From contig NZ_CP147917.1 in assembly GCF_039645965.1 (NCBI RefSeq), positions 248,001 through 312,000 of the forward strand: a DNA stretch of 64,000 nucleotides. Reading direction: 5' to 3'. The position numbers were made by a program, and so were the translations under genes. The notes under the pieces were generated by a model. That model was not told the origin of the DNA, did no database searches, and worked only from the letters and a program-made list of their open reading frames with translations. Of this stretch, positions 1 through 64,000 are shown in pieces (positions within the stretch are counted from its first letter, which is position 1; every line of letters starts with the position of its first letter). The stretch is from Sulfurimonas sp. HSL3-2. GTDB lineage: Bacteria > Campylobacterota > Campylobacteria > Campylobacterales > Sulfurimonadaceae.

Positions 1-1
1 T

Positions 2-358
2 GAGATCGAAGTTGAGATGAACGGCGTATTAAGTGATGTAGAAGAACTTCCTGAGTTTAACGGAACGATTATCTATAACGTAAATCCTGTGTTACAGTTT
101 AACGCTTATACAAATCTTACTAAACAGCTTGAAAAGGATACGACTTTAAGGGGATCGGCACAATTTGCAGCTGCTGCAAAAGTAAGTGACGGAGATAAAG
201 TCGAGATCAGTTTCGGCGGTAAAAGTATCGTTCGTACATTCAAACAAGAGGAATCTTTAAAAGGGACAATCGCTTTAAATCCTACATTTGATTTTGATGA
301 AAGTACAACTGCATACAGATTTCAAAAATCTAAAATTATGAGAGTGAATCATGAGTAA
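2..358 (+). CDS. NuoG-like complex I subunit, C-terminal end only (first of two tandem NuoG paralogues)
   Basis: The reading frame is open to the left edge, so only the last 118 residues are visible. They align by eye with the C-terminal ~100 residues of the next gene: both show a GT-IIY/LIY--NPV-QF--(Y/F)TN segment, a later -G(A/T)IA--PTFD segment and an AYRF/GYRF end. It is therefore a paralogue of NuoG, the iron-sulfur subunit of the peripheral arm of NADH:quinone oxidoreductase. Its cluster-binding part lies outside the window. The stop overlaps the next start by 8 bp, which suggests translational coupling and one operon. Whether this copy carries all clusters or replaces part of the NADH-input module cannot be seen. 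Confidence 0.8.
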   Translation, partial: EIEVEMNGVLSDVEELPEFNGTIIYNVNPVLQFNAYTNLTKQLEKDTTLRGSAQFAAAAKVSDGDKVEISFGGKSIVRTFKQEESLKGTIALNPTFDFDESTTAYRFQKSKIMRVNHE

Positions 359-2837
359 TATTACGATTAATATAGATGGTCGCGAAATACAAACGACTGA
401 AGGGGAGTTTATATTAAATGCTGCACGTGCAAATGACATATTTATTCCGGCAATATGTTATCTTACACGTTGTAGTCCGACTTTAGCATGCCGTATCTGT
501 CTCGTTGAGGCAGACGGTAAACAGGTATATGCTTGTAATGCTAAAGCAAAAGATGGTATGAACATCACGACATCGACTGAAAATATTGAGACGGAACGTC
601 GTGCAATAATGGAAGTCTATGATGTAAACCATCCTTTGCAGTGCGGTGTCTGTGACCAATCAGGGGAATGTGAACTTCAAAACTATACATTGGAGATGGG
701 TGTAGATTCTCAAAGCTATGCTATCAAAGATGTTAAAAGAGAAGTAAAAGACTGGGGACATATACATTACGATCCGGGTCTTTGTATAGTTTGTGAAAGA
801 TGTGTGACTGTCTGTAAAGATATGATAGGTGACAACTCTTTAAAAACTGTAGCCCGCGGTGCTGATGCTATCGATAACGAGTATAAAGAAAGTATGCCTA
901 AAGATGCTTATGCAATGTGGAATAAGCTTAACAAATCTGTTATCGGTCTGACAAGCGGCGAAGAGATGCTTGATTGTACATCTTGTGGGGAGTGTGCATC
1001 TGTTTGTCCTGTCGGAGCGCTTGTTGATACTCACTTTATGTATGAGTCAAATGCTTGGGAACTTCGTCAAGTACCTGCAACTTGCGGTCACTGTAGTGCA
1101 GGCTGTCAAATTAACTATGACATCAAACACACAGATATCGAAAACTCAGATGATAAGATATACCGTGTTATGAACGAATGGAACTATGTATCACTATGTG
1201 GAGCCGGACGTTACGGATATGATTATCAAAACACTGTCGAAGGTAAAGATGAGACTGCATTCGCTGCTGCATTAGAAGCGTTCCAAAAAGCGGATACTAT
1301 CGAGTTTACTTCGACTATCACAAATGAAGAAGCATTGATACTTCAATCGTTAAAAGAAAAATTCGGATACAAGCTTGTTAACAACGAAGCAAAATCATTC
1401 CAAACTTTCTTAAATGATTACAGTGAAGTAAGCGGGAAGTCACTTTACGGAAGCGATCTTCATGAAGCTCACGCAGCAGATTTCATTATCTCTGTCGGAA
1501 CAGCGCTAAAATCTGATAATCCGAATGCAAGATATGCATTTAACAACTCTATGACACTTAATAAAGGTGCCGGACTTTATTTCCATCCGGTTAAAGATCC
1601 TGTTATCGAAGGCATGGGTAAAAATGTGATGAGCATCAATCATGCTCCATTGCAAGAAGAAGCGGTTCTATATCTTTTACTTGACCTGTTCGCAGATAAA
1701 TCAAAATTGCCGGCAAGCGTAGCTGAGTATATAGCGTCATTCCATTCAGAAAAGACGATCACGGTAGAAGAGACTATAAAAGAAAAAGTAGTCGAGATCG
1801 TAAAAGTCAAAAAAGTAAATGAAGAGACGGGTGAAGAGGAAGAGGTAGAGGAAGAAAAATCTACTATGGTCCCTAAAAAAGTATCTAAAGAGGTTCAAGT
1901 AGATGAAAACCGTCTTTTAGAGATACTTGGCGCACCAGCAAATTTTACGGAAAGTCTAGAGAAGTTCTTAGCGAAGAAAGAGAATTTCTCACTTATCGTA
2001 GGACCGGATCTTTATACGCATCCAAATGCAAAAAACCTAGCAAGACTTGTAGCACTTATTGAAAAATACAGCGCATTCAAACTTGTTATGATCCCGTCAC
2101 TTACAAATACATTAGGTGTATCACTGATCTGTGAACTTGATGATGCCAAAGGCAGCTACACTGTTGGATATAACACGAAAGGTGACTTTACTCTTAGCGC
2201 ATTAGGTAACGGCGATTTAGATATGCCGGCACTGAATCAGCAAGAGGGGACTCTTACAAGTATAGACAAACGTGTTAACCCGACAAATGCTGCTTTACCT
2301 CATAAAGGTTATGTGCTAAATGACATTGCAAATGCTTTAGGTCTTGCATCTAAGTATACGGTAGATTACACGCAGAAACTTCCTGTTACTAAAGGGTTTA
2401 AAGCAGAGTTGTTTGACAACCTGCCAAACCATTATGAGAATGACGGTACGGAAGTAAGAGGATATGTGTTAGAAAATAAAGACGTGAAGACAACTGGCGA
2501 TGAAAGTGTTGAAGCTATATCAGAAGCTAAACTGGAAGGAACTCTAATCTATTTGGCAAATCCTGTCCGCCAGTTCACTGAGTTTACAAATAAAACGACT
2601 AACCTTAAAGAGGAAGCGGGTATCTACATGAGCGCGTCTTTCCTGGAATCGAGTGATTTCAATGAGGGAGATATGGTTAAAGTGAAGACTGAGTCCGGTG
2701 AAGTAAGTACTAAGATCATCAGTGACAACAAAATAGAAGGTGCGATAGCGACTCTTCCTACTTTTGATTCAAATCTAAATTCAGAAAGCTTGTTTAGCGG
2801 CTACCGCTTTACTCAAGCTACAATACAAGGGGTGTAA
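351..2837 (+). CDS. nuoG: NADH-quinone oxidoreductase subunit G (second NuoG copy)
   Basis: 828 residues. Visible in order: a 2Fe-2S ferredoxin domain with Cys36, 47, 50 and 62; the His-Cys3 cluster motif (His94, Cys98, 101, 107); two CxxCxxCxxxC ferredoxin motifs (Cys145-155 and Cys209-219); and a CxxCxxxC plus distant Cys set (Cys245, 248, 252, 283) matching the N7 site of NuoG. The remainder is the molybdopterin-oxidoreductase-like fold. Residues about 463-520 are a Lys/Glu/Val-rich insertion that looks disordered. The family role is electron transfer from the input site to NuoI and quinone. The gene overlaps the NuoG-like gene upstream, and nuoH starts 2 bp after it, so it belongs to one operon. 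Confidence 0.95.
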   Translation: MSNITINIDGREIQTTEGEFILNAARANDIFIPAICYLTRCSPTLACRICLVEADGKQVYACNAKAKDGMNITTSTENIETERRAIMEVYDVNHPLQCGVCDQSGECELQNYTLEMGVDSQSYAIKDVKREVKDWGHIHYDPGLCIVCERCVTVCKDMIGDNSLKTVARGADAIDNEYKESMPKDAYAMWNKLNKSVIGLTSGEEMLDCTSCGECASVCPVGALVDTHFMYESNAWELRQVPATCGHCSAGCQINYDIKHTDIENSDDKIYRVMNEWNYVSLCGAGRYGYDYQNTVEGKDETAFAAALEAFQKADTIEFTSTITNEEALILQSLKEKFGYKLVNNEAKSFQTFLNDYSEVSGKSLYGSDLHEAHAADFIISVGTALKSDNPNARYAFNNSMTLNKGAGLYFHPVKDPVIEGMGKNVMSINHAPLQEEAVLYLLLDLFADKSKLPASVAEYIASFHSEKTITVEETIKEKVVEIVKVKKVNEETGEEEEVEEEKSTMVPKKVSKEVQVDENRLLEILGAPANFTESLEKFLAKKENFSLIVGPDLYTHPNAKNLARLVALIEKYSAFKLVMIPSLTNTLGVSLICELDDAKGSYTVGYNTKGDFTLSALGNGDLDMPALNQQEGTLTSIDKRVNPTNAALPHKGYVLNDIANALGLASKYTVDYTQKLPVTKGFKAELFDNLPNHYENDGTEVRGYVLENKDVKTTGDESVEAISEAKLEGTLIYLANPVRQFTEFTNKTTNLKEEAGIYMSASFLESSDFNEGDMVKVKTESGEVSTKIISDNKIEGAIATLPTFDSNLNSESLFSGYRFTQATIQGV

Positions 2838-2839
2838 GT

Positions 2840-3829
2840 ATGGATATGGCATATTTAATCGAAACGATAGTAAAGATCGTTGTAATTATGTTGATCTTTT
2901 CTGCATTAGCAGGATTGGGTACATATTTTGAGCGTAAGGTTCTTGCATTTATGCAACGCCGTTTAGGGCCGATGAGTGTCGGACCTTACGGACTTTTACA
3001 AGTTGCCGCAGACGGTATTAAACTATTTACGAAAGAGGATATTATTCCTACAAACGTAGTAGCACCGATATTTAAGTTTGCACCGGTCATCACTGCTGCA
3101 ACAGCATTTATGGCAGCAGCTGCGATCCCGTTTTGGCCGCAGTTCACTGTATTTGGTTATACGGTTCATCCGATCGTTGCAGATACTGAGATAGGACTTT
3201 TATATGTACTTGCTGTAATGGCGATCGGTCTGTACGGGCTTTTACTTGGCGGTATGGCTTCTGCAAATAAGTTTTCACTTATCTCAGCAGCTCGTACATC
3301 TGCGATATTTATCTCTTATGAGGTAGTAACAGGATTGTCACTGCTTGCACCGATCATGATCGTTGGATCGTTTTCACTGATCGATTTTAATAACTATCAA
3401 GTAGGCGGGATAACACATTGGTTAGTATGGACTCAACCGGTGGCATTCATCCTTTTCTGGATAGCTGCATTTGCTGAAACTGGTCGTACACCGTTTCACC
3501 TTATCGCGAACGATCACGAGATCATCGACGGTTTCGGTACTGAGTACTCTGGTATGAGATGGGGTCTTTTCTTCATCGGTGAGTATGCGAATATGTTCTT
3601 TATCTCGTTTGTGATCGCTTTAGTGTTCTTAGGCGGATTTGGAGATGGTGGAGTTATGGGTGCTTTAGCATTGATCGCTAAAGTCGCATTTTTCTTTTTC
3701 TTCTTCTTATGGACTAGAGCTGCATGGCCTGACGTAAGACCGGATCAATTGATGTGGTTATGTTGGAAAGTGCTTATGCCGATAGCTGTAATAAACGTAG
3801 TCGTTACCGGCTTAGTTATGATGTTTTAA
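2840..3829 (+). CDS. nuoH: NADH-quinone oxidoreductase subunit H
   Basis: 329 residues with about eight hydrophobic helices. Family motifs are clear: an early YFERKVLAFMQRRLGP segment, FAETGRTPFHLIANDHE in the acidic loop, and SGMRWGLFFIGEYANM. NuoH is the membrane subunit that forms the quinone chamber at the junction with the peripheral arm. Length is normal for the family. It lies 2 bp after nuoG and just before nuoI, as in other complex I operons. No defect was seen. Confidence 0.97.
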   Translation: MDMAYLIETIVKIVVIMLIFSALAGLGTYFERKVLAFMQRRLGPMSVGPYGLLQVAADGIKLFTKEDIIPTNVVAPIFKFAPVITAATAFMAAAAIPFWPQFTVFGYTVHPIVADTEIGLLYVLAVMAIGLYGLLLGGMASANKFSLISAARTSAIFISYEVVTGLSLLAPIMIVGSFSLIDFNNYQVGGITHWLVWTQPVAFILFWIAAFAETGRTPFHLIANDHEIIDGFGTEYSGMRWGLFFIGEYANMFFISFVIALVFLGGFGDGGVMGALALIAKVAFFFFFFLWTRAAWPDVRPDQLMWLCWKVLMPIAVINVVVTGLVMMF

Positions 3830-3838
3830 GGGGTGGTG

Positions 3839-4453
3839 ATGAGTATAGAACAATTTAAAAACAGAAATGTAGGCGATGATTACTTTTTAGTAGACATCGA
3901 AGATTATCCGACTGACGGTTGGGGTAAATTCAAACGTGTAGTAAAACGTACATTCAAAGGCGAGCTTTTTGTCGGTCTTTGGGTAGTTTTACGCGAGATG
4001 ATCAAGTTTGATATCCATACAGTCCAATATCCAAAAGAGAAGATGCCGATAGGTCCAAGATACCGTGCGGTTCACGAGATGAAACGTCTTTGGGAATCTG
4101 GTACTGAGAGATGTATCGGTTGTGGACTTTGTGAGAAGATCTGTATCTCTAACTGTATCCGTATGGAGACTCGTATAGATGAGAATTCTCGTAAAGAGGT
4201 AAGTGAATACAGCATCAATCTTGGACGTTGTATCTTCTGTGGTTATTGTGCAGAGGTCTGTCCTGAGCTTGCGATCACACATGGACCGAGATATGAGAAT
4301 GGAAGTGAGCAAAGAGCGCACTTTGTAATGTATGAGGATATGTTAACACCGATCGACATGCTTAAAGCTGGTCAGCAGCAAGAGTTTGAAGGTTTCGGTG
4401 CAGTAACACCACATGAAGATGAGCGTGTCAAAAAGACACCTCTAGCATATTAA
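3839..4453 (+). CDS. nuoI: NADH-quinone oxidoreductase subunit I (2x 4Fe-4S)
   Basis: 204 residues from the ATG at 3839. A GTG at 3833 is in frame, but the AAGGGG sequence right after the nuoH stop fits the ATG better. Two classic motifs bind the N6a and N6b clusters: Cys92, 95, 98, 102 (CIGCGLCEKIC) and Cys131, 134, 137, 141 (CIFCGYCAEVC). The protein carries electrons from NuoG toward the quinone site. It has about 40 extra residues before the ferredoxin core and a C-terminal tail, which is common in this lineage as far as I know. It sits between nuoH and nuoJ. Confidence 0.96.
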   Translation: MSIEQFKNRNVGDDYFLVDIEDYPTDGWGKFKRVVKRTFKGELFVGLWVVLREMIKFDIHTVQYPKEKMPIGPRYRAVHEMKRLWESGTERCIGCGLCEKICISNCIRMETRIDENSRKEVSEYSINLGRCIFCGYCAEVCPELAITHGPRYENGSEQRAHFVMYEDMLTPIDMLKAGQQQEFEGFGAVTPHEDERVKKTPLAY

Positions 4454-4462
4454 GGAGTATGA

Positions 4463-5035
4463 ATGTTTGAAGCAATAGCTTTTTATCTGTTTGCAATTTT
4501 GACAATTGTTATGTTTTACATCGTTGTAACAACAAAACAAGCACTATTTGCACTGACTGCGTTGGCAGCCGGGATGATTTTTATATCGGCATTTTTCTTT
4601 ATTTTAGGTGCTGATTTCCTTGGAGTTGTCCAGATTATCGTTTATACAGGAGCTGTAATGGCTCTATATGCTTTTGGTATGATGTTTTTCGATACGACAA
4701 GAGAAGTGAAAGAGAAAAACGGTTCATCTCTTATTATCATGGGATTATCGATTTTATCTGCGGTATTTGTAGTAGCTATATTCTCTGCTCCGATCATCGG
4801 TTCAAATATAGAGTCTCTTTATCCTACCATAGAGGGTGCGACTAACTCTCAATCTGTGGGTATGGTTCTATTTACTAAATATCTTGTTCCGTTTGAACTT
4901 GCAGCGGTCATGTTACTTGTAGCCATGGTTGCGGGTATCGTACTTGCAGGTAAGAAAATGGATAGATCATTAACTCTTATGGCTGAAGAGGAGATATTAC
5001 TGTCTCAAGAAGCTAACAAAAAGGTGATTTTATGA
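4463..5035 (+). CDS. nuoJ: NADH-quinone oxidoreductase subunit J
   Basis: 190 residues with five hydrophobic segments and a short charged C-terminal tail. The segment GVVQIIVYTGAVMALYAFG is the family signature around the third helix, which forms the pi-bulge in known structures. The start has a good AAGGAG site 6 bp upstream, and the stop overlaps the nuoK start by 4 bp. NuoJ is a small core membrane subunit of the proton-pumping arm. Confidence 0.95.
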   Translation: MFEAIAFYLFAILTIVMFYIVVTTKQALFALTALAAGMIFISAFFFILGADFLGVVQIIVYTGAVMALYAFGMMFFDTTREVKEKNGSSLIIMGLSILSAVFVVAIFSAPIIGSNIESLYPTIEGATNSQSVGMVLFTKYLVPFELAAVMLLVAMVAGIVLAGKKMDRSLTLMAEEEILLSQEANKKVIL

Positions 5036-5340
5036 TGGAAATCGGTTTAACACACTATCTAATATTAGCAACGATCCTTTTTTCAATTGGTTTGATCGGG
5101 GTTATGAGACGTAAGAATCTTTTGATGCTGTTTTTTGCAACGGAGATTTTATTAAACGCAGTAAATGTCGGTTTTGCGGCTATTTCACATTACTATAACG
5201 ACCTAACAGGTCAAATGTTTGCGTTTTTTATCATCGCTATCGCTGCATCTGAAGTTGCTGTAGGGCTGGGACTGCTTATCGTTTGGCATAAACGTAACGG
5301 TAATATTAATCTTGACACTATGTCATCAATGAGAGGATAA
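5032..5340 (+). CDS. nuoK: NADH-quinone oxidoreductase subunit K
   Basis: 102 residues with three transmembrane helices, the standard size for NuoK. The second and third helices carry the glutamates used in proton transfer (FFATEILLNAVNVGF and AIAASEVAVGLGLL). Two in-frame ATGs (5032 and 5035) overlap the end of nuoJ, so translation is probably coupled. NuoL follows after 4 bp. Confidence 0.96.
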   Translation: MMEIGLTHYLILATILFSIGLIGVMRRKNLLMLFFATEILLNAVNVGFAAISHYYNDLTGQMFAFFIIAIAASEVAVGLGLLIVWHKRNGNINLDTMSSMRG

Positions 5341-5344
5341 AAGA

Positions 5345-7255
5345 ATGGAATTATACTTATATATAGCACTGTTTTCGCCGCTTGTTGGTGCACTGTTTGC
5401 TGGACTTTTTGGAGCTACGCCTAAGACATTGTTGACCGGTGTAGTAAACTCATCACTTTTGTTTGCTTCATTTGTAGCGAGTTCAATACTTCTTGTTCAT
5501 ATATTGACTGGCGGAGAGACTGTACATGTAGAGATGATGACATGGATGGCTACGGGTGATCTTTATATACCTTTTGGTTTCGTGGTCGATCAGGTAAGTG
5601 TTACTATGATGATGGTCGTAACGACTGTTTCAACTGTCGTACACATCTACTCTATCGGTTACATGGATCATGATAAAGGTTTTAACCGTTTCTTCTCATA
5701 CCTTTCAGCATTCGTTTTCTCGATGATGGTTCTTGTTATGAGTGATAACTTTGCAGGTCTTTTCATAGGTTGGGAAGGTGTTGGTCTTTGTTCATGGTTA
5801 TTGATCGGATTCTGGTACCATAAAGAAACTGCTACATGGGCAGCTAATGAAGCGTTCATCATGAACCGTATCGCTGACCTTGGTATGCTTATCGGTATCT
5901 TCTTGATCTACTGGAACACAGGTACTCTTCAATACGATAAAGCGTTTGAAATTATGCCGACGTTAGATATGAGTACACTTATGTACATAGGTGTCTTCCT
6001 GTTTGTCGGTGCGATGGGTAAATCTGCGCAGTTCCCACTACATACTTGGCTAGCTGATGCGATGGAAGGTCCGACTCCGGTTTCTGCACTAATCCACGCG
6101 GCTACAATGGTTACAGCGGGTGTCTACTTAGTAGTTCGTGCAAATCCTTTATATGATGTGATCCCGGAAATGGGTCTGTTTATAGCAAGTCTTGGTGCAT
6201 TTGTCGCGATGTTCGCTGCATCTATGGCACTTGTAAACCGTGATATGAAACGTATCATCGCTTACTCTACACTTTCACAACTAGGGTATATGTTTGTGGC
6301 AGCTGGACTTGGTGCTTACTGGGTTGCACTTTTCCACCTTATGGCACACGCGTTCTTTAAAGCGCTTTTATTCTTAGGTGCAGGTAACGTTATGCACGCA
6401 ATGGATGATGAACTTGATCCGTTTAAAATGGGTGGTCTTCGCAAGCAGATGAAGGGTACATGGATCATGATGACTCTTGCTTCTGTTGCACTTGCGGGTA
6501 TCTTCCCTCTTGCAGGATTCTTCTCTAAAGATACGATCTTAGAAGTAGGTTTTGTCGAGCATCATTATGTTATCTATACAGTACTTTTATTGACAGCCGG
6601 TCTGACAGCGTTTTACTCTTTCCGTCTTGTCGCTCTTATCTTCCACGGTGAAGAGAGATACAAGCTGTTTGGTTTTCATCCGCACGAAGCGTATAAATTT
6701 ATGCTTATAGCGATGAGTCCGCTTGCAGTACTGGCAGTGATCGCAGGATCATTCAAAACTACGTACTTTGATATGATCACTAAACTGCTTCCTGATACTG
6801 AGTACCATATCCACTCTCATGTGACTGAATGGGTGATGATCATTGGAACTCAGGTGTTTGTAATCCTGGCTATCTGGTATGCATATAAAAAATATATCAA
6901 CTTCAAAGGTGAAGATAAAGAGTTTGAAAAACGTCTTGATTATAAAATTCTTATCAACCAATACTATGTTCCTCATTTCTATGAAGAGTATATTGCAAAA
7001 CCGTACAAAGAGTTATCTGATGTACTATGGAGAAGAGTTGACCTTAAAATTGTCGATGCAACAGTTGATCTAATCGCTATGACTATTTACAAAACAGGTG
7101 AAAACACACGTACAATGCAAAACGGTAACCTATCTACTATGCTTAGATGGATGGTTATAGGTACAGTTATATTGTTATCATTAGCAGTTGCTTTTGGATT
7201 AGCAGTTAGATATTCAGATGCAATAACATCTGTTTTATCAGGTTTAGGAGTTTAA
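5345..7255 (+). CDS. nuoL: NADH-quinone oxidoreductase subunit L
   Basis: 636 residues and about 16 helices, an antiporter-like proton-pumping subunit. Motifs include GWEGVGLCSWLLIGFWY (with the conserved Glu), HTWLADAMEGPTPVSALIHA and the lysine-bearing MKRIIAYSTLSQLGYM. The C-terminal third contains the long lateral-helix region, with a charged stretch near residues 515-540, then a last membrane helix. It is joined to nuoM with 3 bp between genes. Confidence 0.97.
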   Translation: MELYLYIALFSPLVGALFAGLFGATPKTLLTGVVNSSLLFASFVASSILLVHILTGGETVHVEMMTWMATGDLYIPFGFVVDQVSVTMMMVVTTVSTVVHIYSIGYMDHDKGFNRFFSYLSAFVFSMMVLVMSDNFAGLFIGWEGVGLCSWLLIGFWYHKETATWAANEAFIMNRIADLGMLIGIFLIYWNTGTLQYDKAFEIMPTLDMSTLMYIGVFLFVGAMGKSAQFPLHTWLADAMEGPTPVSALIHAATMVTAGVYLVVRANPLYDVIPEMGLFIASLGAFVAMFAASMALVNRDMKRIIAYSTLSQLGYMFVAAGLGAYWVALFHLMAHAFFKALLFLGAGNVMHAMDDELDPFKMGGLRKQMKGTWIMMTLASVALAGIFPLAGFFSKDTILEVGFVEHHYVIYTVLLLTAGLTAFYSFRLVALIFHGEERYKLFGFHPHEAYKFMLIAMSPLAVLAVIAGSFKTTYFDMITKLLPDTEYHIHSHVTEWVMIIGTQVFVILAIWYAYKKYINFKGEDKEFEKRLDYKILINQYYVPHFYEEYIAKPYKELSDVLWRRVDLKIVDATVDLIAMTIYKTGENTRTMQNGNLSTMLRWMVIGTVILLSLAVAFGLAVRYSDAITSVLSGLGV

Positions 7256-7258
7256 TCG

Positions 7259-8809
7259 ATGTTAGATCATATCTTGTCAATATTAATATTTTTACCGGCA
7301 TTAGCGGCAATACTTGGCTTTGTTGTCCATAAAGACAGTGCTAAAGTGTACGGTATTGCAGTTTCTATCATAGAGTTCGTTGTATCTCTATACTTATGGT
7401 TTGCATTTGATTCAAGTGTTTCTGGAATGCAGTTTATGGAAAGTATGCCTATCGTTCCCTCTTTCGGTATTAACTACCTGTTAGGAATAGACGGTATATC
7501 TCTGTTTATTATCATCATGGCATCACTATTTACGATGCTTGGTATCGCTTCATTAGGTGAGACTAAAAAGATCAAGAACATGGTGATCACGTTATTGTTC
7601 CTACAGATGACTATGGTAGGAGTTTTCGCTGCATTAGATGCGATCCTATTCTATGTGTTCTGGGAGCTTTCTTTAGTACCTATGCTTTATATCATCGGTG
7701 CATGGGGTGGTCCTTTACGTATATACGCATCAGTTAAGTTCTTCCTGTATACATTTGCAGGTTCACTTATCATGCTTGTGGGTATGCTTTTTATGGCATA
7801 TTTATACTATCAGGCAACGGGTGTATGGAGCTTCTCAATCTTAGAGTGGTACCGTCTGATCCTTCCTGAGAACTATCAATTATGGTTATTTGCGGCATTC
7901 TTTATCGGTTTTGCGATTAAAGTTCCTATGTTCCCGTTCCATACATGGTTACCGTATGCACACGGTCAAGCACCGACTATCGGTTCTGTGATACTTGCGG
8001 CTGTTCTGCTTAAAATGGGTACGTATGCGTTTATCCGTTTTTCACTGCCGATGTTCCCTGATGCATCTGTGTTTTATATGTTCCCGATAGCTATTATTTC
8101 GATCATCATGATCATCTATACTGCGATGGTGGCTTATGCACAAGAGGACATCAAACAAGTCGTTGCATATTCGTCTATCTCACACATGGGTGTTATCGTT
8201 CTTGGAACATTTGCACTGAATGTCGAGGGTATCACAGGTTCTGTGTTCTTGATGATCGGTCACGGTATCGTTTCAGGTGCTCTGTTCTTGCTTGTCGGTG
8301 TTATCTATGACAGACGTCATACGAAGCTTATGAGTGAATTCGGCGGACTTGCTCACGTTATGCCTAGATATGCGACAATATTCGGGATCATGATGATGGC
8401 ATCAGTAGGTCTTCCGTTACTTATCAACTTCGTCGGTGAGTTCTTGAGTTTACTAGGTTTCTATAACCAGTCTCATATCACTACGCTTTTAGCTGGTATC
8501 GCTATCATTGTCGGTGCTATCTATATGCTAAGCGCGTTCAAAAAAGCTTTCTTTGGTGAAGTGACGAATGAGGCAAACAGAAACCTGCCGGATATCAATA
8601 AAAGAGAGTTAGTGGCTTTGATCCCGCTTACTATCATAGCTGTTTGGTTAGGTATCTATCCAAAACCTGTTTTAGAGCCGATCAACAACAGTGTCGAGGA
8701 TATCGTTGCATTGATGCACGAAAAAGCTATCACGCCTGAAGCTAAAACTCGTATACCTGCGCTAGAAGGTAAAATCACTATACAAAAATCTGAAGCGGAG
8801 GGTAAATAA
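7259..8809 (+). CDS. nuoM: NADH-quinone oxidoreductase subunit M
   Basis: 516 residues, 13-14 helices, a second antiporter-like subunit. It shows FYVFWELSLVPMLYIIG with the key Glu, FHTWLPYAHGQAPTIGS, and KQVVAYSSISHMG. The length agrees with bacterial NuoM. The stop codon overlaps the nuoN ATG by one base (TAATG), a typical coupled junction. The C-terminal 40 residues are soluble and charged. Confidence 0.97.
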   Translation: MLDHILSILIFLPALAAILGFVVHKDSAKVYGIAVSIIEFVVSLYLWFAFDSSVSGMQFMESMPIVPSFGINYLLGIDGISLFIIIMASLFTMLGIASLGETKKIKNMVITLLFLQMTMVGVFAALDAILFYVFWELSLVPMLYIIGAWGGPLRIYASVKFFLYTFAGSLIMLVGMLFMAYLYYQATGVWSFSILEWYRLILPENYQLWLFAAFFIGFAIKVPMFPFHTWLPYAHGQAPTIGSVILAAVLLKMGTYAFIRFSLPMFPDASVFYMFPIAIISIIMIIYTAMVAYAQEDIKQVVAYSSISHMGVIVLGTFALNVEGITGSVFLMIGHGIVSGALFLLVGVIYDRRHTKLMSEFGGLAHVMPRYATIFGIMMMASVGLPLLINFVGEFLSLLGFYNQSHITTLLAGIAIIVGAIYMLSAFKKAFFGEVTNEANRNLPDINKRELVALIPLTIIAVWLGIYPKPVLEPINNSVEDIVALMHEKAITPEAKTRIPALEGKITIQKSEAEGK

Positions 8810-10317
8810 TGTTAAGTCCTGTTAATGTTTCTTTAGAGTCGCTCAATATTGCGACTTTGGTACCTATGCTTATTCCAGTCATCGGTGCACTTTTTATATT
8901 AGTTTTGGATCTTTTCAAAAAAGATCTAAATAAATCTATGTACGTAATGCTGAGTCTGCTTTTCGTACTTCTTGATTTTGGTTCATTAATAGATTTTTCT
9001 ATTGAGTTCAATACAAACGGAACACTGCTTGGTTATTTTGACCTGATGTTAATAGACGGTATCGCACTTCTGTCTCAGTTCATCATTGTCGGTGCATCGA
9101 TCCTGTTTATGCCTCTTGCGCTTACGTCTAAGCGTTTCCATGAGTTCTCATATTCTGAGTTCTTTGCACTGTTCCTGTTTATGATCGCAGGATTCCAGTT
9201 TATGGTGGCTTCTGATAACCTGATCCTTATCTTTGTAGGACTTGAGACGGCATCTTTAGCACTATATACTATGATCGCTCTTCACAACAGAAACAAATCT
9301 TTTGAAGCAGCAGTGAAGTACTTTACTATGGGAGCACTCGCAGCAGGTTTTTATGCATTTGGTGCGATGATCTTCTATGCACTGACAGGTTCTGTAGAGA
9401 TCCATCAAATAGCTGCAGTTTTCCATGCTGACGGTTATGCGAACTTACCGTTTATTTTAGTCGCTGTTGTATTTATGCTTGCGGCATTAGGATTCAAACT
9501 TTCTTTGGTTCCGTTTCATACTTGGGCTCCTGACGTTTATGAGGGTGCAAGTGCTTCAATGGCAGGATATATGTCTATCGTTCCAAAGATAGCCGGTTTT
9601 GTCGTTGCTATGCGTCTATTTGAGTTCTTAGTCCATAGCGGTGTGGTATGGCTTGATGTCATCCTTTATGCAACTGTTGTCATCACGATGACGCTTCCAA
9701 ACATCTGGGCACTTGTACAAACTGACGTAAAACGTATGCTTGCGTACAGTTCTATTTCACATGCAGGTTTTGTAATGGCAGCGGTTTTAATCGCTACTAC
9801 TCAGGCAAACTCGGCACTGTTCTTATACTGGGTACTGTTTACGTTTACAAACCTTGGATCATTCTCTATGCTATGGATCTCACGCCAGAAAAATCTTCCG
9901 GCAGGTCAAAGTTCAGACCATCCGTATACGAAGTTCTCAGGTATGATAAAAACAGCACCTTTAGTCGCGACAGTGATGGCACTGTTTATGTTAAGTCTTG
10001 CAGGTATTCCTCCGTTTGGACTTTTCTGGGGTAAACTGTATATGATCTCTTCAGCAGTGACATCAGGATACGTAGTACTGGCATTAATCATGGCACTTAA
10101 TTCAGCTATAGCTGGATACTATTATGTAAAACTGATAGTATATATGTTTATGAAAGAACCGGTACCGGGTCTTGAAGGCAAAGTGTATTCGATGAATGCT
10201 TCGACTTCACTTCGTACGATTATCGGTATCGCAGCAGTAGGAACTGTTTTTGCTGTTATCGTAATAGATCCATTATTACAATTTATAACTACATTTGTGT
10301 ACAATAGCGGATACTAA
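8809..10317 (+). CDS. nuoN: NADH-quinone oxidoreductase subunit N
   Basis: 502 residues, about 14 helices, the third antiporter-like subunit. Recognisable segments are FVGLETASLALYTMIA with the conserved Glu, FHTWAPDVYEGA, and KRMLAYSSISHAGFVMA. It is the last complex I gene here. Only 25 bp separate it from pflA, with no terminator visible, so the flagellar gene is probably read from the same transcript. Confidence 0.96.
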   Translation: MLSPVNVSLESLNIATLVPMLIPVIGALFILVLDLFKKDLNKSMYVMLSLLFVLLDFGSLIDFSIEFNTNGTLLGYFDLMLIDGIALLSQFIIVGASILFMPLALTSKRFHEFSYSEFFALFLFMIAGFQFMVASDNLILIFVGLETASLALYTMIALHNRNKSFEAAVKYFTMGALAAGFYAFGAMIFYALTGSVEIHQIAAVFHADGYANLPFILVAVVFMLAALGFKLSLVPFHTWAPDVYEGASASMAGYMSIVPKIAGFVVAMRLFEFLVHSGVVWLDVILYATVVITMTLPNIWALVQTDVKRMLAYSSISHAGFVMAAVLIATTQANSALFLYWVLFTFTNLGSFSMLWISRQKNLPAGQSSDHPYTKFSGMIKTAPLVATVMALFMLSLAGIPPFGLFWGKLYMISSAVTSGYVVLALIMALNSAIAGYYYVKLIVYMFMKEPVPGLEGKVYSMNASTSLRTIIGIAAVGTVFAVIVIDPLLQFITTFVYNSGY

Positions 10318-10342
10318 TAAAAAAATATAGGGAGTAAGATAA

Positions 10343-12703
10343 GTGTTAAAATGGCTGCTTCTCCTTATGACTCCATTTTATCTTTACGCGCTTGAGATAA
10401 CATTTCAAGCCGGTAAAGAGAATTTTGATAAATATACTATCTTACATGTAAGAGAAAACACCCCCTTTATATGCGAACCTCAATATGATGATTTTAACAA
10501 TATAAAAAAAGTTATCTGTGCGTTTTCAAAAAAGCCTGAAGAGCTTATTAAACCATTAAACGATGATTTTTTCAGTGTTGTCAGCGAAGTCAAAAAAGAC
10601 ACATTCTTTCTCATAGTCACACCTACATACAAGATGAAACTGCTCCCTGATGTATTTGATCTTACAAAAGACACGACGATCTTTAAATCGAATGTCAAAC
10701 TGTCAAAATCATGGGTAATGATCGGATATAAAGAGAAGTTTTCACTACTCAAAGAGGATAAGACTCCCGATATCGGACTTAATATGCCTGTTACCTTTAC
10801 CGAAAACGAACTGCTTTATGTAGGTAGTCTGGACATCAAAGGAAATCCGGTTCATATCAAAGAAGCTAGAGATGTGACTGCATATCTAAAAGCTAAAAGA
10901 AAGTATGAAAAAGGTGATTATGCAGATGCCTTATCGATCATTGATGAGATCATACAGGCATATCCGGATTCGATATTTATGAGCGAACTGATATATTATA
11001 AGATCAAAGTCCTTTCAAAGCTCCGTCATTACGATGATGTTATAGCCCTTTCTAAAGTATATCTGCGCACTTACTCTTCGGACGAAAATGTACCTGAGAT
11101 ACTTTCATTGACTGCAATGGCGTATAGCAAGATAGGGTTAAACAGTGATGCAGACTACTTTTACGACAGACTTTTTTCGGAGCATACTGATTCGCTGTTT
11201 TCTAAAAAAGGGATGATATATAAGGGTGATCAACTTAGTGATTCCGGAGACTTTAAAAAAGCGCTTATGTATTATACCCGTGCTTTAAATGAGACAAAAG
11301 ATATCGAGACTGCTGCTGTCGCTGCGGAGAAAGTCGCTAAAAACCATCTAAGCAGCGCCGAGCCAAAAAAAGCACAGATGTATGTAGACAAAATACTTGA
11401 AGCTGATCCTTCGTACTTTACAAAGGATATCGAAGATGCACTCTCATTCGCACAAAATCTAGCAGATAAAAAAATCTATTTAGAAGCATCCAAGATATCT
11501 CAGATCGTTTTAGCAAAATTGAAAAAGAGCGATGATCTTTATGAAGAGGTTCTAAAGAACAGCGGTGTATGGCTGGCAAAGACTGATGAAAAATCAGAAG
11601 CGACACAACTGCTTAACAGGTATATAAAAGAGTTTGATCTAGGAAAGTTTACACAAGAGGTCACAACTACAAAAGATTCTCTTTTCTTTGACAGTTCTGA
11701 TCAAAATATAAGTGCCAAACTTGCTAAATATGACGACTTGATAAATACATACAACGGTGATTCAATAGGCGAAAAGGCGATATACAAAAAAGCTGAGCTC
11801 CTTTTTGACAATCAGAGATATACAGAAGTGCTCAATATGAAAGAGCAACTTTCGGCATTGGACAAAACGGTATTTAAAGATGTAGATACGATCCTCAATA
11901 AAGCTGCGACAAATCTGATGAAAGAGAGACTCAAAGAGAGAAAATGCAGCGATGTTATAGATATCTCCGGCGAGTACAGCATCAAGCTTTCAAATGAGTT
12001 TGACGATGGTCTGTTTAACTGTTATATGAAGGTCTCGAAGTTTAATGAGGCAAAAGAGATAGCGTCTAACCATATAGATTCTAAAATATTGACACAGCGT
12101 ATGAAATGGATGTATCAATATGCTGATGTAGATTTTAAAATAGGGGATTATAAAGATTCGATAGCAATGGGTAATGATCTCGTAAAACTTATAGATAAAG
12201 ATAAAAAAAGTCCATATCTTGATATCTATAGACTCCTTTTCGATGCTTATCAGAGAGTCGGTGATAATGACAAGATGATCGAGATGATGACAAAGATCAC
12301 AGCTGCATTTGGTGATGATTTTAAAGATATCGAACGGTATGTTCAGATGATGACTTTAGGCAGTACTTTAAAAGATGACAATATCATCATCACATATGCA
12401 CAAAAAGTGATGGATCTGCAGAGAGAGACATCATCGTATACCCAGTCTCCGTATGTGGAGTTTGCTTTGTATCAGGCATATTTAAATAAAGACAACACGA
12501 CAAGAGCAATGGATACGCTGTATTCACTTGATGAGAGAGAGTTGACAAAAGAGCAAAGAGCAAGACAAAAATATCTTTTAGGTTCACTTTTACAAAAGCA
12601 ATGGAGATATGACGAAGCAAAAGAGGAGTTCAATAAGTCGATAGAAGCTGACAAAGACTCCCCGTGGGCAAAACTTGCTGCTGATGCTATAAAGTTGATT
12701 TAA
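10343..12703 (+). CDS. pflA: PflA-like flagellar motor scaffold protein (TPR-rich, periplasmic)
   Basis: 786 residues from a GTG start with a GGGAGTAAG site upstream. A signal peptide (about residues 1-16) leads into an N-terminal beta-rich domain, then from about residue 170 to the end a run of helical TPR-like repeats (for example KRKYEKGDYADALSIIDEII and LGSLLQKQWRYDEAKEEFNK). C. jejuni PflA has almost the same length and, as I recall, also follows nuoN. PflA forms part of the periplasmic disk scaffold that widens the stator ring in Campylobacterota motors. The identification rests on length, architecture and synteny, not on a search. Confidence 0.78.
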   Translation: MLKWLLLLMTPFYLYALEITFQAGKENFDKYTILHVRENTPFICEPQYDDFNNIKKVICAFSKKPEELIKPLNDDFFSVVSEVKKDTFFLIVTPTYKMKLLPDVFDLTKDTTIFKSNVKLSKSWVMIGYKEKFSLLKEDKTPDIGLNMPVTFTENELLYVGSLDIKGNPVHIKEARDVTAYLKAKRKYEKGDYADALSIIDEIIQAYPDSIFMSELIYYKIKVLSKLRHYDDVIALSKVYLRTYSSDENVPEILSLTAMAYSKIGLNSDADYFYDRLFSEHTDSLFSKKGMIYKGDQLSDSGDFKKALMYYTRALNETKDIETAAVAAEKVAKNHLSSAEPKKAQMYVDKILEADPSYFTKDIEDALSFAQNLADKKIYLEASKISQIVLAKLKKSDDLYEEVLKNSGVWLAKTDEKSEATQLLNRYIKEFDLGKFTQEVTTTKDSLFFDSSDQNISAKLAKYDDLINTYNGDSIGEKAIYKKAELLFDNQRYTEVLNMKEQLSALDKTVFKDVDTILNKAATNLMKERLKERKCSDVIDISGEYSIKLSNEFDDGLFNCYMKVSKFNEAKEIASNHIDSKILTQRMKWMYQYADVDFKIGDYKDSIAMGNDLVKLIDKDKKSPYLDIYRLLFDAYQRVGDNDKMIEMMTKITAAFGDDFKDIERYVQMMTLGSTLKDDNIIITYAQKVMDLQRETSSYTQSPYVEFALYQAYLNKDNTTRAMDTLYSLDERELTKEQRARQKYLLGSLLQKQWRYDEAKEEFNKSIEADKDSPWAKLAADAIKLI

Positions 12704-12718
12704 ATAAGGGAGTAGATT

Positions 12719-13207
12719 TTGAGGGGAAAGATCTTAGATTACACTATTCAGACGGGCAGCGGGGTGATATCTGCAGATGACGGACAGAGATATAATTTTC
12801 AGGCATCGCAATGGAAAACACAAAATGTGCATCCGGCAAAGAACGTAGTCGTAGACTTTACTGTTGAAGAGGGAAATGCCGTAGAGATATACGTGATAGA
12901 ACAGCAGCAGAGTAAATATGACAATACTTCCGTTCAAACACAGGAAACATCTGTTGCCGCAATCATTAGTATGATATTCGGCATCGGAGGATTGTTCTTT
13001 GATTGGTGGTTCTTTGCGATACCTTCTGTCATAGCGATTATAACAGGACATGTGGCACGCTCTAACATTAAAAACAGCCATGGGAGACTCGGCGGTGACG
13101 GCTTTGCCGTTGCGGGACTGGTCTTAGGCTATATAGTGATTCTGCTTTATTTGCTTATCGCACTCTTTTTTGTAGGTGTCCTGGCAAGTATGTCTCAGAT
13201 GCAATAG
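12719..13207 (+). CDS. Small membrane protein: CSD-like N-terminal domain plus DUF4190-like membrane domain
   Basis: 162 residues from a TTG start, supported by AAGGGAG 6 bp upstream. Residues 1-60 (RGKILDYTIQTGSGVISADD onward) resemble a cold-shock/OB-type fold: a short strand pattern with G-I-----GSG-I---DG-RY-F. Residues about 80-160 hold two or three hydrophobic helices with a GH-A---I-- motif and Gly-rich turn, like DUF4190. The N-terminal domain is shared with the next gene, but the membrane domain is different. It lies 15 bp after pflA and may be co-transcribed. The role is unknown; a membrane-tethered nucleic-acid or small-ligand binder is only a guess. Confidence 0.65.
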   Translation: MRGKILDYTIQTGSGVISADDGQRYNFQASQWKTQNVHPAKNVVVDFTVEEGNAVEIYVIEQQQSKYDNTSVQTQETSVAAIISMIFGIGGLFFDWWFFAIPSVIAIITGHVARSNIKNSHGRLGGDGFAVAGLVLGYIVILLYLLIALFFVGVLASMSQMQ

Positions 13208-13280
13208 TCATGAACTTTATGAATAATTAATACTATACCCAGTAAAATAAAACGGAATTTGTTATTTTTAAAGGAAGTGT

Positions 13281-13739
13281 ATGAAAGGTAAAGTTTTAGA
13301 TTTTAACTTACAATCAGGGGAAGGTGTTATATCCGGTGCAGATGGACAGAGATATAGCTTTACAAATGCAGAATGGAAGTCATCGGATGCTCATCCGGCA
13401 AAAGATGTAGAGGTCGACTTTGAAGCTGCCGAGGGGGTGGCTACAGGAATATATGCAGAAGTGAAACCTGCAGCTGCAGCGGCTAGCGGTGATAAAAGCA
13501 AAATAGTCGCGGGGATATTGGCTCTTTTCTTAGGTGCGTTTGGTATCCATAAGTTTTACATCGGTTGTACAACAGCCGGCATAGTAATGATCGCAGTGTG
13601 GTTTTTCGGTCTGTTCCTTGTCGGTATTCCGTCATTGATCATAGGTGTTATAGCATTTATTGAAGCGTTGATCTACTTTTTCAAATCAGATGCTGATTTT
13701 GACAGGATCTATGTTAAAAACAAAAAGTGCTGGTTCTAA
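13281..13739 (+). CDS. Small membrane protein: CSD-like N-terminal domain plus TM2 domain
   Basis: 152 residues. Residues 1-60 are clearly paralogous to the preceding protein (KGKVLDF--QSGEGVISG-DGQRYSF, then HPAKDVEVDFE). After an Ala-rich linker comes a TM2 domain (KSKIVAGILALFLGAFGIHK, then FYIG and two helices). TM2 domains pair two helices around a short loop and occur with many partner domains; their function is poorly known. The start is an ATG with AAAGGAAG just upstream. The 3' end overlaps the convergent miaA by 4 bp. Confidence 0.7.
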   Translation: MKGKVLDFNLQSGEGVISGADGQRYSFTNAEWKSSDAHPAKDVEVDFEAAEGVATGIYAEVKPAAAAASGDKSKIVAGILALFLGAFGIHKFYIGCTTAGIVMIAVWFFGLFLVGIPSLIIGVIAFIEALIYFFKSDADFDRIYVKNKKCWF

Positions 13740-14626
13740 AACTTCGAACCGATGATCTTCTCCAGCTCTGTAAGCGGAGCTGAGATGATATCTTTAAACT
13801 GCGTACGGTTGAAAGTCTGCTGGCGTTTTGCCAGCTGAGCCGTATGTGTCGAGATGTTTTCCAACATCTTCTCTTTACTTACCAATCCGTCAAGATACTC
13901 TAAGACTTCTAATATCCCGATCGATTTCATGCTATTTGGTTCTCTTGTATATCGATGTTCCAGTCTTGTGACTTCATCTATGATACCCATGTTCAGCATC
14001 TTTTTAGATCTTTTTTCTATGCGCTCTCTTAGCAGCTCTCTCTCAACGTCTATATTGTATATCTCAAGGCCTTCTATGATTGGCTTTGGAGGATGCTTTA
14101 AAAACCACTCAGTAGGAGTAAGTCCGGAAGCTTTGTAGATAAGAAGCATCTTCTCTATTCTATAGGCATCGTTGGAGTCGATATTTTTCATATACTCTTT
14201 ATCCAGACCGTAAAGAAGCTCGTAAGAATCCTTTACATGTAAGAGCATCTTTGCTACTTCATCTTTTATGTTCTGATCGATTTTCGGGATCTCTGAGAGA
14301 CCTTGAAGAAGAGATTTTAGATAAAAAGTACTGCCGCCGACAATTATTAGGTTTTTACTCTCCTGTTTCGCTTTTAAAAGAGCATCTTTATAGATATTTA
14401 TAAAAATATCTACACTGAAGTTTTCATTGGGATATATCTCATTTATACCGAAATGTCTTATTGAAGCCAACTCTTCCTTTGAGGGTTTTGCAGAAGCGAT
14501 ATCTATCTCTTTATAGATACTAAGAGAATCGATGGACAATATATATGCATCATGTTTTTGGGCGATGTTAAGAGCGAGATCACTCTTGCCCGATGCAGTC
14601 GGACCAATAATTGCGATTTGTTTCAT
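13736..14626 (-). CDS. miaA: tRNA dimethylallyltransferase
   Basis: 296 residues. The P-loop GPTASGKSDLAL is near the N-terminus, followed by the DSLSIYKEIDIASAKPS substrate-site segment and GGSTFYLKSLLQG. MiaA attaches the dimethylallyl group to A37 of tRNAs that read codons starting with U. No ribosome-binding site is visible: a TATAAT box ends 6 bp before the ATG, so the message is probably leaderless. It is convergent with the TM2 gene and divergent from mqnP. Confidence 0.95.
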   Translation of the reverse strand: MKQIAIIGPTASGKSDLALNIAQKHDAYILSIDSLSIYKEIDIASAKPSKEELASIRHFGINEIYPNENFSVDIFINIYKDALLKAKQESKNLIIVGGSTFYLKSLLQGLSEIPKIDQNIKDEVAKMLLHVKDSYELLYGLDKEYMKNIDSNDAYRIEKMLLIYKASGLTPTEWFLKHPPKPIIEGLEIYNIDVERELLRERIEKRSKKMLNMGIIDEVTRLEHRYTREPNSMKSIGILEVLEYLDGLVSKEKMLENISTHTAQLAKRQQTFNRTQFKDIISAPLTELEKIIGSKF

Positions 14627-14632
14627 ATTGAA

Positions 14633-14638
14633 ATTATA
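14633..14638 (-). promoter_or_regulatory. -10 box directly before miaA (leaderless start)
   Basis: TATAAT on the minus strand, preceded by TG two bases upstream (CTGATATAAT), 6 bp before the miaA ATG. No Shine-Dalgarno sequence lies between. Confidence 0.5.
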
Positions 14639-14688
14639 TCAGCTTAATTTCGCTAAAATAATAAAAAAATAGTTTTATAGGAACCGCT

Positions 14689-15549
14689 GTGCAAAAATAT
14701 ATAAACAGATTAAAAGATTTTAATGAACTGGTTATGTTTCAGCACTCTATATTTTCTCTGCCATTCATATTTATCGCGATGGTCGTTGCGGCCGACGGAT
14801 GGTTTGGCCTTAAACTGCTTGTTCTTGGCGCATTAGCGGCGATAAGTGCAAGAAACTTTGCCATGGGGCTCAACAGATGGGCAGATCGTGAGTTTGATGC
14901 ATCAAATCCGCGTACGGCTTCCCGTCCGAGTGTCGACGGAAGACTTGACCCAACATCGATCTTTATTTTTACTGTAGTGAACGGGTTGGTGTTCATCGCA
15001 GTCGCATACCTTATAAACAACCTGGCGTTTTATCTCTCAGTACCTATCTTAGTTATACTCGGGAGTTATTCGTACTTTAAGAGATTTAGCGAAGCGGCAC
15101 ATATCATTCTCGGGGTTTCTTTGGGACTTGCTCCGCTTGCAGGAGTCGTTGCCGTGCAGGAAAGCATACCGGCCTGGTCTATTATGCTGAGTGTCGGGGT
15201 GATGTTCTGGGTCGCCGGTTTTGATCTGCTGTACTCTTTACAGGATATAGAGTTTGATAAGAAAAACGGTCTGTTTTCCATCCCATCACGCTACGGTGTG
15301 AAAGCGACACTTGTCATATCTGCATTTTTTCACTTAATGACCGTACTTTTTTGGGCTTTCTTTGCAGTTTGTGCGGATCTAGGTCTTTTTTCATATTTAG
15401 CCGTAGTCTTCAGTGCGTTGATGCTGGCATATGAACACTATCTTGTCAGAAAAGATTTCACCAAGATAGACAGAGCGTTCTTTACAGTCAACGGTTATCT
15501 TGGAATCGTGTTTTTTATATTTATAATACTAGATAAGGTTTTCTCATGA
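14689..15549 (+). CDS. mqnP: UbiA-family polyprenyltransferase, probably MqnP of the futalosine menaquinone route
   Basis: 286 residues from a GTG start preceded by AGGAACC. Eight or nine helices are visible. Two Asp-rich motifs bind the prenyl diphosphate: NRWADREFDASNPRTASRP near residues 65-83, and DLLYSLQDIEFDKKNGLFS near 180-200. The subtype resembles the UbiA-like enzymes of Campylobacterota, which make menaquinone by the futalosine pathway; the substrate assignment is inferred from lineage. It begins a tight plus-strand run, overlapping the next start by 4 bp. Confidence 0.82.
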   Translation: MQKYINRLKDFNELVMFQHSIFSLPFIFIAMVVAADGWFGLKLLVLGALAAISARNFAMGLNRWADREFDASNPRTASRPSVDGRLDPTSIFIFTVVNGLVFIAVAYLINNLAFYLSVPILVILGSYSYFKRFSEAAHIILGVSLGLAPLAGVVAVQESIPAWSIMLSVGVMFWVAGFDLLYSLQDIEFDKKNGLFSIPSRYGVKATLVISAFFHLMTVLFWAFFAVCADLGLFSYLAVVFSALMLAYEHYLVRKDFTKIDRAFFTVNGYLGIVFFIFIILDKVFS

Positions 15550-16076
15550 ATATACGTTTAGTTCCAGCTCCGATCTCCATTGTCTTTAGTCCGGTAACAG
15601 AGGATGAAGAGGGTTTTTTACGCGAGTATCATAAACTCAGTCAAACGGATGATGATCCGATATCCCAGTGGCTAAAACTTGCTAAAGCACGCGGCGAGAC
15701 AGCTCAGAGTGATCCGGTTTTATTAAACCTGATGGTTGAGCTTCATAGAAAGATAGATCATCTTGAGCAGTTTATAAAAAATGAGATTCCTGTACGTATA
15801 GAACTTACACAAAGCGCAGATATCGAGAGCATAGGTTTTAATCACTTCAAATTAAAAGATGAACTGCTTACTGAAGGTGTAGAATACTATGGAAGAATAG
15901 AGATGCCGGTGTATCCAAAAAGAGATGTGGGCGTATATTTTAAAGCGCTTGACGGCTCTATTGCAGAGATAATCAAGATGCATGAAAGAGATGAAAAAGA
16001 GTGGAGCACGTATCTGACCGCTCGTGAACGTATATTAATCAGAGAGATGAAAGAGGGTAAAAGTGATACCGATTGA
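15546..16076 (+). CDS. Unknown protein, possibly an atypical PilZ-like domain
   Basis: 176 residues with no signal peptide or membrane segment. A helical middle (about 75-90, LMVELHRKIDHLEQFIKNEI) is followed by a beta-rich part with IPVRIELTQSADIESIGFNH and G-EYYGRIEMPVYPKRDVGVY, which recalls a PilZ barrel but lacks an obvious RxxxR c-di-GMP motif. The start overlaps the mqnP stop by 4 bp, and the end overlaps the next gene by 14 bp. Co-translation with the following membrane coiled-coil protein is likely. The function is not recognised. Confidence 0.6.
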   Translation: MNIRLVPAPISIVFSPVTEDEEGFLREYHKLSQTDDDPISQWLKLAKARGETAQSDPVLLNLMVELHRKIDHLEQFIKNEIPVRIELTQSADIESIGFNHFKLKDELLTEGVEYYGRIEMPVYPKRDVGVYFKALDGSIAEIIKMHERDEKEWSTYLTARERILIREMKEGKSDTD

Positions 16077-16575
16077 ATATATCTTAATAGCCATCGGCGT
16101 AATAATCCTTTATATAATCTACTATATTTTTGCAAAAGATGCACAGCTTACAAGAAACATACGTGCTGTCGCGTCAGCGGTTGAAGACACAAACCGTCAG
16201 ATATATATGATAGAAAAAAAGTTGTATGAACTGGATAAAAAGTCGTCTGTATCTGATACAAAAAGAATTATGAACGATGATGAGATATATGAGGAGATCG
16301 AGCGCAGCGTGTTTGATATGATAAACCCTGTTAAATCAAATATCAGAGTGATCGAACAGAACCTGTCCGATCTTTCTGTGGCAGTTGATTCAAGACTCTC
16401 GAATCTTGAAGGCGGTATCCGTCAGATCTCTCTTCCCTCATCGGTACACGGGAATGATGACAGCAAGATAACTTCACTGTTTAAACAGGGGATCGACGTA
16501 GACACGATCTCTAAAGAGCTGCACCTCTCTAAAGCTGAGGTTGAGTTTGTACTGAAAATAAACCAGCTAAGATAA
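16063..16575 (+). CDS. Membrane-anchored coiled-coil protein with a C-terminal HTH-like segment
   Basis: 170 residues from a GTG start with GAGGG upstream. One N-terminal helix (residues 3-24) anchors it, followed by a coiled-coil-like region up to about 125. The last 40 residues (GIDVDTISKELHLSKAEVEF) look like a helix-turn-helix of the DUF6115/DUF2802 type. It overlaps the preceding unknown gene and precedes ftsW by 4 bp. A link to envelope growth is suggested only by the neighbours. Confidence 0.6.
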   Translation: MIPIEYILIAIGVIILYIIYYIFAKDAQLTRNIRAVASAVEDTNRQIYMIEKKLYELDKKSSVSDTKRIMNDDEIYEEIERSVFDMINPVKSNIRVIEQNLSDLSVAVDSRLSNLEGGIRQISLPSSVHGNDDSKITSLFKQGIDVDTISKELHLSKAEVEFVLKINQLR

Positions 16576-16579
16576 GATA

Positions 16580-17767
16580 ATGTATACGGCAGACAGAAAA
16601 CTTTTTCTATTGACATCGATATTGATATCTATCAGTATCCTGATGTCATATTCCCTTACAACATATACCGTTATCCTATTTGACACGGGAGAGTTCCACT
16701 TTCTTATCCGTCAAGCAGCCTTCGGAGTGCTTTCAATTTCGATAATGTGGTTTTTGGCACAGCTGGATTCCGATGTCTGGCTGCATCGTCTTGGACTTAC
16801 TCTGCTTATCGGCTCGATGTTCTTAATGATAATAATGCCGTTTTTACCTGCTAGTCTGGTATCAGAAGTAGGCGGTGCGAAGAGATGGATAAAGATCGTC
16901 GGTTTCTCATTGGCTCCTGTTGAATTTTTTAAAATCGGGTTTATCTACTTTTTGGCGTGGAGTTTTTCAAGAAAGCTCGGTTATCACGGCGGTATGGGGA
17001 TCAAGCAGGAGTTTCTGCGTTTCTTACCCTATGCGGTCATCTTTGTTGCCATTATGTTTATCATCGCTTTTGTACAAAACGATCTCGGGCAGGTCGTAGT
17101 CCTTGGATTGACACTGCTTTTTATGCTTATGTTTGCAGGAAGCAGTTTTAAGTTTTTCCTTGTTCTATTATTTAGTGCTTTCAGTTTTTTCGCCTTTTTT
17201 GTCCTGACGGCTGAACATAGGATATTGCGTATAAAATCATGGTGGTCACTGGCACAAAACTCAATATTGCAGCTTTTACCCGATGCGGTCGCATCGCACC
17301 TGCGTGTTCCTTCATCGACGGAACCTTACCAGATAGGGCACTCTTTAAACGCTATCCATAACGGCGGGATATTCGGCGTAGGATTAGGAGACGGTACTTT
17401 TAAACTTGGATTTTTAAGTGAGGTGCATACGGACTTTATCTTAGCGGGTATATCTGAAGAGTTCGGTTTTATCGGAGTATTGACGGTTACGGTTATATTT
17501 TTATGGATACTCCAGCGTATCTTTAAGATCGCAAACCGCTCAGAGGATTCTGTGAACTATCTGTTTAGCCTGGGTATCGGGCTTCTTATCTCATTTGCGT
17601 TTTTGATCAATGCTTACGGGATAAGCGGACTTGCACCTATTAAAGGGATCTCCGTTCCTTTTTTAAGCTATGGAGGTTCTGCTATCATCGCAGCTTCCAT
17701 CGGAATCGGTATGGTGCTGATGGCGTCAAAAAAAGTCAATATGGACAAAAAAAGGTTTAACGATTGA
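16580..17767 (+). CDS. ftsW: SEDS-family peptidoglycan polymerase FtsW (or RodA)
   Basis: 395 residues, about ten helices. SEDS features include GGAKRWIKIVGFSLAPVEFF, FVQNDLGQVVVLG, and FLINAYGISGLAPIKGISVP, then FLSYGGSAII near the C-terminus. SEDS proteins polymerise glycan strands from lipid II at the division site or along the cell wall. FtsW is preferred over RodA because murG follows with overlapping codons (murG TTG start inside the ftsW stop). The family alone cannot separate the two with certainty. Confidence 0.85.
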   Translation: MYTADRKLFLLTSILISISILMSYSLTTYTVILFDTGEFHFLIRQAAFGVLSISIMWFLAQLDSDVWLHRLGLTLLIGSMFLMIIMPFLPASLVSEVGGAKRWIKIVGFSLAPVEFFKIGFIYFLAWSFSRKLGYHGGMGIKQEFLRFLPYAVIFVAIMFIIAFVQNDLGQVVVLGLTLLFMLMFAGSSFKFFLVLLFSAFSFFAFFVLTAEHRILRIKSWWSLAQNSILQLLPDAVASHLRVPSSTEPYQIGHSLNAIHNGGIFGVGLGDGTFKLGFLSEVHTDFILAGISEEFGFIGVLTVTVIFLWILQRIFKIANRSEDSVNYLFSLGIGLLISFAFLINAYGISGLAPIKGISVPFLSYGGSAIIAASIGIGMVLMASKKVNMDKKRFND

Positions 17768-18780
17768 AGTTCTGTATAACGGGTGGCGGAACAGGCGGAC
17801 ATTTAAGTATCGCAGATGCGCTTTGCAGTGCTGCCGTACAAAGAGGACATGAGGTCATCTTTATCGGTTCGACAAGCGGACAGGACAGAATGTGGTTTGA
17901 AGAGCACAGCAGTTTCTCCCACGTATATTTTTTAGAGACATCCGGTGTTGTGAACAAAAAGGGTCTTGCGAAGGTAAAAGCACTTTATAAAGTGTTTAAA
18001 GCGGTACTACACTCAAGAAAGATACTTAAAAAACATCATATCGATGCAGTCATAAGTGTGGGAGGATTCTCTGCAGCTCCTGCAGCGTTTGCTTCGGTTA
18101 TTACAGGCAGACCTCTTTTTATTCATGAACAAAATGCGGTGGTCGGCAGATTAAACTCCATCTTAAGACCGCGTGCCAAAGTTTTTATATCTGCATATGA
18201 AAAAGATTCACCGATTCAGGGTTATCCTGTAAAAGAGCTCTTTTTTAACTCTGCAAGAGTCAGAGAAAAGTTAGAGACCATCATATTTTTAGGCGGTTCG
18301 CAGGGTGCAAAAGCAATAAACGATCTTGCTTTACATGTAAGCACTCTTTTAAAACAAAGAGGAATAAAGATCATTCATCAATGCGGCGAGCGTGATTATG
18401 AAAGAGTCAAACAGGAGTATGAAAAACTTGGCGTAGAGGTCGAGCTTTATTCTTTTACAAAAGATATGCCTTCGCTTATCTCACGTGCCGATCTGGCAGT
18501 GAGCCGTGCAGGAGCAAGTACGCTTTGGGAACTTTGTGCCAACGGTCTTCCCGCATTTTTTGTGCCGTTTCCATATGCAGCGGGAGATCATCAGTTTTAT
18601 AATGCCGACTTTATAGTAAAAGAGCAGATGGGATGGTGTGAAAGAGAAAGTGACGATCTGGACAAAAAACTGCTTGCTGTTTTGGATGAACCGTTACATG
18701 GTAAAAGTAAAAAACTCATCGAACATTCGCATAGGGATGTCGCAGATGAGATGATAAAACTATTTGAAAAGAGTATATGA
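17764..18780 (+). CDS. murG: UDP-GlcNAc: undecaprenyl-PP-MurNAc-pentapeptide GlcNAc transferase
   Basis: 338 residues starting at TTG 17764, which places ITGGGTGGHLSIADAL at the N-terminus as in other MurG proteins. Further motifs are FIHEQNAVVGRLN, FLGGSQGAKAINDLAL and SRAGASTLWELCANGLPA, the UDP-GlcNAc site. It makes lipid II on the inner membrane face. The start overlaps the ftsW stop and the stop overlaps the DedA gene, so the genes are translationally coupled. Confidence 0.95.
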   Translation: MKFCITGGGTGGHLSIADALCSAAVQRGHEVIFIGSTSGQDRMWFEEHSSFSHVYFLETSGVVNKKGLAKVKALYKVFKAVLHSRKILKKHHIDAVISVGGFSAAPAAFASVITGRPLFIHEQNAVVGRLNSILRPRAKVFISAYEKDSPIQGYPVKELFFNSARVREKLETIIFLGGSQGAKAINDLALHVSTLLKQRGIKIIHQCGERDYERVKQEYEKLGVEVELYSFTKDMPSLISRADLAVSRAGASTLWELCANGLPAFFVPFPYAAGDHQFYNADFIVKEQMGWCERESDDLDKKLLAVLDEPLHGKSKKLIEHSHRDVADEMIKLFEKSI

Positions 18781-19385
18781 TGTTAGCAGATTTTGCACAA
18801 TGGCTTTTAGCTACCGTTTTTGACTGGGGGTATCTGGGTGTCTTCTTGCTTATGGCGGTAGAGAGCTCTTTCGTACCGTTTCCAAGCGAGATTATCCTTA
18901 TCCCTGCCGGTGTATTGATAGCCGATGGAAAGATGAATCTGTACCTTGTATTTCTTGTTTCTATACTCGGTTCGCTGTTCGGTGCTTTAATAAACTACTA
19001 TCTTGCGATGTTTGTCGGAAGAAGATTTTTAAACAGATACGGAAAGTATTTTTTTGTCAGTCAGAACTCACTAGAGAGAATGGATAACTTTTTTGAAAAC
19101 CATGGGCATATCTCTACGTTCACGGGAAGACTGATCCCGGGTATCAGACAGCTTATCTCCATACCCGCAGGTCTTTCAAAGATGAATCTAAAGATATTTC
19201 TGGTCTATACGGGAGCAGGTGCTGGAGTATGGAGCATCATTTTAATAGCACTTGGATATTTTATAGGGAAGAACCAAGAGTTGATCTCTATCTATTTAAA
19301 AGAGATTACAATTGCAACACTCTTATCCGTGATACTGTTGATCGCCGGATATGTTTTTTATAAAAAAAGAAAAATAGTTAAATAA
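18777..19385 (+). CDS. DedA-family (SNARE-associated) inner-membrane protein
   Basis: 202 residues. The family pattern is clear: ESSFVPFPSEIILIPAG near residue 30, a re-entrant region, then FTGRLIPGIRQLISIPAGLS with the conserved Arg and Gly. DedA proteins are linked to undecaprenyl-phosphate or other lipid flipping in recent work, which fits a position right after murG. ATG ATG at the start overlaps the murG stop; either could be used. A second DedA protein lies at 37027-37596. Confidence 0.88.
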   Translation: MMLADFAQWLLATVFDWGYLGVFLLMAVESSFVPFPSEIILIPAGVLIADGKMNLYLVFLVSILGSLFGALINYYLAMFVGRRFLNRYGKYFFVSQNSLERMDNFFENHGHISTFTGRLIPGIRQLISIPAGLSKMNLKIFLVYTGAGAGVWSIILIALGYFIGKNQELISIYLKEITIATLLSVILLIAGYVFYKKRKIVK

Positions 19386-19402
19386 AACTAAGGAGAATAT
19401 TT

Positions 19403-19906
19403 ATGTTAGAAATAGGAACACAGGCACCTGACTTTTGTCTGCCGAATCAAGATGATGTGGAGATATGTTTTAGAGATATCAAAGGGAAATGGATAGTGTT
19501 GTATTTCTACCCGAAAGACAATACTCCGGGATGTACGAACGAGGCTTGTGACTTTACCGATGCGCAAGTGGAGTTTTCAGGACTTGATGCGATGATCCTT
19601 GGTGTAAGTGCAGACTCTACGGCATCTCATCAAAAGTTCATTGATAAACATGATCTAGAGATCACACTTCTTAGTGATCCATCGACAAAGATGATGCAGG
19701 ATTACGATGTCTGGAAGATGAAGAAAAACTACGGCAAAGAGTATATGGGGATCGTGAGAACGACCTATATCATATCACCGGACGGTAAGATCGCTGCGGG
19801 TTGGGACAATGTAAAAGTACGTGTTAAACGTAAAAAAGATGGCGAGACGATAGAGAAACTTCATGTAGATGAGGTGAAAGAGAAACTTAAAGAGTTAAGA
19901 GGGTAA
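19403..19906 (+). CDS. bcp: Thioredoxin-dependent thiol peroxidase (Bcp/PrxQ type peroxiredoxin)
   Basis: 167 residues. The motif YPKDNTPGCTNEACDF carries the peroxidatic Cys (GCT) and the second Cys five residues later, the atypical 2-Cys arrangement of PrxQ. The C-terminal extension VKVRVKRKKDGETIEKLHVD is slightly longer than usual. It reduces hydroperoxides in the cytoplasm using thioredoxin. A strong AAGGAGAA site lies upstream. A 28 bp perfect palindrome immediately downstream probably ends the transcript. Confidence 0.93.
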   Translation: MLEIGTQAPDFCLPNQDDVEICFRDIKGKWIVLYFYPKDNTPGCTNEACDFTDAQVEFSGLDAMILGVSADSTASHQKFIDKHDLEITLLSDPSTKMMQDYDVWKMKKNYGKEYMGIVRTTYIISPDGKIAAGWDNVKVRVKRKKDGETIEKLHVDEVKEKLKELRG

Positions 19907-19909
19907 GTG

Positions 19910-19937
19910 TTACATGTAAGCGATCGCTTACATGTAA
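19910..19937. terminator. 28 bp perfect palindrome between convergent genes, likely two-way terminator
   Basis: The sequence is TTACATGTAA, GCGATCGC, TTACATGTAA, a perfect dyad with no loop bases left over. It lies between the bcp stop and the convergent outer-membrane protein gene. A hairpin of up to 12-13 bp could form in RNA from either strand. No long T-run follows, so termination efficiency is uncertain. It contains two copies of the dispersed 10-mer described in the findings. Confidence 0.55.
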
Positions 19938-19944
19938 AAGAGTT

Positions 19945-21513
19945 TTAATATCTGTATCTGATATAGAAACGGATATCTTGAGCAGTATCAACTACTTGAG
20001 AACCGTATCCGGCTGCGACAGCTTCACTCATAGTCATCGGAGTACCTGTTTGTTCTCCAAAGAATCCGTTACTTCCGCTGTATTCATAATCTATATATGT
20101 ATAACGTATCTGAAGTGTCAGAATATTGTCTATTAAAGGCTCAGTGAAATACGCTTCATAAGCATTACCGCGGGCTGCAAGTTTTGAACCTATGTTTGTA
20201 TCTTCACCGTAAGTCATACTTCTCCAGTATTTAGAACCATAGTTGTATTCAAATCCCCATTTTCCGCTTTCGCTGATCAATGACGGTATTCTTAGTCCTA
20301 CCCACCCTGAGTAACCTGCTTCTGAATCCTTGCTTCCAAGCATATATTTGCCGCCGTCAGGATTTGTTTGAGACCATGCACCGCTTACAAAGAAGATAGT
20401 ATCATCAAGGAAGTCGCTGATACCGTCACCGATCCCGTTTGCTACGAAGTTAACAGTACCGCTGTAAAGACCGCCTACAGTTTTCATACCGGCACTAGGA
20501 TTAGAAGCGTTTACTTCATCTATCAGGTTATTAGCATAGTAAAACTGTGTACCGATTTTATATTGACCGTTATCATACGGTACAAAGATAAGGCCGGCAA
20601 GATCGATGTTACTGATCTCTTGAGCGTTACTCGCATAAGGAGTAGAAGAAAACTTCGGTGCAGCATTCGTCATCCCGCGCCCTGCACAAAACTTCACATA
20701 CATACCGCTGACACCTGTTACTTTTTCAAGTGAGAATTTAGAACTAAGTCCATCAAATTCAACGTTGATAGTGTGCCCCATCGGTGATGCAGCAGGATCA
20801 TCGTCACGGAAGTTCACAAGATGTCCGTTTGTCGAAGGACGGCGTCCTAAACTAAATGTCCATGGGATATCTGTTCCTAAGAATGTATTGTTTCTGTAAA
20901 AGAAGTAAGCTGAACGGACTCTTAGTGTATCATCATATGCATTTTCATTTGTGATCCAGTCAAAGTTTTCGTACGAGTTATTCGTACTTGCACCGCTTCT
21001 TGCTCCATAAGCTTTGTTGTAAGCTAGCTGAGCCGTAAAACTTATATTGTCAGTAGCAGCCCAGTTTGTCCCGATCCATAATCTGTTAGTTAAAAATGCA
21101 TCGTTTTCATTTTTTGTACCGTCTGCCATTTTGTATTGCAGATTTTCAACAGCTGTTCTAAGATCCGCAGTAAATTTTAAATGATTTCCGCCTGTTCTTC
21201 TATTTAAACTATCAATGCTGTCTTGCATGTCTGAAATTTTCTCTTCGACTGTCGGCTCATCGTCATCTTCTTCATCATCACTTGATGCTTTTGATGCCAT
21301 CGGCTTCTCTTCTGAGTCATCCTCTTCAGCGTCATCTTTTTGCATTGCTGCTTTTTCTGAATTCGCTTCTTTCGCTTTTAGATTTGCAAGTTCTGCTTTT
21401 AACTTGTTCATCTCTTTTTCCATAGCCTCGAAACGATCATACATCGTCGCTGCACTTGCATCGCTTATAAGTAGAGTCGCTGCCGCTAAAGACACCAGTA
21501 ATGTTTTTTTCAT
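19945..21513 (-). CDS. Outer-membrane beta-barrel protein, DUF3373-type porin-like
   Basis: 522 residues. A signal peptide (KKTLLVSLAAATLLISDASA) is followed by a coiled coil (about residues 25-55, MEKEMNKLKAELANLKAK), then a very acidic linker (about 55-95), and then a long beta-barrel region rich in alternating aromatic residues. The chain ends YIRYRY, a usual barrel terminus. The layout matches DUF3373 proteins abundant in Campylobacterota, whose substrate is not known. The coiled coil may tie the barrel to peptidoglycan or form trimers. Promoter and operator-like sequences lie upstream at 21577-21582 and 21531-21546. Confidence 0.78.
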   Translation of the reverse strand: MKKTLLVSLAAATLLISDASAATMYDRFEAMEKEMNKLKAELANLKAKEANSEKAAMQKDDAEEDDSEEKPMASKASSDDEEDDDEPTVEEKISDMQDSIDSLNRRTGGNHLKFTADLRTAVENLQYKMADGTKNENDAFLTNRLWIGTNWAATDNISFTAQLAYNKAYGARSGASTNNSYENFDWITNENAYDDTLRVRSAYFFYRNNTFLGTDIPWTFSLGRRPSTNGHLVNFRDDDPAASPMGHTINVEFDGLSSKFSLEKVTGVSGMYVKFCAGRGMTNAAPKFSSTPYASNAQEISNIDLAGLIFVPYDNGQYKIGTQFYYANNLIDEVNASNPSAGMKTVGGLYSGTVNFVANGIGDGISDFLDDTIFFVSGAWSQTNPDGGKYMLGSKDSEAGYSGWVGLRIPSLISESGKWGFEYNYGSKYWRSMTYGEDTNIGSKLAARGNAYEAYFTEPLIDNILTLQIRYTYIDYEYSGSNGFFGEQTGTPMTMSEAVAAGYGSQVVDTAQDIRFYIRYRY

Positions 21514-21530
21514 TATTTATATCCCCTTTT

Positions 21531-21546
21531 ATTACATTTCTGTAAT
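21531..21546. promoter_or_regulatory. ATTACA-N4-TGTAAT palindrome in the leader of the outer-membrane protein gene
   Basis: A perfect 6 bp dyad with a 4 bp centre, 18 bp before the start codon and downstream of the predicted -10 box. It could be a repressor site or a small RNA hairpin close to the ribosome-binding region. No regulator can be named. Confidence 0.35.
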
Positions 21547-21576
21547 ATTTTCTTGTCTGTGCATAGTAACTAATAT

Positions 21577-21582
21577 ATTATA
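21577..21582 (-). promoter_or_regulatory. Predicted -10 box for the outer-membrane protein gene
   Basis: TATAAT on the minus strand, 64 bp upstream of the start codon, in a T-rich stretch as usual for Campylobacterota sigma-70 promoters that lack a clear -35 box. The 314 bp gap 21514-21827 holds this promoter, the palindrome above and the rpsB promoter; I see no gene in it. Confidence 0.45.
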
Positions 21583-21667
21583 AAAACTAATTTAAACCCA
21601 TTCTATCAGCTATTAATTAATCTAATTTTACCTTTGTTTTAACAGCAGTTTTTAAACTAAAGTTTTG

Positions 21668-21673
21668 TATAAT
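21668..21673 (+). promoter_or_regulatory. Predicted extended -10 box for rpsB
   Basis: TGTATAAT, with T-rich sequence (TTTTGTTTTAAC) about 25-35 bp upstream, a form typical of the lineage. It would give an untranslated leader of about 150 bases before rpsB, long enough for S2 autoregulation, though no known S2 leader structure was recognised. Confidence 0.5.
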
Positions 21674-21827
21674 TCCGCGATTTTCTTTCCTTAAAACAAA
21701 GAAAAACAAAGCAAGTATATGCCAAAACGTTGGTGCATCCCTTCTGAAATAATAGAGGAAGATGTCTGGTAATACCCAAGATAACCGACAAAATTTCTGG
21801 CTGAAAAAGCCTTTAAAGGACCTTATA

Positions 21828-22598
21828 ATGGTAACTATGAAAGACCTATTAGAATGTGGTGTACACTTCGGACACCAAACTCGTCGTTGGAATCCAAAGA
21901 TGAAAAAATACATCTTCGGTGTGCGTAAAAACATCCATATCATCGATTTACAAAAAACATTACGTTATTTCCGTAATACATACCAAATCGTTGTTGATGC
22001 AGCAGCTGAAGGAAAAACTGTACTTTTCGTCGGAACAAAAAAACAAGCTCGTAACACTGTAAAAGAAGCAGCTATCAAATGTGGTATGCCATATGTTGAA
22101 AACCGTTGGTTAGGTGGGATGCTTACAAACTTCGAGACTATCCAAAAATCTATCCGTAAACTTGAGGCTATCGAGCAAATGGAAGAAAACGGTCAAATGG
22201 GACTATTAACTAAGAAAGAAGCTTTAATGCTTTCTCGTCAAAAAGAGAAACTTGCTGCTTATTTCGGTGGTATCCGTGATATGAAAAAACTTCCTGATAT
22301 GCTTTTCGTACTAGATGCGGCAAAAGAGCACATCGCAGTTTTAGAAGCTCGTTGTTTACATATTCCTATCGTAGCTCCACTAGATACTAACTGTGATCCG
22401 GATCTTATCGATTTCCCAATCCCGGGTAATGATGATGCTATCCGTTCGATTCAACTTTTCTGTAACGAAATGGCTGAAGCGATCAACGAAGGTAAAGCAT
22501 TAGCAAACGGCGGTTCTACTACTGATGTAGAAGAAGAGTTGGCAGCTGCAGATGCAAAAGAAGTAGAAGCAGAAGAAACAGCAGAAGAGGAAGAATAA
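21828..22598 (+). CDS. rpsB: 30S ribosomal protein S2
   Basis: 256 residues from the ATG at 21828, which follows AAAGGA by 7 bp and gives the normal start [20 protein letters not shown]. An in-frame ATG at 21762 would add 22 unlikely residues. The body has the S2 pattern ([33 protein letters not shown]). The C-terminal tail is Glu/Ala-rich and acidic. tsf follows after 2 bp, the usual bacterial pair. Confidence 0.97.
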
Positions 22599-22600
22599 TC

Positions 22601-23668
22601 ATGGCAGAAATTACAGCAGCAATGGTAAAAGAGTTGCGTACAGCAACTGATGCACCGATGATGGATTGTAAAAAAGCACTGACAGAAACTGATGGTGATT
22701 TTGAAAAAGCAGTTGAATTCCTTCGTGAACGCGGTATCGCTAAGTCAGCTAAAAAAGCTGACCGCGTTGCAGCTGAAGGTTCAATCGGTCTTAAAATAGC
22801 TGATGATTTTTCAAAAGCTACTCTAGTTGAAGTTAACTCTGAGACTGACTTCGTTGCTAAAAATGACGGTTTTAAAGACCTTGTTGCAAAATCTGTTTCT
22901 CAAGCGTACGCTACAGACTGTAATACAACTGAAGCACTTCGTGAAACTGAGATCGACGGAAAGTCTTTTGCTTTAACATTCGATGAAGCTGTTGCGAAAA
23001 TCGGTGAAAAAATCGAGATCCGCCGTATAGCTACATTGACTGGTAACGAAAACACTATCGTTAACGGTTATGTTCACTCAAATACTCGTATCGGTGTTAT
23101 CGTTGCTATCGAGTGTGACAGTGCTAAAACTGCTCAAGCTATGATAGATACGGCTAAAAACGTAGCAATGCACGCATCTGCTATGAAACCGACTACATTA
23201 AGCTATAAAGATTTCGATCCTACTTTCGTAGAAAACGAAACAATAGGTCGTATTGAAGTTATCAAAAAAGAGAATGAAGAGCTTGCTCGTCTTAAAAAAC
23301 CTCTTAAAAATGTACCTCAATACATCTCTATGTCTCAATTGACTCCGGAAGTATTAGCTACTGCTGAAGCAAATATCAAAGCTGAGTTAAAAGCTCAAAA
23401 TAAACCTGAGCAGATCTGGGATAAAATCGTTCCTGGTCAATTAGCTCGTTTTATCGATGATAACACGACTTTAGACAAAGAGCAAGCACTTTTAGATCAA
23501 AACTATGTTCTTGATGACAAACTGACTGTTGCACAAGCTGTTGAAGCAGCTGGTAAAGCAGCTGGCGGTACAGCTAAGATCACTGCATTCTTCCGCCTAG
23601 AAGTAGGTGAAGGTATAGAAAAAGTAGTTGATGACTTCGCAGCAGAAGTTGCAGCTCAAATGGCATAA
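22601..23668 (+). CDS. tsf: Elongation factor Ts
   Basis: 355 residues. The N-terminal UBA-like part ([20 protein letters not shown]) and the TDFVAKN motif that acts on EF-Tu are intact. It promotes GDP release from EF-Tu. Length is normal for this lineage, which has a longer core domain than E. coli. Codon choice is strongly biased, as expected for high expression. A short weak hairpin follows the stop. Confidence 0.97.
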
Positions 23669-23682
23669 GGGTTTCCCCCTTA
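23666..23682 (+). terminator. Weak hairpin after tsf
   Basis: TAAGGG, a 5-base loop, CCCTTA, overlapping the stop codon, followed at a distance by T-rich sequence. A new promoter lies just downstream, so partial termination between tsf and the ABC gene is plausible. Confidence 0.35.
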
Positions 23683-23746
23683 TCCACTTTTTCCCTTTTT
23701 AAACTCTCTAAAATAAATTTTACCCTTTCTTTTATATTCACTTTGT

Positions 23747-23752
23747 TATAAT
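23747..23752 (+). promoter_or_regulatory. -10 box directly before the ABC ATPase gene (leaderless start)
   Basis: TATAAT ends 7 bp before the ATG at 23760 and is preceded by T-rich sequence. Transcription would then begin at or next to the A of the ATG. No Shine-Dalgarno sequence is present in the gap. Confidence 0.5.
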
Positions 23753-23759
23753 CCATCTT

Positions 23760-24404
23760 ATGAATTTACTAAAAGCCACTTCCATATCGCATTCGTTCGA
23801 CTATGAACTTTTTAAAGATATATCCCTACATGTAAACGAGGGAGATAAGATCGCCATTACCGGAGTCAGCGGCAGCGGTAAGTCGACATTCTTGCATATC
23901 CTTTCTACACTTTTAAATCCGCAAGGCGGAAATGTCGAGATATTGGGAAAAAGCCTTGAAGAACTGACTGCAAAAGATCTTGTACACCTGAGAAGCAACG
24001 ATCTTGGGATCATCTTTCAGTCTCATTATCTCTTCCGCGGTTTCAGTGCTATGGAAAATCTTGAAGTGGCTTCGATGCTCTCTCATGAAGAGATAGACGA
24101 AGGACTTTTAAAAAGACTTAACATCGCAGAAGTGATGTATCAAAAGGTGAGTGAACTTTCAGGCGGACAACAGCAGCGCGTCTCGATAGCCAGAGTCCTT
24201 ACAAAAAAACCGCGCATCATCTTTGCCGATGAGCCTACCGGAAACCTTGATAATAAAACGGCAGCAGAAGTGATGAACATCTTTGATGAGTATATTTCTC
24301 ACAACAAGGCCGCACTTGTTCTTGTAACGCATGACGAGAGCATGGCAGACAGATGTGACAAGGTTTTTCATTTGGAAAACAAAGAGCTGTTACAGGTCAA
24401 ATAA
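23760..24404 (+). CDS. ABC transporter ATP-binding protein, LolD/MacB-type
   Basis: 214 residues. Walker A is GVSGSGKST, the signature is LSGGQQQRVSIARVL, Walker B is IIFADEPTGNLD, and the His switch is LVLVTHD. The subfamily is that of LolD, FtsE and MacB, which move lipoproteins or peptides or act mechanically on the envelope. No permease is adjacent, so the partner must lie elsewhere. C. jejuni has a corresponding gene in the same place between tsf and fliR. The stop overlaps fliR by one base. Confidence 0.88.
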   Translation: MNLLKATSISHSFDYELFKDISLHVNEGDKIAITGVSGSGKSTFLHILSTLLNPQGGNVEILGKSLEELTAKDLVHLRSNDLGIIFQSHYLFRGFSAMENLEVASMLSHEEIDEGLLKRLNIAEVMYQKVSELSGGQQQRVSIARVLTKKPRIIFADEPTGNLDNKTAAEVMNIFDEYISHNKAALVLVTHDESMADRCDKVFHLENKELLQVK

Positions 24405-25168
24405 TGAATTATGCAACAATATTTACAGATACGAATATTGTAGGATTCATACTTCTTTTTTTCCGATTTGCTTCGCTTTTTATCGCCGTACCTATATTTT
24501 CGCACCAAAGTATTCCCATGGTCTTTAAAACGGCGATGGCTTTTTTCTTTACGGTCGTTTTTTACTCCTCTATGCAGCCTGTTACATTTGAAATAAATGT
24601 CGTTAATCTGGTGCTCGCAATACTCAGTGAGCTGCTGTTCGGGCTTATTATCGGAATCGTACTGCAGCTCGCATTTAACGTCATCACATTTGCCGGAGGG
24701 CAGATCTCGTTTGTTATGGGTTTCTCAATGGCAAGTGCGATCGATCCGCAATCGGGAGTATCGATGCCGATCATCAGCCAGTTTCTTTCTCTGATGGCGC
24801 TTATGGTACTGTTTTCATTGAACCTGCATCACTGGATGCTTATGTTTATAGACAGGTCTCTTAGTGCCATTCCTCTTGGCGGCTTTATGATCACGAAAAA
24901 TCTTTTTAGTTATATCATCCATGCTGCGTCAAATATGTTTATCGTAGGCTTTACTATTGCCTTCCCTTTGATAGCATTATCATGGATGGCAGATATTATA
25001 TTCGGGATGCTTATGAAGACGATGCCGCAGTTCAATCTCCTTGTCATCGGATTCCCGATAAAGATAATCGTTTCGTTCGCTGTTTTGATCGCTACCTTTG
25101 CCTCAGCGATGCTAATCCTCCAGATTCAGATGCAGGATTCATTTAATTGGCTGGAGACGCTTTTTTAA
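24404..25168 (+). CDS. fliR: Flagellar export apparatus protein FliR
   Basis: 254 residues with six or seven hydrophobic segments. Typical features are an early FFRFASLFIAVPIFS, the FAGGQISFVMGFSMASAIDPQ region and the terminal LLILQIQMQDS-like helix. FliR forms part of the FliPQR export gate of the flagellar type III system. It shares a base with the stop of the ABC gene upstream, so its translation is coupled. No other flagellar genes are adjacent, as in C. jejuni. Confidence 0.92.
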   Translation: MNYATIFTDTNIVGFILLFFRFASLFIAVPIFSHQSIPMVFKTAMAFFFTVVFYSSMQPVTFEINVVNLVLAILSELLFGLIIGIVLQLAFNVITFAGGQISFVMGFSMASAIDPQSGVSMPIISQFLSLMALMVLFSLNLHHWMLMFIDRSLSAIPLGGFMITKNLFSYIIHAASNMFIVGFTIAFPLIALSWMADIIFGMLMKTMPQFNLLVIGFPIKIIVSFAVLIATFASAMLILQIQMQDSFNWLETLF

Positions 25169-25221
25169 GAGAATCCTCTCAAGAAAAGCGTAAATCCTCA
25201 GAGGTTTCAACTTTTTTTTGA

Positions 25222-25227
25222 TACAAT
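25222..25227 (+). promoter_or_regulatory. Predicted -10 box for the acidic-protein gene
   Basis: GATACAAT follows a run of eight T, about 38 bp before the ATG at 25265. The T-run with a -10-like box is a frequent promoter form in this lineage. Strength is unknown. Confidence 0.4.
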
Positions 25228-25264
25228 AAGTCAAATTCTATAAATCATCCAAGGACATCATAAT

Positions 25265-27163
25265 ATGAATATACTACTGCTAAATGATAATCCGGTTGTC
25301 AGTAAACTTGTTACGTTAAGTGCTCAAAAAACTGGTAACGAGATCGAGATAATAAATAATACAGATGATATCCAAAATAACGAATATGACCTTGTTATAA
25401 TCGATGAAACAATCTATTCTCCGGAACTTATGGATGCATTAAAAGAGAAGGTATCTTATAAGCGTTCTATGTATATGGTCTCTAGAGGATCGGAGAGTAT
25501 TGAAGGATTTGACAATGAGGTGAAAAAACCGTTTTTACCTACAGATTTAGTAGAAATGTTCAGTCTTATCTCAAATAGTCTTACTCAGCCGGAGCCACAA
25601 AGCAGTGATGATATAGATATGGATTTGGATCTAGATAATATCGACTTGGATAATATTGATTTAGATAAAGAACTTTCTTTCGAAGCTGAAGGAGAGGGTC
25701 TTGATGAATTAGATGATGATCTTGATCTTGAAAACTTGGAACTTGGCGATGATGAATTAGACCTCGGTAAGCTCGATATGAACACAGATGAACTTGAAGA
25801 TGAAGAGATGGACGATTTGGAACTGGAGAGTGAAGAGCTTTCAGATGAGGAACTCACAGGCTCTATACTTGACCATGATGAAGTGCAAGAGGTGAAGAAC
25901 CTTTTGGATGAAACAGAATCGGATGAAATAGAAGAAGATGCTGAACTTGGGGAACTAGATGATGAGTTCGATCTAGATGACCTTGAGTTGGATGAAGATA
26001 AAGCATTAGAACCTCTTGCAGATCAAGAGATCGAAGAGCTGGATGACCTTGAACTGGATGAAGATTTCAATCTTGACGATCTGGATCTAGGTGAGGATTT
26101 CAAAGTAGTCTCTACCACCGATCAGGACAGATCACCGGATATCGAAGAGACACCTTCAGAGCTAGAAGCAGATGAACTCGATGATGAATTAAGTGATGAA
26201 TTGAATCTAGATGAGTTAGACCTGAATGAAGAAGATCAGGCTTCTGAGACAGTAGCAGAAGAAAACGAAACTGCAGATGAACTTGGTGAGATGAGCGATG
26301 AGCTGAATCTGGATGATCTGGACTTAGGTGAAGAGAATGAACTTGAACTTTCAGATGAAGATGAACTTGATGATGAATTGACGGCGATAGACGAAGAAGA
26401 AACTATGGAAGATCATGAAGATACAGATGCAGGTGAAGAACTGGATAAACTTGATGATGAGTTGAGCGATGAACTAAATCTTGATGACTTAGATTTAGGT
26501 GATGATGAAGACTTCCAACCGCAACATGATGATACTGACATAACTGAAGCATTGGATCAACTTGAACTAGATGAGTTAGAACCTACTGAAGATGAGACGC
26601 CTCAAGAAGAGGAGATGCTTGAAGAGGATGAAGCTGCAGAAGAGTTCATGGAAGAGTCCGACTTTGATGACATGGAAGAAGAAAGTGAACCAAATGAGCC
26701 TGAACTCTCAGATGAACTTGACATTTCAGAAGATGAGGAACTTGGATTAGATGAACTGGAAAATGAGATCGCGACGGCAGTAAATGATCTGACAGAAGAA
26801 GATTTAGAGCAGGAGATAGATTTGGATTTAGATGCAGATGATTTGAGTGAACTTTCGAACTTGGATGAGAAAGCGCTTAAAATCGCTCTTGGCGAAGAAG
26901 TAGAAGGTGATCTAGAGACAGAACCTGAAGAGGAGATCGTGATCGAGCCTCAAGAGGAAGAGATCGAAGATGAGATCGCGGAGACAAGTCCTGTAGAAGC
27001 TGATGGAAAGAGAGAAGATATAGAGATAGAAAAATCAGCTAACGAGGGTGTAGAAGCATTAAAGTCACTCTTAAAAGCCTTAAGTAACGATGATATAGCA
27101 GCCTCATTAAAAGGTGCTAATATAACTATAAACATTTCATTTGGAGATAAAGTTGAAAAGTAG
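25265..27163 (+). CDS. Highly acidic repetitive protein with receiver-like N-terminal domain
   Basis: 632 residues. Residues 1-110 alternate strands and helices like a response-regulator receiver (MNILLLNDNPVVSKLV, then YDLVIIDETIYS and KKPFLPTDLVEMF), but the phospho-acceptor pattern is not complete. Residues about 115-590 are mostly Asp, Glu and Leu, with near-repeats of SDELNLDDLDLG at about 308, 343 and 400 and related units at 232 and 265. The last 35 residues (VEALKSLLKALSNDDIA onward) are a compact conserved-looking tail. C. jejuni has a 'highly acidic protein' at this position between fliR and gmk. The function is unknown. Confidence 0.8.
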   Translation: MNILLLNDNPVVSKLVTLSAQKTGNEIEIINNTDDIQNNEYDLVIIDETIYSPELMDALKEKVSYKRSMYMVSRGSESIEGFDNEVKKPFLPTDLVEMFSLISNSLTQPEPQSSDDIDMDLDLDNIDLDNIDLDKELSFEAEGEGLDELDDDLDLENLELGDDELDLGKLDMNTDELEDEEMDDLELESEELSDEELTGSILDHDEVQEVKNLLDETESDEIEEDAELGELDDEFDLDDLELDEDKALEPLADQEIEELDDLELDEDFNLDDLDLGEDFKVVSTTDQDRSPDIEETPSELEADELDDELSDELNLDELDLNEEDQASETVAEENETADELGEMSDELNLDDLDLGEENELELSDEDELDDELTAIDEEETMEDHEDTDAGEELDKLDDELSDELNLDDLDLGDDEDFQPQHDDTDITEALDQLELDELEPTEDETPQEEEMLEEDEAAEEFMEESDFDDMEEESEPNEPELSDELDISEDEELGLDELENEIATAVNDLTEEDLEQEIDLDLDADDLSELSNLDEKALKIALGEEVEGDLETEPEEEIVIEPQEEEIEDEIAETSPVEADGKREDIEIEKSANEGVEALKSLLKALSNDDIAASLKGANITINISFGDKVEK

Positions 27164-27767
27164 TGGTGCCATTTTAGTTCTTTCGGGTCCAAGCGGAGCC
27201 GGAAAAAGTTCTTTGATCAAGAAAGTTTCAGAAGAGATAGGAGCGTATTATTTTTCTATCTCTACCACTACCAGAGCGATGCGCGAGGGTGAGGTAAACG
27301 GTGTCGATTATCATTTCGTGACACTTGAAGAGTTTAAAAAAGATATAGAAGAGGAGCAGTTTTTAGAACATGCGCTTGTCCACGGAAACTACTACGGGAC
27401 ATCTGTAAAGCCTGTCAAAGAAGCATTGAAGGCAGGGAAGTTGGTACTGTTTGATATTGATGTTCAAGGAAATATGTCTGTTAAAAACAGATTTGGAGAT
27501 ATCGCGACATCTGTGTTTATTACGACCCCGAGTCTAAAAGAGCTTGAGCGCAGACTGCGCTTTAGAGGTACGGACAGTGAAGAGATCATTCAAAACCGTA
27601 TAAGTATGGCAAAACGTGAGGTTCAGCGTATCTCTGAGTATGAATTTTTTATTGTCAATGACGATTTAGACAAAGCCGCAAAACATCTGATTACTATCGC
27701 CAAAGCTGCAAGACTGAAAATCCCTACTACAGAGATCAATAAGTTTATAATTGATTGGGAAAACTAA
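27153..27767 (+). CDS. gmk: Guanylate kinase
   Basis: 204 residues from TTG 27153, chosen because GGAGATAAA lies just upstream and the product then begins MKSSGAILVLSGPSGAGKSS; a TTG at 27141 is in frame but has no site. P-loop GPSGAGKSS, STTTRAMREGEVNGVDYHFV for GMP, and DIDVQGNMSVK are visible. It converts GMP to GDP. It overlaps the end of the acidic-protein gene by 11 bp, so translation is likely coupled. Confidence 0.95.
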   Translation: MKSSGAILVLSGPSGAGKSSLIKKVSEEIGAYYFSISTTTRAMREGEVNGVDYHFVTLEEFKKDIEEEQFLEHALVHGNYYGTSVKPVKEALKAGKLVLFDIDVQGNMSVKNRFGDIATSVFITTPSLKELERRLRFRGTDSEEIIQNRISMAKREVQRISEYEFFIVNDDLDKAAKHLITIAKAARLKIPTTEINKFIIDWEN

Positions 27768-27843
27768 GGGCATATACAGCAAATCGTAGATATACTTCTG
27801 ATATTTAAAATATTGTGATATTATTGTGTTAAAAAGGAGTGTC

Positions 27844-28080
27844 ATGGGAATGCCTGGTGGATGGGAATGGATAATTATCCTTCTTGTAATTGTTATTTTA
27901 TTCGGTGGTAAGAAAATTCCAGAACTTGCAAAAGGTTTAGGAAAAGGTATAAAAAGTTTTAAAAATGAGATGAAAGATGAGCCGGAAACAGCATCTTCTG
28001 AAGAACCAAAAAAAGTTGAGACTGATACAAAAGTTTCAAGCACAGAAGAAACACCTTCATCAACTACAAAACAAGCATAA
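27844..28080 (+). CDS. tatA: Sec-independent (Tat) translocase subunit TatA
   Basis: 78 residues from the ATG at 27844, which has AAGGAG 4 bp upstream; an in-frame GTG at 27826 would start before that site. One short membrane helix (EWIIILLVIVILFGGKKIPE), an FGGKK hinge and an amphipathic helix (LAKGLGKGIKSFKNEMKDE) match TatA, followed by a Glu/Lys/Thr tail. It forms the Tat pore for folded proteins. Neighbours gmk and argS match C. jejuni. Confidence 0.93.
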   Translation: MGMPGGWEWIIILLVIVILFGGKKIPELAKGLGKGIKSFKNEMKDEPETASSEEPKKVETDTKVSSTEETPSSTTKQA

Positions 28081-28083
28081 GCA

Positions 28084-29685
28084 TTGAAACAACGAGTTGG
28101 ATCGCTTTTACGCGAAAAATTTGATCGAGACGTTGTTTTAGAAAAGCCTAAAGACAGAAGTTTTGGGCATTTTTCTACTCCAATAGCATTCTCTCTTGCA
28201 AAAGAACTACGTAAGTCGCCAATGGTGATAGCAGAAGAACTAAGTTCATCTTTCGGTGAAGATGAGATGTTTAGTTCTGTAGAATCTGTGCAGGGCTATA
28301 TCAACTTTCGTTTGAGTGAAACATTCTTAGATGAGTATGCTTCATGGGTTCTAAAAAATCAAGATAAATTTGGTACATCAGATAAAAAAGAGAAGATCCT
28401 TTTAGAGTTTGTAAGTGCAAACCCTACGGGTCCTTTACATATCGGTCACGCTCGCGGGGCAGTATATGGAGATACTCTTTTACGTCTTGGTCGTCACCTT
28501 GGTCATGATATAACAGCTGAATACTATGTAAACGATGCGGGTAATCAGATCGATCTTCTTGGTCTGTCTATCCAGCTTGAGGGAAGAGCGAATATCTTAA
28601 ACGAAGATATCGAGTGGCCTGAGAGTTTTTATCGCGGCGAATATATGACAGATCTCACAAAAGATGCTGTAGAAAAATTCGGTACAGAGATACTGACTGA
28701 CGAGTCCCGTCAAAAAGAGTTGGCACTTTGGGCAAAAGACAAAGTGATGGAACTTATCGTAAAAACATTGGCAGATACAAATATTCACTTTGACACTTTT
28801 GTAAACGAGTCCTCTTTATATGATGACTGGGACAGAGTCATGGCTAAGATGGGCGAAGGTATCTATAAAAAAGACGACAAGATGTTTATTGCCTCATCAG
28901 CTAAGGGTGATGATGCCGATAGAGTCGTTGTACGTGAAGATGGACGTCCGACATATCTTGCCGGAGATATCGTGTACCATAACCAGAAGTTTGAAAGAGG
29001 TTATGAACACTATATCAACATCTGGGGAGCAGATCACCACGGTTATATACCGCGTGTAAAAGCTGCCGTAGAGTTTTTAGGATATGACAGTTCAAAACTT
29101 GAAGTGCTTCTGTCTCAGATGGTAAGTCTCTTAAAAGACGGCGAGCCGTACAAGATGAGTAAACGTGCAGGCAATGTTATACTTATGAGTGATATCGTAG
29201 AAGAGATCGGTTCTGATGCTCTTAGATTCATCTTTGCTTCAAAAAAGAGCGATACTGCTTTAGAGTTTGATGTTGAAGAGTTTAAAAAGCAAGACAGCTC
29301 GAACCCTATCTACTATATTCAGTATGCTCATGCACGTATTAAGACTTTGATCTCTAAGAGTGATCTTTCAGCAGAAGATATAGAAAAAGCATCATTGAAA
29401 GGTCTAAGCAGTGATGCCGATTCTCTTTTATTCGAGGCGCTTTTACTGCCGGAGATCATTGAAGATGCTTTTAGTTCAAGACAAGTCCAAAAACTAACGG
29501 ATTATCTGAAGTCTCTTGCAGCGAAACTGCATAAATTCTATTATGACTGCAGGATCATAGGAACTGAAGATGAAGCAAAACTTCTAAAAGTTTTAGAGGT
29601 CGTTGCACTTTCGTTAAAAACAGGTATGAGTCTGCTTGGGATCGAAGCTAAGGACAGAATGGTCCGTGATGAGGAAGAGGCTTAA
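28084..29685 (+). CDS. argS: Arginyl-tRNA synthetase
   Basis: 533 residues from a TTG start 3 bp after tatA. The class I motifs are GPLHIGHARGAVYGD and YKMSKRAGNVI. The N-terminal additional domain that binds the tRNA D-loop is short and begins directly at the start. The C-terminal anticodon-binding helical bundle carries the LYxCRIIG-like YYDCRIIGTEDEAKLLKV end. An unusual start for an essential synthetase, but C. jejuni and relatives often use TTG. The stop codon lies inside a strong two-way terminator. Confidence 0.96.
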   Translation: MKQRVGSLLREKFDRDVVLEKPKDRSFGHFSTPIAFSLAKELRKSPMVIAEELSSSFGEDEMFSSVESVQGYINFRLSETFLDEYASWVLKNQDKFGTSDKKEKILLEFVSANPTGPLHIGHARGAVYGDTLLRLGRHLGHDITAEYYVNDAGNQIDLLGLSIQLEGRANILNEDIEWPESFYRGEYMTDLTKDAVEKFGTEILTDESRQKELALWAKDKVMELIVKTLADTNIHFDTFVNESSLYDDWDRVMAKMGEGIYKKDDKMFIASSAKGDDADRVVVREDGRPTYLAGDIVYHNQKFERGYEHYINIWGADHHGYIPRVKAAVEFLGYDSSKLEVLLSQMVSLLKDGEPYKMSKRAGNVILMSDIVEEIGSDALRFIFASKKSDTALEFDVEEFKKQDSSNPIYYIQYAHARIKTLISKSDLSAEDIEKASLKGLSSDADSLLFEALLLPEIIEDAFSSRQVQKLTDYLKSLAAKLHKFYYDCRIIGTEDEAKLLKVLEVVALSLKTGMSLLGIEAKDRMVRDEEEA

Positions 29686-29698
29686 TAAAAAGCCTCTT
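29675..29698. terminator. Bidirectional terminator between argS and the FlaC-like gene
   Basis: AAGAGGCTT and AAGCCTCTT form a 9 bp stem with a 6-base loop, followed by TT on the plus strand and preceded by A-rich sequence for the minus strand. It overlaps the argS stop and ends where the convergent flagellin-like gene ends. Confidence 0.7.
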
Positions 29699-30448
29699 TT
29701 AGCCTAGAAGTTGAGAAACTCTGGCTGCGTTAACACTCTTGGCATGAGCTTGTGCCATAAGTGAAGCATTTAACATCATGTTTTGCTGAGCAAAGTTTGC
29801 AGATTCTTTTGCAATATCCGCGTCATTCATCTGCGATTTAGCAGATGATAAAGAACCTATCTGAGTCAAGATAGAATCCGTTGAACTTTTTAAAGCATTA
29901 ACGGTAGACCCTACATCACTGCGCATACTATTTAAAATCTTCATAAAGTTTGAGATACTGTCAGGTGCGTTTAAATTCAGATTATCGACATTGATATCAG
30001 AGACATTTGTAGCTATGGTACTATTTCCAAGTGAAAACTCCATACTTCTGCCAAATATCGCCTGTCCGTTAAAAGATGCACTGTTTACGCTGTCTTGCAT
30101 GCTCGCTTTTATCGCATCTGCTCTCGTGTTTAGTGCAGCTTTTTCATCACTAGAAAGTGCAGCACTGTTAGATTTGACCGCAAGTACACTCAATTCCTCT
30201 GCATTTTTGGACAGACCCTGAAGGACTCCGTCGGCTATCTGCATTATGCTTGTCGCATCTGTCGCGTTTTGCAATCCTTGCGAGAGAGTACCGATATCGT
30301 TTCCGATAGAACTTGCTATAAGAGCAAGAGAAGCATCGTCAAGCTGTTCGTTTTTGGCAGTAGATATCTTATTTAAAGAACCTTCCGCACTCTTCTTATG
30401 CTCATTGATATATAATAAAGAGTTGTTTGTAGAACTATTTACCTGCAT
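29699..30448 (-). CDS. flaC: Short flagellin-like secreted protein, FlaC-type
   Basis: 249 residues, exactly the length I recall for C. jejuni FlaC. The N-terminal helix (SLNKISTAKN, then QNATDATSIMQIADGVLQGL) and the C-terminal helix (ANFAQQNMMLNASLMAQ, then ARVSQLLG) match flagellin D0/D1 parts, and there is no variable central domain. The segment SISNFMKILNSMRSDVGSTV parallels FlaC. FlaC is exported by the flagellar system and is not a filament protein. A good AAAGGAG site precedes the start. It could also be a minor filament flagellin. Confidence 0.65.
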   Translation of the reverse strand: MQVNSSTNNSLLYINEHKKSAEGSLNKISTAKNEQLDDASLALIASSIGNDIGTLSQGLQNATDATSIMQIADGVLQGLSKNAEELSVLAVKSNSAALSSDEKAALNTRADAIKASMQDSVNSASFNGQAIFGRSMEFSLGNSTIATNVSDINVDNLNLNAPDSISNFMKILNSMRSDVGSTVNALKSSTDSILTQIGSLSSAKSQMNDADIAKESANFAQQNMMLNASLMAQAHAKSVNAARVSQLLG

Positions 30449-30502
30449 GATAGAACTCCTTTACTGTATCTCTATGATAACTCTTTTTAACTAAAACTAT
30501 AT

Positions 30503-31204
30503 TTATTTTATTGTACTAATTATCTTCTTACTGCTTATCTGTGGAAACTGTTTGAAGACTTCATCGAGATACTCTTTTGGAACCTGTACCAAGATAGGGT
30601 CTTTGTTCGGATCAAGCCATTGTAAGATCTTCTGAAGATCCCCGTATCTCATAGATGTACACCCGGAAGTCGGATGGCCGGGTTCTTTTTGTACATGTAA
30701 AAATATACATGAACCTCTCCCTTTTACGGCATTAGCGTTATACTCGACAACGGCACCAATCTTGTATTGCTCATCATCACGTTTCATAAACTCAAAGCTG
30801 TCGGGTCTTTCTTTTTGCATATCTATGATCTTATTGTAAAAAGAAGATTTTACATCATCGACACATATTGTGGATGGAGTGCTTTTTATGTATGGAAGCA
30901 AAAAAACATTTTCGCCGTATCCAAAGCTGCGCGATATAGGAAATATCCCGGCAGGAGATTTACCGTCACCTTCATATTTTGACGGTTCGGCGCCTTTATG
31001 AATGAAATCTTTTTCCTTCACGCCCCAAGCCAATCCCGATCTTCCCAGATTGACATCGATGTTGCTAAAAACTGTTTTTGAACCTTCAAAACCGAAGAGT
31101 CTCGCCTTGCTTGAATTGAAATCATCTGCTATTACTAAAACGATCTGACGTGCCATGAGAGTGTTAAATTGAAGCAGTACAAAGATTAAGAATACTTTTA
31201 TCAT
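30503..31204 (-). CDS. L,D-transpeptidase (YkuD-type) family protein, exported
   Basis: 233 residues with a signal peptide (residues 1-18). The catalytic segment is SCIFLHVQKEPGHPTSGCTS, with the His and the Cys of the HxxxxSGC(T/S) motif. YkuD enzymes cross-link or trim peptidoglycan stem peptides in the periplasm; in Campylobacterota related proteins help set cell shape. Which reaction this one performs cannot be told. The gene is divergent from the GNAT gene, with about 48 bp between starts. Confidence 0.82.
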   Translation of the reverse strand: MIKVFLIFVLLQFNTLMARQIVLVIADDFNSSKARLFGFEGSKTVFSNIDVNLGRSGLAWGVKEKDFIHKGAEPSKYEGDGKSPAGIFPISRSFGYGENVFLLPYIKSTPSTICVDDVKSSFYNKIIDMQKERPDSFEFMKRDDEQYKIGAVVEYNANAVKGRGSCIFLHVQKEPGHPTSGCTSMRYGDLQKILQWLDPNKDPILVQVPKEYLDEVFKQFPQISSKKIISTIK

Positions 31205-31252
31205 AAAATATGATACTATTAGTAAGATTTAAATAATATAAAGTGCAAAATA

Positions 31253-31879
31253 ATGAAAAAAATTGATGTTAGAAAAGCCTCTAAGGATGATTCTAAGTTT
31301 TTAGCTTTATCAATGTTGAAGAGTTCTCGAGCGGGCAAGAAGATAGGTATATTTGACCTTATTTTTGATGTAGAGAACGATGATATATTATTGGAGAAAC
31401 TGGAGCAGCTTACCACTTCCGATATAAAGACATATTGCCATTATTCAAATTTTTTTATTGCAACTGTTGAAGGGAAGCATGTCGGCACATTATGTAACTA
31501 TGAACCCAGGATCGCAACACCGGAATTATTGAAAACAGCACTTGAGAAAATGGGTGTCAGTGAAGAGTATGAAGAACGCGCTTCCATGATCTCTCTTTGC
31601 GGGTTTGAGAGTGATAAAAGAACATGGATGCTGGACTTTTTAACAGAGCAGGATGGATTCGGCGGGCTGGTGATAATCAAAGAGCTTTTAAAGAAAAGTC
31701 TCTTAACTGCGAGTCTAAAGGGTTACCGCATTGTCCATACGATAGTCGAGATTGGTTCTGCCGATATCATGCTCGTGTATAAAAAACTCGGATTTAAAGT
31801 GATCGATGAAAAAAAATGCGAAGTCTTTAAAGAGAATTTTGGGCGCAGCGGAGTCGCTCTTTTAGAATTTCATCTGTAG
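31253..31879 (+). CDS. GNAT-family acetyltransferase
   Basis: 208 residues. It begins KKIDVRKASKDDSKFLALSM, as GNAT proteins do, with a FIATVEGKHVGTLCNYEPR strand pair and a C-terminal AELLVYKKLGFKV-like end (SADIMLVYKKLGFKVIDEKK). The acetyl-CoA loop is present in weak form. The substrate is unknown. Its TAG stop is in the same frame as the following antiporter, with no other stop between. Confidence 0.78.
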   Translation: MKKIDVRKASKDDSKFLALSMLKSSRAGKKIGIFDLIFDVENDDILLEKLEQLTTSDIKTYCHYSNFFIATVEGKHVGTLCNYEPRIATPELLKTALEKMGVSEEYEERASMISLCGFESDKRTWMLDFLTEQDGFGGLVIIKELLKKSLLTASLKGYRIVHTIVEIGSADIMLVYKKLGFKVIDEKKCEVFKENFGRSGVALLEFHL

Positions 31880-31888
31880 GATAATCAC

Positions 31889-33247
31889 ATAGATTACTTA
31901 AGTGTCCTTCCGCCTTTTGTAGCCATACTCTTGGCGCTGTTTACCAGAAGTGTTTTAGTATCGCTTTTTGGAGGCATCGTTTTAGGGCTATTTCTACTCA
32001 ATGACTTCTCTTTTGTAGATACTTTTTACGCTACTTTTACACTCTTTTTTACTCTACTGTCGCAAGCCTGGATATTAAAGACTCTTGGATTCGCACTTCT
32101 AGTCGGTTCCATAGTGATACTTATAGAAAACTCGGGCGGTATCGGCGGTTTTATCCATTTTGTACAAAAAAAACACTCTATCATCACTTCTGCACGTGCT
32201 TCACTATTGTTAGCCTATTTTATCGGAATACTGATATTTGTCGAGTCTTCGATAACTTCACTTATCGCAGGTACGGTAAGTCGTCCTTTGACGGACAGTC
32301 ACGGCGTGTCTCGGGCAAAGCTTGCTTTTGTTTGTGACTCTACATCCGCACCGGTATGCTCGCTTTTGGCGATAAACGGCTGGGGAGCACTTCTATTAGG
32401 ACTTATATCTACGCAGATACTAGCCGGTGTTTTAGTCGGTGAGAGTATAGATATCCTTTTAAAATCCATCGCATATAACTTTTACGCGATGAGCGCACTT
32501 GTTGTGACATTCTTGGTGATCTGGTTTAACATAGATATCGGACCGATGAAAAATGCAGTCGTCATTAACGACCCTACAAGACAGTATGGCTTTGGGAAGA
32601 TAGGCCATATGGTATATCCGATCATATTGATGGTCGTATTGGTCTTTCTCTTTTTATATATCACAGGAGACGGAAATATACTCAAAGGAAGCGGTTCGTC
32701 TTCAATATTTTATACCATGATCGTTACGACGCTTTTCTCTATTTTATATTATAAATTAGATGGGGTGATGAGCATAAAACGCGGTCTTTTTCTCTCATTT
32801 GAGGGCATTAAGAAGATGATACCAATCGCAACAATCCTACTTTTTGCATTTGCCATAGGAAATGTGACTGATGAACTCAAAACCGGGCTGTATCTGGCAT
32901 CATTTGCATCCAATATCTTATCGGTTCATTATCTGGCTTTGATAATATTTGTACTCTCATCCATCATGTCGTTTTCAACAGGAACCAGCTGGGGGACGTT
33001 TAGTATCATGACACCGATCGCCATACCGATGGCAGTGGCTATGGGAGCCGATATCCCCCTTGTCATAGGGGCTGTGATCTCCGGAGGAGTTTTTGGAGAC
33101 CACTGTTCACCTATCTCCGACACGACGATAATCTCTGCGATGGCCAGTGAATGTGATGTAGTAGAACATGTAAAAACGCAACTTCCGTATGCTCTGATAT
33201 CCGGTTTGGTAGCATCTGTAATGTTCGTGATCTTTTCTTACATGTAA
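31889..33247 (+). CDS. NhaC-family Na+/H+ antiporter, apparent ATA start
   Basis: 452 residues if started at ATA 31889, which follows TAGGAT by 6-7 bp and gives a normal NhaC N-terminus (DYLSVLPPFVAILLALFTRS). The first standard start in frame is TTG 31931, with no ribosome-binding site, and it would remove the conserved LPPFVAIL segment. Motifs FVESSITSLIAGTVSRP, CDSTSAPVCSLLAINGWG and GGVFGDHCSPISDTT identify the family. About 12 helices. The NhaC superfamily exchanges Na+ for H+ or organic ions; the substrate is unproven. It ends with TACATGTAA, encoding the last two residues and stop. Confidence 0.82.
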   Translation: MDYLSVLPPFVAILLALFTRSVLVSLFGGIVLGLFLLNDFSFVDTFYATFTLFFTLLSQAWILKTLGFALLVGSIVILIENSGGIGGFIHFVQKKHSIITSARASLLLAYFIGILIFVESSITSLIAGTVSRPLTDSHGVSRAKLAFVCDSTSAPVCSLLAINGWGALLLGLISTQILAGVLVGESIDILLKSIAYNFYAMSALVVTFLVIWFNIDIGPMKNAVVINDPTRQYGFGKIGHMVYPIILMVVLVFLFLYITGDGNILKGSGSSSIFYTMIVTTLFSILYYKLDGVMSIKRGLFLSFEGIKKMIPIATILLFAFAIGNVTDELKTGLYLASFASNILSVHYLALIIFVLSSIMSFSTGTSWGTFSIMTPIAIPMAVAMGADIPLVIGAVISGGVFGDHCSPISDTTIISAMASECDVVEHVKTQLPYALISGLVASVMFVIFSYM

Positions 33248-33292
33248 AATAGAGACTTAGATCGTTACTATAAGCAGTAAATGTGTAAATAG

Positions 33293-33320
33293 GTAACATT
33301 ACTAAATGTAACAATGTTAC
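33293..33320. promoter_or_regulatory. Clustered GTAACA/TGTTAC dyads upstream of icd
   Basis: GTAACATT at 33293-33300, then the perfect 13-base dyad GTAACAATGTTAC at 33308-33320, and a further TGTTAC half-site at 33387-33392 closer to the gene. The repeated element suggests a regulator-binding region before a central-metabolism gene. The regulator is unknown. The rest of 33248-33429 is A+T-rich and holds no gene I can see. Confidence 0.4.
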
Positions 33321-33429
33321 TTTATTACTCATTTTAATCAAATAAATATGAAAAAAATTCTAATTTCATTTAGATACATAAAACTATGTTACCATACTCC
33401 AATTTTAAAATCTGATATAGGAGACATAG

Positions 33430-35631
33430 ATGGCAAATCCAACTATAATCTGGTCTGTGATAGATGAAGCACCTGCTTTAGCTACATATTCATTATTACC
33501 AATCGTTCAAGCTTTTGCAAAAGAAGCTGGAATCAATGTTGAACCAAGAGATATCTCTCTTGCAGGAAGAGTCATTTCTACTTTCCCAGAGTACTTGACT
33601 GAAGATCAAAGAATAGCTGATGAATTGGCATATTTAGGTGAAGTTGCTAAACAACCTGAAGGTAACATTATCAAGCTTCCAAATATCTCTGCGTCTATTC
33701 CTCAATTAAAAGAGTGTATCGCTGAGCTTCAATCTCAAGGTTATAATCTTCCTAACTATCCGGAAGATCCAAAAACTGAAGAGGAAAAAGCTTTACAAGC
33801 TAGATATTCTACTTGTTTAGGTTCTGCGGTTAACCCGGTTCTACGTGAAGGTAACTCTGACCGTCGTGCGGCAGTTGCAGTTAAAAAATTCGCTCAGAAA
33901 AACCCACACAAACTTAGAGCTTTCGAAGAAAACTCTAAAGCATGTGTAAGACATATGCAAGATGGTGACTTCTACGAAAACGAGCAATCAGTTATCACTG
34001 ATTCTGCTGCTAACGTAACTATCTCTTTAAACGGAAAAGTTCTTAAAGAGCTTAAAGACGTTCAAGATAAAGAAGTACTTGACGGTACATTCATGTCTGC
34101 AAAAGCATTACGTGCTTTCATCGCTGAGACTATCGCAGAAGCTAAAGAGGAAGGTCTTTTATGGTCTATCCACTTAAAAGCGACTATGATGAAAGTTTCT
34201 GACCCTATTATGTTCGGTCACGCTGTTGAAGTATTCTTCAAAGACGTATACGAAAAATATGCTGATGAGTTCAAAGCTCTTGGTGTTAACCCGAATCTAG
34301 GTCTTGGAGATCTAGCGAAAAAACTTGAGAAATCAAGCAAAAAAGCTGAGATCGAAGCTGCTGTTAAAGCTGTAGTTGAAGCTGCTAGCCCGGCGATCGC
34401 TATGGTTGACTCTGACAACGGTATCACAAACCTACACGCTTCAAACGACGTTATCATCGATGCTTCTATGCCGGTTGTTGTACGTGACGGCGGTAAAATG
34501 TGGAACAAAGACGGAAAAGTTCAAACTTGTATGTCTGTAATCCCTGACAGAAGCTATGCAACTTTCTACAAAGAGATCGTTGATGACTGTGTTAAAAACG
34601 GACAGTTCGATGTTACTACAATGGGTAACGTTGCAAACGTTGGTCTTATGGCACAAAAAGCTGAAGAGTACGGTTCTCACCCGACAACTTTTGAAATGGC
34701 AGAAGACGGTGTTGTAGAAGTTACTCAAAACGGAAACGTTCTTATGACTTTCAACGTTGAAAAAGGTGATATCTGGAGAATGAGCCGTACTAAAGACGAG
34801 CCGATCAAAGACTGGGTAAGACTTGCTCACGAAAGAGGAATGTTAACTGGTGATCCAATCGTATTCTGGTTAGATTCTTTCAGAGCTCACGATGCTAACA
34901 TCATCAAAAAAGTTATGGAGTATTTCCCGGCACATTTAGCTAAGACTCCGATCGAGTACCATATCATGGCTCCAAAACAAGCTATGAAACATGCACTTAA
35001 ACGTGTAAGAGCTGGTCTAAACACTATCTCTGTAACTGGTAACGTTTTACGTGACTACCTGACTGACCTTTTCCCAATTTTGGAACTAGGAACTTCAGCG
35101 AAAATGCTTTCTATCGTTCCATTACTTGCTGGTGGTGGTCTATTTGAAACTGGTGCTGGCGGATCTGCTCCTAAGCACGTTGACCAATTCCTTGCAGAGG
35201 GTCACCTTCGTTGGGATTCACTTGGTGAGTTCTTAGCACTTGCTGAGTCACTAAGATATATCGAGCAAAAACACCCAAGTGAAAAACTTGCAGAACTAAC
35301 TGCTGCACTTGACGCTGCAAATGCTGGTTACCTTGATAACAACAAAGCTCCGGGAAGAAAAGCTGGTGAGCCGGATAACAAAGCTAGCCACTTCTATGTA
35401 GCACAATACTGGGCAAAAGCTCTTGCTGGATCTAAAAATGCAGAACTTGCTGCTAAATTTGCTCCAATTGCAAAAGCTCTTGAAGAGAACGAAGCGAAGA
35501 TCATGGAAGAGTTACTTTCAGTTGAAGGTAAAGCTCAAGACATCGGTGGATACTACCACCCAGATAACGCAAAAGCAGAAGCTGCTATGCGTCCATCTGC
35601 TACTCTTAACGCTATCATCGATTCTATATAA
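33430..35631 (+). CDS. icd: NADP-dependent isocitrate dehydrogenase, monomeric type
   Basis: 733 residues, the length of the monomeric IDH family rather than the usual ~410-residue dimeric type. Start region [20 protein letters not shown] and later segments [24 protein letters not shown]-like [20 protein letters not shown], and [11 protein letters not shown] are typical. It interconverts isocitrate and 2-oxoglutarate with NADP. In Sulfurimonas-like organisms this step may run in the reductive direction of the TCA cycle; that is lineage inference. Codon use is strongly biased, suggesting high expression. A GGAG site and a strong terminator frame the gene. Confidence 0.94.
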
Positions 35632-35641
35632 TCTTTCTTTT

Positions 35642-35664
35642 CCTAAAGGGTTTGGCCCTTTGGG
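35642..35664 (+). terminator. Terminator after icd
   Basis: CCTAAAGGG and CCCTTTGGG form a 9 bp stem (one T-G pair) around TTTGG, followed by AAGCTTTCCTCTTTTT. A classic intrinsic terminator 10 bp after the stop. Confidence 0.65.
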
Positions 35665-35703
35665 AAGCTTTCCTCTTTTTATTTTCTAATCTATTTTTTT
35701 TCT

Positions 35704-35905
35704 TTACATGTAAGACTTTGTAGATATACTTTTTGACCGCAAAAAGTATCAAAAACTCTGCAACGGCTTCGAGCTTGACTGCGTCAAGTCCCCAAGAAAA
35801 AGCAACTCCATTCCTAAAAACATAAAACTCGGTTACACCTCAAACAGTTATGTTTTCTTTACGTCATTCCTTTGCTGTTTCTTGGCTCTGCAGATGTTGC
35901 AACTG
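35704..35905 (+). repeat. Left arm of a ~200 bp imperfect inverted repeat
   Basis: This arm matches the reverse complement of 36818-37018. Shared blocks, outer to inner: TTACATGTAA; TACTTTTTG-N4-CAAAAAGTA (hairpin, 35727-35748); AACTCTGCAACGGCTTCGAGC; the TGAC-N3-GTCA hairpin (35774-35788); CCCAAGAAA; CAAACAGTT; and GGCTCTGCAGATGTTGCAACTG. Divergence lies mainly in loops and between blocks. The stretch 35632-36003 has no gene; the rest of it is A+T-rich and holds the likely promoter of the next gene. Confidence 0.85.
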
Positions 35906-36003
35906 GTGTATTGACTTGTTTGGAAACGTTGACTTTCTTCGAACTAAATCAGATATAATATTTGTAGAATAAAAGTTAGTTATATGACTAAAGGTTAGAT
36001 ATA

Positions 36004-36795
36004 TTGAACAAAATAATCAAATGTTACATGTGCGATAGAGACGCTATTTCTAGTGAACATGTACCACCAAAAAATTTATTTCCTGAACTAAAAGATGTTG
36101 GAGAAGATTACAGAAAACATCTTATCACTGTACCAAGTTGTGAAATACATAACAGTGCTAAAAGTAAAGATGATGAATTCTTAATGGTTAGCCTAGCTGG
36201 CATATTTGGTAATAATTCAATTGGATACTTACATAAATTTACAAAAGTAAATCGTGCGATTAGAAGAACTTCAAATAAATTACTAGATAAAGCATTTGCA
36301 AAAAGAAAACATTACAATCTAAAAAGTGATAATGGATTTCTTGAAGTAATTTGGGGGACTCCAGACTATGCAAGGCTAATAAATTGTTTTGAACATATAG
36401 CCTATGGACTTCATTATCATCACCTACAAAAATACTTCAAAGGTGAAGTGAAAGTTCTTCTTGGTTATCTTCATAGTGAAGATGAAAGTAACCATAATTT
36501 TGTTCAGTTTCTAAAAGACAGAGCAGCAATTGATTTAATAGACATACCACACTATGGTGCAAATAAAGATATTTTTTATTATCAATTTTCAAACCCTGAT
36601 GAACATGGGATTTATATGGTTCATATGAGGTTTTATGGTGGAATCGATATTTATGCGTCATTTCTACCAGAGGATAAATCTAAACCATTTAATTTTGCAT
36701 TAGAATTGATGAAGGTATGTGATGAAACTATATTCACTCTAGGTGACAAAGAATATAAAGTTAAAAATGCTAACAAAAGAAGAAATGATATATGA
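36004..36795 (+). CDS. HNH-type nuclease-like protein inside an inverted-repeat unit
   Basis: 263 residues from a TTG start; AAAGG lies 9 bp upstream. The N-terminal 60 residues have a zinc-ribbon/HNH look: Cys7-x2-Cys10, then Ser-Glu-His19-Val-Pro-Pro-Lys, then Cys46-x2-His49-Asn50-x2-Lys53 and DDEF (56-59). The remaining 200 residues match no family I recognise and have an aromatic, Lys-rich composition. Codon use is more A+T-rich than in neighbours. It stands alone between two inverted ~200 bp repeats. DNA cleavage is an inference from the motif only. Confidence 0.65.
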   Translation: MNKIIKCYMCDRDAISSEHVPPKNLFPELKDVGEDYRKHLITVPSCEIHNSAKSKDDEFLMVSLAGIFGNNSIGYLHKFTKVNRAIRRTSNKLLDKAFAKRKHYNLKSDNGFLEVIWGTPDYARLINCFEHIAYGLHYHHLQKYFKGEVKVLLGYLHSEDESNHNFVQFLKDRAAIDLIDIPHYGANKDIFYYQFSNPDEHGIYMVHMRFYGGIDIYASFLPEDKSKPFNFALELMKVCDETIFTLGDKEYKVKNANKRRNDI

Positions 36796-36817
36796 AATTT
36801 CAGTCGAATTTTTGTGT

Positions 36818-37018
36818 CAGTTGCAACATCTGCAGAGCCGAGAAAGTGCTAATAAATAACGTGAAAAAAATTCAACTGTTTGAACGGAGTGAGTTTTGAA
36901 TTTTTAGGGATTTATTGGGAGTTTCTTGGGAACCTGACAAAGTCAGGCTCGAAGCCGTTGCAGAGTTTTTGCTTACTTTTTGCGGACAAAAAGTATGAAG
37001 AGAAGTCTTTACATGTAA
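36818..37018 (-). repeat. Right arm of the ~200 bp imperfect inverted repeat
   Basis: Reverse-complement partner of 35704-35905. It keeps the same two hairpins: TACTTTTTG-CGGA-CAAAAAGTA (36974-36995) and CCTGAC-AAA-GTCAGG (36933-36947). The second stem carries C-G where the left arm has T-A, so pairing is kept although the bases differ. The outer end is again TTACATGTAA (37009-37018). Confidence 0.85.
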
Positions 37019-37026
37019 GAAAAGAG

Positions 37027-37596
37027 TTAAACCCTCTTTTTCTTCTTTGTAGCCGTAGAAAGGTAAAGCCATAGAATTGCAAATATCGTTGCTACTACTA
37101 TGACGGCTATGTATGGTTTTTCTACTATGTGGTCGTAAATCTTTACGATGGCATTGCCTGAAAAGTAGCTTGCAAAACCTACTACTAATGTCCATACGGC
37201 AGCAGAGATGATGTTTAGTATAGTGAACTTTTTAAGATCATACTTTGTAAGTCCTATGGCGATAGGGATGAGCGTTTTGATGCCGTATACGAACTTTTGA
37301 AAAAGAATGATCCACGAGCCGTACTGTTTCATCTTTATGTGCGCTAATGCAAATTTACGTCTGTGCTTTTTCAGGTATGGGTGCAGTACCTCTTTTTGGT
37401 TTCTTGCCATGTAGAAAAGCAGGTTGTCGCCTATGGCGTTTGCACTAAAGGCGATGGCCATCGACGTAGCCAAGTCCATTTTTCCCATGTATGAGAGAAC
37501 CGATGCAGCTACAAGTGCTACAAATCCTCCACCAAGTGAGTAGATAAAAAGACCTATATATCCGTAAGTCGCGATGTTGCTTAACATATCTTCCAT
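37027..37596 (-). CDS. Second DedA-like (SNARE-associated) membrane protein
   Basis: 189 residues, five or six hydrophobic stretches. The DedA pattern is partly kept: an early GGGFVALVAASVLSYMG region, FQKFVYGIKTLIPIAIGLTK in place of the usual FIPGxR--P-AG, then a C-terminal helix and a Lys-rich tail. Divergent from the copy at 18777-19385 and closer to small DedA proteins. It probably acts in lipid movement in the inner membrane. TTACATGTAA occurs just outside both ends (37009-37018 and 37606-37615). Confidence 0.78.
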   Translation of the reverse strand: MEDMLSNIATYGYIGLFIYSLGGGFVALVAASVLSYMGKMDLATSMAIAFSANAIGDNLLFYMARNQKEVLHPYLKKHRRKFALAHIKMKQYGSWIILFQKFVYGIKTLIPIAIGLTKYDLKKFTILNIISAAVWTLVVGFASYFSGNAIVKIYDHIVEKPYIAVIVVATIFAILWLYLSTATKKKKRV

Positions 37597-37626
37597 TTTT
37601 TTCCTTTACATGTAAGGCTTATGTGC

Positions 37627-39600
37627 CTATAGTTTTTTGATCTTTGTTATCTCGTCGCGCAGGCGGGCTGCTTCTTCGAACTCAAGTTCACGCGCGGCTT
37701 TTTTCATCTGCTCTGTCAGCTCTTTTACGATCTTTTTCTTTTCTGCTGCAGGCATTTTATCAATATTTTTTCTTTTTGAGTAGAGATCGCCGTGATCTTC
37801 CAGTTTTAGGTTCTCATCCAGTTTACGTATGGTCGTCGTCGGCGTTATGCCGTGAGCTTTGTTAAACTCCTCTTGATGCTTACGTCTGTTTTGCGTCTTT
37901 TCTATGGCACGCTGCATAGAACCTGTTATCTTGTTCGCATAGAGTATGACGCGTCCCTCGGAGTTTCTGGCAGCTCTACCGATGGTCTGTACAAGTGCGG
38001 TCTCACTTCGTAAAAATCCCTCTTTATCTGCATCGAGGATGGCGACAAGACTTACCTCCGGGAGGTCAAGTCCCTCACGAAGCAGGTTGATTCCTATGAG
38101 CACGTCAAACTCTCCTAAACGAAGTGAACGAATGATCTGGTTACGTTCTATGGTATCGATGTCCGAGTGCATATACTGCACTTTTATGCCAAGGTCTGCA
38201 AGGTATTTAGTGAGAGCTTCGGCCATCTTTTTGGTAAGGACGGTGATGAGGACTCTCTCATCTTTTGCAGTGACCTTCTTTATCTCATCATGGATATCTT
38301 CGACCTGGTTATCCAGCGGTTTGATGTCGATGATGGGGTCTAGCAGACCTGTCGGACGGATGATCTGTTCGGCTTTCACTGCTGAAAGTTCCAGCTCATA
38401 CTGCGACGGAGTCGCCGAGACAAATAGGTAGTGCGGTGCTTTGTTGATGTACTCGTCCAGTTTTAAAGGGCGGTTGTCCAGTGCACTCGGCAGACGGAAA
38501 CCGTACTCGACAAGCACCTCTTTTCTGGCACGGTCACCGGCGTACATCCCGCGAAACTGCGGAAGACTCACGTGTGACTCATCGACGATGACGAGATACT
38601 CTTTATGTTTGACCTCAAAATAATCAAGCAGGGTAAACGGTGCTTCGCCCGGTTTTTTATCCGTAAGCAGTCTTGAGTAGTTCTCGATCCCCTTACACAT
38701 CCCCGTTGTCTGAAGCATCTCGAGGTCGAACTCTACACGTTGTTTAAGGCGTTGTGCTTCGACAAGTTTCCCCTCTTTTAAAAGGAAGTCAAGACGCTCG
38801 CCAAGTTCATCCTCTATGCGTTTTATAGCGACTGACATACGGTCTTGAGAGACGCTGAACTGGCTTGTCGCATAGATGTTTACATTTTTATAGTCTTCGA
38901 TGCGTTTGTTTTCTAAGACGCTGATCTTGTAGATGGACTCGACCTCGTCGCCGAAGAACTCGATGCGGATCGCTTCATCTTCGAAGTAGGGCGGATAGAT
39001 ATCTATGACATCGCCGCTGACACGGATATGCCCGCTGTCAAAGTAGCTGTCGTTTCTGGTGTAACCCATCTCTACAAGGCGAAGCAGAAGTTTCTTCTGA
39101 CTTATCTCATCACCCACAGTAACAGCCTGCACCATCTTAAGGTACTCTTCCGGATCACCCAAACCGTAGTTTGCAGAGACCGAAGCGATGACTATGACAT
39201 CATCGTAGCTAAGCAGGTTTGCTGTACATGAAAGGCGAAGACGTTCAAGCTCGTCGTTGATGGCACTGTCTTTTTCTATAAAAAGATCCTGACGCGGGAT
39301 ATACGCTTCAGGCTGATAGTAGTCGTAGTAGGAGACGAAATACTCGACATGGTTGTTTGGGAAAAACTGTCTGAACTCGCTGTAGAGCTGAGCTGCGAGA
39401 GTCTTGTTGTGGGTCATGATGATGGTCGGCATCTTGACGTTTTCGATGACACGAGCCATAGTATGTGTCTTACCGCTTCCCGTCACACCTTCGAGTGCTT
39501 GGTATCGGTTGCCTTTGAGTATTGAGTCGCTTAAGGCTTTTATGGCTTGAGGCTGATCTCCGGCTGGAGAATATGGTGAATGGACTGTAAAGTTTGGCAT
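37627..39600 (-). CDS. uvrB: Excinuclease ABC subunit B
   Basis: 657 residues from the ATG at 39600. Walker A is GVTGSGKTH, the beta-hairpin is [15 protein letters not shown], motif VI is QTIGRAARN, and the C-terminal UVR motif ends the chain ([13 protein letters not shown]). It loads at DNA lesions after UvrA and recruits UvrC. A TATAAT box ends 5 bp before the ATG, so the message is probably leaderless. A diverged copy of its first 23 codons lies at 40766-40843. Confidence 0.97.
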
Positions 39601-39605
39601 GTGCA

Positions 39606-39611
39606 ATTATA
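39606..39611 (-). promoter_or_regulatory. -10 box directly before uvrB (leaderless start)
   Basis: TATAAT on the minus strand with 5 bp to the ATG at 39600. No ribosome-binding site fits in the gap. Confidence 0.5.
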
Positions 39612-39700
39612 GCGGAATCGGTGTTTAAACTGAGGTTATGAAGAAGATACTCAAGAGATGTGATAGAATATATTTAAGAATAAATAATTTGGATAAGAAG

Positions 39701-40753
39701 ATGAAAAAGCTTTATGCGATTACATTACTGATTACGAGTCTATTAATAACCGGTTGTGCAAATAAATTAGAGCAGGCTGTAGTCGAGGGTAATATGAAAA
39801 CACTCAAAGAAGCAGTTGAAGTGGATCATATGGATGTTAGTAGTTCGAATTATGGCTATACTCCGTTAATGTACGCAGTTATGTATAATAAATATGATGC
39901 TGCAAAATATCTTCTTGAACACGGTGCTGATTTCACTGATAGAAAATATCTATTATGTACTGCAGTAACAAATGATAATCTAAAAATGGTCTCACTTCTG
40001 CGAGAATACGGTGCAGAGACTTCTGGTTTTTGTGAAGGTGGATTCAATCCACGTACTGTGATTGAAATGACAAACGATCCTGTCTTGATAAACTATATTT
40101 CCCAATGGAAATTAAAAGAGGCGAATATCACACAAGAACAGATGGCAAAAAAAAGTGATGCTAGCAATAATGGACAAGTTATAGAACAGGATATTTTACA
40201 GGCAAAAGCCGATATTCAAGAAAAGCAAGACGAGTTGGAGAAAAGGGTTGATAAGTTCGAAAGTGAAAAAGACTTTAACGGGTTGAAGCAATATACGGAT
40301 AAAAATCCAAATGCGGTTTATTTCATAAAAGATAATATGCTCAGACTGGCTTTAATGGGTCCTAAAGGGCTCAAAGTCGGAGATATAAGAGAGTATTTAA
40401 AAGCAGGTAAGAGTGAAGCGATCTTAGCAGCAATGATAAAACAGCAGGAGGTCCCTTACAAGAAGTTCACACTGGCAGAGATTGATATGCTAGAAAAGAT
40501 GGGATTAACGGAAAAAGTAATCGTAGCTATGATAAATGTCACCACTGCTTTGCTGCATGATGAAAAACTGAGAAAGCAGCAGGAGTACTATTTAGCCGAA
40601 GAGAGAAAAATCGCTGCATTTCAACAGCAAACTGGGATGAATCAAAATACCGTAGATCAGTCGGCAGAACAACCGGGTATAAAAGATAAAGTAGAAGATG
40701 AGGTCATAAAACAGGGGGTAGGTATGCTACTTGACTCTTTGTTTCATAGATAG
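39701..40753 (+). CDS. Ankyrin-repeat lipoprotein
   Basis: 350 residues from the ATG at 39701; an in-frame ATG at 39638 would put 21 charged residues before the signal peptide. Signal and lipobox: KKLYAITLLITSLLITGCAN, with Cys after ITG. Ankyrin units cover about residues 25-110 (YGYTPLMYAVMYNKYDAAKY, then LLEHGAD). A coiled coil (about 160-190) follows, then an uncharacterised C-terminal part with LGLTEKVI-like helices. Anchored in the envelope; partner unknown. It lies between uvrB and a duplicated uvrB fragment. Confidence 0.75.
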   Translation: MKKLYAITLLITSLLITGCANKLEQAVVEGNMKTLKEAVEVDHMDVSSSNYGYTPLMYAVMYNKYDAAKYLLEHGADFTDRKYLLCTAVTNDNLKMVSLLREYGAETSGFCEGGFNPRTVIEMTNDPVLINYISQWKLKEANITQEQMAKKSDASNNGQVIEQDILQAKADIQEKQDELEKRVDKFESEKDFNGLKQYTDKNPNAVYFIKDNMLRLALMGPKGLKVGDIREYLKAGKSEAILAAMIKQQEVPYKKFTLAEIDMLEKMGLTEKVIVAMINVTTALLHDEKLRKQQEYYLAEERKIAAFQQQTGMNQNTVDQSAEQPGIKDKVEDEVIKQGVGMLLDSLFHR

Positions 40754-40765
40754 GCACGTTTAAAT

Positions 40766-40843
40766 AAAATCACTGAGTATCTCTATGGCTTGAGGCTGAT
40801 CTCCCGCTGGAGAATAGGGTGAATGTACTTTAAAATATGGCAT
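40766..40843 (-). pseudogene. Diverged duplicate of the uvrB 5' end
   Basis: Read on the minus strand from the ATG at 40843: [20 protein letters not shown], then EILSDFI and a TAA stop, 27 codons. The real UvrB begins [26 protein letters not shown]. About 60 bp are closely similar at DNA level, with changes both silent and coding. Only the first 23 or so codons are present, so this is a remnant rather than a gene. Confidence 0.8.
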
Positions 40844-40853
40844 AGAACTTTAT

Positions 40854-40878
40854 CCCGGCATAGAAGTTGCCGGGTTTT
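40854..40878 (+). terminator. GC-rich intrinsic terminator
   Basis: CCCGGCA, a 7-base loop, TGCCGGG, then TTTT on the plus strand. It follows the ankyrin gene and the uvrB remnant and abuts the end of the convergent cysteine-rich gene, so it may serve both. Confidence 0.65.
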
Positions 40879-41260
40879 ACACAAATGCTGAAGTATACGG
40901 AGGGTTTGCATGATGCTTTATACTATGTTTATACTCATCGCTTAGCTTTAAGTTCTCACATGGGCGGATAAGACCGCCGATCTCTATGGAATTTCCTCCG
41001 ATATGGCAGATCGTCTTTCCTGTTTCATCTAAAAAGACGAAGAGTTCTCTATCATGATCGACCTCTTTGATGTACGGAGAGTAGATGACATAGTGAGCAT
41101 CTGTTAAGAAACACGCATGCTGGCACTCTTTGGTGTATTGTTCACACTCCTTATTGACTTTTTTGATGTACAGCATATCTGTCTGTAATGCCTGTTTTAA
41201 AACAGGGATCAGGTTTGGAAGTTCATTTTCGATATTCTCATATTTTATTAGAGTTTTCAT
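40877..41260 (-). CDS. Small cysteine-rich protein, paralogue A, function unknown
   Basis: 127 residues, no signal peptide. It shares its whole length with the protein at 58740-59090: an (N/E)ELPNL-PVLK-AL start, C-x3-YxKEC-x3-CFL-(D)A-YVIYSP-IK, ELFVFLD-TGKT-CH-GG and G-(V/I)-(K/R)PCENLKLS. Five cysteines are at equal places in both. A strong AGAGGAGG site precedes the ATG. The 41261-41503 gap before the next gene is very A+T-rich, with a GATTAAAATTTA motif at about 41332 also found before amtB. No family is recognised. Confidence 0.72.
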   Translation of the reverse strand: MKTLIKYENIENELPNLIPVLKQALQTDMLYIKKVNKECEQYTKECQHACFLTDAHYVIYSPYIKEVDHDRELFVFLDETGKTICHIGGNSIEIGGLIRPCENLKLSDEYKHSIKHHANPPYTSAFV

Positions 41261-41503
41261 AAGTCCTCCTCTTTGTAATTAATCCATTATTATCATCATA
41301 CATCAGCTGAAAAAAGAAGATATATTTTAATTGATTAAAATTTATGCATAATCAATAAGAAATAGGTTAAGATTAAATCAATCATATTTATATGTTTATT
41401 AGATGAATTTATTTCTTTTCTTTTTATATAAACATTATTGATGAAGAAAAAACTTAAAAAATTTGTGTTAGACTGAGATTTTAAAAAAAAGAGGTGTACA
41501 AGT

Positions 41504-42400
41504 ATGAAAAAAACTTATACTATTTGGATATTGATCGCTCTTATTACCATGACTGCAGTAGCCGGATTTTTTTATTACAGCCGTTCAGATGAGCGATCCA
41601 TTAAGATCTCCAGTAATCCGTGGGTCGGCTTTACACCTTTTATCTATGCGCAGGAAAAGGGCTGGCTTGATAAGACACCTTTTAAATTTATGTGGCTGGT
41701 AGATCTCTCGGATAATTCACGCTTGTATGACAGAGGTTTTACACAAGGCTTCACCGCTACCCAGTATGAACTTCTGCGTTTTAAAGACTACAGCCGTCTT
41801 AAACCTGTTTTTCTGATCGATCGTTCTTACGGGGCTGATGCGATCTTGTCAAATCATCCGCTAAGTGAACTGCGTACAGAGAAAGAGCCGATCACGGTAT
41901 ATTTGGAACTGGGCTCTTTAGATGAAGATTTTTTCAATGCATTTATCCATGAAAATAAGTTGGAGAATCTCAAGTTTATATTGAAAAACAGTTCACAAAA
42001 AACGATGACTACGATAAGTCCGTCGGGTCCTCCAAGCATAATGCTTACATATGCTCCTTACATCTCAGAGTTTCTCAATAAAGGATATATGACGATCGCA
42101 TCGACCCGCACTATGAAATCTTTTTCCGTTATTGATGCTCTGTATGTCGATGAACGTTTCGTGATCGGAAGAGAAGATGAGTATCGTGAGCTTTTATCGA
42201 TCTTCAATAAGGCTCTGCAGCAATTCAAAAATGATCCGCATGAGTATTATGAGACTATTCATGGATATCTGGAGGGACAGAGTTATGATGACTTTATGGA
42301 ATCGACTACACAGATCCAGTGGCTTAACAGCGGTACACATAAAGAGATAGAAGATCAGCTGCATATGCAGAATGTATCGACAGACAGGCTGTTACGTTGA
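41504..42400 (+). CDS. Periplasmic substrate-binding-like protein (NMT1/THI5 type), sensor partner
   Basis: 298 residues. An N-terminal hydrophobic segment (residues 7-26) probably anchors or exports it. The body resembles NMT1/THI5-like binding proteins: KISSNPWVGFTPFIYAQEKG, then GFTATQYELLRFKDY and SPSGPPSIMLTYAPYISEFL. No ABC permease or ATPase is nearby. Its stop overlaps the TTG start of the GGDEF/EAL gene, so the pair is co-translated. This recalls binding proteins that control a c-di-GMP enzyme (such as NspS with MbaA). The ligand is unknown. Confidence 0.75.
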   Translation: MKKTYTIWILIALITMTAVAGFFYYSRSDERSIKISSNPWVGFTPFIYAQEKGWLDKTPFKFMWLVDLSDNSRLYDRGFTQGFTATQYELLRFKDYSRLKPVFLIDRSYGADAILSNHPLSELRTEKEPITVYLELGSLDEDFFNAFIHENKLENLKFILKNSSQKTMTTISPSGPPSIMLTYAPYISEFLNKGYMTIASTRTMKSFSVIDALYVDERFVIGREDEYRELLSIFNKALQQFKNDPHEYYETIHGYLEGQSYDDFMESTTQIQWLNSGTHKEIEDQLHMQNVSTDRLLR

Positions 42401-44853
42401 AAATCAGTAAACTCGCGCTAATCTTAGTCGGTGTAAACGGACTGATAATCGCTTTCCTCTCAAGAGAGCTTTACTCTGTACAAAGAGAGATGCAGCTGCG
42501 CGCAGTAGCCAATAGTATAAATCAAAGTCTATTTCGTCTTGAAGATGATATAAAAGACGTACTCAGTTCAAAACGTCAAGAACAGGTACAAGCCGTACTT
42601 GACAGAGCATCTGCGATCAATAATGCGATCGACATCGTATCTATATCACGAGACGGGAATGTTATAGATTTTTCATCATCCCGCTCTTTACAGGGAAAAT
42701 TGATAAAAAACGATTATTATCCTATTTCTAAGATCTTGCACGGATTGGTAATGGATCATATACTGCAGTATAAAAGCGATTTTCATTATTTTGAAGGTAC
42801 TGAAAAACACAATGTGCAAATGCTTGTACGGATCAATAATGACTATGTATTTGGTGAGCTTGATAAAGCAGCGATCACTTACGGTATAAGTGTTTTTCTT
42901 ATATTTTCTTTTATCAGTGTCTTTATATTTACGTTGGTACAGAGGTTTCTAGTCAATCCGCTGGAAAAGCTTACACAACATGCTCATGCAAAAAGTGAAG
43001 AGAACAGCCGTTACTTTGTCGATGAACTTACAGAACTCGATCTCACTCTGACAAACTCTTTTAAATCGATGATGGAACAGCAAAAAGCGTTAAAAAGCTC
43101 ATTGGAAGAGACGCAATATCTGGATGCAATTCTTCGAACTGTCGCTGAGATCAATCAATTACTCATCTCAGCAAAAAATACCGATGAGTTAATAGTACAG
43201 AGTGTCGATCAGCTCGCTGCTCATCAAGGATACGGGCTTTGCTGGATCGGTCTGGAGAAAGAGGGTGTCATCATACTTCAAGCAGTGTCCAACAAAACTG
43301 CGAATAAGCAAGAGATACCAAATATACCTATACAAAACGCAGTGGTTGAGAATAACCCGATCCTGCAGGCATTTTCATCAGATACAACTATGATAGTCAA
43401 TCATATAGAGACTCTAGAACCGATCGATACATGGATAGAGATCGGTCAGAAAAATCATTTTGGGTCTTTTATCGCGCTTCCGCTAAGGTCTAGTATCCAT
43501 GAAAATTCTTTCGGGGTACTGGGACTATACTCATTTAATCCGAATGGATTTGAGCCTAAAGAGGTAGCTATGCTAGAAGAACTGGCAGGTGATATCGGAT
43601 TTGCGATCAGCTCATTCCAAAAGCGAAAAGAGCTGGAACACCACTTGACGACAGATACTGTTACGGGTCTTCCAAATCGGGTGCTTCTAGTAGATGATTT
43701 AGCTCAGTGCAGTGCAGCGACACTTGCTATCATCAATTTGGACCGCTTTAACGATTTTAATGATGTTTATGGTGTCGCTATCGGGGACAGTGTTCTTTCA
43801 GTTTATGCAAATTGGCTGCTTTTAAAGACAAAATCAATTCAGAACGCATCCCTTTATAAGCTAAGCGGTGATGAATATGCGATCTTGTTTAATAACTGCA
43901 GAGAGATAACCAGATGTAAAAAATTTATGGAAGATCTGATCTTTGAGACATCGCATGAACTTTTTATAGTAAAAGATATCGAGATGACGCTCAGTATTAC
44001 CGTTGGTATGGCTACTGGAGTTGAACGTATTATCGAACATGCTACTGCCGCATTAAAACGTGCGAAGATCGCCCACCAGCCTCTTGAAGTACATACTGCA
44101 TCATTAACGAAAGTAGAACATGAAAACAATATCTCCAGATATAAAAACATAAAAGAAGCGATCGAAGAGTCTCGAGTAGTCCCGTTTTTTCAGCCTATAG
44201 TCGATAATAAAAGCGGTCAAATCGTTAAATATGAAGCGCTTATCCGTATTATCAATAAAGATGAAACTATTATGAGTCCGATAGCATTTTTGGATATCTC
44301 TAAGAAGACAAGACTGTATGGACAGTTGACGAAAATAATGATCGAAAAAACATTTGAAAAACTGAAAGTGAGCAGACATCCTATCAGTATCAATCTTTCA
44401 ACGGAAGATCTTCTTAATGCTGATCTCGCAGACTACATAGAAAAACTGATCCATACGTATCATATAGGACAAAAAGTGATATTTGAGATTTTAGAGAGTG
44501 AAGGTATCGACAACTACAATGAAGTCCGTGCATTCGTCGAGAGGTTTAAATCGTTAGGCTGCCGTTTTGCGATCGATGATTTCGGTGCAGGATATTCAAA
44601 TTTCGACCATCTGCTCAAGTTAAATATCGATACTTTAAAAATAGACGGCAGTCTTATCAAAATTCTTTCTCATGATGTGAACGCTCGGCTCTTTGTCCAG
44701 CATATCAGTGATTTTACACATAAGATCGGGATCGAGACAGTTGCTGAATTCGTTGCCAACGAAGCTATCGCACAACAGGTCAAAGAGATAGGGATAGATT
44801 GCTCGCAAGGCTATTATTTTTATGAACCATCTGCGGATCTGATAACAGAATAG
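42397..44853 (+). CDS. Membrane c-di-GMP protein: periplasmic domain, HAMP-like, GAF, degenerate GGDEF, intact EAL
   Basis: 818 residues from a TTG overlapping the preceding stop. First helix at about 5-22, periplasmic part to about 158, second helix at about 160-185, a linker resembling HAMP, a GAF domain (about 245-410), GGDEF (about 425-560) and EAL (about 580-818). The GGDEF site reads SGDEY, so synthesis is doubtful. EAL residues are kept: KYEALIRI, the ILESE motif, AIDDFGAGYS, LKIDGSLIK and SQGYYF. Most likely a phosphodiesterase regulated by the binding protein encoded just upstream. Confidence 0.88.
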   Translation: MKISKLALILVGVNGLIIAFLSRELYSVQREMQLRAVANSINQSLFRLEDDIKDVLSSKRQEQVQAVLDRASAINNAIDIVSISRDGNVIDFSSSRSLQGKLIKNDYYPISKILHGLVMDHILQYKSDFHYFEGTEKHNVQMLVRINNDYVFGELDKAAITYGISVFLIFSFISVFIFTLVQRFLVNPLEKLTQHAHAKSEENSRYFVDELTELDLTLTNSFKSMMEQQKALKSSLEETQYLDAILRTVAEINQLLISAKNTDELIVQSVDQLAAHQGYGLCWIGLEKEGVIILQAVSNKTANKQEIPNIPIQNAVVENNPILQAFSSDTTMIVNHIETLEPIDTWIEIGQKNHFGSFIALPLRSSIHENSFGVLGLYSFNPNGFEPKEVAMLEELAGDIGFAISSFQKRKELEHHLTTDTVTGLPNRVLLVDDLAQCSAATLAIINLDRFNDFNDVYGVAIGDSVLSVYANWLLLKTKSIQNASLYKLSGDEYAILFNNCREITRCKKFMEDLIFETSHELFIVKDIEMTLSITVGMATGVERIIEHATAALKRAKIAHQPLEVHTASLTKVEHENNISRYKNIKEAIEESRVVPFFQPIVDNKSGQIVKYEALIRIINKDETIMSPIAFLDISKKTRLYGQLTKIMIEKTFEKLKVSRHPISINLSTEDLLNADLADYIEKLIHTYHIGQKVIFEILESEGIDNYNEVRAFVERFKSLGCRFAIDDFGAGYSNFDHLLKLNIDTLKIDGSLIKILSHDVNARLFVQHISDFTHKIGIETVAEFVANEAIAQQVKEIGIDCSQGYYFYEPSADLITE

Positions 44854-44859
44854 TCATTT

Positions 44860-44885
44860 AACGTTAAGTACTACTTAACGTTTTA
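44860..44885 (+). terminator. Terminator after the GGDEF/EAL gene
   Basis: AACGTTAAGT, loop ACT, ACTTAACGTT: a perfect 10 bp stem, then TTATT. It lies 6 bp after the stop codon. Confidence 0.6.
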
Positions 44886-44902
44886 TTGGTAATAATTACC
44901 AA
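44886..44902. promoter_or_regulatory. TTGGTAAT-A-ATTACCAA dyad upstream of the DUF1566 gene
   Basis: A perfect 8 bp inverted repeat with a single central base, 57 bp before the next ATG. It looks like an operator. No regulator is identifiable. Confidence 0.35.
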
Positions 44903-44959
44903 ATCAAAAATACACAGCCCTTTCTTAGTAATATAAGAGATGCTGTCACAGGTGAGTAA

Positions 44960-45373
44960 ATGAAAAAAATCGCAGTTCTTATATGTTTATACTCTCTTGC
45001 GTTTGCAGGCGGACAAAGCGAGAGTTATATCGATGCTAAGCATCATTTAGAGTGGCAGGATACTGCTGCTGTCGAAAATGAACTGAAGTGGGCGATGTCC
45101 GGCGCATACTGCCGCTCTTTGAAACTTCTCGGGCAAAACGACTGGCGTCTTCCAACAAGAGAAGAGCTAAAGACCATTATAAAGATGGTTCAGACTCCTC
45201 AGGAAGGAAGAAGATTTCATTACGGTACAACAGAAGGATACTGGACTTCTGAAGAGGACACGCAAGATGATGTCAATGCATGGGCTATCTATATGAAAAC
45301 AGGACATCTGTTCTCAAGTGATAAATGCGATACTGCAAATATGAGATGTGTACGAACCAGCTTTAAAAAATAG
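44960..45373 (+). CDS. Small exported DUF1566 (Lcl C-terminal-like) protein
   Basis: 137 residues with a signal peptide (KKIAVLICLYSLAFAG). The DUF1566 pattern is clear: HHLEWQDTA near the start, then NDWRLPTREELKTII, GYWTSEE, NAWAIYMKTG and the terminal MRCVRTS. These C-type-lectin-like domains are found on cell surfaces or in the periplasm, with mostly unknown ligands. A GGTGAG site precedes the ATG. Confidence 0.85.
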   Translation: MKKIAVLICLYSLAFAGGQSESYIDAKHHLEWQDTAAVENELKWAMSGAYCRSLKLLGQNDWRLPTREELKTIIKMVQTPQEGRRFHYGTTEGYWTSEEDTQDDVNAWAIYMKTGHLFSSDKCDTANMRCVRTSFKK

Positions 45374-45527
45374 TAATTATTAGTTATATTGATTATTATA
45401 ATAAATTTTAATGATCAAAATCTCTCTTTTGCCAATGTACAGGCAAGTTTGAGTAAAAATATACTTGGATAACGTGAAGAAACTGAATTATTTAAAAGGT
45501 TTCAGGAAAAAGAAAAGTTGTCTGATA

Positions 45528-45533
45528 TATAAT
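45528..45533 (+). promoter_or_regulatory. TATAAT box just before a strong terminator
   Basis: TATAAT at 45528-45533, so a transcript would start near 45539-45541, immediately at the base of the hairpin at 45542-45561. See findings. Confidence 0.35.
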
Positions 45534-45541
45534 TCAAGCCT

Positions 45542-45567
45542 AATCTCACAAAAATGAGATTTTTTTT
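45542..45567 (+). terminator. Intrinsic terminator or 5' hairpin upstream of the lipoprotein gene
   Basis: AATCTCA, loop CAAAAA, TGAGATT followed by a further run of T. It is a textbook terminator, but it is about 170 bp after the DUF1566 stop and only 50 bp before the next start codon. Confidence 0.65.
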
Positions 45568-45616
45568 GGTTGTATATGTGCGTCAGAATATACAGAAAAC
45601 TACAAAAGGAAGATGA

Positions 45617-46204
45617 ATGATAAAGAAAGTTTTAAGTGCTGCATTTGCATTAGCTATGGTTTTAACTATTAGTGGATGTTCTACAATGCACATGGGTTGG
45701 ACAGCAGTTACAAAAGCACACACACTAGATGACGGTGCTATGCCGGCATACGATGCTATGTTTACAAAAGTTGCTGAATACGGCGACCCTGCAAGAGCTA
45801 TGATGAAAGAGTGGAAGGTTCAAGACGGTATATCAGGTGATGATGTAAAAGAATCAATTACTGTACTTGCTGATGAATATAATATGCGTTTGACTGGCTA
45901 TGTAAAGATGTATACAAAAGAAGACGCAAAACCTGATGAAGTAATGGAAGCTAGAATCTGGTCTTTATGTAATCTTACAACAGCAAAAGTATTCCTTAAC
46001 TACTCTCGTTACTACGGTGGTTTTATGCCATGTAGAATTATGTATGTTAAATACGGAAACGGCGATGCATTCCTTGTTAGTATGGATATGACACTTGCAA
46101 TTCATGGTGGACATACACTTCCTCCGGAAATGTTAAAAATGGCTACACTAGTTCAAAAAGCTATGGAAGGAATTCCAGAAAGAGCAGCTAAAGGCGATTT
46201 CTAA
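45617..46204 (+). CDS. Lipoprotein with a DUF302-like domain
   Basis: 195 residues. Signal and lipobox: MVLTISGCST, Cys after SG. The C-terminal part (EARIWSLCNLTTAKVFLNYS, then MPCRIMYVKYGNGDAFLVSM) resembles DUF302, a small domain found in envelope proteins and of unclear role, though the match is by eye only. Three Cys besides the lipid Cys. AAAGGAAG precedes the ATG. Codon use (many TTA, GCT, CGT) suggests good expression. Confidence 0.65.
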   Translation: MIKKVLSAAFALAMVLTISGCSTMHMGWTAVTKAHTLDDGAMPAYDAMFTKVAEYGDPARAMMKEWKVQDGISGDDVKESITVLADEYNMRLTGYVKMYTKEDAKPDEVMEARIWSLCNLTTAKVFLNYSRYYGGFMPCRIMYVKYGNGDAFLVSMDMTLAIHGGHTLPPEMLKMATLVQKAMEGIPERAAKGDF

Positions 46205-46211
46205 TCACCTT

Positions 46212-46227
46212 AGGCCCTTTTTGGCCT
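46212..46227 (+). terminator. Hairpin after the lipoprotein gene
   Basis: AGGCC, loop CTTTTT, GGCCT, followed by TCTTGGCCTTAT. Short but GC-rich and 8 bp after the stop. The gap 46205-46571 contains this, the hairpin at 46516-46551 and no gene I can support. Confidence 0.4.
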
Positions 46228-46515
46228 CTTGGCCTTATAAAGTATCAAAACACTTCTCACACCCTTTTAAAACCACTCCTATAACTAAGTTTATTCTTTT
46301 AAATTTCACATCTTTACGATCTCAATGACATAGAAATAGCATCCGTCGCAGTTTTGTAGCTTTACATATCTTTCTGGAAAGCCATTTTATTACATCAGCT
46401 ATAAGTAGGTATCATCTGTTCTAAAAGGGTTGGTCTGTAATCGTAGAGAGGATATAACAACGAATGAAGTTCAGTAAGAAAGGGTATGGTTTAAAGTGAA
46501 GTGTTAACTATGCTA

Positions 46516-46551
46516 AGGGTACCGGGCGATTTATGACGCCCAATGTACCCT
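46516..46551 (-). terminator. Long hairpin downstream of the chemoreceptor gene
   Basis: AGGGTAC with GTACCCT, and inside it GGGCG with CGCCC, separated by an 8-base loop. It lies 20 bp beyond the minus-strand stop at 46572. No T-run follows on that strand, so it may be a processing or stability hairpin rather than a terminator. Confidence 0.45.
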
Positions 46552-46571
46552 GACGTATGAATGTAATCTTC

Positions 46572-48698
46572 CTACGGTCTAAATAGTTCATCAAGATGTT
46601 CAAATAACTCCATAGAGTTATTTTCCGTATCTTTAAACAGGTTTATAAGTTCATCGGCATCGGGTTGTGTACCGTGCTGTACTATATCTATGATTTTACT
46701 TATATTTGTGTGGACCTTGTTATGAGGCTGCTCTATTAATTTAAAGCTTCTGTTATTTGAGAACTCTGCGTTTGTCTCATCTGACTTGTACCATGTGTAA
46801 AGATTACAACTGGAATGATCACTGGTGTCTTTGTTGACTTTGCCTTCAAATACAGATGAATATGCATTGTTCTTAAATATAATATGATCGAGTTTGACCA
46901 TATTGGTAAATAGCTCATGACCGATCAATGAGTTGTCTTCTTTGATCTTTTCTATATTTGTGACCATCTCGGTAAATACATTTTTAAATTGATCCAGTTT
47001 TTCTTGAGAACTTACTGTGTATTGTTCGATCTGTTCGCTGTTTTGCGCCATGTTGTTAGAGTTCTGTTTTAAAACACTTATGTTTGCTTCGACTTCGCTT
47101 GTCGCTTTTTGGGTTCTTTCGGCAAGCTTACGTACTTCATCGGCGACGACGGCAAATCCGCGTCCATGCTCACCTGCACGTGCAGCTTCAATGGCAGCGT
47201 TAAGCGCAAGCAGGTTCGTCTGGTCAGAGATATCTTTGATCAAAGTGATGACATTAAAGATCTCTGAAACATTGGCAGTCAACTGCTCCGAAGAGATTCT
47301 GGAATCACTGATCATCTCGGATATGTTTGCAATAGTGTCGATTATCTCATCAGTCGATGCAGATACTTGCGAGACGATATCTCCTGTCAGTTCGTTTAGG
47401 TTATTTACCTGATTTACCTTTTCGACATTGTTTTTAAGGCTCTCTCTCAGGTTGTTTGAATTGTTTATAGAACCGTTTATCATACTGTCAGAAAGAGTGA
47501 GTGTCAGTTCATTCTTTTTCATACTCTCTTTTATCTCTTGAGCTGATTTTTCAGCTACAAGTGCCTGCTCTTTCTCTTTGACTGATATCTGTTCCACTTT
47601 ATTTAAAAAAGTATTGAAGCTTGCATTGGCGCGACCAAGTTCGTCGTTGGACTTAACAGGGAGTCTTTTTGAAAGATCGGCATCGCCCTGAGATAACTCC
47701 ATCGTGACTTTATCTAACTCGTTGATCGGATCGGTTACCGTTCTTTTTATGATATATATCAATAATAAAAGTATAAGTACATCGATCGTCACGATGATGA
47801 GCACCTGTCTGATAAGTGAAGACTTGGATTTTTCTACAAGAGACTCTACTTTTGCAATAGGCACACCGGCGAGGGCATAGCCAACGGTCTCATTTGAAAA
47901 ATCTTTGATAGGTTCTGAAATAACGAAATATCTGTCGGTTCTTTGATAGGTAGCACTATTTTTAATATCGACATTGTTCAAGTCGTTCAAAAATGACTTA
48001 TCAACGACACTTTCCTTAACGGCTAAGGTAAAGTTGCCGATCTTCGGTGCTTTTGCTAAGGCGGTAGCAGTCGATAAATATTTATTATCCATAACGATAG
48101 CCATCAGATAGTTATGATTTTTCTGAGCGTCTTTGATAATAGAATTAAGTCCCTGCATAAACTCGATAGAACCAAGATATCTGTTCTCTTCTATGATCGG
48201 TGCGAGACCGCGAAGTATTAATCCCGCTCTGCCGAGTTCAATAGCGACTATCGGTTTTTTCTCCTCTTTGACTGCGACGATCGTCTTTCTAAAAGAGCTG
48301 AGGTCATCACCGAACTTTTCCGGTTTCCATGCTCTTAAAAAACTATGGATATTAGCATCATGTATATGGATTTTGATATTTTTGTAGTTGGTATATTCTT
48401 TAAAATCCTTAGACACTGTACTGATACCGTTGATAGCAAGTGCTCTGTTATTGGTTTCTAGCGCTTTTACAACACTGTAGTTTTTAGAGATATTGATAGC
48501 ATTTGTCAGACCGATATTTTCTTTTGCTTCGATAGACTCTTTGTAAAATGCACGAAGAGAATCGTTTTCGGTTTGATATATATCCTGTCTGACATCGTCA
48601 ATAGAGTAGAAGAAGTTGACAATGATGATCAAAAAACCAAATACCATGGAAGCGATCAGTGGGATATGTATTTTTTTACTTATAGATAAATTTTTCAT
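46572..48698 (-). CDS. Methyl-accepting chemotaxis protein with CACHE-like sensor and CZB domain
   Basis: 708 residues. Helix 1 (about 13-32), a large periplasmic part (about 33-295) of CACHE type, helix 2 (about 297-318), HAMP, then the signalling hairpin with [20 protein letters not shown]. The C-terminal ~110 residues match [29 protein letters not shown] and PHNKVHTNI supply His/Cys zinc ligands. CZB domains in chemoreceptors sense zinc or oxidants such as hypochlorite. The periplasmic ligand cannot be inferred. Confidence 0.9.
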
Positions 48699-48847
48699 GG
48701 AACTCCTAATATAGAATAATTCATGATTTTAGAACAGTTGTATAAAATTTGTGTAAAATAGAATAGAGGTTACATTTGAAAATCAAGAAAGTTCTCTTAT
48801 GTTTTATAATTTTATAATGCTGTGAGAGGAACGAGGGAGGTCAGAAT

Positions 48848-50452
48848 ATGAAAAGAGAAAGGAGTAGGGATCCAAAAAATTCACAGGTATATCTTGTTGG
48901 CGGCGGTATCGCTTCTTTAGCCAGTGCAGTTTATCTTATTAAAGATGCTAAAGTCCCGGGTGAAAATATTCATATACTGGAGCAGGATATGCTTTTAGGC
49001 GGTGCACTCGACGGTACAGGCAATCCTGAAAGCGGCTTCATAATCCGTGGCGGCAGGATGCACGAAGAGCATTTTGTCTGTTACTGGGACTTGTTATCAA
49101 ACATCCCCTCGTATGATGATCCGAATATCTCCGTTAAGGAAGAGTCTTTTGAGTTTAACTCCAGATTCATCTCCCACGCGCAAGCCCGCTTACTCAAAGA
49201 TGGCAAAAAAGTAGACCTTTCATCGTTCGGGCTCTCTTTTAATGATCAGGCAGATCTGTTAAAACTGACGTTCGCTTCTGAAAAATCACTGGACAATGTT
49301 ACCATCGAGGAGTGGTTTAAGGAGGAGTTTTTTCAGACGAATTACTGGTATCTTTGGACATCGATGTTTGCATTTCAAAAATGGAGCAGTGTAGCGATTA
49401 TGAGACGTTATATGAAACGTTTTATCCATTTACTTGACGGTATGCCGCAACTCGGCGGCATCATGCGCACTAAATACAATCAGTACCATTCCGTTGTTAT
49501 TCCATTACACAGATATCTACAGGAAAGAGGTGTGCATTTTGAGATGCAGACTCGGGTCGTAGATATTGATTTTGAGATAACTGATGAATATAAAAAAGCA
49601 ATAGCCTTACATGTAAGCCGTGAAAATGAAAAAAAAGAGAAGATCGAGCTGCGAGAGGATGATTACGTATTTATGACAAACGGCTCCATAACGGAAAGCA
49701 GCGACATAGGTTCATGGACAAAAGCCCCTCAATTAAAAGACAAATCAACGTCCGGTGCATGGATGCTGTGGGAAAAAGTAGCTAAAAAAGATAAAGCATT
49801 CGGAAATCCGGGTGTGTTCAGTGATAATATCGATCTACAAAAGTGGTACTCATATACAGCGACATTAAAAGATGATACTTTTCATGACTATATGGAGAAC
49901 TTCTCCGGTAATACTGACGGAACGGGTGGTTTGGTAACGATGATCGATTCCAACTGGCTGATGTCGATCGTCATCGCACGCCAGCCCCATTTCCCAAATC
50001 AGCCAAAAGACGTAAAGGTGTTTTGGGGATATGGTCTATACCCTGACAGAGAGGGCAACTTTGTCAAGAAAAAGATGTCAGAGTGTAGCGGAGAGGAGCT
50101 GCTTGAAGAGTTATGGTATCACCTCAAAGTTCAAGATCTGATGCGACCGGTAGTAGATGCAAAAAAAGTAAACTGTATCCCTGTAGCTATGCCGTTTATT
50201 GACAGTTTATTTATGCCCTATGCAGTAGGTGACCGTCCTGACGTATTACCTGAAGGTACAAAGAACTTTGCCTTTCTCGGACAGTTTGCGGAAGTCCCGG
50301 ATGACTGTGTCTTTACGGTAGAGTATTCTGTGCGATGTGCACAGACGGCAGTTTACGGACTTTTTGAAACAGACAAAGAGGTACTGCCGGTATATGACTC
50401 GATTCATAATCCTCTGGTATTAATAAATGCAGTAAAAGCGATTAATAGGTAA
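48848..50452 (+). CDS. ohyA: Oleate hydratase (MCRA family)
   Basis: 534 residues. FAD-binding GGGIASLASAVYLI near the N-terminus, GGALDGTGNPESGFIIRGGR and MHEEHFVCYWDL with the catalytic Glu region, and EWFKEEFFQTNYWYLWTSMF agree with the family. It adds water to cis-9 double bonds of unsaturated fatty acids to give 10-hydroxy acids. Slightly shorter than the 560-650 residues of many homologues. The gene stands alone, with GAGGGAGG-type sequence before the ATG. TTACATGTAA occurs at 49607, in coding sequence. Confidence 0.9.
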   Translation: MKRERSRDPKNSQVYLVGGGIASLASAVYLIKDAKVPGENIHILEQDMLLGGALDGTGNPESGFIIRGGRMHEEHFVCYWDLLSNIPSYDDPNISVKEESFEFNSRFISHAQARLLKDGKKVDLSSFGLSFNDQADLLKLTFASEKSLDNVTIEEWFKEEFFQTNYWYLWTSMFAFQKWSSVAIMRRYMKRFIHLLDGMPQLGGIMRTKYNQYHSVVIPLHRYLQERGVHFEMQTRVVDIDFEITDEYKKAIALHVSRENEKKEKIELREDDYVFMTNGSITESSDIGSWTKAPQLKDKSTSGAWMLWEKVAKKDKAFGNPGVFSDNIDLQKWYSYTATLKDDTFHDYMENFSGNTDGTGGLVTMIDSNWLMSIVIARQPHFPNQPKDVKVFWGYGLYPDREGNFVKKKMSECSGEELLEELWYHLKVQDLMRPVVDAKKVNCIPVAMPFIDSLFMPYAVGDRPDVLPEGTKNFAFLGQFAEVPDDCVFTVEYSVRCAQTAVYGLFETDKEVLPVYDSIHNPLVLINAVKAINR

Positions 50453-50515
50453 GTAAATTTGGAAGTTCATGTAGAAGAGAAAAGGATTGTAATAAACTAT
50501 TTTTTTGCATCGAGT

Positions 50516-51796
50516 TTACAGTTTATTTGTGACTATACAGTTCCTTCCCTTCTCTTTAGCATGATAGAGTGCAATGTCAGCTGCTTTGATTAAAAGTTCA
50601 TATCTTTCTACCATCATAGGGATCGTCGAACTGACTCCAAAACTGAGAGTGATCGGCGGAACATTTGTATCATTTACTATGATCGTATCGAGTTGTTTTA
50701 ATCTATTTTGAATCTCTTCACAACGCTGTAAAGCACCTTCCATATCCGTATCGTACATAACGATGATGAACTCTTCACCGCCATATCTTGCTACTACATC
50801 AGTCACTCTCTTTAGAGAGTCTTTTATGGCAGCCGCAACACTTTGCAGTACATGATCCCCAGTAATATGCCCATAAATGTCATTGAAGTTTTTGAAGTGA
50901 TCGATATCGCACATGATGATGGAAACAGTGGTGTTGGTTCGTTTTGACATCTCCCATATCTTGTTGATATGTTTTTCAAAGTATCTTCTGTTGTATACCT
51001 GAGTCAATGGATCTATTGTCGCAAGTTTTTCCAGTTTTTCGTTTGCATCTTGAAGTTCTTTCGTTCTTTGTTCGACCTTTTCTTCCAGCAGCAGGTTCGT
51101 CTTATCCAAGATAGTTGCATAGGAATTTATTTTTGAGACCATAGTTATGATCGCATTATGAATGATCCCGACTTCATCAAGTCTTTTTGTTTTTGTCAGA
51201 GTGAAGTTGTTTATTTTAGGATCATATTCCAATACACTTTTTGTAAGTTCTCTTAGATTTTTAAACTCTTTCTTTATAAGAAACGTATAGAGTGTAAGTA
51301 GTACAAAAGTAACAAGAAATATTTTTAGCGTCGTTTCTGAATTTTTAGAAAGTACCAGATCATAGTCATTATTGTAAAATTCTAAGTAGATATAACCGAT
51401 GACCTGCTTGGTGATATCATCTATAATCGGTCTAGAACAACTGTTCATAGTATCAACAGTTGAGAATATTTGTGCTTTTGATACCGATTTTACATCTTTT
51501 GGATATTTGAATATTGTACTTGTTTCTGCATCGGTTATCTCTATGGTTTTTAGGTCTTTGTTTTGTTTGATGATCAGATCCAGATATTCACTGTTGGCTT
51601 CAGATAGACCAAGTGACATGTTTAAACTGATAATAGGCGAAATGGTATCTATCAACAGTTTGTTTTTTGATTTTTTTGATTCTATAAACTGATCTATAAT
51701 ATTCTCTGAGAGTTGATACCGCTCGAGACCTACGATAAAGAGTGTAAAAAAGACGACGCCGATGATTATTTTGATTTCTATACTCAAACTACGCAT
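50516..51796 (-). CDS. Membrane diguanylate cyclase (GGDEF)
   Basis: 426 residues. Helix 1 (about 8-26), a periplasmic part of about 130 residues, helix 2 (about 158-176), a linker with a coiled coil, and a GGDEF domain (about 262-426). The active site reads RYGGEEF, and the inhibitory RxxD site is not obvious. DIDHFKNFNDIYGH marks the metal/GTP site. It should make c-di-GMP. The start overlaps the stop of the YfiR-like gene by one base, so the pair is co-translated, as in the YfiR/YfiN systems. Confidence 0.92.
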   Translation of the reverse strand: MRSLSIEIKIIIGVVFFTLFIVGLERYQLSENIIDQFIESKKSKNKLLIDTISPIISLNMSLGLSEANSEYLDLIIKQNKDLKTIEITDAETSTIFKYPKDVKSVSKAQIFSTVDTMNSCSRPIIDDITKQVIGYIYLEFYNNDYDLVLSKNSETTLKIFLVTFVLLTLYTFLIKKEFKNLRELTKSVLEYDPKINNFTLTKTKRLDEVGIIHNAIITMVSKINSYATILDKTNLLLEEKVEQRTKELQDANEKLEKLATIDPLTQVYNRRYFEKHINKIWEMSKRTNTTVSIIMCDIDHFKNFNDIYGHITGDHVLQSVAAAIKDSLKRVTDVVARYGGEEFIIVMYDTDMEGALQRCEEIQNRLKQLDTIIVNDTNVPPITLSFGVSSTIPMMVERYELLIKAADIALYHAKEKGRNCIVTNKL

Positions 51797-52356
51797 TATT
51801 TATCCATTTCGATGTATATTTTTGAGATTCTAAGTAAAAGATTGTCCATTTCCATACCATTTTTCTGTAGAGCTTTTATGTTGATATAGGGGACGATCTT
51901 CCGGCCTAAAAAGAGAGATATCTCTACTCCCCTGCTAAGAAGAGCGTCATCATATGAGACAGTTAAAGATTTCTGTTTTTTTGCAAATAGAAGAGCATCT
52001 GCGATCTCTTTATCAGATGAATTAAACAAAAATATAAGTTGGCTGTCTTTACATGTAGCGATATTTGAATAGTTGTCATGTGTAAATTTTATTTTGTAGT
52101 TTTTTAAGCCGTGCGGATAGTTGTTGTTAATTTTGTCGATCAAAGATAAAGCACTTCGCTCATCGACAAGATTATGTAAAATGCATATATCTATTTCATC
52201 TTTGAGTTTTGTCTTTTGATTGTCCATCAAAACAAAGCGCGGTAAAATCTTTGAAAAGATCTCTAAAACATCATCATCATATACGGATGCATTGAGTGTA
52301 GTGAAGTTTGTCAGTAAGCTGATAAGAAACACGAATCTGGTTATTTGTGATGTCAA
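51796..52356 (-). CDS. YfiR-like (DUF4154) periplasmic regulator
   Basis: 186 residues with a signal-like N-terminus (residues 5-23). The end GVEISLFLGRKIVPYINIKA followed by LLLRISKIYIEM matches the DUF4154 pattern. YfiR proteins hold a membrane diguanylate cyclase inactive in the periplasm and respond to redox or envelope signals. Two Cys (in ICILH and ATCKD) could form a disulfide. Coupled to the GGDEF gene and divergent from a TonB-dependent receptor. Confidence 0.75.
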   Translation of the reverse strand: MTSQITRFVFLISLLTNFTTLNASVYDDDVLEIFSKILPRFVLMDNQKTKLKDEIDICILHNLVDERSALSLIDKINNNYPHGLKNYKIKFTHDNYSNIATCKDSQLIFLFNSSDKEIADALLFAKKQKSLTVSYDDALLSRGVEISLFLGRKIVPYINIKALQKNGMEMDNLLLRISKIYIEMDK

Positions 52357-52401
52357 AGCAAACTCTTTTTAAAAATTAAAAATATTTATAATATAACACA
52401 G

Positions 52402-52420
52402 TATAATGTGCATACATTAT
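52402..52420. promoter_or_regulatory. Divergent control region: TATAAT box within an ATAATGT-GCAT-ACATTAT dyad
   Basis: TATAAT (52402-52407, plus) and a perfect 7 bp dyad around GCAT (52403-52420) between the YfiR-like gene and the TonB receptor. A repressor bound here would affect one or both. No family operator, such as a Fur box, was recognised with confidence. Confidence 0.4.
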
Positions 52421-52488
52421 CATAGTTTATATTAGTGGTATATTAATATTTATTAAATACTTAGATCGGGTGCGGAGTTTTGGTGGTT

Positions 52489-54645
52489 ATGAAAAAGTTT
52501 GTTTGTTGTGTTGTATTGTCTGTTTTGGCCAGTGCTGATGAACCAAAGAATGTAAATGATTTTGAATCATTGCTTGATGAAGTCAGTAATATTGCTACTA
52601 AAAAATCTATTAATGTAGACTATATGCCTTCGGTGGTAACCGTCATCGACGCACAAACATATATGGATGCCGGTATACAAACCGTCTCTCAAGCCTTGGA
52701 TATGCTGCCCGGTTTTCAAGAGCAGGTCAGCAGTATGGGGTATACGATCACTACTGTCCGGGGATTTAAAAATCCAAATGCTTACTTTGCCGACAAAATA
52801 AAGATCTTGGTCGACGGTGTCGCTATTAACAATGAAGTGACGGGGACTACCAGTTTTTATCTCGATTTTCCGCTGCAGCTTGTTGAAAAGATAGAGGTGC
52901 TTAGAGGTCCTGCATCGACGATGTACGGAGGCGGAGCGTTTTACGGAGCTGTCAATATTATTACAAAACTCGGTAACTCTAAAAAAGAGAATCAGATCTA
53001 TCTTGAAGGCGGAAGCTATGGGTATATCACAGCCGGGACAAGCCTTTATACGACAGAAAACGGGTGGAGTATCTTTGCTGACGGGTATGCCGCATCGAAT
53101 GACAAAAGACTTTATTTTCATGCACAGGATCCTGTCGATAACGGATATTCAGACGAAGCGATGAAAGATTATAGTGTAGGATTCAAAGCGACGAATGGAG
53201 GCTGGGAGCTTCTTGCAAGGCTCAAACATGAGACTTCCGGCAACTTTTATAGTTTTGAGGGGGCTTTAGACCCCATTCCGACAAAAGGACAAAACCACTC
53301 TAGCATCTATCTGTTCTCGCAGCTTTCTTACAAGACTTACTTTGATGATTATGAACTTGAGACAAAGATAAACTATTCTCACAGGACAGAAAGCGTGAAT
53401 GCGAATATCGCAAGCATTGCCGAGATCGCCGGGAAATTTTCTGTAGTCGGCATCACAATGACAGATGGATTTTATACGAAGGAAAATCTGCAAGAGGATA
53501 ATTACGGATTTGAATCTACACTGAATCTGCCGGAGATCGCTTCAAATGATATCTTAGTCGGTGTCGGACTGACTTACGATGTTGTTACAGAGGATAATTA
53601 TTTTAGCAGTGTGGAAAATGCGATTGTACAAAGCGGTAATATGGCTGCATTAAAAGCCAACCCGGCATTTGATTATAACAATAACGATGAGCCTGCCTAC
53701 TGGCTTGACCCGACTGCAACGACGGTAGTCCCTAAAGGTATCAGCAGGACAAATATTTACGGATATGCTCAAGATCTTGTCTCGATCACCGATAAGATAG
53801 ACCTTATTCTTGGACTTCGTTTAGACCATTACTCAGATGTTGGATCTACACTCAGCAGAAGAGCAGGTTTTGTCTATAGAGCTAGCGATACGACAACAAT
53901 TAAACTTCTCTACGGTTCTGCATACCGCGCACCTACCTTTACCGAAGCCGATGCACTGGGACATATCAACCTTCGTATGGGAGATCCGAATATCAAACCT
54001 GAAGAGAGTAATACTTATGAAGCGGTTCTTGTATACTCTCCGAATTTTTACAATAAATTTATTCTCAATTTTTATTATACGAAACTTTATAATGTCATAG
54101 ACCTGGAAGAGCTCTATGATACACCTGTCGGATACCAAAATTATCCGGATAGAGAGAGCAAGGGTGTGGAGTTTGAGTATTTCTTTAAAACAGGTATGAA
54201 GCATAATTTCTATTTTAATGCATCTTATACAAATACCGACTATGCGACATCGCCTGACGGGTCTCAGGCAAATCCGGATCCGTCGATAGTCCAGCGTATG
54301 CCCGATATCTCTCCTTTTATGGCAAAAGCTTTGTACATCTATAAACCGACTTCAAAGCTCTCTTTAGGAACGGCATGGAGGTATTTTTCGGCGACTACTC
54401 AAACACGTATGCCATGGGTCGTCAGTAGTGTAGAAGCGGGAGACTATAAAGCTGCTGTGCATGAAGTCCATATTGTTGATGAAACACTCACATACAGATT
54501 TACGCCGCATAGTCAAATACAGGCAACAATAAAAAATCTCTTTAACGCTCAGGTTTTACAACCCTCTTATTATTATGATTCAGCACATGAAGGGATACAG
54601 CGTGAAGGAAGAAATTATCTTATAAAATACATTCATAAGTTTTAG
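52489..54645 (+). CDS. TonB-dependent outer-membrane receptor
   Basis: 718 residues from ATG 52489; a TTG at 52480 is in frame but too near the GGAG site. Signal peptide (KKFVCCVVLSVLASA), a plug domain (about 45-160) with SVVTVIDAQTYMDAGIQTVS, KIKILVDGVAINNE and RGPASTMYGGGAFYGAVNII, then a 22-strand barrel ending with Phe. It imports an iron complex or other scarce nutrient by energy from TonB. The ligand is not identifiable. Divergent from the YfiR-like/GGDEF pair. Confidence 0.92.
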   Translation: MKKFVCCVVLSVLASADEPKNVNDFESLLDEVSNIATKKSINVDYMPSVVTVIDAQTYMDAGIQTVSQALDMLPGFQEQVSSMGYTITTVRGFKNPNAYFADKIKILVDGVAINNEVTGTTSFYLDFPLQLVEKIEVLRGPASTMYGGGAFYGAVNIITKLGNSKKENQIYLEGGSYGYITAGTSLYTTENGWSIFADGYAASNDKRLYFHAQDPVDNGYSDEAMKDYSVGFKATNGGWELLARLKHETSGNFYSFEGALDPIPTKGQNHSSIYLFSQLSYKTYFDDYELETKINYSHRTESVNANIASIAEIAGKFSVVGITMTDGFYTKENLQEDNYGFESTLNLPEIASNDILVGVGLTYDVVTEDNYFSSVENAIVQSGNMAALKANPAFDYNNNDEPAYWLDPTATTVVPKGISRTNIYGYAQDLVSITDKIDLILGLRLDHYSDVGSTLSRRAGFVYRASDTTTIKLLYGSAYRAPTFTEADALGHINLRMGDPNIKPEESNTYEAVLVYSPNFYNKFILNFYYTKLYNVIDLEELYDTPVGYQNYPDRESKGVEFEYFFKTGMKHNFYFNASYTNTDYATSPDGSQANPDPSIVQRMPDISPFMAKALYIYKPTSKLSLGTAWRYFSATTQTRMPWVVSSVEAGDYKAAVHEVHIVDETLTYRFTPHSQIQATIKNLFNAQVLQPSYYYDSAHEGIQREGRNYLIKYIHKF

Positions 54646-54649
54646 ATCT

Positions 54650-56203
54650 TTAGTCCAGATATAAGATCTCCTGATTGATGGTGTTGATTAATCTCTCTCC
54701 GACTTGTATGGAGATGATCCCATGCTTCATCGACTCTTGGATGGAGTCTTTTTGTTTTAAAAGCAATCTTTTCAAAGAGGTCTTAAACTCATAGTTTTTC
54801 ACATTCGGGTCTTTTGCCAGCTCCTCGATGATCTCTTTTGCTTTTTCGATATCTTTTGTATTATGGTCCGATAGAAGCTGATAGACATGAGTCGATATCA
54901 AGGCATCCTTATACATACTTTCAAGTTCCTGAGCCGCACCGTTAATTGCTATAAGTCTGCCTTTTTCAAGCTCATACTCTTCAAGGTTCTTATCTCTTCC
55001 GCCAATGTGAAGGATATTTAGCAGTTTTCCGATAGAGAGACCCTGCACGATCAAAGAGAACCCTACGACGCCGAAGGTCATAATCAAGATGATGTCTCTA
55101 AACTCATAATCTTTAGGGATGGCAAGAGCCAGCGCCATGGCAAGAGCTCCTCTTACACCGCCCCATACAAATACAGTCTGCCATTTAAAATCGATCTTTT
55201 TGTCGATTCTGTTTACGATCTGGGTCAACACAAGTATCGATACTGTTCTGCCGATCAAAACGGAGAGAATGGCTATGATGATATAGTGAAAGTTTGTAAA
55301 GATATTGACGATTCCGACCTCTAATCCGATGATGAAAAATACGACAGAGTTGATGACAAATGCGATGTAATCCCAAAAATCTTTTACGGATACTCTCGTT
55401 GTCGGACTCATCCCTATCTTTGTTCCATATGTACCTACCATAAGACCGGCAGCTATAACAGAGATGACACCGGATGCATGGAAGTACTCGGCGGTTATAT
55501 AGGAAAGATAGGTTAAGATCGTAGTCAGGGTGATCTCTATAAGATGGTCATCTATCAGGGCTGTGATCCTTGAAAAAGTAAGTCCTAAAATGGTACCGAT
55601 CAGTGCTCCTCCAAATGCGACTTCTATGAACTCTTTGAGTCCGTAGATAAAGCTGAAATGACTATGAGATACTATTGCCGATAAGATAATGCCGTACACG
55701 ACGACTGAAACACCGTCGTTTAGTAAGCTTTCACCCTCGATGATCGAAGAAAGTCTTTTTGGCACACCCAGTTGTTTAAATATAGCAAGGACTGAGATGG
55801 GGTCTGTCGAAGAGATAACGGCTCCAAAGAGCAGACAAGCCATTAACGGCATGACACCGTCTGTACTAAAAAGTGAAAATGTACCTTGAAGTAGAAACCC
55901 TGTGACAAAAACAGCGACGATCACTCCAAAAACAGCATATATCAATATAGGTTTGACATTCTCTTTTAGTTCATTGGCATTTAAATTAAAAGCTGCTTCA
56001 AATAGGAGTGGAGGAAGAAGAACATGGAAGATAAGTTCAGGCGTTAAATGGATATCGGGAAAAATATCAAAAAAGCTTAAAATGATCCCGGCAAATATCA
56101 ACGCTATCGTGTATGGCAGTTTGCTGTAGTGTCTGACTCCCATAGCAACGGACACTATGGCCATAAAGAGTAATATTATCTCTATTTCAATTGAAGAGTG
56201 TAT
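54650..56203 (-). CDS. CPA1-family Na+/H+ antiporter, apparent ATA start
   Basis: 517 residues if started at ATA 56203, which follows AAGGAG by 6 bp and gives a normal N-terminus before the first helix. An in-frame TTG at 56248 has no ribosome-binding site, and the first ATG downstream would cut the first helix. CPA1/NhaP motifs: FGAVISSTDPISVLAIF and EGESLLNDGVSVVVYG, with the paired acidic residues. About 12 helices and a soluble C-terminal tail of about 120 residues. Convergent with the TonB receptor gene. Confidence 0.85.
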   Translation of the reverse strand: MHSSIEIEIILLFMAIVSVAMGVRHYSKLPYTIALIFAGIILSFFDIFPDIHLTPELIFHVLLPPLLFEAAFNLNANELKENVKPILIYAVFGVIVAVFVTGFLLQGTFSLFSTDGVMPLMACLLFGAVISSTDPISVLAIFKQLGVPKRLSSIIEGESLLNDGVSVVVYGIILSAIVSHSHFSFIYGLKEFIEVAFGGALIGTILGLTFSRITALIDDHLIEITLTTILTYLSYITAEYFHASGVISVIAAGLMVGTYGTKIGMSPTTRVSVKDFWDYIAFVINSVVFFIIGLEVGIVNIFTNFHYIIIAILSVLIGRTVSILVLTQIVNRIDKKIDFKWQTVFVWGGVRGALAMALALAIPKDYEFRDIILIMTFGVVGFSLIVQGLSIGKLLNILHIGGRDKNLEEYELEKGRLIAINGAAQELESMYKDALISTHVYQLLSDHNTKDIEKAKEIIEELAKDPNVKNYEFKTSLKRLLLKQKDSIQESMKHGIISIQVGERLINTINQEILYLD

Positions 56204-56254
56204 GATAAACTCCTTCTTGCGTTGTTGATAATTATATCTTAAATTCAATACATC

Positions 56255-57235
56255 TTATGTGATAGAGATCAATCCTCGTTTGAGATAATCGTTATTGAAT
56301 TTATTTTTCATGGATGGATCCTGCATCATGATCTTGAGCGCTTCAAATGTACCGTATCTCTTTCTATAAGGTCTATCCGTCGTTAATGCATCAAACACAT
56401 CGCAGATAGCTATAATTGCACCGAAATCGCTGATTTCATATTGTTTCAAGCCATTTGGGTATCCGCTTCCGTCAAATCTCTCTTGATGATGTTTAACAGC
56501 ATCTATTATCAAAGTGTCATTGATATTGTTTTCTCTTAAAATCTGCAGACTATGCTCGACGCGTTTATATATCTGTTCCAACTCCTCTTTATTAAGTTCA
56601 GAGCTTTTATCGATAATATAAGTAACGCGTTTTTTCCCAATATCATGTAGAAGTGCCGCTTGCCCCAGTTTTAAAAGTTGCTCATCATTTAAGTTGAGGA
56701 TATATCCAAGATGAAGAGCATACACCGTGACATTGAGTGAGTGTACGGGAAGTTTATGGTCATTATGCATCATAGGCATAATATTTTTTAAGTAACTGTT
56801 ATTGTTTCTGAATAAAAAAATGATCGATTCTATGATAGATACGGTACATAATTGATCTATTTTATTGTCTTTGTTATCTAAATAGTCGGCAAAAAGCTTC
56901 TGCACTGCATCATAAAGGAGCTGAAGTGTTTTAGCAGAGTCTTTTTTATCACGTTTAATACGGATAAGCAGTGTCTTGCAATTGACCTTTTTTATATTAT
57001 CGCTAATATGTGTATGTTTTTTGGCTTTATTCAATACGTATAAGGTGCTGTGTGTCTGTAAAGCCGTATATAGTTTTTGAGTAAGAACAGTTCCGGCTTC
57101 TATGATTATGATATATTTGTCGGATCTTTTTATATATATGTCATCAGAAACCGTGTCGCCAACCTGCAAACCGCTTGCATCGAACAGACTATATGATTCA
57201 TCGGCAAAATCTTCGGTGATCTCGATTATTTTCAT
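56255..57235 (-). CDS. HD-GYP domain protein (c-di-GMP phosphodiesterase-like)
   Basis: 326 residues from ATG 57235; a TTG at 57244 is also in frame, and neither has a clear ribosome-binding site. The first 110 residues are an uncharacterised domain (TVSDDIYIKRSDKYIIIIEA). The HD-GYP part has HDIGK and HHQERFDGSGYPNG, so catalytic residues are intact. It should hydrolyse c-di-GMP. The following antiporter gene is in the same frame after the TAA stop. Confidence 0.88.
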   Translation of the reverse strand: MKIIEITEDFADESYSLFDASGLQVGDTVSDDIYIKRSDKYIIIIEAGTVLTQKLYTALQTHSTLYVLNKAKKHTHISDNIKKVNCKTLLIRIKRDKKDSAKTLQLLYDAVQKLFADYLDNKDNKIDQLCTVSIIESIIFLFRNNNSYLKNIMPMMHNDHKLPVHSLNVTVYALHLGYILNLNDEQLLKLGQAALLHDIGKKRVTYIIDKSSELNKEELEQIYKRVEHSLQILRENNINDTLIIDAVKHHQERFDGSGYPNGLKQYEISDFGAIIAICDVFDALTTDRPYRKRYGTFEALKIMMQDPSMKNKFNNDYLKRGLISIT

Positions 57236-57461
57236 TGTAGGCAACTCGGATCAGTCAATAATTGTATATTTTTAAAAATTTTTGTCATGTTGAAAATTTG
57301 TTTATTCCTTGATGAATCTTATCGTTATTTAGTAAAGATATAATTATATCCAATTGATAATGTCGGTACTATAAATATCTTCTAACAATTAAATTTTTTA
57401 TTTTGTGATAGAATTATACAAATAGATGAGTGTCGTCTAAAAATTATTGTTAGGTTCGTTT

Positions 57462-57689
57462 ATGGAAGAAGTATCGATGTTAGATAAGTTGGATTCAAAG
57501 GTTTCTGAGATGATACATCAGTATCACAATTTAAAAGGTGAGAACGAGATGTTGAGAAATGAGTTGATGACGTTAAAAGCTGAGCGTGAGATAAAAGATC
57601 AAGAGATAGAGAGACTTGCTCAGGAAAATGCTAATAAAGATATGGAAATAGAAGAGATCGTAAATAAAATCGAAAGTATATTAAGTTAA
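57462..57689 (+). CDS. Small coiled-coil protein, ZapB-like
   Basis: 75 residues from the ATG at 57462 (an ATG at 57477 is also possible). The whole chain is a heptad-rich coiled coil (YHNLKGENEMLRNELMTLKA). A ZapA-like protein follows after 6 bp, which is the basis for linking it to the division ring, since ZapB binds ZapA in other bacteria. Sequence alone cannot show homology for such a simple coil. Confidence 0.6.
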   Translation: MEEVSMLDKLDSKVSEMIHQYHNLKGENEMLRNELMTLKAEREIKDQEIERLAQENANKDMEIEEIVNKIESILS

Positions 57690-57695
57690 TAGCCT

Positions 57696-57911
57696 ATGAG
57701 TAAAAAAATATCTATAACCATCGGCGGCAAGCGTTTTGACCTTAATATAGACGATCAGTTCGCTCCGTTTTTGCATAAGCAGATGTCAGTGGATCTAAAT
57801 GTCGACGGCAATAATGAAGTAAAAAAGATCTTAGAAGCTTATGTCAGAAAAACGTATGAACTATACACGGCGGAACATAAGGTAGAAGAGATTTTAAAAA
57901 AATTTGACTAA
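57696..57911 (+). CDS. zapA: Cell division protein ZapA-like
   Basis: 71 residues. It begins SKKISITIGGKRFDLNID, the short beta-alpha start of ZapA, and ends in a helix (AYVRKTYELYTAEHKVEEIL). ZapA stabilises FtsZ filaments at mid-cell. Shorter than E. coli ZapA (about 109), as in other Campylobacterota I know of. Co-transcribed with the coiled-coil gene upstream. Confidence 0.72.
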   Translation: MSKKISITIGGKRFDLNIDDQFAPFLHKQMSVDLNVDGNNEVKKILEAYVRKTYELYTAEHKVEEILKKFD

Positions 57912-57964
57912 TTTATATTATTATAAGCTTTTTTATATATAATTTCGTTCTCTTTAATATACGT

Positions 57965-58041
57965 GCGTCCATAGCTCAGCTGGATAGAGCACCGGTTTGC
58001 GGTACCGGCGGTCAGAGGTTCGAATCCTCTTGGGCGTACCA
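57965..58041 (+). tRNA. tRNA-Arg (anticodon GCG)
   Basis: 77 bases including an encoded CCA. Acceptor GCGTCCA/TGGGCGT (with two G-T pairs), D-arm GCTC/GAGC, anticodon stem CCGGT/ACCGG with loop TTGCGGT so that positions 57999-58001 read GCG, variable CGGTC, T-arm AGAGG/CCTCT with TTCGAAT. It reads CGC and CGT. Confidence 0.93.
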
Positions 58042-58174
58042 TTCTTTTATAAAAATCCCCTAAAATATGCTACTTTATGCTAATATATCATCACAAAAAG
58101 TTTATAAGTTATTCAAATATGAATAAAAATAAATTGGAAAGATATACGTATAAATAATTTATTGCGAGAAAAAT

Positions 58175-58666
58175 ATGAATTTAAGAAAGATATTAATAAG
58201 CTTGATGTTTATTCTATCGTTTGCTCTGCTGGTTATAGTACTGATTAAACTCTCTTTAGAATCTGATTTTGCAAAAGTAAGTACTAAAAAGCTTCACGGC
58301 GATGACAGCGGTTATAAAATGAAGACAAAATACTATAAAGAGTTTTATTACTCAACCGGTTTCAAGAGAAATCCAAGTAATGAAAATATGGTGTCGCTAG
58401 GGCATTTTACTGTAAACATTAATGATAATATGAGACATAGTAAGCTTCTTGTAAAGGTTTCTATTGAAGCAGAAGACGATGCAATCGATGAAATCATGAA
58501 AAGACAATCCGTCATTAGAAATGATGTTATCGATAGTATTTTGGATATAAAATCTTCAGGTGTCGATCAAGAACGTCTATCAATAGAGATCAAGAAAAAT
58601 CTTAATAAAAGACTCAAGGGAGATGTCGTAAAAAACGTTTACTTTGAGAAGTTTATAGTTCAGTAG
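58175..58666 (+). CDS. FliL-like membrane protein
   Basis: 163 residues. One helix (about 8-27), then a periplasmic part with VSLGHFTVNINDNMRHSKLL and the end KGDVVKNVYFEKFIVQ, which is the FliL pattern. FliL supports flagellar stators. It is away from flagellar genes and weakly conserved, so it may be a second FliL or an unrelated single-pass protein. Transcription probably ends at the strong hairpin downstream. Confidence 0.68.
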   Translation: MNLRKILISLMFILSFALLVIVLIKLSLESDFAKVSTKKLHGDDSGYKMKTKYYKEFYYSTGFKRNPSNENMVSLGHFTVNINDNMRHSKLLVKVSIEAEDDAIDEIMKRQSVIRNDVIDSILDIKSSGVDQERLSIEIKKNLNKRLKGDVVKNVYFEKFIVQ

Positions 58667-58695
58667 TAGATCTTTGTACGCAGATCTATGGGAAA

Positions 58696-58725
58696 GTACC
58701 AAGAGGTTTGGAACCCTCTTGGTAC
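58696..58725. terminator. Two-way hairpin between FliL-like and cysteine-rich genes
   Basis: GTACCAAGAGG and CCTCTTGGTAC, a perfect 11 bp stem with an 8-base loop, between convergent genes. No long T-run. Confidence 0.65.
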
Positions 58726-58739
58726 GTATGGAGTCTTAA

Positions 58740-59090
58740 CTATTTTCGTATTGAGTTTTTATAGTCTTCGCTAAGCTTTAGATTTTCACAAGGTTTTACA
58801 AGACCATAGAGTTCCATCTCTGTTCCGCCAACATGACAAAGTGTTTTTCCCGTTTTATCTAAAAACACGAATAGTTCGCTGTTATGATTCTCTTTTTTGA
58901 TATGCGGTGAATAGATCACGTAAGCTGCATCGTTTAAAAAACATATTTTCTCACACTCTTTTTGGTACTTTTCACAGCTTTTATCTACACTGCGGATAGC
59001 TAAAAAATCATCCTGTAAAGCTTCCTTGAGTACCGGTGCTAAGTTTGGCAGCTCGTTGTCAATATTATCATATTTGTCAATTGTTTTCAT
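58740..59090 (-). CDS. Small cysteine-rich protein, paralogue B, function unknown
   Basis: 116 residues, paralogue of 40877-41260 throughout (see that entry). Cysteines at equivalent places; it lacks only the His/Pro-rich tail. AAGGAG precedes the ATG. No neighbour suggests a role. The pattern of several Cys plus one or two His could bind a metal. Confidence 0.72.
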   Translation of the reverse strand: MKTIDKYDNIDNELPNLAPVLKEALQDDFLAIRSVDKSCEKYQKECEKICFLNDAAYVIYSPHIKKENHNSELFVFLDKTGKTLCHVGGTEMELYGLVKPCENLKLSEDYKNSIRK

Positions 59091-59190
59091 CTATGCTCCT
59101 TTTATCTACTATTTTATCTTGTATTGAGATAATAATGCAATAGATATCATAAAGCTCTTAGCTTTTTTTATTAATATGAGTTGTTAACGA

Positions 59191-59225
59191 CCTCTTTTCA
59201 TTAGAACTGTTAATGGAAAAAGAGG
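59191..59225 (-). terminator. Hairpin after the Memo-like gene
   Basis: CCTCTTTTCATTA pairs with TAATGGAAAAAGAGG (one bulge) on either strand, 27 bp beyond the stop of the Memo-like gene. Transcript read on the minus strand would pass CCTCTTTTTCC and close the stem. Confidence 0.5.
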
Positions 59226-59251
59226 AGCATCGGTTACATAAGATATCAACG

Positions 59252-60040
59252 CTATCTATAAAAACATGAACTTAGATAGCCAACGACTCTATTTTCATCT
59301 CCGCTGGCATCGGCACTTGTTCTATAGTCCAGTATCTTTACATGTAAGCCTGCTCTTTTTGCACTGATCATCATCGCTTCAACACCTATGATCCCGCAGG
59401 CTTCACATCCTTCATGCAATTCTCTTAGATCAAGTTTTTTAATCGCATCGATACATATACTGTCAAGCTGGTTTGCCGTATTTAAGTCATAAAAATGGCT
59501 TAGATCGGTGCTGATTATGATTCCGGTATCATCTTTGGTCAATAGATAGTCGATAATATCCGAGATATGCTCGGCATCTGCCATACCGTAGACTATCTCT
59601 ACGATCTTAACATCACCAAGATAGTGTTTGATAAATGGAAATTGGACTTCAGTACTGTGTTCGTGATGTGCATCGGGGTAACAGCTCAGAGCGAACTTTT
59701 CTTTTAGGTCATGGAAGAGTTCACTGGAAGCTTGTATCTCTCCAAGAGGGGTCTGATATGTCTCAAATTCGCATAGACTCGCTCCGTGAAAGGAGACACG
59801 ATGTGACGGCCCGATCACGACAAAGTTCTTGATCCCGCTTTTTTTTAAGACTCTAAATGCGACATTGGCGCTAAATCCGGAATATATATATCCGGCGTGC
59901 GGGACAATGACTGCTTTTGCTTTTATATCAGGCAGTTTAAAGTTCTCGTCATATACTGTTGTGAAATGGTTAAAGTATCTCAGTATCTCATCTGAACTGT
60001 TTGGATAAAATGTTCCTGCAACACTTGTCTCTCTTTTCAT
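59252..60040 (-). CDS. MEMO1/MemoB-family protein (AmmeMemoRadiSam system)
   Basis: 262 residues from the ATG at 60040, which is 7 bp after AGGAG; an ATG at 60046 is too near. It begins KRETSVAGTFYPNSSDEI, then KAVIVPHAGYIYSGFSANVAF, VIGPSHRVSFHGA and STDLSHFYDLN, the family's His/Asp metal-site segments. MEMO1 proteins resemble non-heme iron dioxygenases. They occur with AMMECR1 and a radical SAM protein in an enigmatic system; the radical SAM gene is not adjacent. Confidence 0.88.
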   Translation of the reverse strand: MKRETSVAGTFYPNSSDEILRYFNHFTTVYDENFKLPDIKAKAVIVPHAGYIYSGFSANVAFRVLKKSGIKNFVVIGPSHRVSFHGASLCEFETYQTPLGEIQASSELFHDLKEKFALSCYPDAHHEHSTEVQFPFIKHYLGDVKIVEIVYGMADAEHISDIIDYLLTKDDTGIIISTDLSHFYDLNTANQLDSICIDAIKKLDLRELHEGCEACGIIGVEAMMISAKRAGLHVKILDYRTSADASGDENRVVGYLSSCFYR

Positions 60041-60095
60041 GACCATTCTCCTTTATTTCATATCCGCATTTGATAGATCTATCGAGTTATCATCT

Positions 60096-60668
60096 TTATA
60101 ATGGTTGTATATCATCGAATCTTTCCTCTATAGCATCGACAGTATAGTAGTAGATAGTCGGATGCTCGTTGTAGATAGAGGGATTTGCACCTGCTTTGTA
60201 GCTTAAGTGTTCTAAAAACTGTTCAGGAGATGGAAGCTGTTCCCAGACTTGAGGTAAGAATGTTCCCTGATAGATGCCGTGTTTGAGTATCAAACCGTCG
60301 ACTTCCGGTCTTATCTTTTCTACAAGGTCATCATAGTCATAATACTCCAATATCGTAGGTGTACTTAACAATGAAACCTCTAGATCAAGATGAGAAAGGT
60401 CCTCTACATGTAAAGCTGAGAATCTTGGATCATTGAATCCTGCAGAAACCGCATTGCCCAATATGTCATCAATCAAAGGTCTATGCGCGATTATGGAACC
60501 TATACATCCTCGCAGATGATGATCATAGTTTAATGTTACGAAAGTTGCTCCATCTTCTGCTAAGTAAGGGTATTTTTTAATAAGGCTCTCTCTATCGATC
60601 TGATATTTAGGGTCAAACCTGTTAAGGATCGCCGTTTTGGCAATACGGAGCAAAATAGTATCAAGCAT
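60096..60668 (-). CDS. AMMECR1-domain protein (AmmeMemoRadiSam system)
   Basis: 190 residues from ATG 60668, directly after AAGGAGAA; the longer frame to 60710 lacks a site. The signature LRGCIGSI is present after FVTLNYDHH, with GFNDPRFSALHVEDL and LLLKHG-like GLILKHGIYQGTFLPQVWEQ. The molecular function is not known; it pairs with the MEMO gene 55 bp downstream. TACATGTA occurs at 60405. Confidence 0.9.
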   Translation of the reverse strand: MLDTILLRIAKTAILNRFDPKYQIDRESLIKKYPYLAEDGATFVTLNYDHHLRGCIGSIIAHRPLIDDILGNAVSAGFNDPRFSALHVEDLSHLDLEVSLLSTPTILEYYDYDDLVEKIRPEVDGLILKHGIYQGTFLPQVWEQLPSPEQFLEHLSYKAGANPSIYNEHPTIYYYTVDAIEERFDDIQPL

Positions 60669-60765
60669 GAAATTCTCCTTAAAAAAAGGTGCTATTTCAT
60701 TATATAACAAATTTGAGTTTTAAAAGTTTAAAAAAAAGTCTTAATTGGGTGGAAGTAAAAGGAGT

Positions 60766-60786
60766 AGGCACAAAAGATTTGTGCCT
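60766..60786 (-). terminator. Terminator after glnK
   Basis: AGGCACAAA, a 3-base loop, TTTGTGCCT: a 9 bp stem. On the minus strand it is followed by ACTCCTTTTAC. It lies 8 bp beyond the glnK stop at 60794. Confidence 0.6.
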
Positions 60787-60793
60787 AAGGGGA

Positions 60794-61132
<339 letters not shown>

Positions 61133-61147
61133 CTAAATATCCTTCTA

Positions 61148-62449
61148 TTATATGTTTAAGCCACGTTCACCGTGTACTGCTTCATCAAGACCGACTGTTT
61201 CAGTTTCTTCATCAACACGTCCGCCACCTGTTATAGCAGAAGCTATGAAGTAAACTATAACTGTACCGACTAGAGTTACTAGACCGACAACTGCGATAGA
61301 CTCAAGTTGAACCATGATTTGTCCCATTCTGTCACCACTTGCTTTAAGTGGACCGTCCCATAAAAGATCTTGATCGTTTAGAGCGAATATACCAGTTGCT
61401 AACGCACCCCATAGACCAGCTAAGAAGTGAATACCAAATGCATCTAAACTATCATCGTATCCAAGTTTTTTCTTCAAGAAAGCTACACCGAAGAAACCGA
61501 TAACTGAACCAACCGCACCAACGATGATAGCACCGCCAACACCGACGAAACCTGCTGCCGGAGTGATCGCAACTAGACCAGCTACAACACCTGAAGCTGC
61601 ACCTAAAAGAGTTGGTTTTTTGAATATTGTCCACTCAATGATTAACCATGTGATAGCTGCTACTGCTGTTGCTATAGTAGTTGTTAAAAGAGCTACACCA
61701 GCGACTGCGTTTGCACCGAATGCTGAACCAGCATTGAATCCATACCAACCAAACCAAAGGATAGCTGCACCAAGAGCAGTAAGCATAACACTCATAGGTT
61801 TCATAGCAATTTTTGGATAACCGTTACGTTTACCGACTAAGTAAGCAAGTACTAAACCAGCAAGACCACCATTCATGTGAACAACTGTACCACCTGCAAA
61901 GTCAAGTGTACCAGCATCAAATAGGAATCCACCACCCCATACCATGTGAGCGATCGGAGCATAAACAACGACTGTCCAGATAGCTGCGAACACTAACCAA
62001 GTAGAGAATTTCATACGCTCAATAATTGAACCACTAGCGATAGCAACAGTAATAGCCGCAAAAGTACCTTGGAATGCAATGAACACGAAAGTCGGGTAAG
62101 TACCGCTTAAGTCTGTCCACTTGATACCTTCAAGCATAAAGTTAGATAAGCCACCGATAACACTGTTTAAACCGCCGTCAGCAGTTCCAAATGCCATTGA
62201 ATAACCAGCAATAACCCAAGCGATGAACGCAACACTGAATCCTACGAAAACCATCGCATATGTATTAAGTACGTTTTTCGCACGAGTCATACCACCGTAA
62301 AACAGAGCAAGACCAGCCGGAGTCATAAGTAATACTAACGCAGTAGATATCATCATCCACGCAGTGTCACCGCTATCTAATTTAGGAGCATCTTCAGCCA
62401 AAACTAAAGAAGGTAAAAGCAATAATGTTGCTAAAAGCCATTTTTTCAT
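61148..62449 (-). CDS. amtB: Ammonium transporter
   Basis: 433 residues with a signal-like N-terminus (KKWLLATLLLLPSLVLAEDA) and eleven helices. Family segments are AGLALFYGGMTRAKNVLNTY, the Phe gate region, DFAGGTVVHMNGGLAGLVLA with the twin-His pore, and GAASGVVAGLVAITPAAGFV. It admits NH3 or NH4+ across the inner membrane and is closed by GlnK. The leader has a TATACT -10 box and two dyads at 62464-62479 and 62536-62550. Confidence 0.96.
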   Translation of the reverse strand: MKKWLLATLLLLPSLVLAEDAPKLDSGDTAWMMISTALVLLMTPAGLALFYGGMTRAKNVLNTYAMVFVGFSVAFIAWVIAGYSMAFGTADGGLNSVIGGLSNFMLEGIKWTDLSGTYPTFVFIAFQGTFAAITVAIASGSIIERMKFSTWLVFAAIWTVVVYAPIAHMVWGGGFLFDAGTLDFAGGTVVHMNGGLAGLVLAYLVGKRNGYPKIAMKPMSVMLTALGAAILWFGWYGFNAGSAFGANAVAGVALLTTTIATAVAAITWLIIEWTIFKKPTLLGAASGVVAGLVAITPAAGFVGVGGAIIVGAVGSVIGFFGVAFLKKKLGYDDSLDAFGIHFLAGLWGALATGIFALNDQDLLWDGPLKASGDRMGQIMVQLESIAVVGLVTLVGTVIVYFIASAITGGGRVDEETETVGLDEAVHGERGLNI

Positions 62450-62463
62450 TTTATTTCCTTTGT

Positions 62464-62479
62464 ACTCAATCGCTTGAGT
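62464..62479. promoter_or_regulatory. ACTCAA-TCGC-TTGAGT dyad in the amtB leader
   Basis: Perfect 6 bp dyad with a 4 bp loop between the predicted -10 box and the ribosome-binding site of amtB. It could be a repressor site or a short RNA hairpin. Confidence 0.35.
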
Positions 62480-62497
62480 GAATTAATTTATGAGAAA

Positions 62498-62503
62498 AGT
62501 ATA
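62498..62503 (-). promoter_or_regulatory. Predicted -10 box for amtB
   Basis: TATACT on the minus strand, about 50 bp upstream of the ATG. A further perfect 15-base dyad, GATTAAA-A-TTTAATC, lies about 33 bp upstream of it at 62536-62550, a plausible activator or repressor site. Confidence 0.45.
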
Positions 62504-62630
62504 TCACTTCGCTGTATATTAAAAATCAGTTTCATGATTAAAATTTAATCAATTGAAGAAATAGCTATAAGTTTTGACTATATTGGATAGCTTAGATGGT
62601 TTGAAGCTAGAACTATGTAAAAATGCAGGT

Positions 62631-64000
62631 ATGAAACTAGAAAATATAAAGCTAAAAACCGATTATCTTAATTTTGATGAGGAGTTTTTTCATAAAGTAA
62701 AACCTACACCGCTAAAGAAGCCGTTTTTGATATCTGCTAACAATGAAGTCGCAAAGATGTTGGAGATAGATAAAGATGAACTATATAATAGCAAATTTAC
62801 AGATCTTGTTAACGGCAGCTATATATTAGATGGAAGCGAACCGTTTGCTATGTGTTATGCAGGGCATCAGTTTGGATACTATGTTCCTCGTCTGGGAGAC
62901 GGCAGAGCTATTAACCTTGGAGAGTTAAAAGGAGAGCATCTTCAACTTAAAGGTTCGGGGCTGACACGTTACTCAAGACAGGGTGACGGAAGAGCTGTTC
63001 TTCGATCCTCCATCCGTGAGTATCTGATGAGTGAAGCGATGCATGCTTTGGGTGTGCCGACGACAAGAGCTTTGGCTGTCATAGGAAGCGACGAGAACGT
63101 CGCACGCGAGAGATGGGAGAAAGGGGCAGTCGTCTTGCGGGTGTCACCAAGCTGGATACGTTTTGGAACATTCGAGTATTTCTATTATAAAAGAAAGCAC
63201 GATAAGCTAGAACAGTTGGCCGATTACGTAATAGAACAAAGTTTCAGTGAATTGTCTCAAAAAGAGAACCGTTATATATTAATGTATGAAGAGATAGTAA
63301 AACGCACGGCTCATCTTATGGCTCACTGGCAAAGCGTAGGCTTTTCTCACGGAGTGATGAACACGGACAATATGTCTATCGAGGGACTTACGATCGATTA
63401 CGGGCCGTATTCGTTCTTGGATGATTATGATTTTGATTTTATATGTAATCACACGGATGCTGAGGGACGATACAGTTTCGGTAATCAGCCAAATATAGGT
63501 TACTGGAACCTTTCCATGCTTCTAAAAGCTCTGTCTCCTCTTATTAATATGGATAAGGGGAAAGAGGTACTTGAGAGGTATCCTACATACTTCACACAGC
63601 ATTTTCACTCTTTGATGTGTGCAAAGCTTGGACTTGATGAGAGTAAAGACCGTTCCAAATTGATACAGTGGCTTTTTAACATCATGCAAAACGATGCAGT
63701 CGACTATACGCTCTTCTTTAGAACGTTAAGCGAATATGAGAGTAAAGATGAGATAGGCAAGCTCTTTATATCAGATAAACGAATAATTGAATGGTTGGAG
63801 GAGTATGAAAAAGAGCTTCCATGTAAAGAGGATATGAAAAGGGTCAATCCAAAATATGTTTTAAAAAACTATATGCTTCAAGAAGCGATAGAAAAAGCGG
63901 AAACAGGGGATTTCTCTTTGGTTGATTCGTTTTTATATATAGCACAGAATCCGTATGAAGAGCATGAAGAGTTCAGCAGATATGCAAAGGCGACACCGCA
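62631..64000 (+). CDS. selO: SelO/YdiU protein (pseudokinase-fold AMPylase), cut by the window end
   Basis: The frame runs open to the right edge (456 codons seen). Start KLENIKLKTDYLNFDEEFFH; motifs YAGHQFGYYVPRLGDGRA, LKGSGLTRYSRQGDGRAVLR, EYLMSEAMHALGVPTTRALA, and GVMNTDNMSIEGLTIDYGP are those of SelO. The family uses ATP to AMPylate proteins and is linked to redox stress. The C-terminal Cys/Sec motif is outside the window. The ATG at 62631 has only a weak upstream site. Confidence 0.93.
   Translation, partial: MKLENIKLKTDYLNFDEEFFHKVKPTPLKKPFLISANNEVAKMLEIDKDELYNSKFTDLVNGSYILDGSEPFAMCYAGHQFGYYVPRLGDGRAINLGELKGEHLQLKGSGLTRYSRQGDGRAVLRSSIREYLMSEAMHALGVPTTRALAVIGSDENVARERWEKGAVVLRVSPSWIRFGTFEYFYYKRKHDKLEQLADYVIEQSFSELSQKENRYILMYEEIVKRTAHLMAHWQSVGFSHGVMNTDNMSIEGLTIDYGPYSFLDDYDFDFICNHTDAEGRYSFGNQPNIGYWNLSMLLKALSPLINMDKGKEVLERYPTYFTQHFHSLMCAKLGLDESKDRSKLIQWLFNIMQNDAVDYTLFFRTLSEYESKDEIGKLFISDKRIIEWLEEYEKELPCKEDMKRVNPKYVLKNYMLQEAIEKAETGDFSLVDSFLYIAQNPYEEHEEFSRYAKATP

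Follow-up and report, generated by a model that had tools for sequence, protein, structure and literature searches.

A mobile insertion cassette (MIC) is a passenger gene lying between insertion sequence ends. MITEs and REP/BIME elements are short, noncoding, multicopy, intergenic, and palindromic, and they often occur as inverted pairs. Integrons and CALINs hold single accessory genes, many of which are followed by an element that acts as a folded strand. In defense and toxin-antitoxin hotspots, the same gap between core genes carries different accessory genes in different species. In the HEARO/omega RNA systems (IscB-IsrB), an HNH protein is found near a structured element.

We analyzed a 64,000-nt window (positions 248001 to 312000) of the single-contig, 2.24-Mb genome of Sulfurimonas sp. 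HSL3-2, in which one gene for an HNH-motif protein lies between two inverted arms. The locus resembles all of these systems in part. Like an MIC, it has one gene between inverted ends with no transposase inside, but its arms are of different ancestry and are not recognized insertion sequence ends, and there is no block mobility. The repeat that forms the arms has the general character of MITEs and REP/BIME elements, but its core, of 144 nt and 42 pairs, is much longer and multibranched and is closed by an invariant stem, and neither a RAYT flanked by copies nor, among the neighboring gene families covered, a partner transposase was found. As in integrons, many single accessory genes have the folded element downstream, and the HNH family is itself an integron cassette in one relative (G068); the repeat core, however, is three branched without attC R boxes, and the source genome has no integron integrase. 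The hotspot pattern is present as well, except that a conserved structured repeat marks several of the gaps here. Unlike the HEARO systems, the repeat also occurs without an HNH gene, no library ties the 263-amino-acid (263-aa) protein to IscB or IsrB, and there is no Rfam HEARO match. On balance, we favor the reading, with a probability of about 0.7, that arm 1, the HNH gene, and arm 2 are three pieces and not a single mobile unit. In this reading, permissive gaps are marked by a family of structured repeats of the MITE/REP type, and an integron-type HNH gene settled in one of these gaps.

Two inverted arms around an HNH gene

The initial annotation described two reverse-complementary arms of about 200 bp around a lone, A+T-richer gene of the HNH type, with no transposase or integrase. 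These observations were confirmed. Arm 1 matched the 2 kb around arm 2 on the minus strand with 155 bits (78% identity over 206 nt) versus 28 bits for the best of 1,000 Markov shuffles. At full extent, the arms cover 35699 to 35905 and 36818 to 37023, and their complementarity falls into three ungapped blocks of 57, 90, and 66 nt (74 to 82%). Only one open reading frame (ORF) lies between them (Table 1), with a G+C content of 0.30 versus 0.39 for the arms and the window and with a conserved HNH motif; no transposase or integrase ORF was found within the unit. The core of arm 2 begins 25 nt 3' of the HNH stop codon and is in the sense orientation relative to the HNH gene.

Table 1. Features of the icd-yqaA locus, in window coordinates
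Feature	Position	Strand	Remarks
icd, monomeric isocitrate dehydrogenase	33430..35631	+	Left core flank of hotspot
TCTTTACATGTAAGA, outer end of arm 1	35701..35715		Direct repeat; genome-wide word
Arm 1, A-type repeat	35704..35905	-	152 bits with covariance model R1
Arm 1, terminal hairpin	35727-35749		
Arm 1, structured core	35758-35903	-	
HNH-motif protein gene	36004..36795	+	263 aa; TTG start; A+T rich
Arm 2, A-type repeat, other sub-branch	36818..37018	+	158 bits with covariance model R1
Arm 2, structured core	36820-36963	+	
Arm 2, terminal hairpin	36974-36997		
TCTTTACATGTAAGA, outer end of arm 2	37006..37020		Second copy of same direct repeat
yqaA/DedA-like membrane protein	37027..37596	-	Named by eye; right core flank of hotspot
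uvrB	37627-39606		Next after yqaA-like gene

A target duplication at the outer ends (35704 and 37018) had been proposed as a check. A 15-bp direct repeat, TCTTTACATGTAAGA, is present there, but it cannot be read as a target duplication because it consists of genome-wide words. No 10-mer is more frequent in the window than TTACATGTAA (11 copies versus 0.1 expected), which occurs at 35704, 37009, 37606, and eight more sites between 10442 and 59338, and CTTTACATGTAAG is found 85 times in the source genome, 208 times in G001, and 6 times in G004. The reversed CTTTACATGTAAG control had no copies in any of the 12 genomes. The CTTTACATGTAAG word resembles an uptake signal or a modification site. Near uvrB, an 85-nt direct repeat with 79% identity (39541 to 39625 and 40784 to 40868) is perhaps a duplicated uvrB start.

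A dispersed family of structured repeats

That the gene might sit between copies of a genome-wide repeat had also been proposed, and this proved correct. The source genome contains six copies including both window arms, the others being at 98978, 638719, 1371088, and 1653319 (the last truncated). Copies were found in 28 of 150 relatives by DNA search and in 39 of 200 with the covariance model, mostly in Sulfurimonas and Sulfurimonadaceae assemblies, and several genomes of two sister genera have at least 15 copies each. Matches of the covariance model in other families of the order were weak. The arms therefore occur at other loci of this genome and of relatives, also without the HNH gene, and they belong to a family of dispersed, noncoding, structured repeats of the Sulfurimonadaceae and some other Campylobacterales. 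Searches of viral contigs with a 24-mer and of plasmid sequences returned no matches, and a phage or plasmid origin of the arm was rejected. Nothing relevant to such repeats was found in the literature.

Many copies consist of the A half alone. In several species, the A half is joined to an inverted and diverged partner, the B half, in an imperfect palindrome of ∼430 nt, and these A+B elements have terminal inverted repeats around noncoding DNA, as MITEs do. The commonest close pair is head to head, 140 to 220 nt apart; among the copies listed, only the window pair has a whole gene in its spacer. Because the window geometry is that of the common head-to-head pair, it is conceivable that the arms were one such pair that received a gene in its spacer and later underwent gene conversion. 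In G019 and G122, toxin-antitoxin genes (RelBE by NCBIfam, the rest named by eye) lie between direct copies spaced 0.8 to 1.7 kb apart. The repeat is placed in gaps between core genes, and the adjoining genes differ among species. This is seen in the purL-purH, gltX, accC-rhodanese, and exonuclease-rRNA gaps (genes named partly by eye and partly by Pfam), each of which carries the repeat in several species with differing neighbors. The trpC gap, sought as an empty/filled pair, had different content in each species and no clean empty site. In G007, a short HNH-like frame (KCVYCGVDFMP) with an in-frame stop lies past the A+B element after trpC.

The arms were annotated as structured, and comparison of 25 cores bears this out. 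The core of ∼144 nt has a closing stem (UUGCAAC/GUUGCAA) and two hairpins, of which one is small and the other long and in two parts; a terminal hairpin (UACUUUUU/AAAAAGUA) lies 3' of the core. In the 42-pair structure, 97.1% of cells are paired, and 18 pairs covary with 95 cells changed on both sides (covariation of 0.284); none of 500 shuffles reached any of these measures. The counts of doubly changed pairs are rated by the tool as the robust measures. Sliding the structure reduced the paired share to 29 to 51%, a control biased in favor of the structure, which was itself derived from these related copies. The closing stem and the internal loops are invariant. Departures on the reverse strand of A are G·U in 24 cases versus A·C in 3, which makes the folding strand minus in arm 1 and plus in arm 2; a top-strand fold was rejected because its exceptions are A·C pairs. 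This does not distinguish RNA from single-stranded DNA, since G·T is tolerated in DNA as well. Template-switch correction of quasipalindromes could also generate paired changes in the small hairpins but would hardly account for a three-branched fold whose closing stem is invariant.

The covariation in the style of RNA, the G·U pairs on one strand, and the invariant stem and loops would suit a transcribed functional RNA, acting in 3'-untranslated-region processing or termination, whose copies were spread by recombination and to which the HNH gene is unrelated. The position of the core 3' of genes and in sense to them in the majority of copies fits this as well. Copy number, species-specific placement, and the tandem and inverted pairs favor a spreading repeat instead, and none of the 4,227 Rfam covariance models matched, by which a known structured RNA was excluded. 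We regard the functional RNA as unlikely, though worth keeping in mind.

The family would instead spread as MITEs or REP elements do, with an enzyme acting on its folded single strand (DNA or RNA). A RAYT was rejected as this partner: there were no matches to the repeat model at 13 Y1/RAYT loci, and four repeat-bearing members of the genus (G001, G003, G004, and G007) have no Y1 gene. No transposase was found among the first 25 of the 70 Pfam families in 78 genes neighboring the copies.

Probable separate histories of the arms and the gene

A tree built from 30 arms separates the two: the sister of arm 1 is the G004 arm from the same icd locus (support of 0.975), and arm 2 clusters with G001 and G007 arms from other loci (support of 0.869). 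The left junction, the icd stop codon followed by TTTCTTTACATGTAAGACTTT, is common to G000 and G004. The tree and the common junction indicate that arm 1 is older than the present cargo and that the two arms did not arise together. These histories could be obscured by gene conversion, which keeps our confidence from being higher.

Empty and filled sites were compared at the icd-yqaA gap. It is empty (about 40 bp) in G005 and G006 and filled differently in four other genomes: G002 has a remnant, the first part of an arm; G004 has an arm, a TIGR04255 gene, and two small genes; G003 has a 90-aa ORF and no arm; and G001 has a FIST-like protein (named by eye) and a second gene, again with no arm. 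In G007, icd and yqaA are both at contig ends. The cargo of G001 and G003 shows that an arm is not needed for gene gain, and the link between repeat and cargo may therefore reflect only that some gaps are permissive. None of the loci compared offered a clean pair of empty and filled sites at which an insertion of the repeat could be dated. The icd gene of G000 is 94% identical to that of G003 and 81% identical to that of G004, and the adjoining yqaA is 88 to 89% identical to both, a contrast that may reflect a recombinational exchange of icd.

The HNH protein has the layout C7xxC10 ... E18H19 ... C46xxH49N50, and C7, C10, E18, H19, C46, H49, and N50 are invariant over 10 homologs with identities of 24 to 84%. 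By sequence, it has the zinc ligand and catalytic H/N pattern of the HNH nuclease superfamily, and it is probably a DNA-cutting enzyme. Pfam, NCBIfam, and PADLOC name no family for it. An AlphaFold model (pLDDT of 72, pTM of 0.75) had no match among PDB or viral folds at an E value of ≤0.001.

Homologs are found at other sites without arms. The nearest (84%) is in G099, and two are on viral contigs (L130 and L134); no arms were reported beside any of these. A plasmid of Aliarcobacter faecis carries a 78% homolog whose gene is preceded by an attC-like site. A 52% homolog in G068 is in a cassette array that follows a gene reading by eye as an integron integrase, and an attC site lies directly past its stop codon (L103, 7371 to 7441). 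The stretch of L103 from 3596 to 12000 comprises the integrase-like gene and the array, in which two HNH genes are accompanied by several small genes of unknown identity.

Against this background, the arms and gene might still be one mobile insertion cassette, in which two transposon ends flank a passenger gene and the whole is mobilized in trans. The long inverted arms, whose structured strands point outward as in the two-domain A+B elements, the foreign base composition of the HNH gene, and the presence of TTACATGTAA at both outer ends are consistent with this. However, the arms are only 78% identical and fall in different sub-branches, arm 1 predates the cargo since G004 has it beside other genes, HNH homologs lack arms elsewhere, and the copies listed include no further head-to-head pair with a long, gene-bearing spacer. 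We therefore rejected the cassette as improbable. A homing endonuclease element, for which the HNH motif speaks, is very improbable: the gene is intergenic, with no intron, intein, or split target, its homologs occur in unrelated contexts, and repeats exist without it. The initial suggestion of a small element, mobile or homing, that the arms would bound is thus not supported by the arm branches, the armless homologs, or the other genes beside arm 1 in a sister species.

Repeat-bearing gaps and accessory genes

Copies of the repeat in the source genome neighbor AbiLi (E value of 2e−98), AbiLii (9e−19), a 1,199-aa restriction-like helicase (3e−96), and a NACHT protein (Pfam NACHT, 3.5e−11; a weak EruA match, 1.6e−17). 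A 666-aa NACHT protein adjoining the repeat (L033, 5953 to 7953) is about half the length of similar antiphage NACHT models. In relatives, the neighbors include AbiH (Pfam, 5e−25), PDC-M62A (6e−114), PDC-M62B (3e−84), and MazF, and REase-MTase-like and RelBE proteins were also found beside the repeat. Among 51 window genes, five PADLOC models matched at 1e−8, one gene each, none of them the HNH gene. A putative defense role for the HNH protein is plausible from the company of neighboring genes. The repeat and defense genes are associated, without a measured enrichment, because the loci are nonrandom and because, in the sister genera, the majority of copies stand in cargo-free gaps between core genes.

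Genes often end just 5' of a sense core (25 nt for HNH, 28 nt for NACHT, and 107 nt for AbiL), and the gene on the 5' side is on the same strand as the core in 32 of 48 copies. Together with the folding of one strand and the directly repeated copies around toxin-antitoxin genes in G019 and G122, this could suggest an undescribed cassette system with the repeat as its attC-like site, in which genes with a folded downstream site are gained and lost through an enzyme acting on the folded strand. Such a capture system would load single defense or toxin-antitoxin genes into fixed gaps of Campylobacterota chromosomes by a folded strand and with no integron integrase, and we consider it improbable both as a cassette system and in this wider form. 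The cargo-free copies of the sister genera count against it, as do the inverted, not direct, arms of the window. With R''/R' boxes (RYYYAAC ... GTTRRRY) at the end of a cassette gene as the attC criterion, no box pair was found around the window HNH gene, and the best integron integrase (TIGR02249) match in the source genome was 59 bits versus a cutoff of 265, a result compatible with a CALIN (G068 was left out of this search). The arm was accordingly rejected as an integron attC.

We return to independently placed repeats. Arms 1 and 2 would be separate copies of the dispersed noncoding repeat, and the gaps holding such copies would be permissive places for the gain and loss of accessory genes, often of defense or toxin-antitoxin type. 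Gene turnover in them probably proceeds by homologous recombination after DNA uptake. Here, an HNH gene of the integron cassette type would have come to lie between arm 1, which was already in place, and arm 2, a second copy.

The layout first noted in the window thus resolves into a real inverted-repeat observation, and what is new is the repeat family itself, which deserves description. It is a structured element supported by covariation, new to Rfam, and widespread in a family of mostly sulfur-oxidizing bacteria, for which a search model and the folding strand are now available. With the gaps mapped in which defense genes turn over, the entry of defense genes without visible integrases becomes testable at named loci.

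Follow-up and report, generated by a model that had tools for sequence, protein, structure and literature searches.

The two arms that enclose a 263-aa reading frame in the 64,000 nt of Sulfurimonas sp. HSL3-2 analyzed here (the window) are tentatively read, at a probability of roughly 45%, as resident members of a dispersed family of non-coding DNA repeats, whose function would rest on single-strand folding. The genome containing the window (G000) comprises 2.24 Mb on a single contig. Upstream of the left arm lies a forward-strand gene (33430-35631), which we take to be acnB-like and whose relatives were found with its C-terminus, followed by its terminator-like hairpin (35639-35667, forward strand; terminator scan). 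The forward-strand reading frame between the arms (36004-36795) is presumably HNH-like, given its C-x2-C ... C-x2-H-N pattern, and matched no family in Pfam, NCBIfam or PADLOC. After the right arm follows a convergent membrane-protein gene on the reverse strand (37027-37596), which we assume to be DedA-like. A palindrome, CTTTACATGTAAG, flanks the two-arm element and also occurs alone; with up to one mismatch it is present 10 times in the window, against 0.12 expected, at 14231, 18329, 35702, 37007, 37604, 59336 and four one-mismatch sites.

The window arms form an imperfect inverted repeat with three blocks of 90, 66 and 57 nt at 74-82% complementarity. Arms in the genus fall into two related types (A and B) of a nested hairpin of about 140 nt, with type A running TGCAACGGCTTCGAGC ... 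GCTCTGCAG..GTTGCA and type B GTGTCA..GTTGGATTT ... AAATCCAAAGTGACAC; the arm models span 145-147 positions. Both window arms are of type A: the left one (35757-35904, forward strand; TGCAACGGCTTCGAGC ... GCTCTGCAGATGTTGCA), defined by alignment and folding of 21 arms, scored 162 bits with model R1, and the inverted right one (36819-36964, reverse strand) 161 bits. Their apical core consists of an inner stem and two conserved asymmetric internal loops (left, 35800-35877, forward strand, 73.5 bits with model R3; right, 36846-36921, reverse strand, 71.3 bits). A small hairpin within each arm reads CTTGACTGCGTCAAG on the left (CTTGAC-TGC-GTCAAG; 35774-35788, forward strand), and on the right (36933-36947, reverse strand) CCTGACAAAGTCAGG on the forward strand or CCTGACTTTGTCAGG in arm orientation (CCTGAC-TTT-GTCAGG). 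A further hairpin, hairpin 1, precedes each arm and adjoins most arms in the genus. Direct reading gave TACTTTTTGACCGCAAAAAGTA for the left copy (35727-35748, forward strand; TACTTTTTG-ACCG-CAAAAAGTA) and, in arm orientation, TACTTTTTGTCCGCAAAAAGTA for the right copy (36974-36995, reverse strand; TACTTTTTG-TCCG-CAAAAAGTA), with the same 9-bp stem in both and loops of ACCG and TCCG. An earlier note on this DNA had described both the compensatory change in the small stem and the constant second stem with an altered loop, and both descriptions are borne out.

The compensatory change extends to 21 type A arms, drawn from five genomes of the genus, in which all 126 cells of the small hairpin were paired, with 16 double changes, no one-sided change and no broken pair; the mean after shuffling was 3.8 double changes, and none of 500 shuffles reached 16. 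Five stem forms were present in the alignment (CTTGAC, CCTGAC, CCTAAC, CTTGCC and CTCGCC), so that at least four double changes must have occurred, the copies not being independent events. For the whole arm, a 39-pair fold left 96.2% of 819 cells paired, with 64 double changes at 15 of the 39 pairs, versus 17.7 after shuffling and at most 13 in the six slid versions of the fold, all of which were far lower; the arm folds derive from the alignments on which they were tested, which favors the true register, and shuffling leaves relatedness in. In the apical core, an alignment of 106 distinct rows fitted to the model was paired in 98.0% of cells and held 257 double-change cells, versus 69.6 after shuffling. 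Its two loops are 5' AACTC facing TCAAACAG and 5' TA facing CTTNAC. Part of the core seed set was picked by a pattern that fixes these loop letters; the letters were likewise invariant or almost invariant in 26 rows obtained from model matches of the order search, which were not picked in this way. Pairing is thus kept while the stem letters vary freely, and the loops hardly differ in sequence among three phyla. The earlier note had proposed covariation analysis of more copies, and this came out strongly positive both for the arms of the genus and for the cross-phylum core; its view that the arms reflect more than shared ancestry, with the fold being kept, is supported on this ground. Selection, to which it also appealed, may not be needed: nearly all changes lead from one Watson-Crick pair to another with few intermediates, and DNA template switching between stem arms can give the same outcome without it.

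Template switching in replication, in which one stem arm serves as template for the other, would keep such a palindrome passively and without selection. The making of double stem changes in this way is described for RNA gene hairpins in the available text of PMC8794818, and the absence of one-sided beside 16 double changes in the hairpin with the 3-nt loop is in its favor. It leaves unexplained, however, why loop letters are fixed across phyla, why the same two-loop architecture occurs with unrelated outer stems, and why unpaired cells are tolerated in helix 3 of the arm (90.5% paired) and less so nearer the tip (97.4% paired). We consider passive upkeep unlikely, if worth keeping in view.

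Among 298 genomes of the order, 34 had matches to the arm A model and 33 to the arm B model. Scanning genome contigs with the core pattern returned 75 stretches, which record titles assign to Campylobacterota, Desulfobacterota and Bacteroidota. The core model was also run at E 1e-5 on two sets of 247 genomes, one centered on a Sphingobacterium, with 6 genomes matched, and one on a Desulfobacterales genome, with 14; both counts include the central genome. Copy numbers ranged from 1 to 56 per genome in 18 genomes; the core regular expression missed 7 of 115 loci. Pattern searches gave no match in viral contigs and none in plasmids; beyond a partial match of 36 bp in one phage record there was no sign that the arm came from a virus, phage or plasmid, and such an origin was rejected. 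Multicopy sequences of Geobacter were likewise rejected as members of the family, the available text of PMC2700814 and PMC2996986 holding no matching motif. In genome G540, core hairpins form a tandem array on one strand, spaced 310-490 bp apart (locus L353, 2838-4363), with six members by the core model and five by the pattern; a core-like loop occurs there twice, nested.

The earlier note had proposed a folded RNA or a cruciform, and of these the RNA is disfavored by rare G-T pairs and by the acnB-like gene's own terminator-like hairpin ahead of the arm. Among 1253 core cells, 6 were G-T and 18 A-C, and among 819 cells of arm A 3 and 16; in the small arm B set (363 cells) the balance was reversed, with 15 G-T and 3 A-C, 11 of the 15 G-T being one fixed doubtful pair. 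By comparison, 15 tRNAs of the same loci had G-T at 19 of 321 pairs (ARAGORN, which may bracket standard pairs only, so that its A-C count of 0 for tRNAs was left unused). The scarcity of G-T in the core relative to tRNAs favors pairing kept in DNA rather than in an ordinary RNA; the excess of A-C over G-T would also fit an RNA made from the opposite strand. If the arms were transcribed, as part of a 3' UTR or as a separate RNA, and acted as folded RNA, the strong covariation of arm and core, the location downstream of genes and the A-C excess would be accounted for. Against this, G-T is about 12 times rarer than in tRNAs, and the other strand would still hold only 18 of 1253; there was no relevant match in Rfam, which returned nothing at gathering score over the arms in five loci and the window stretch; and the strand of the core relative to genes in tandem contexts had no clear bias (20 same, 12 opposite, p 0.22). 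We therefore regard a structured RNA as unlikely.

None of 94 distinct core clusters lay inside an open reading frame, with simple ORF calling and duplicate clusters dropped beforehand. The 66 clusters with both neighbors within 1 kb lay between convergent genes in 23 cases, tandem genes in 39 and divergent genes in 4, against 13, 93 and 40, respectively, for gaps of 100-1000 bp lacking a core within these loci (convergent versus divergent, Fisher p 2.4e-7). Copies are thus intergenic and favor gene 3' ends. Such convergent placement, together with the T and A runs of hairpin 1 (of equal length in 19 of 29 copies read, 5/5 in eight and 6/6 in eleven), would suit a bidirectional transcription terminator. 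The acnB-like gene, however, is already followed by a terminator-like hairpin of its own before the left arm, the scan for intrinsic terminators (a GC-rich stem with a T run) found none within the arms, and a hairpin of about 140 nt with fixed internal loops would exceed what termination needs, which makes termination a very improbable role.

With the left arm as query, seven matches were obtained in its own genome at E 0.001 or better, the weakest being a 36-bp fragment; of the 8 genomes of the genus, 6 had matches, one of them by a 31-bp piece only. According to maps of 20 fetched loci and the window, the usual form is a head-to-head A/B pair of about 400 bp, in which a short A/T-run hairpin precedes each arm; across all two-core clusters, 14 of 17 were head-to-head. 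A/B pairs were found after genes which we take from their protein sequences to be gltX-, purL- and trpC-like, and after others. Several copies occupy orthologous sites, and for this reason recent movement is not seen within the genus. At the gltX site, the pair is present in G000, G002, G004 and G006, and nothing was found in the stretch read in G007 and G001. A lone A/T-run hairpin stands at the gltX-like site of G005 (L323) where relatives have the full pair, and represents either an empty site or the product of a deletion between the outer two hairpins.

Many copies adjoin ordinary genes, and some adjoin accessory genes that differ between species at the same site. At the acnB site, five of eight flanks were read: G000 has the HNH-like gene between two A arms, G007 has an A arm accompanied by other genes, and the stretches covered in G001, G002 and G006 contain no arm. 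Single A arms elsewhere in G000 adjoin an AbiL pair (AbiLi 2e-98, AbiLii 9e-19; RloB in Pfam) and a NACHT protein of 666 aa; neighbors of the arms in G007 include an AbiH protein and a TIGR04255-family protein. At an accC-like site, inspection by eye revealed an A arm, then B-arm-like remnants and then cargo. The proposal that arms are a general hotspot for defense genes was rejected after a comparison of ORFs near and far from cores in the fetched loci (120 ORFs sampled from each group, out of 209 near, 205 of which have no more than 900 aa, and 312 far): 174 PADLOC families were matched near and 101 far, and no enrichment is claimed, because the most-matched families have 4 of 120 members in both sets.

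Of the 298 order genomes, 3 encode the HNH-like protein, its own genome among them; relatives also occur on 10 plasmid records. The other two relatives found in the order sample were without a core in the loci fetched around them, and the gene and arms as one mobile unit were accordingly rejected. Because the cargo at the acnB site differs between G000 and G007 and these relatives lack a nearby core, the arms look resident and the HNH-like gene looks to have arrived separately. The idea of the arms as two halves of one unit is only partly right: they are dispersed resident repeats, often in cargo-free head-to-head A/B pairs, and the gene between them is found elsewhere without arms. On plasmid pAFAEC of Aliarcobacter faecis (L352, 13179-14050), a relative 79% identical to the window's protein is flanked by two direct copies of the 16-mer TAACGTCAGTGCTGAG, which we presume to be attC-like; the plasmid also carries a Tn3-family transposase.

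Integron attC sites are single-strand hairpins with fixed unpaired bases, variable genes alongside, and boxes RYYYAAC/GTTRRRY. The arms resemble them as large imperfect hairpins with fixed unpaired bases and variable accessory neighbors, and the presumed attC-like 16-mers on pAFAEC would further suit arms acting as attC with the enclosed gene as a cassette. Unlike attC, the arm ends TTGCAAC ... GTTGCAA do not, by eye, fit the boxes, and the window arms are inverted rather than direct; no core lies near the HNH relatives, and many copies sit beside ordinary genes. A cassette site of this kind seems remote.

Per the available text of PMC3733652, GTAG- and CGTC-tagged REPs are palindromes of 20-40 bp with an end tag, dispersed between or downstream of genes in several phyla, often as inverted dimers, and the CGTC type has no known transposase. 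The arm repeat shares the dispersed palindromic form, the intergenic and gene-downstream location, the inverted pairs and the span of several phyla; unlike REPs, it has about 140 nt per arm and two conserved internal loops. The four nucleotides after CTTNA were CGTC in 17 of 106 core rows and otherwise varied, and GTAG was absent from the 15 commonest such strings. A RAYT/Y1 transposase as mobilizer was rejected: the core was present in none of 33 Y1 transposase loci, and Y1 transposases were absent (E 1e-5) from 11 of 25 core-bearing genomes. The terminal inverted repeats (TIRs) of TIR-associated tyrosine transposases, which the same text describes as long, partly self-complementary and at times multicopy, resemble the arms in length and self-complementarity and differ in that no core lay beside the Y1 genes.

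Like MITEs, the repeat is non-coding and multicopy. A Saprospiraceae bin (G310), one of the genomes without Y1, has 56 core matches, and the copies read were near-identical repeats of about 480 bp with the common, TIR-like ends AGGGATATTCAG and CTGAATAACCCT, which suggests that they spread recently. Flanking repeats of 5 bp or more were seen by eye in 3 of 11 two-ended copies; Campylobacterota copies were looked at by site comparison only. Many of the G310 repeats (L268-L287) lie at contig ends. No name or description of the repeat was found in the open-licence literature, and we would class it as an undescribed variant of the REP/MITE-like palindromic repeats, set apart by its large size and its spread across phyla.

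Under the preferred reading of the arms as a dispersed DNA repeat, the active form would be one strand, folded as single-stranded DNA or as half of a cruciform. Each copy combines the short A/T-run hairpin with the long nested one, whose tip bears the inner stem between two conserved asymmetric loops. A putative protein would read the loops on the folded strand, the repeat may have spread as a non-autonomous REP/MITE-like element, and a resident copy may tolerate or attract accessory genes, such as the window's HNH-like gene, that insert at its inner end. A bolder and rather doubtful extension would see a hairpin-DNA recognition system in at least three phyla, in which a putative protein reads both loops and the sites serve as landing or exchange points for accessory genes, anti-phage genes included, much as in attC/IntI or REP/RAYT, with its own site and putative enzyme.

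The same two loops in three phyla, with stems free to vary, imply a conserved reader of the fold. Finding this reader would add a system of folded-DNA recombination or transposition, or else provide a clear-cut example of template switching that maintains palindromes. In Sulfurimonas-like genomes, the repeat marks sites where accessory and anti-phage genes lodge.
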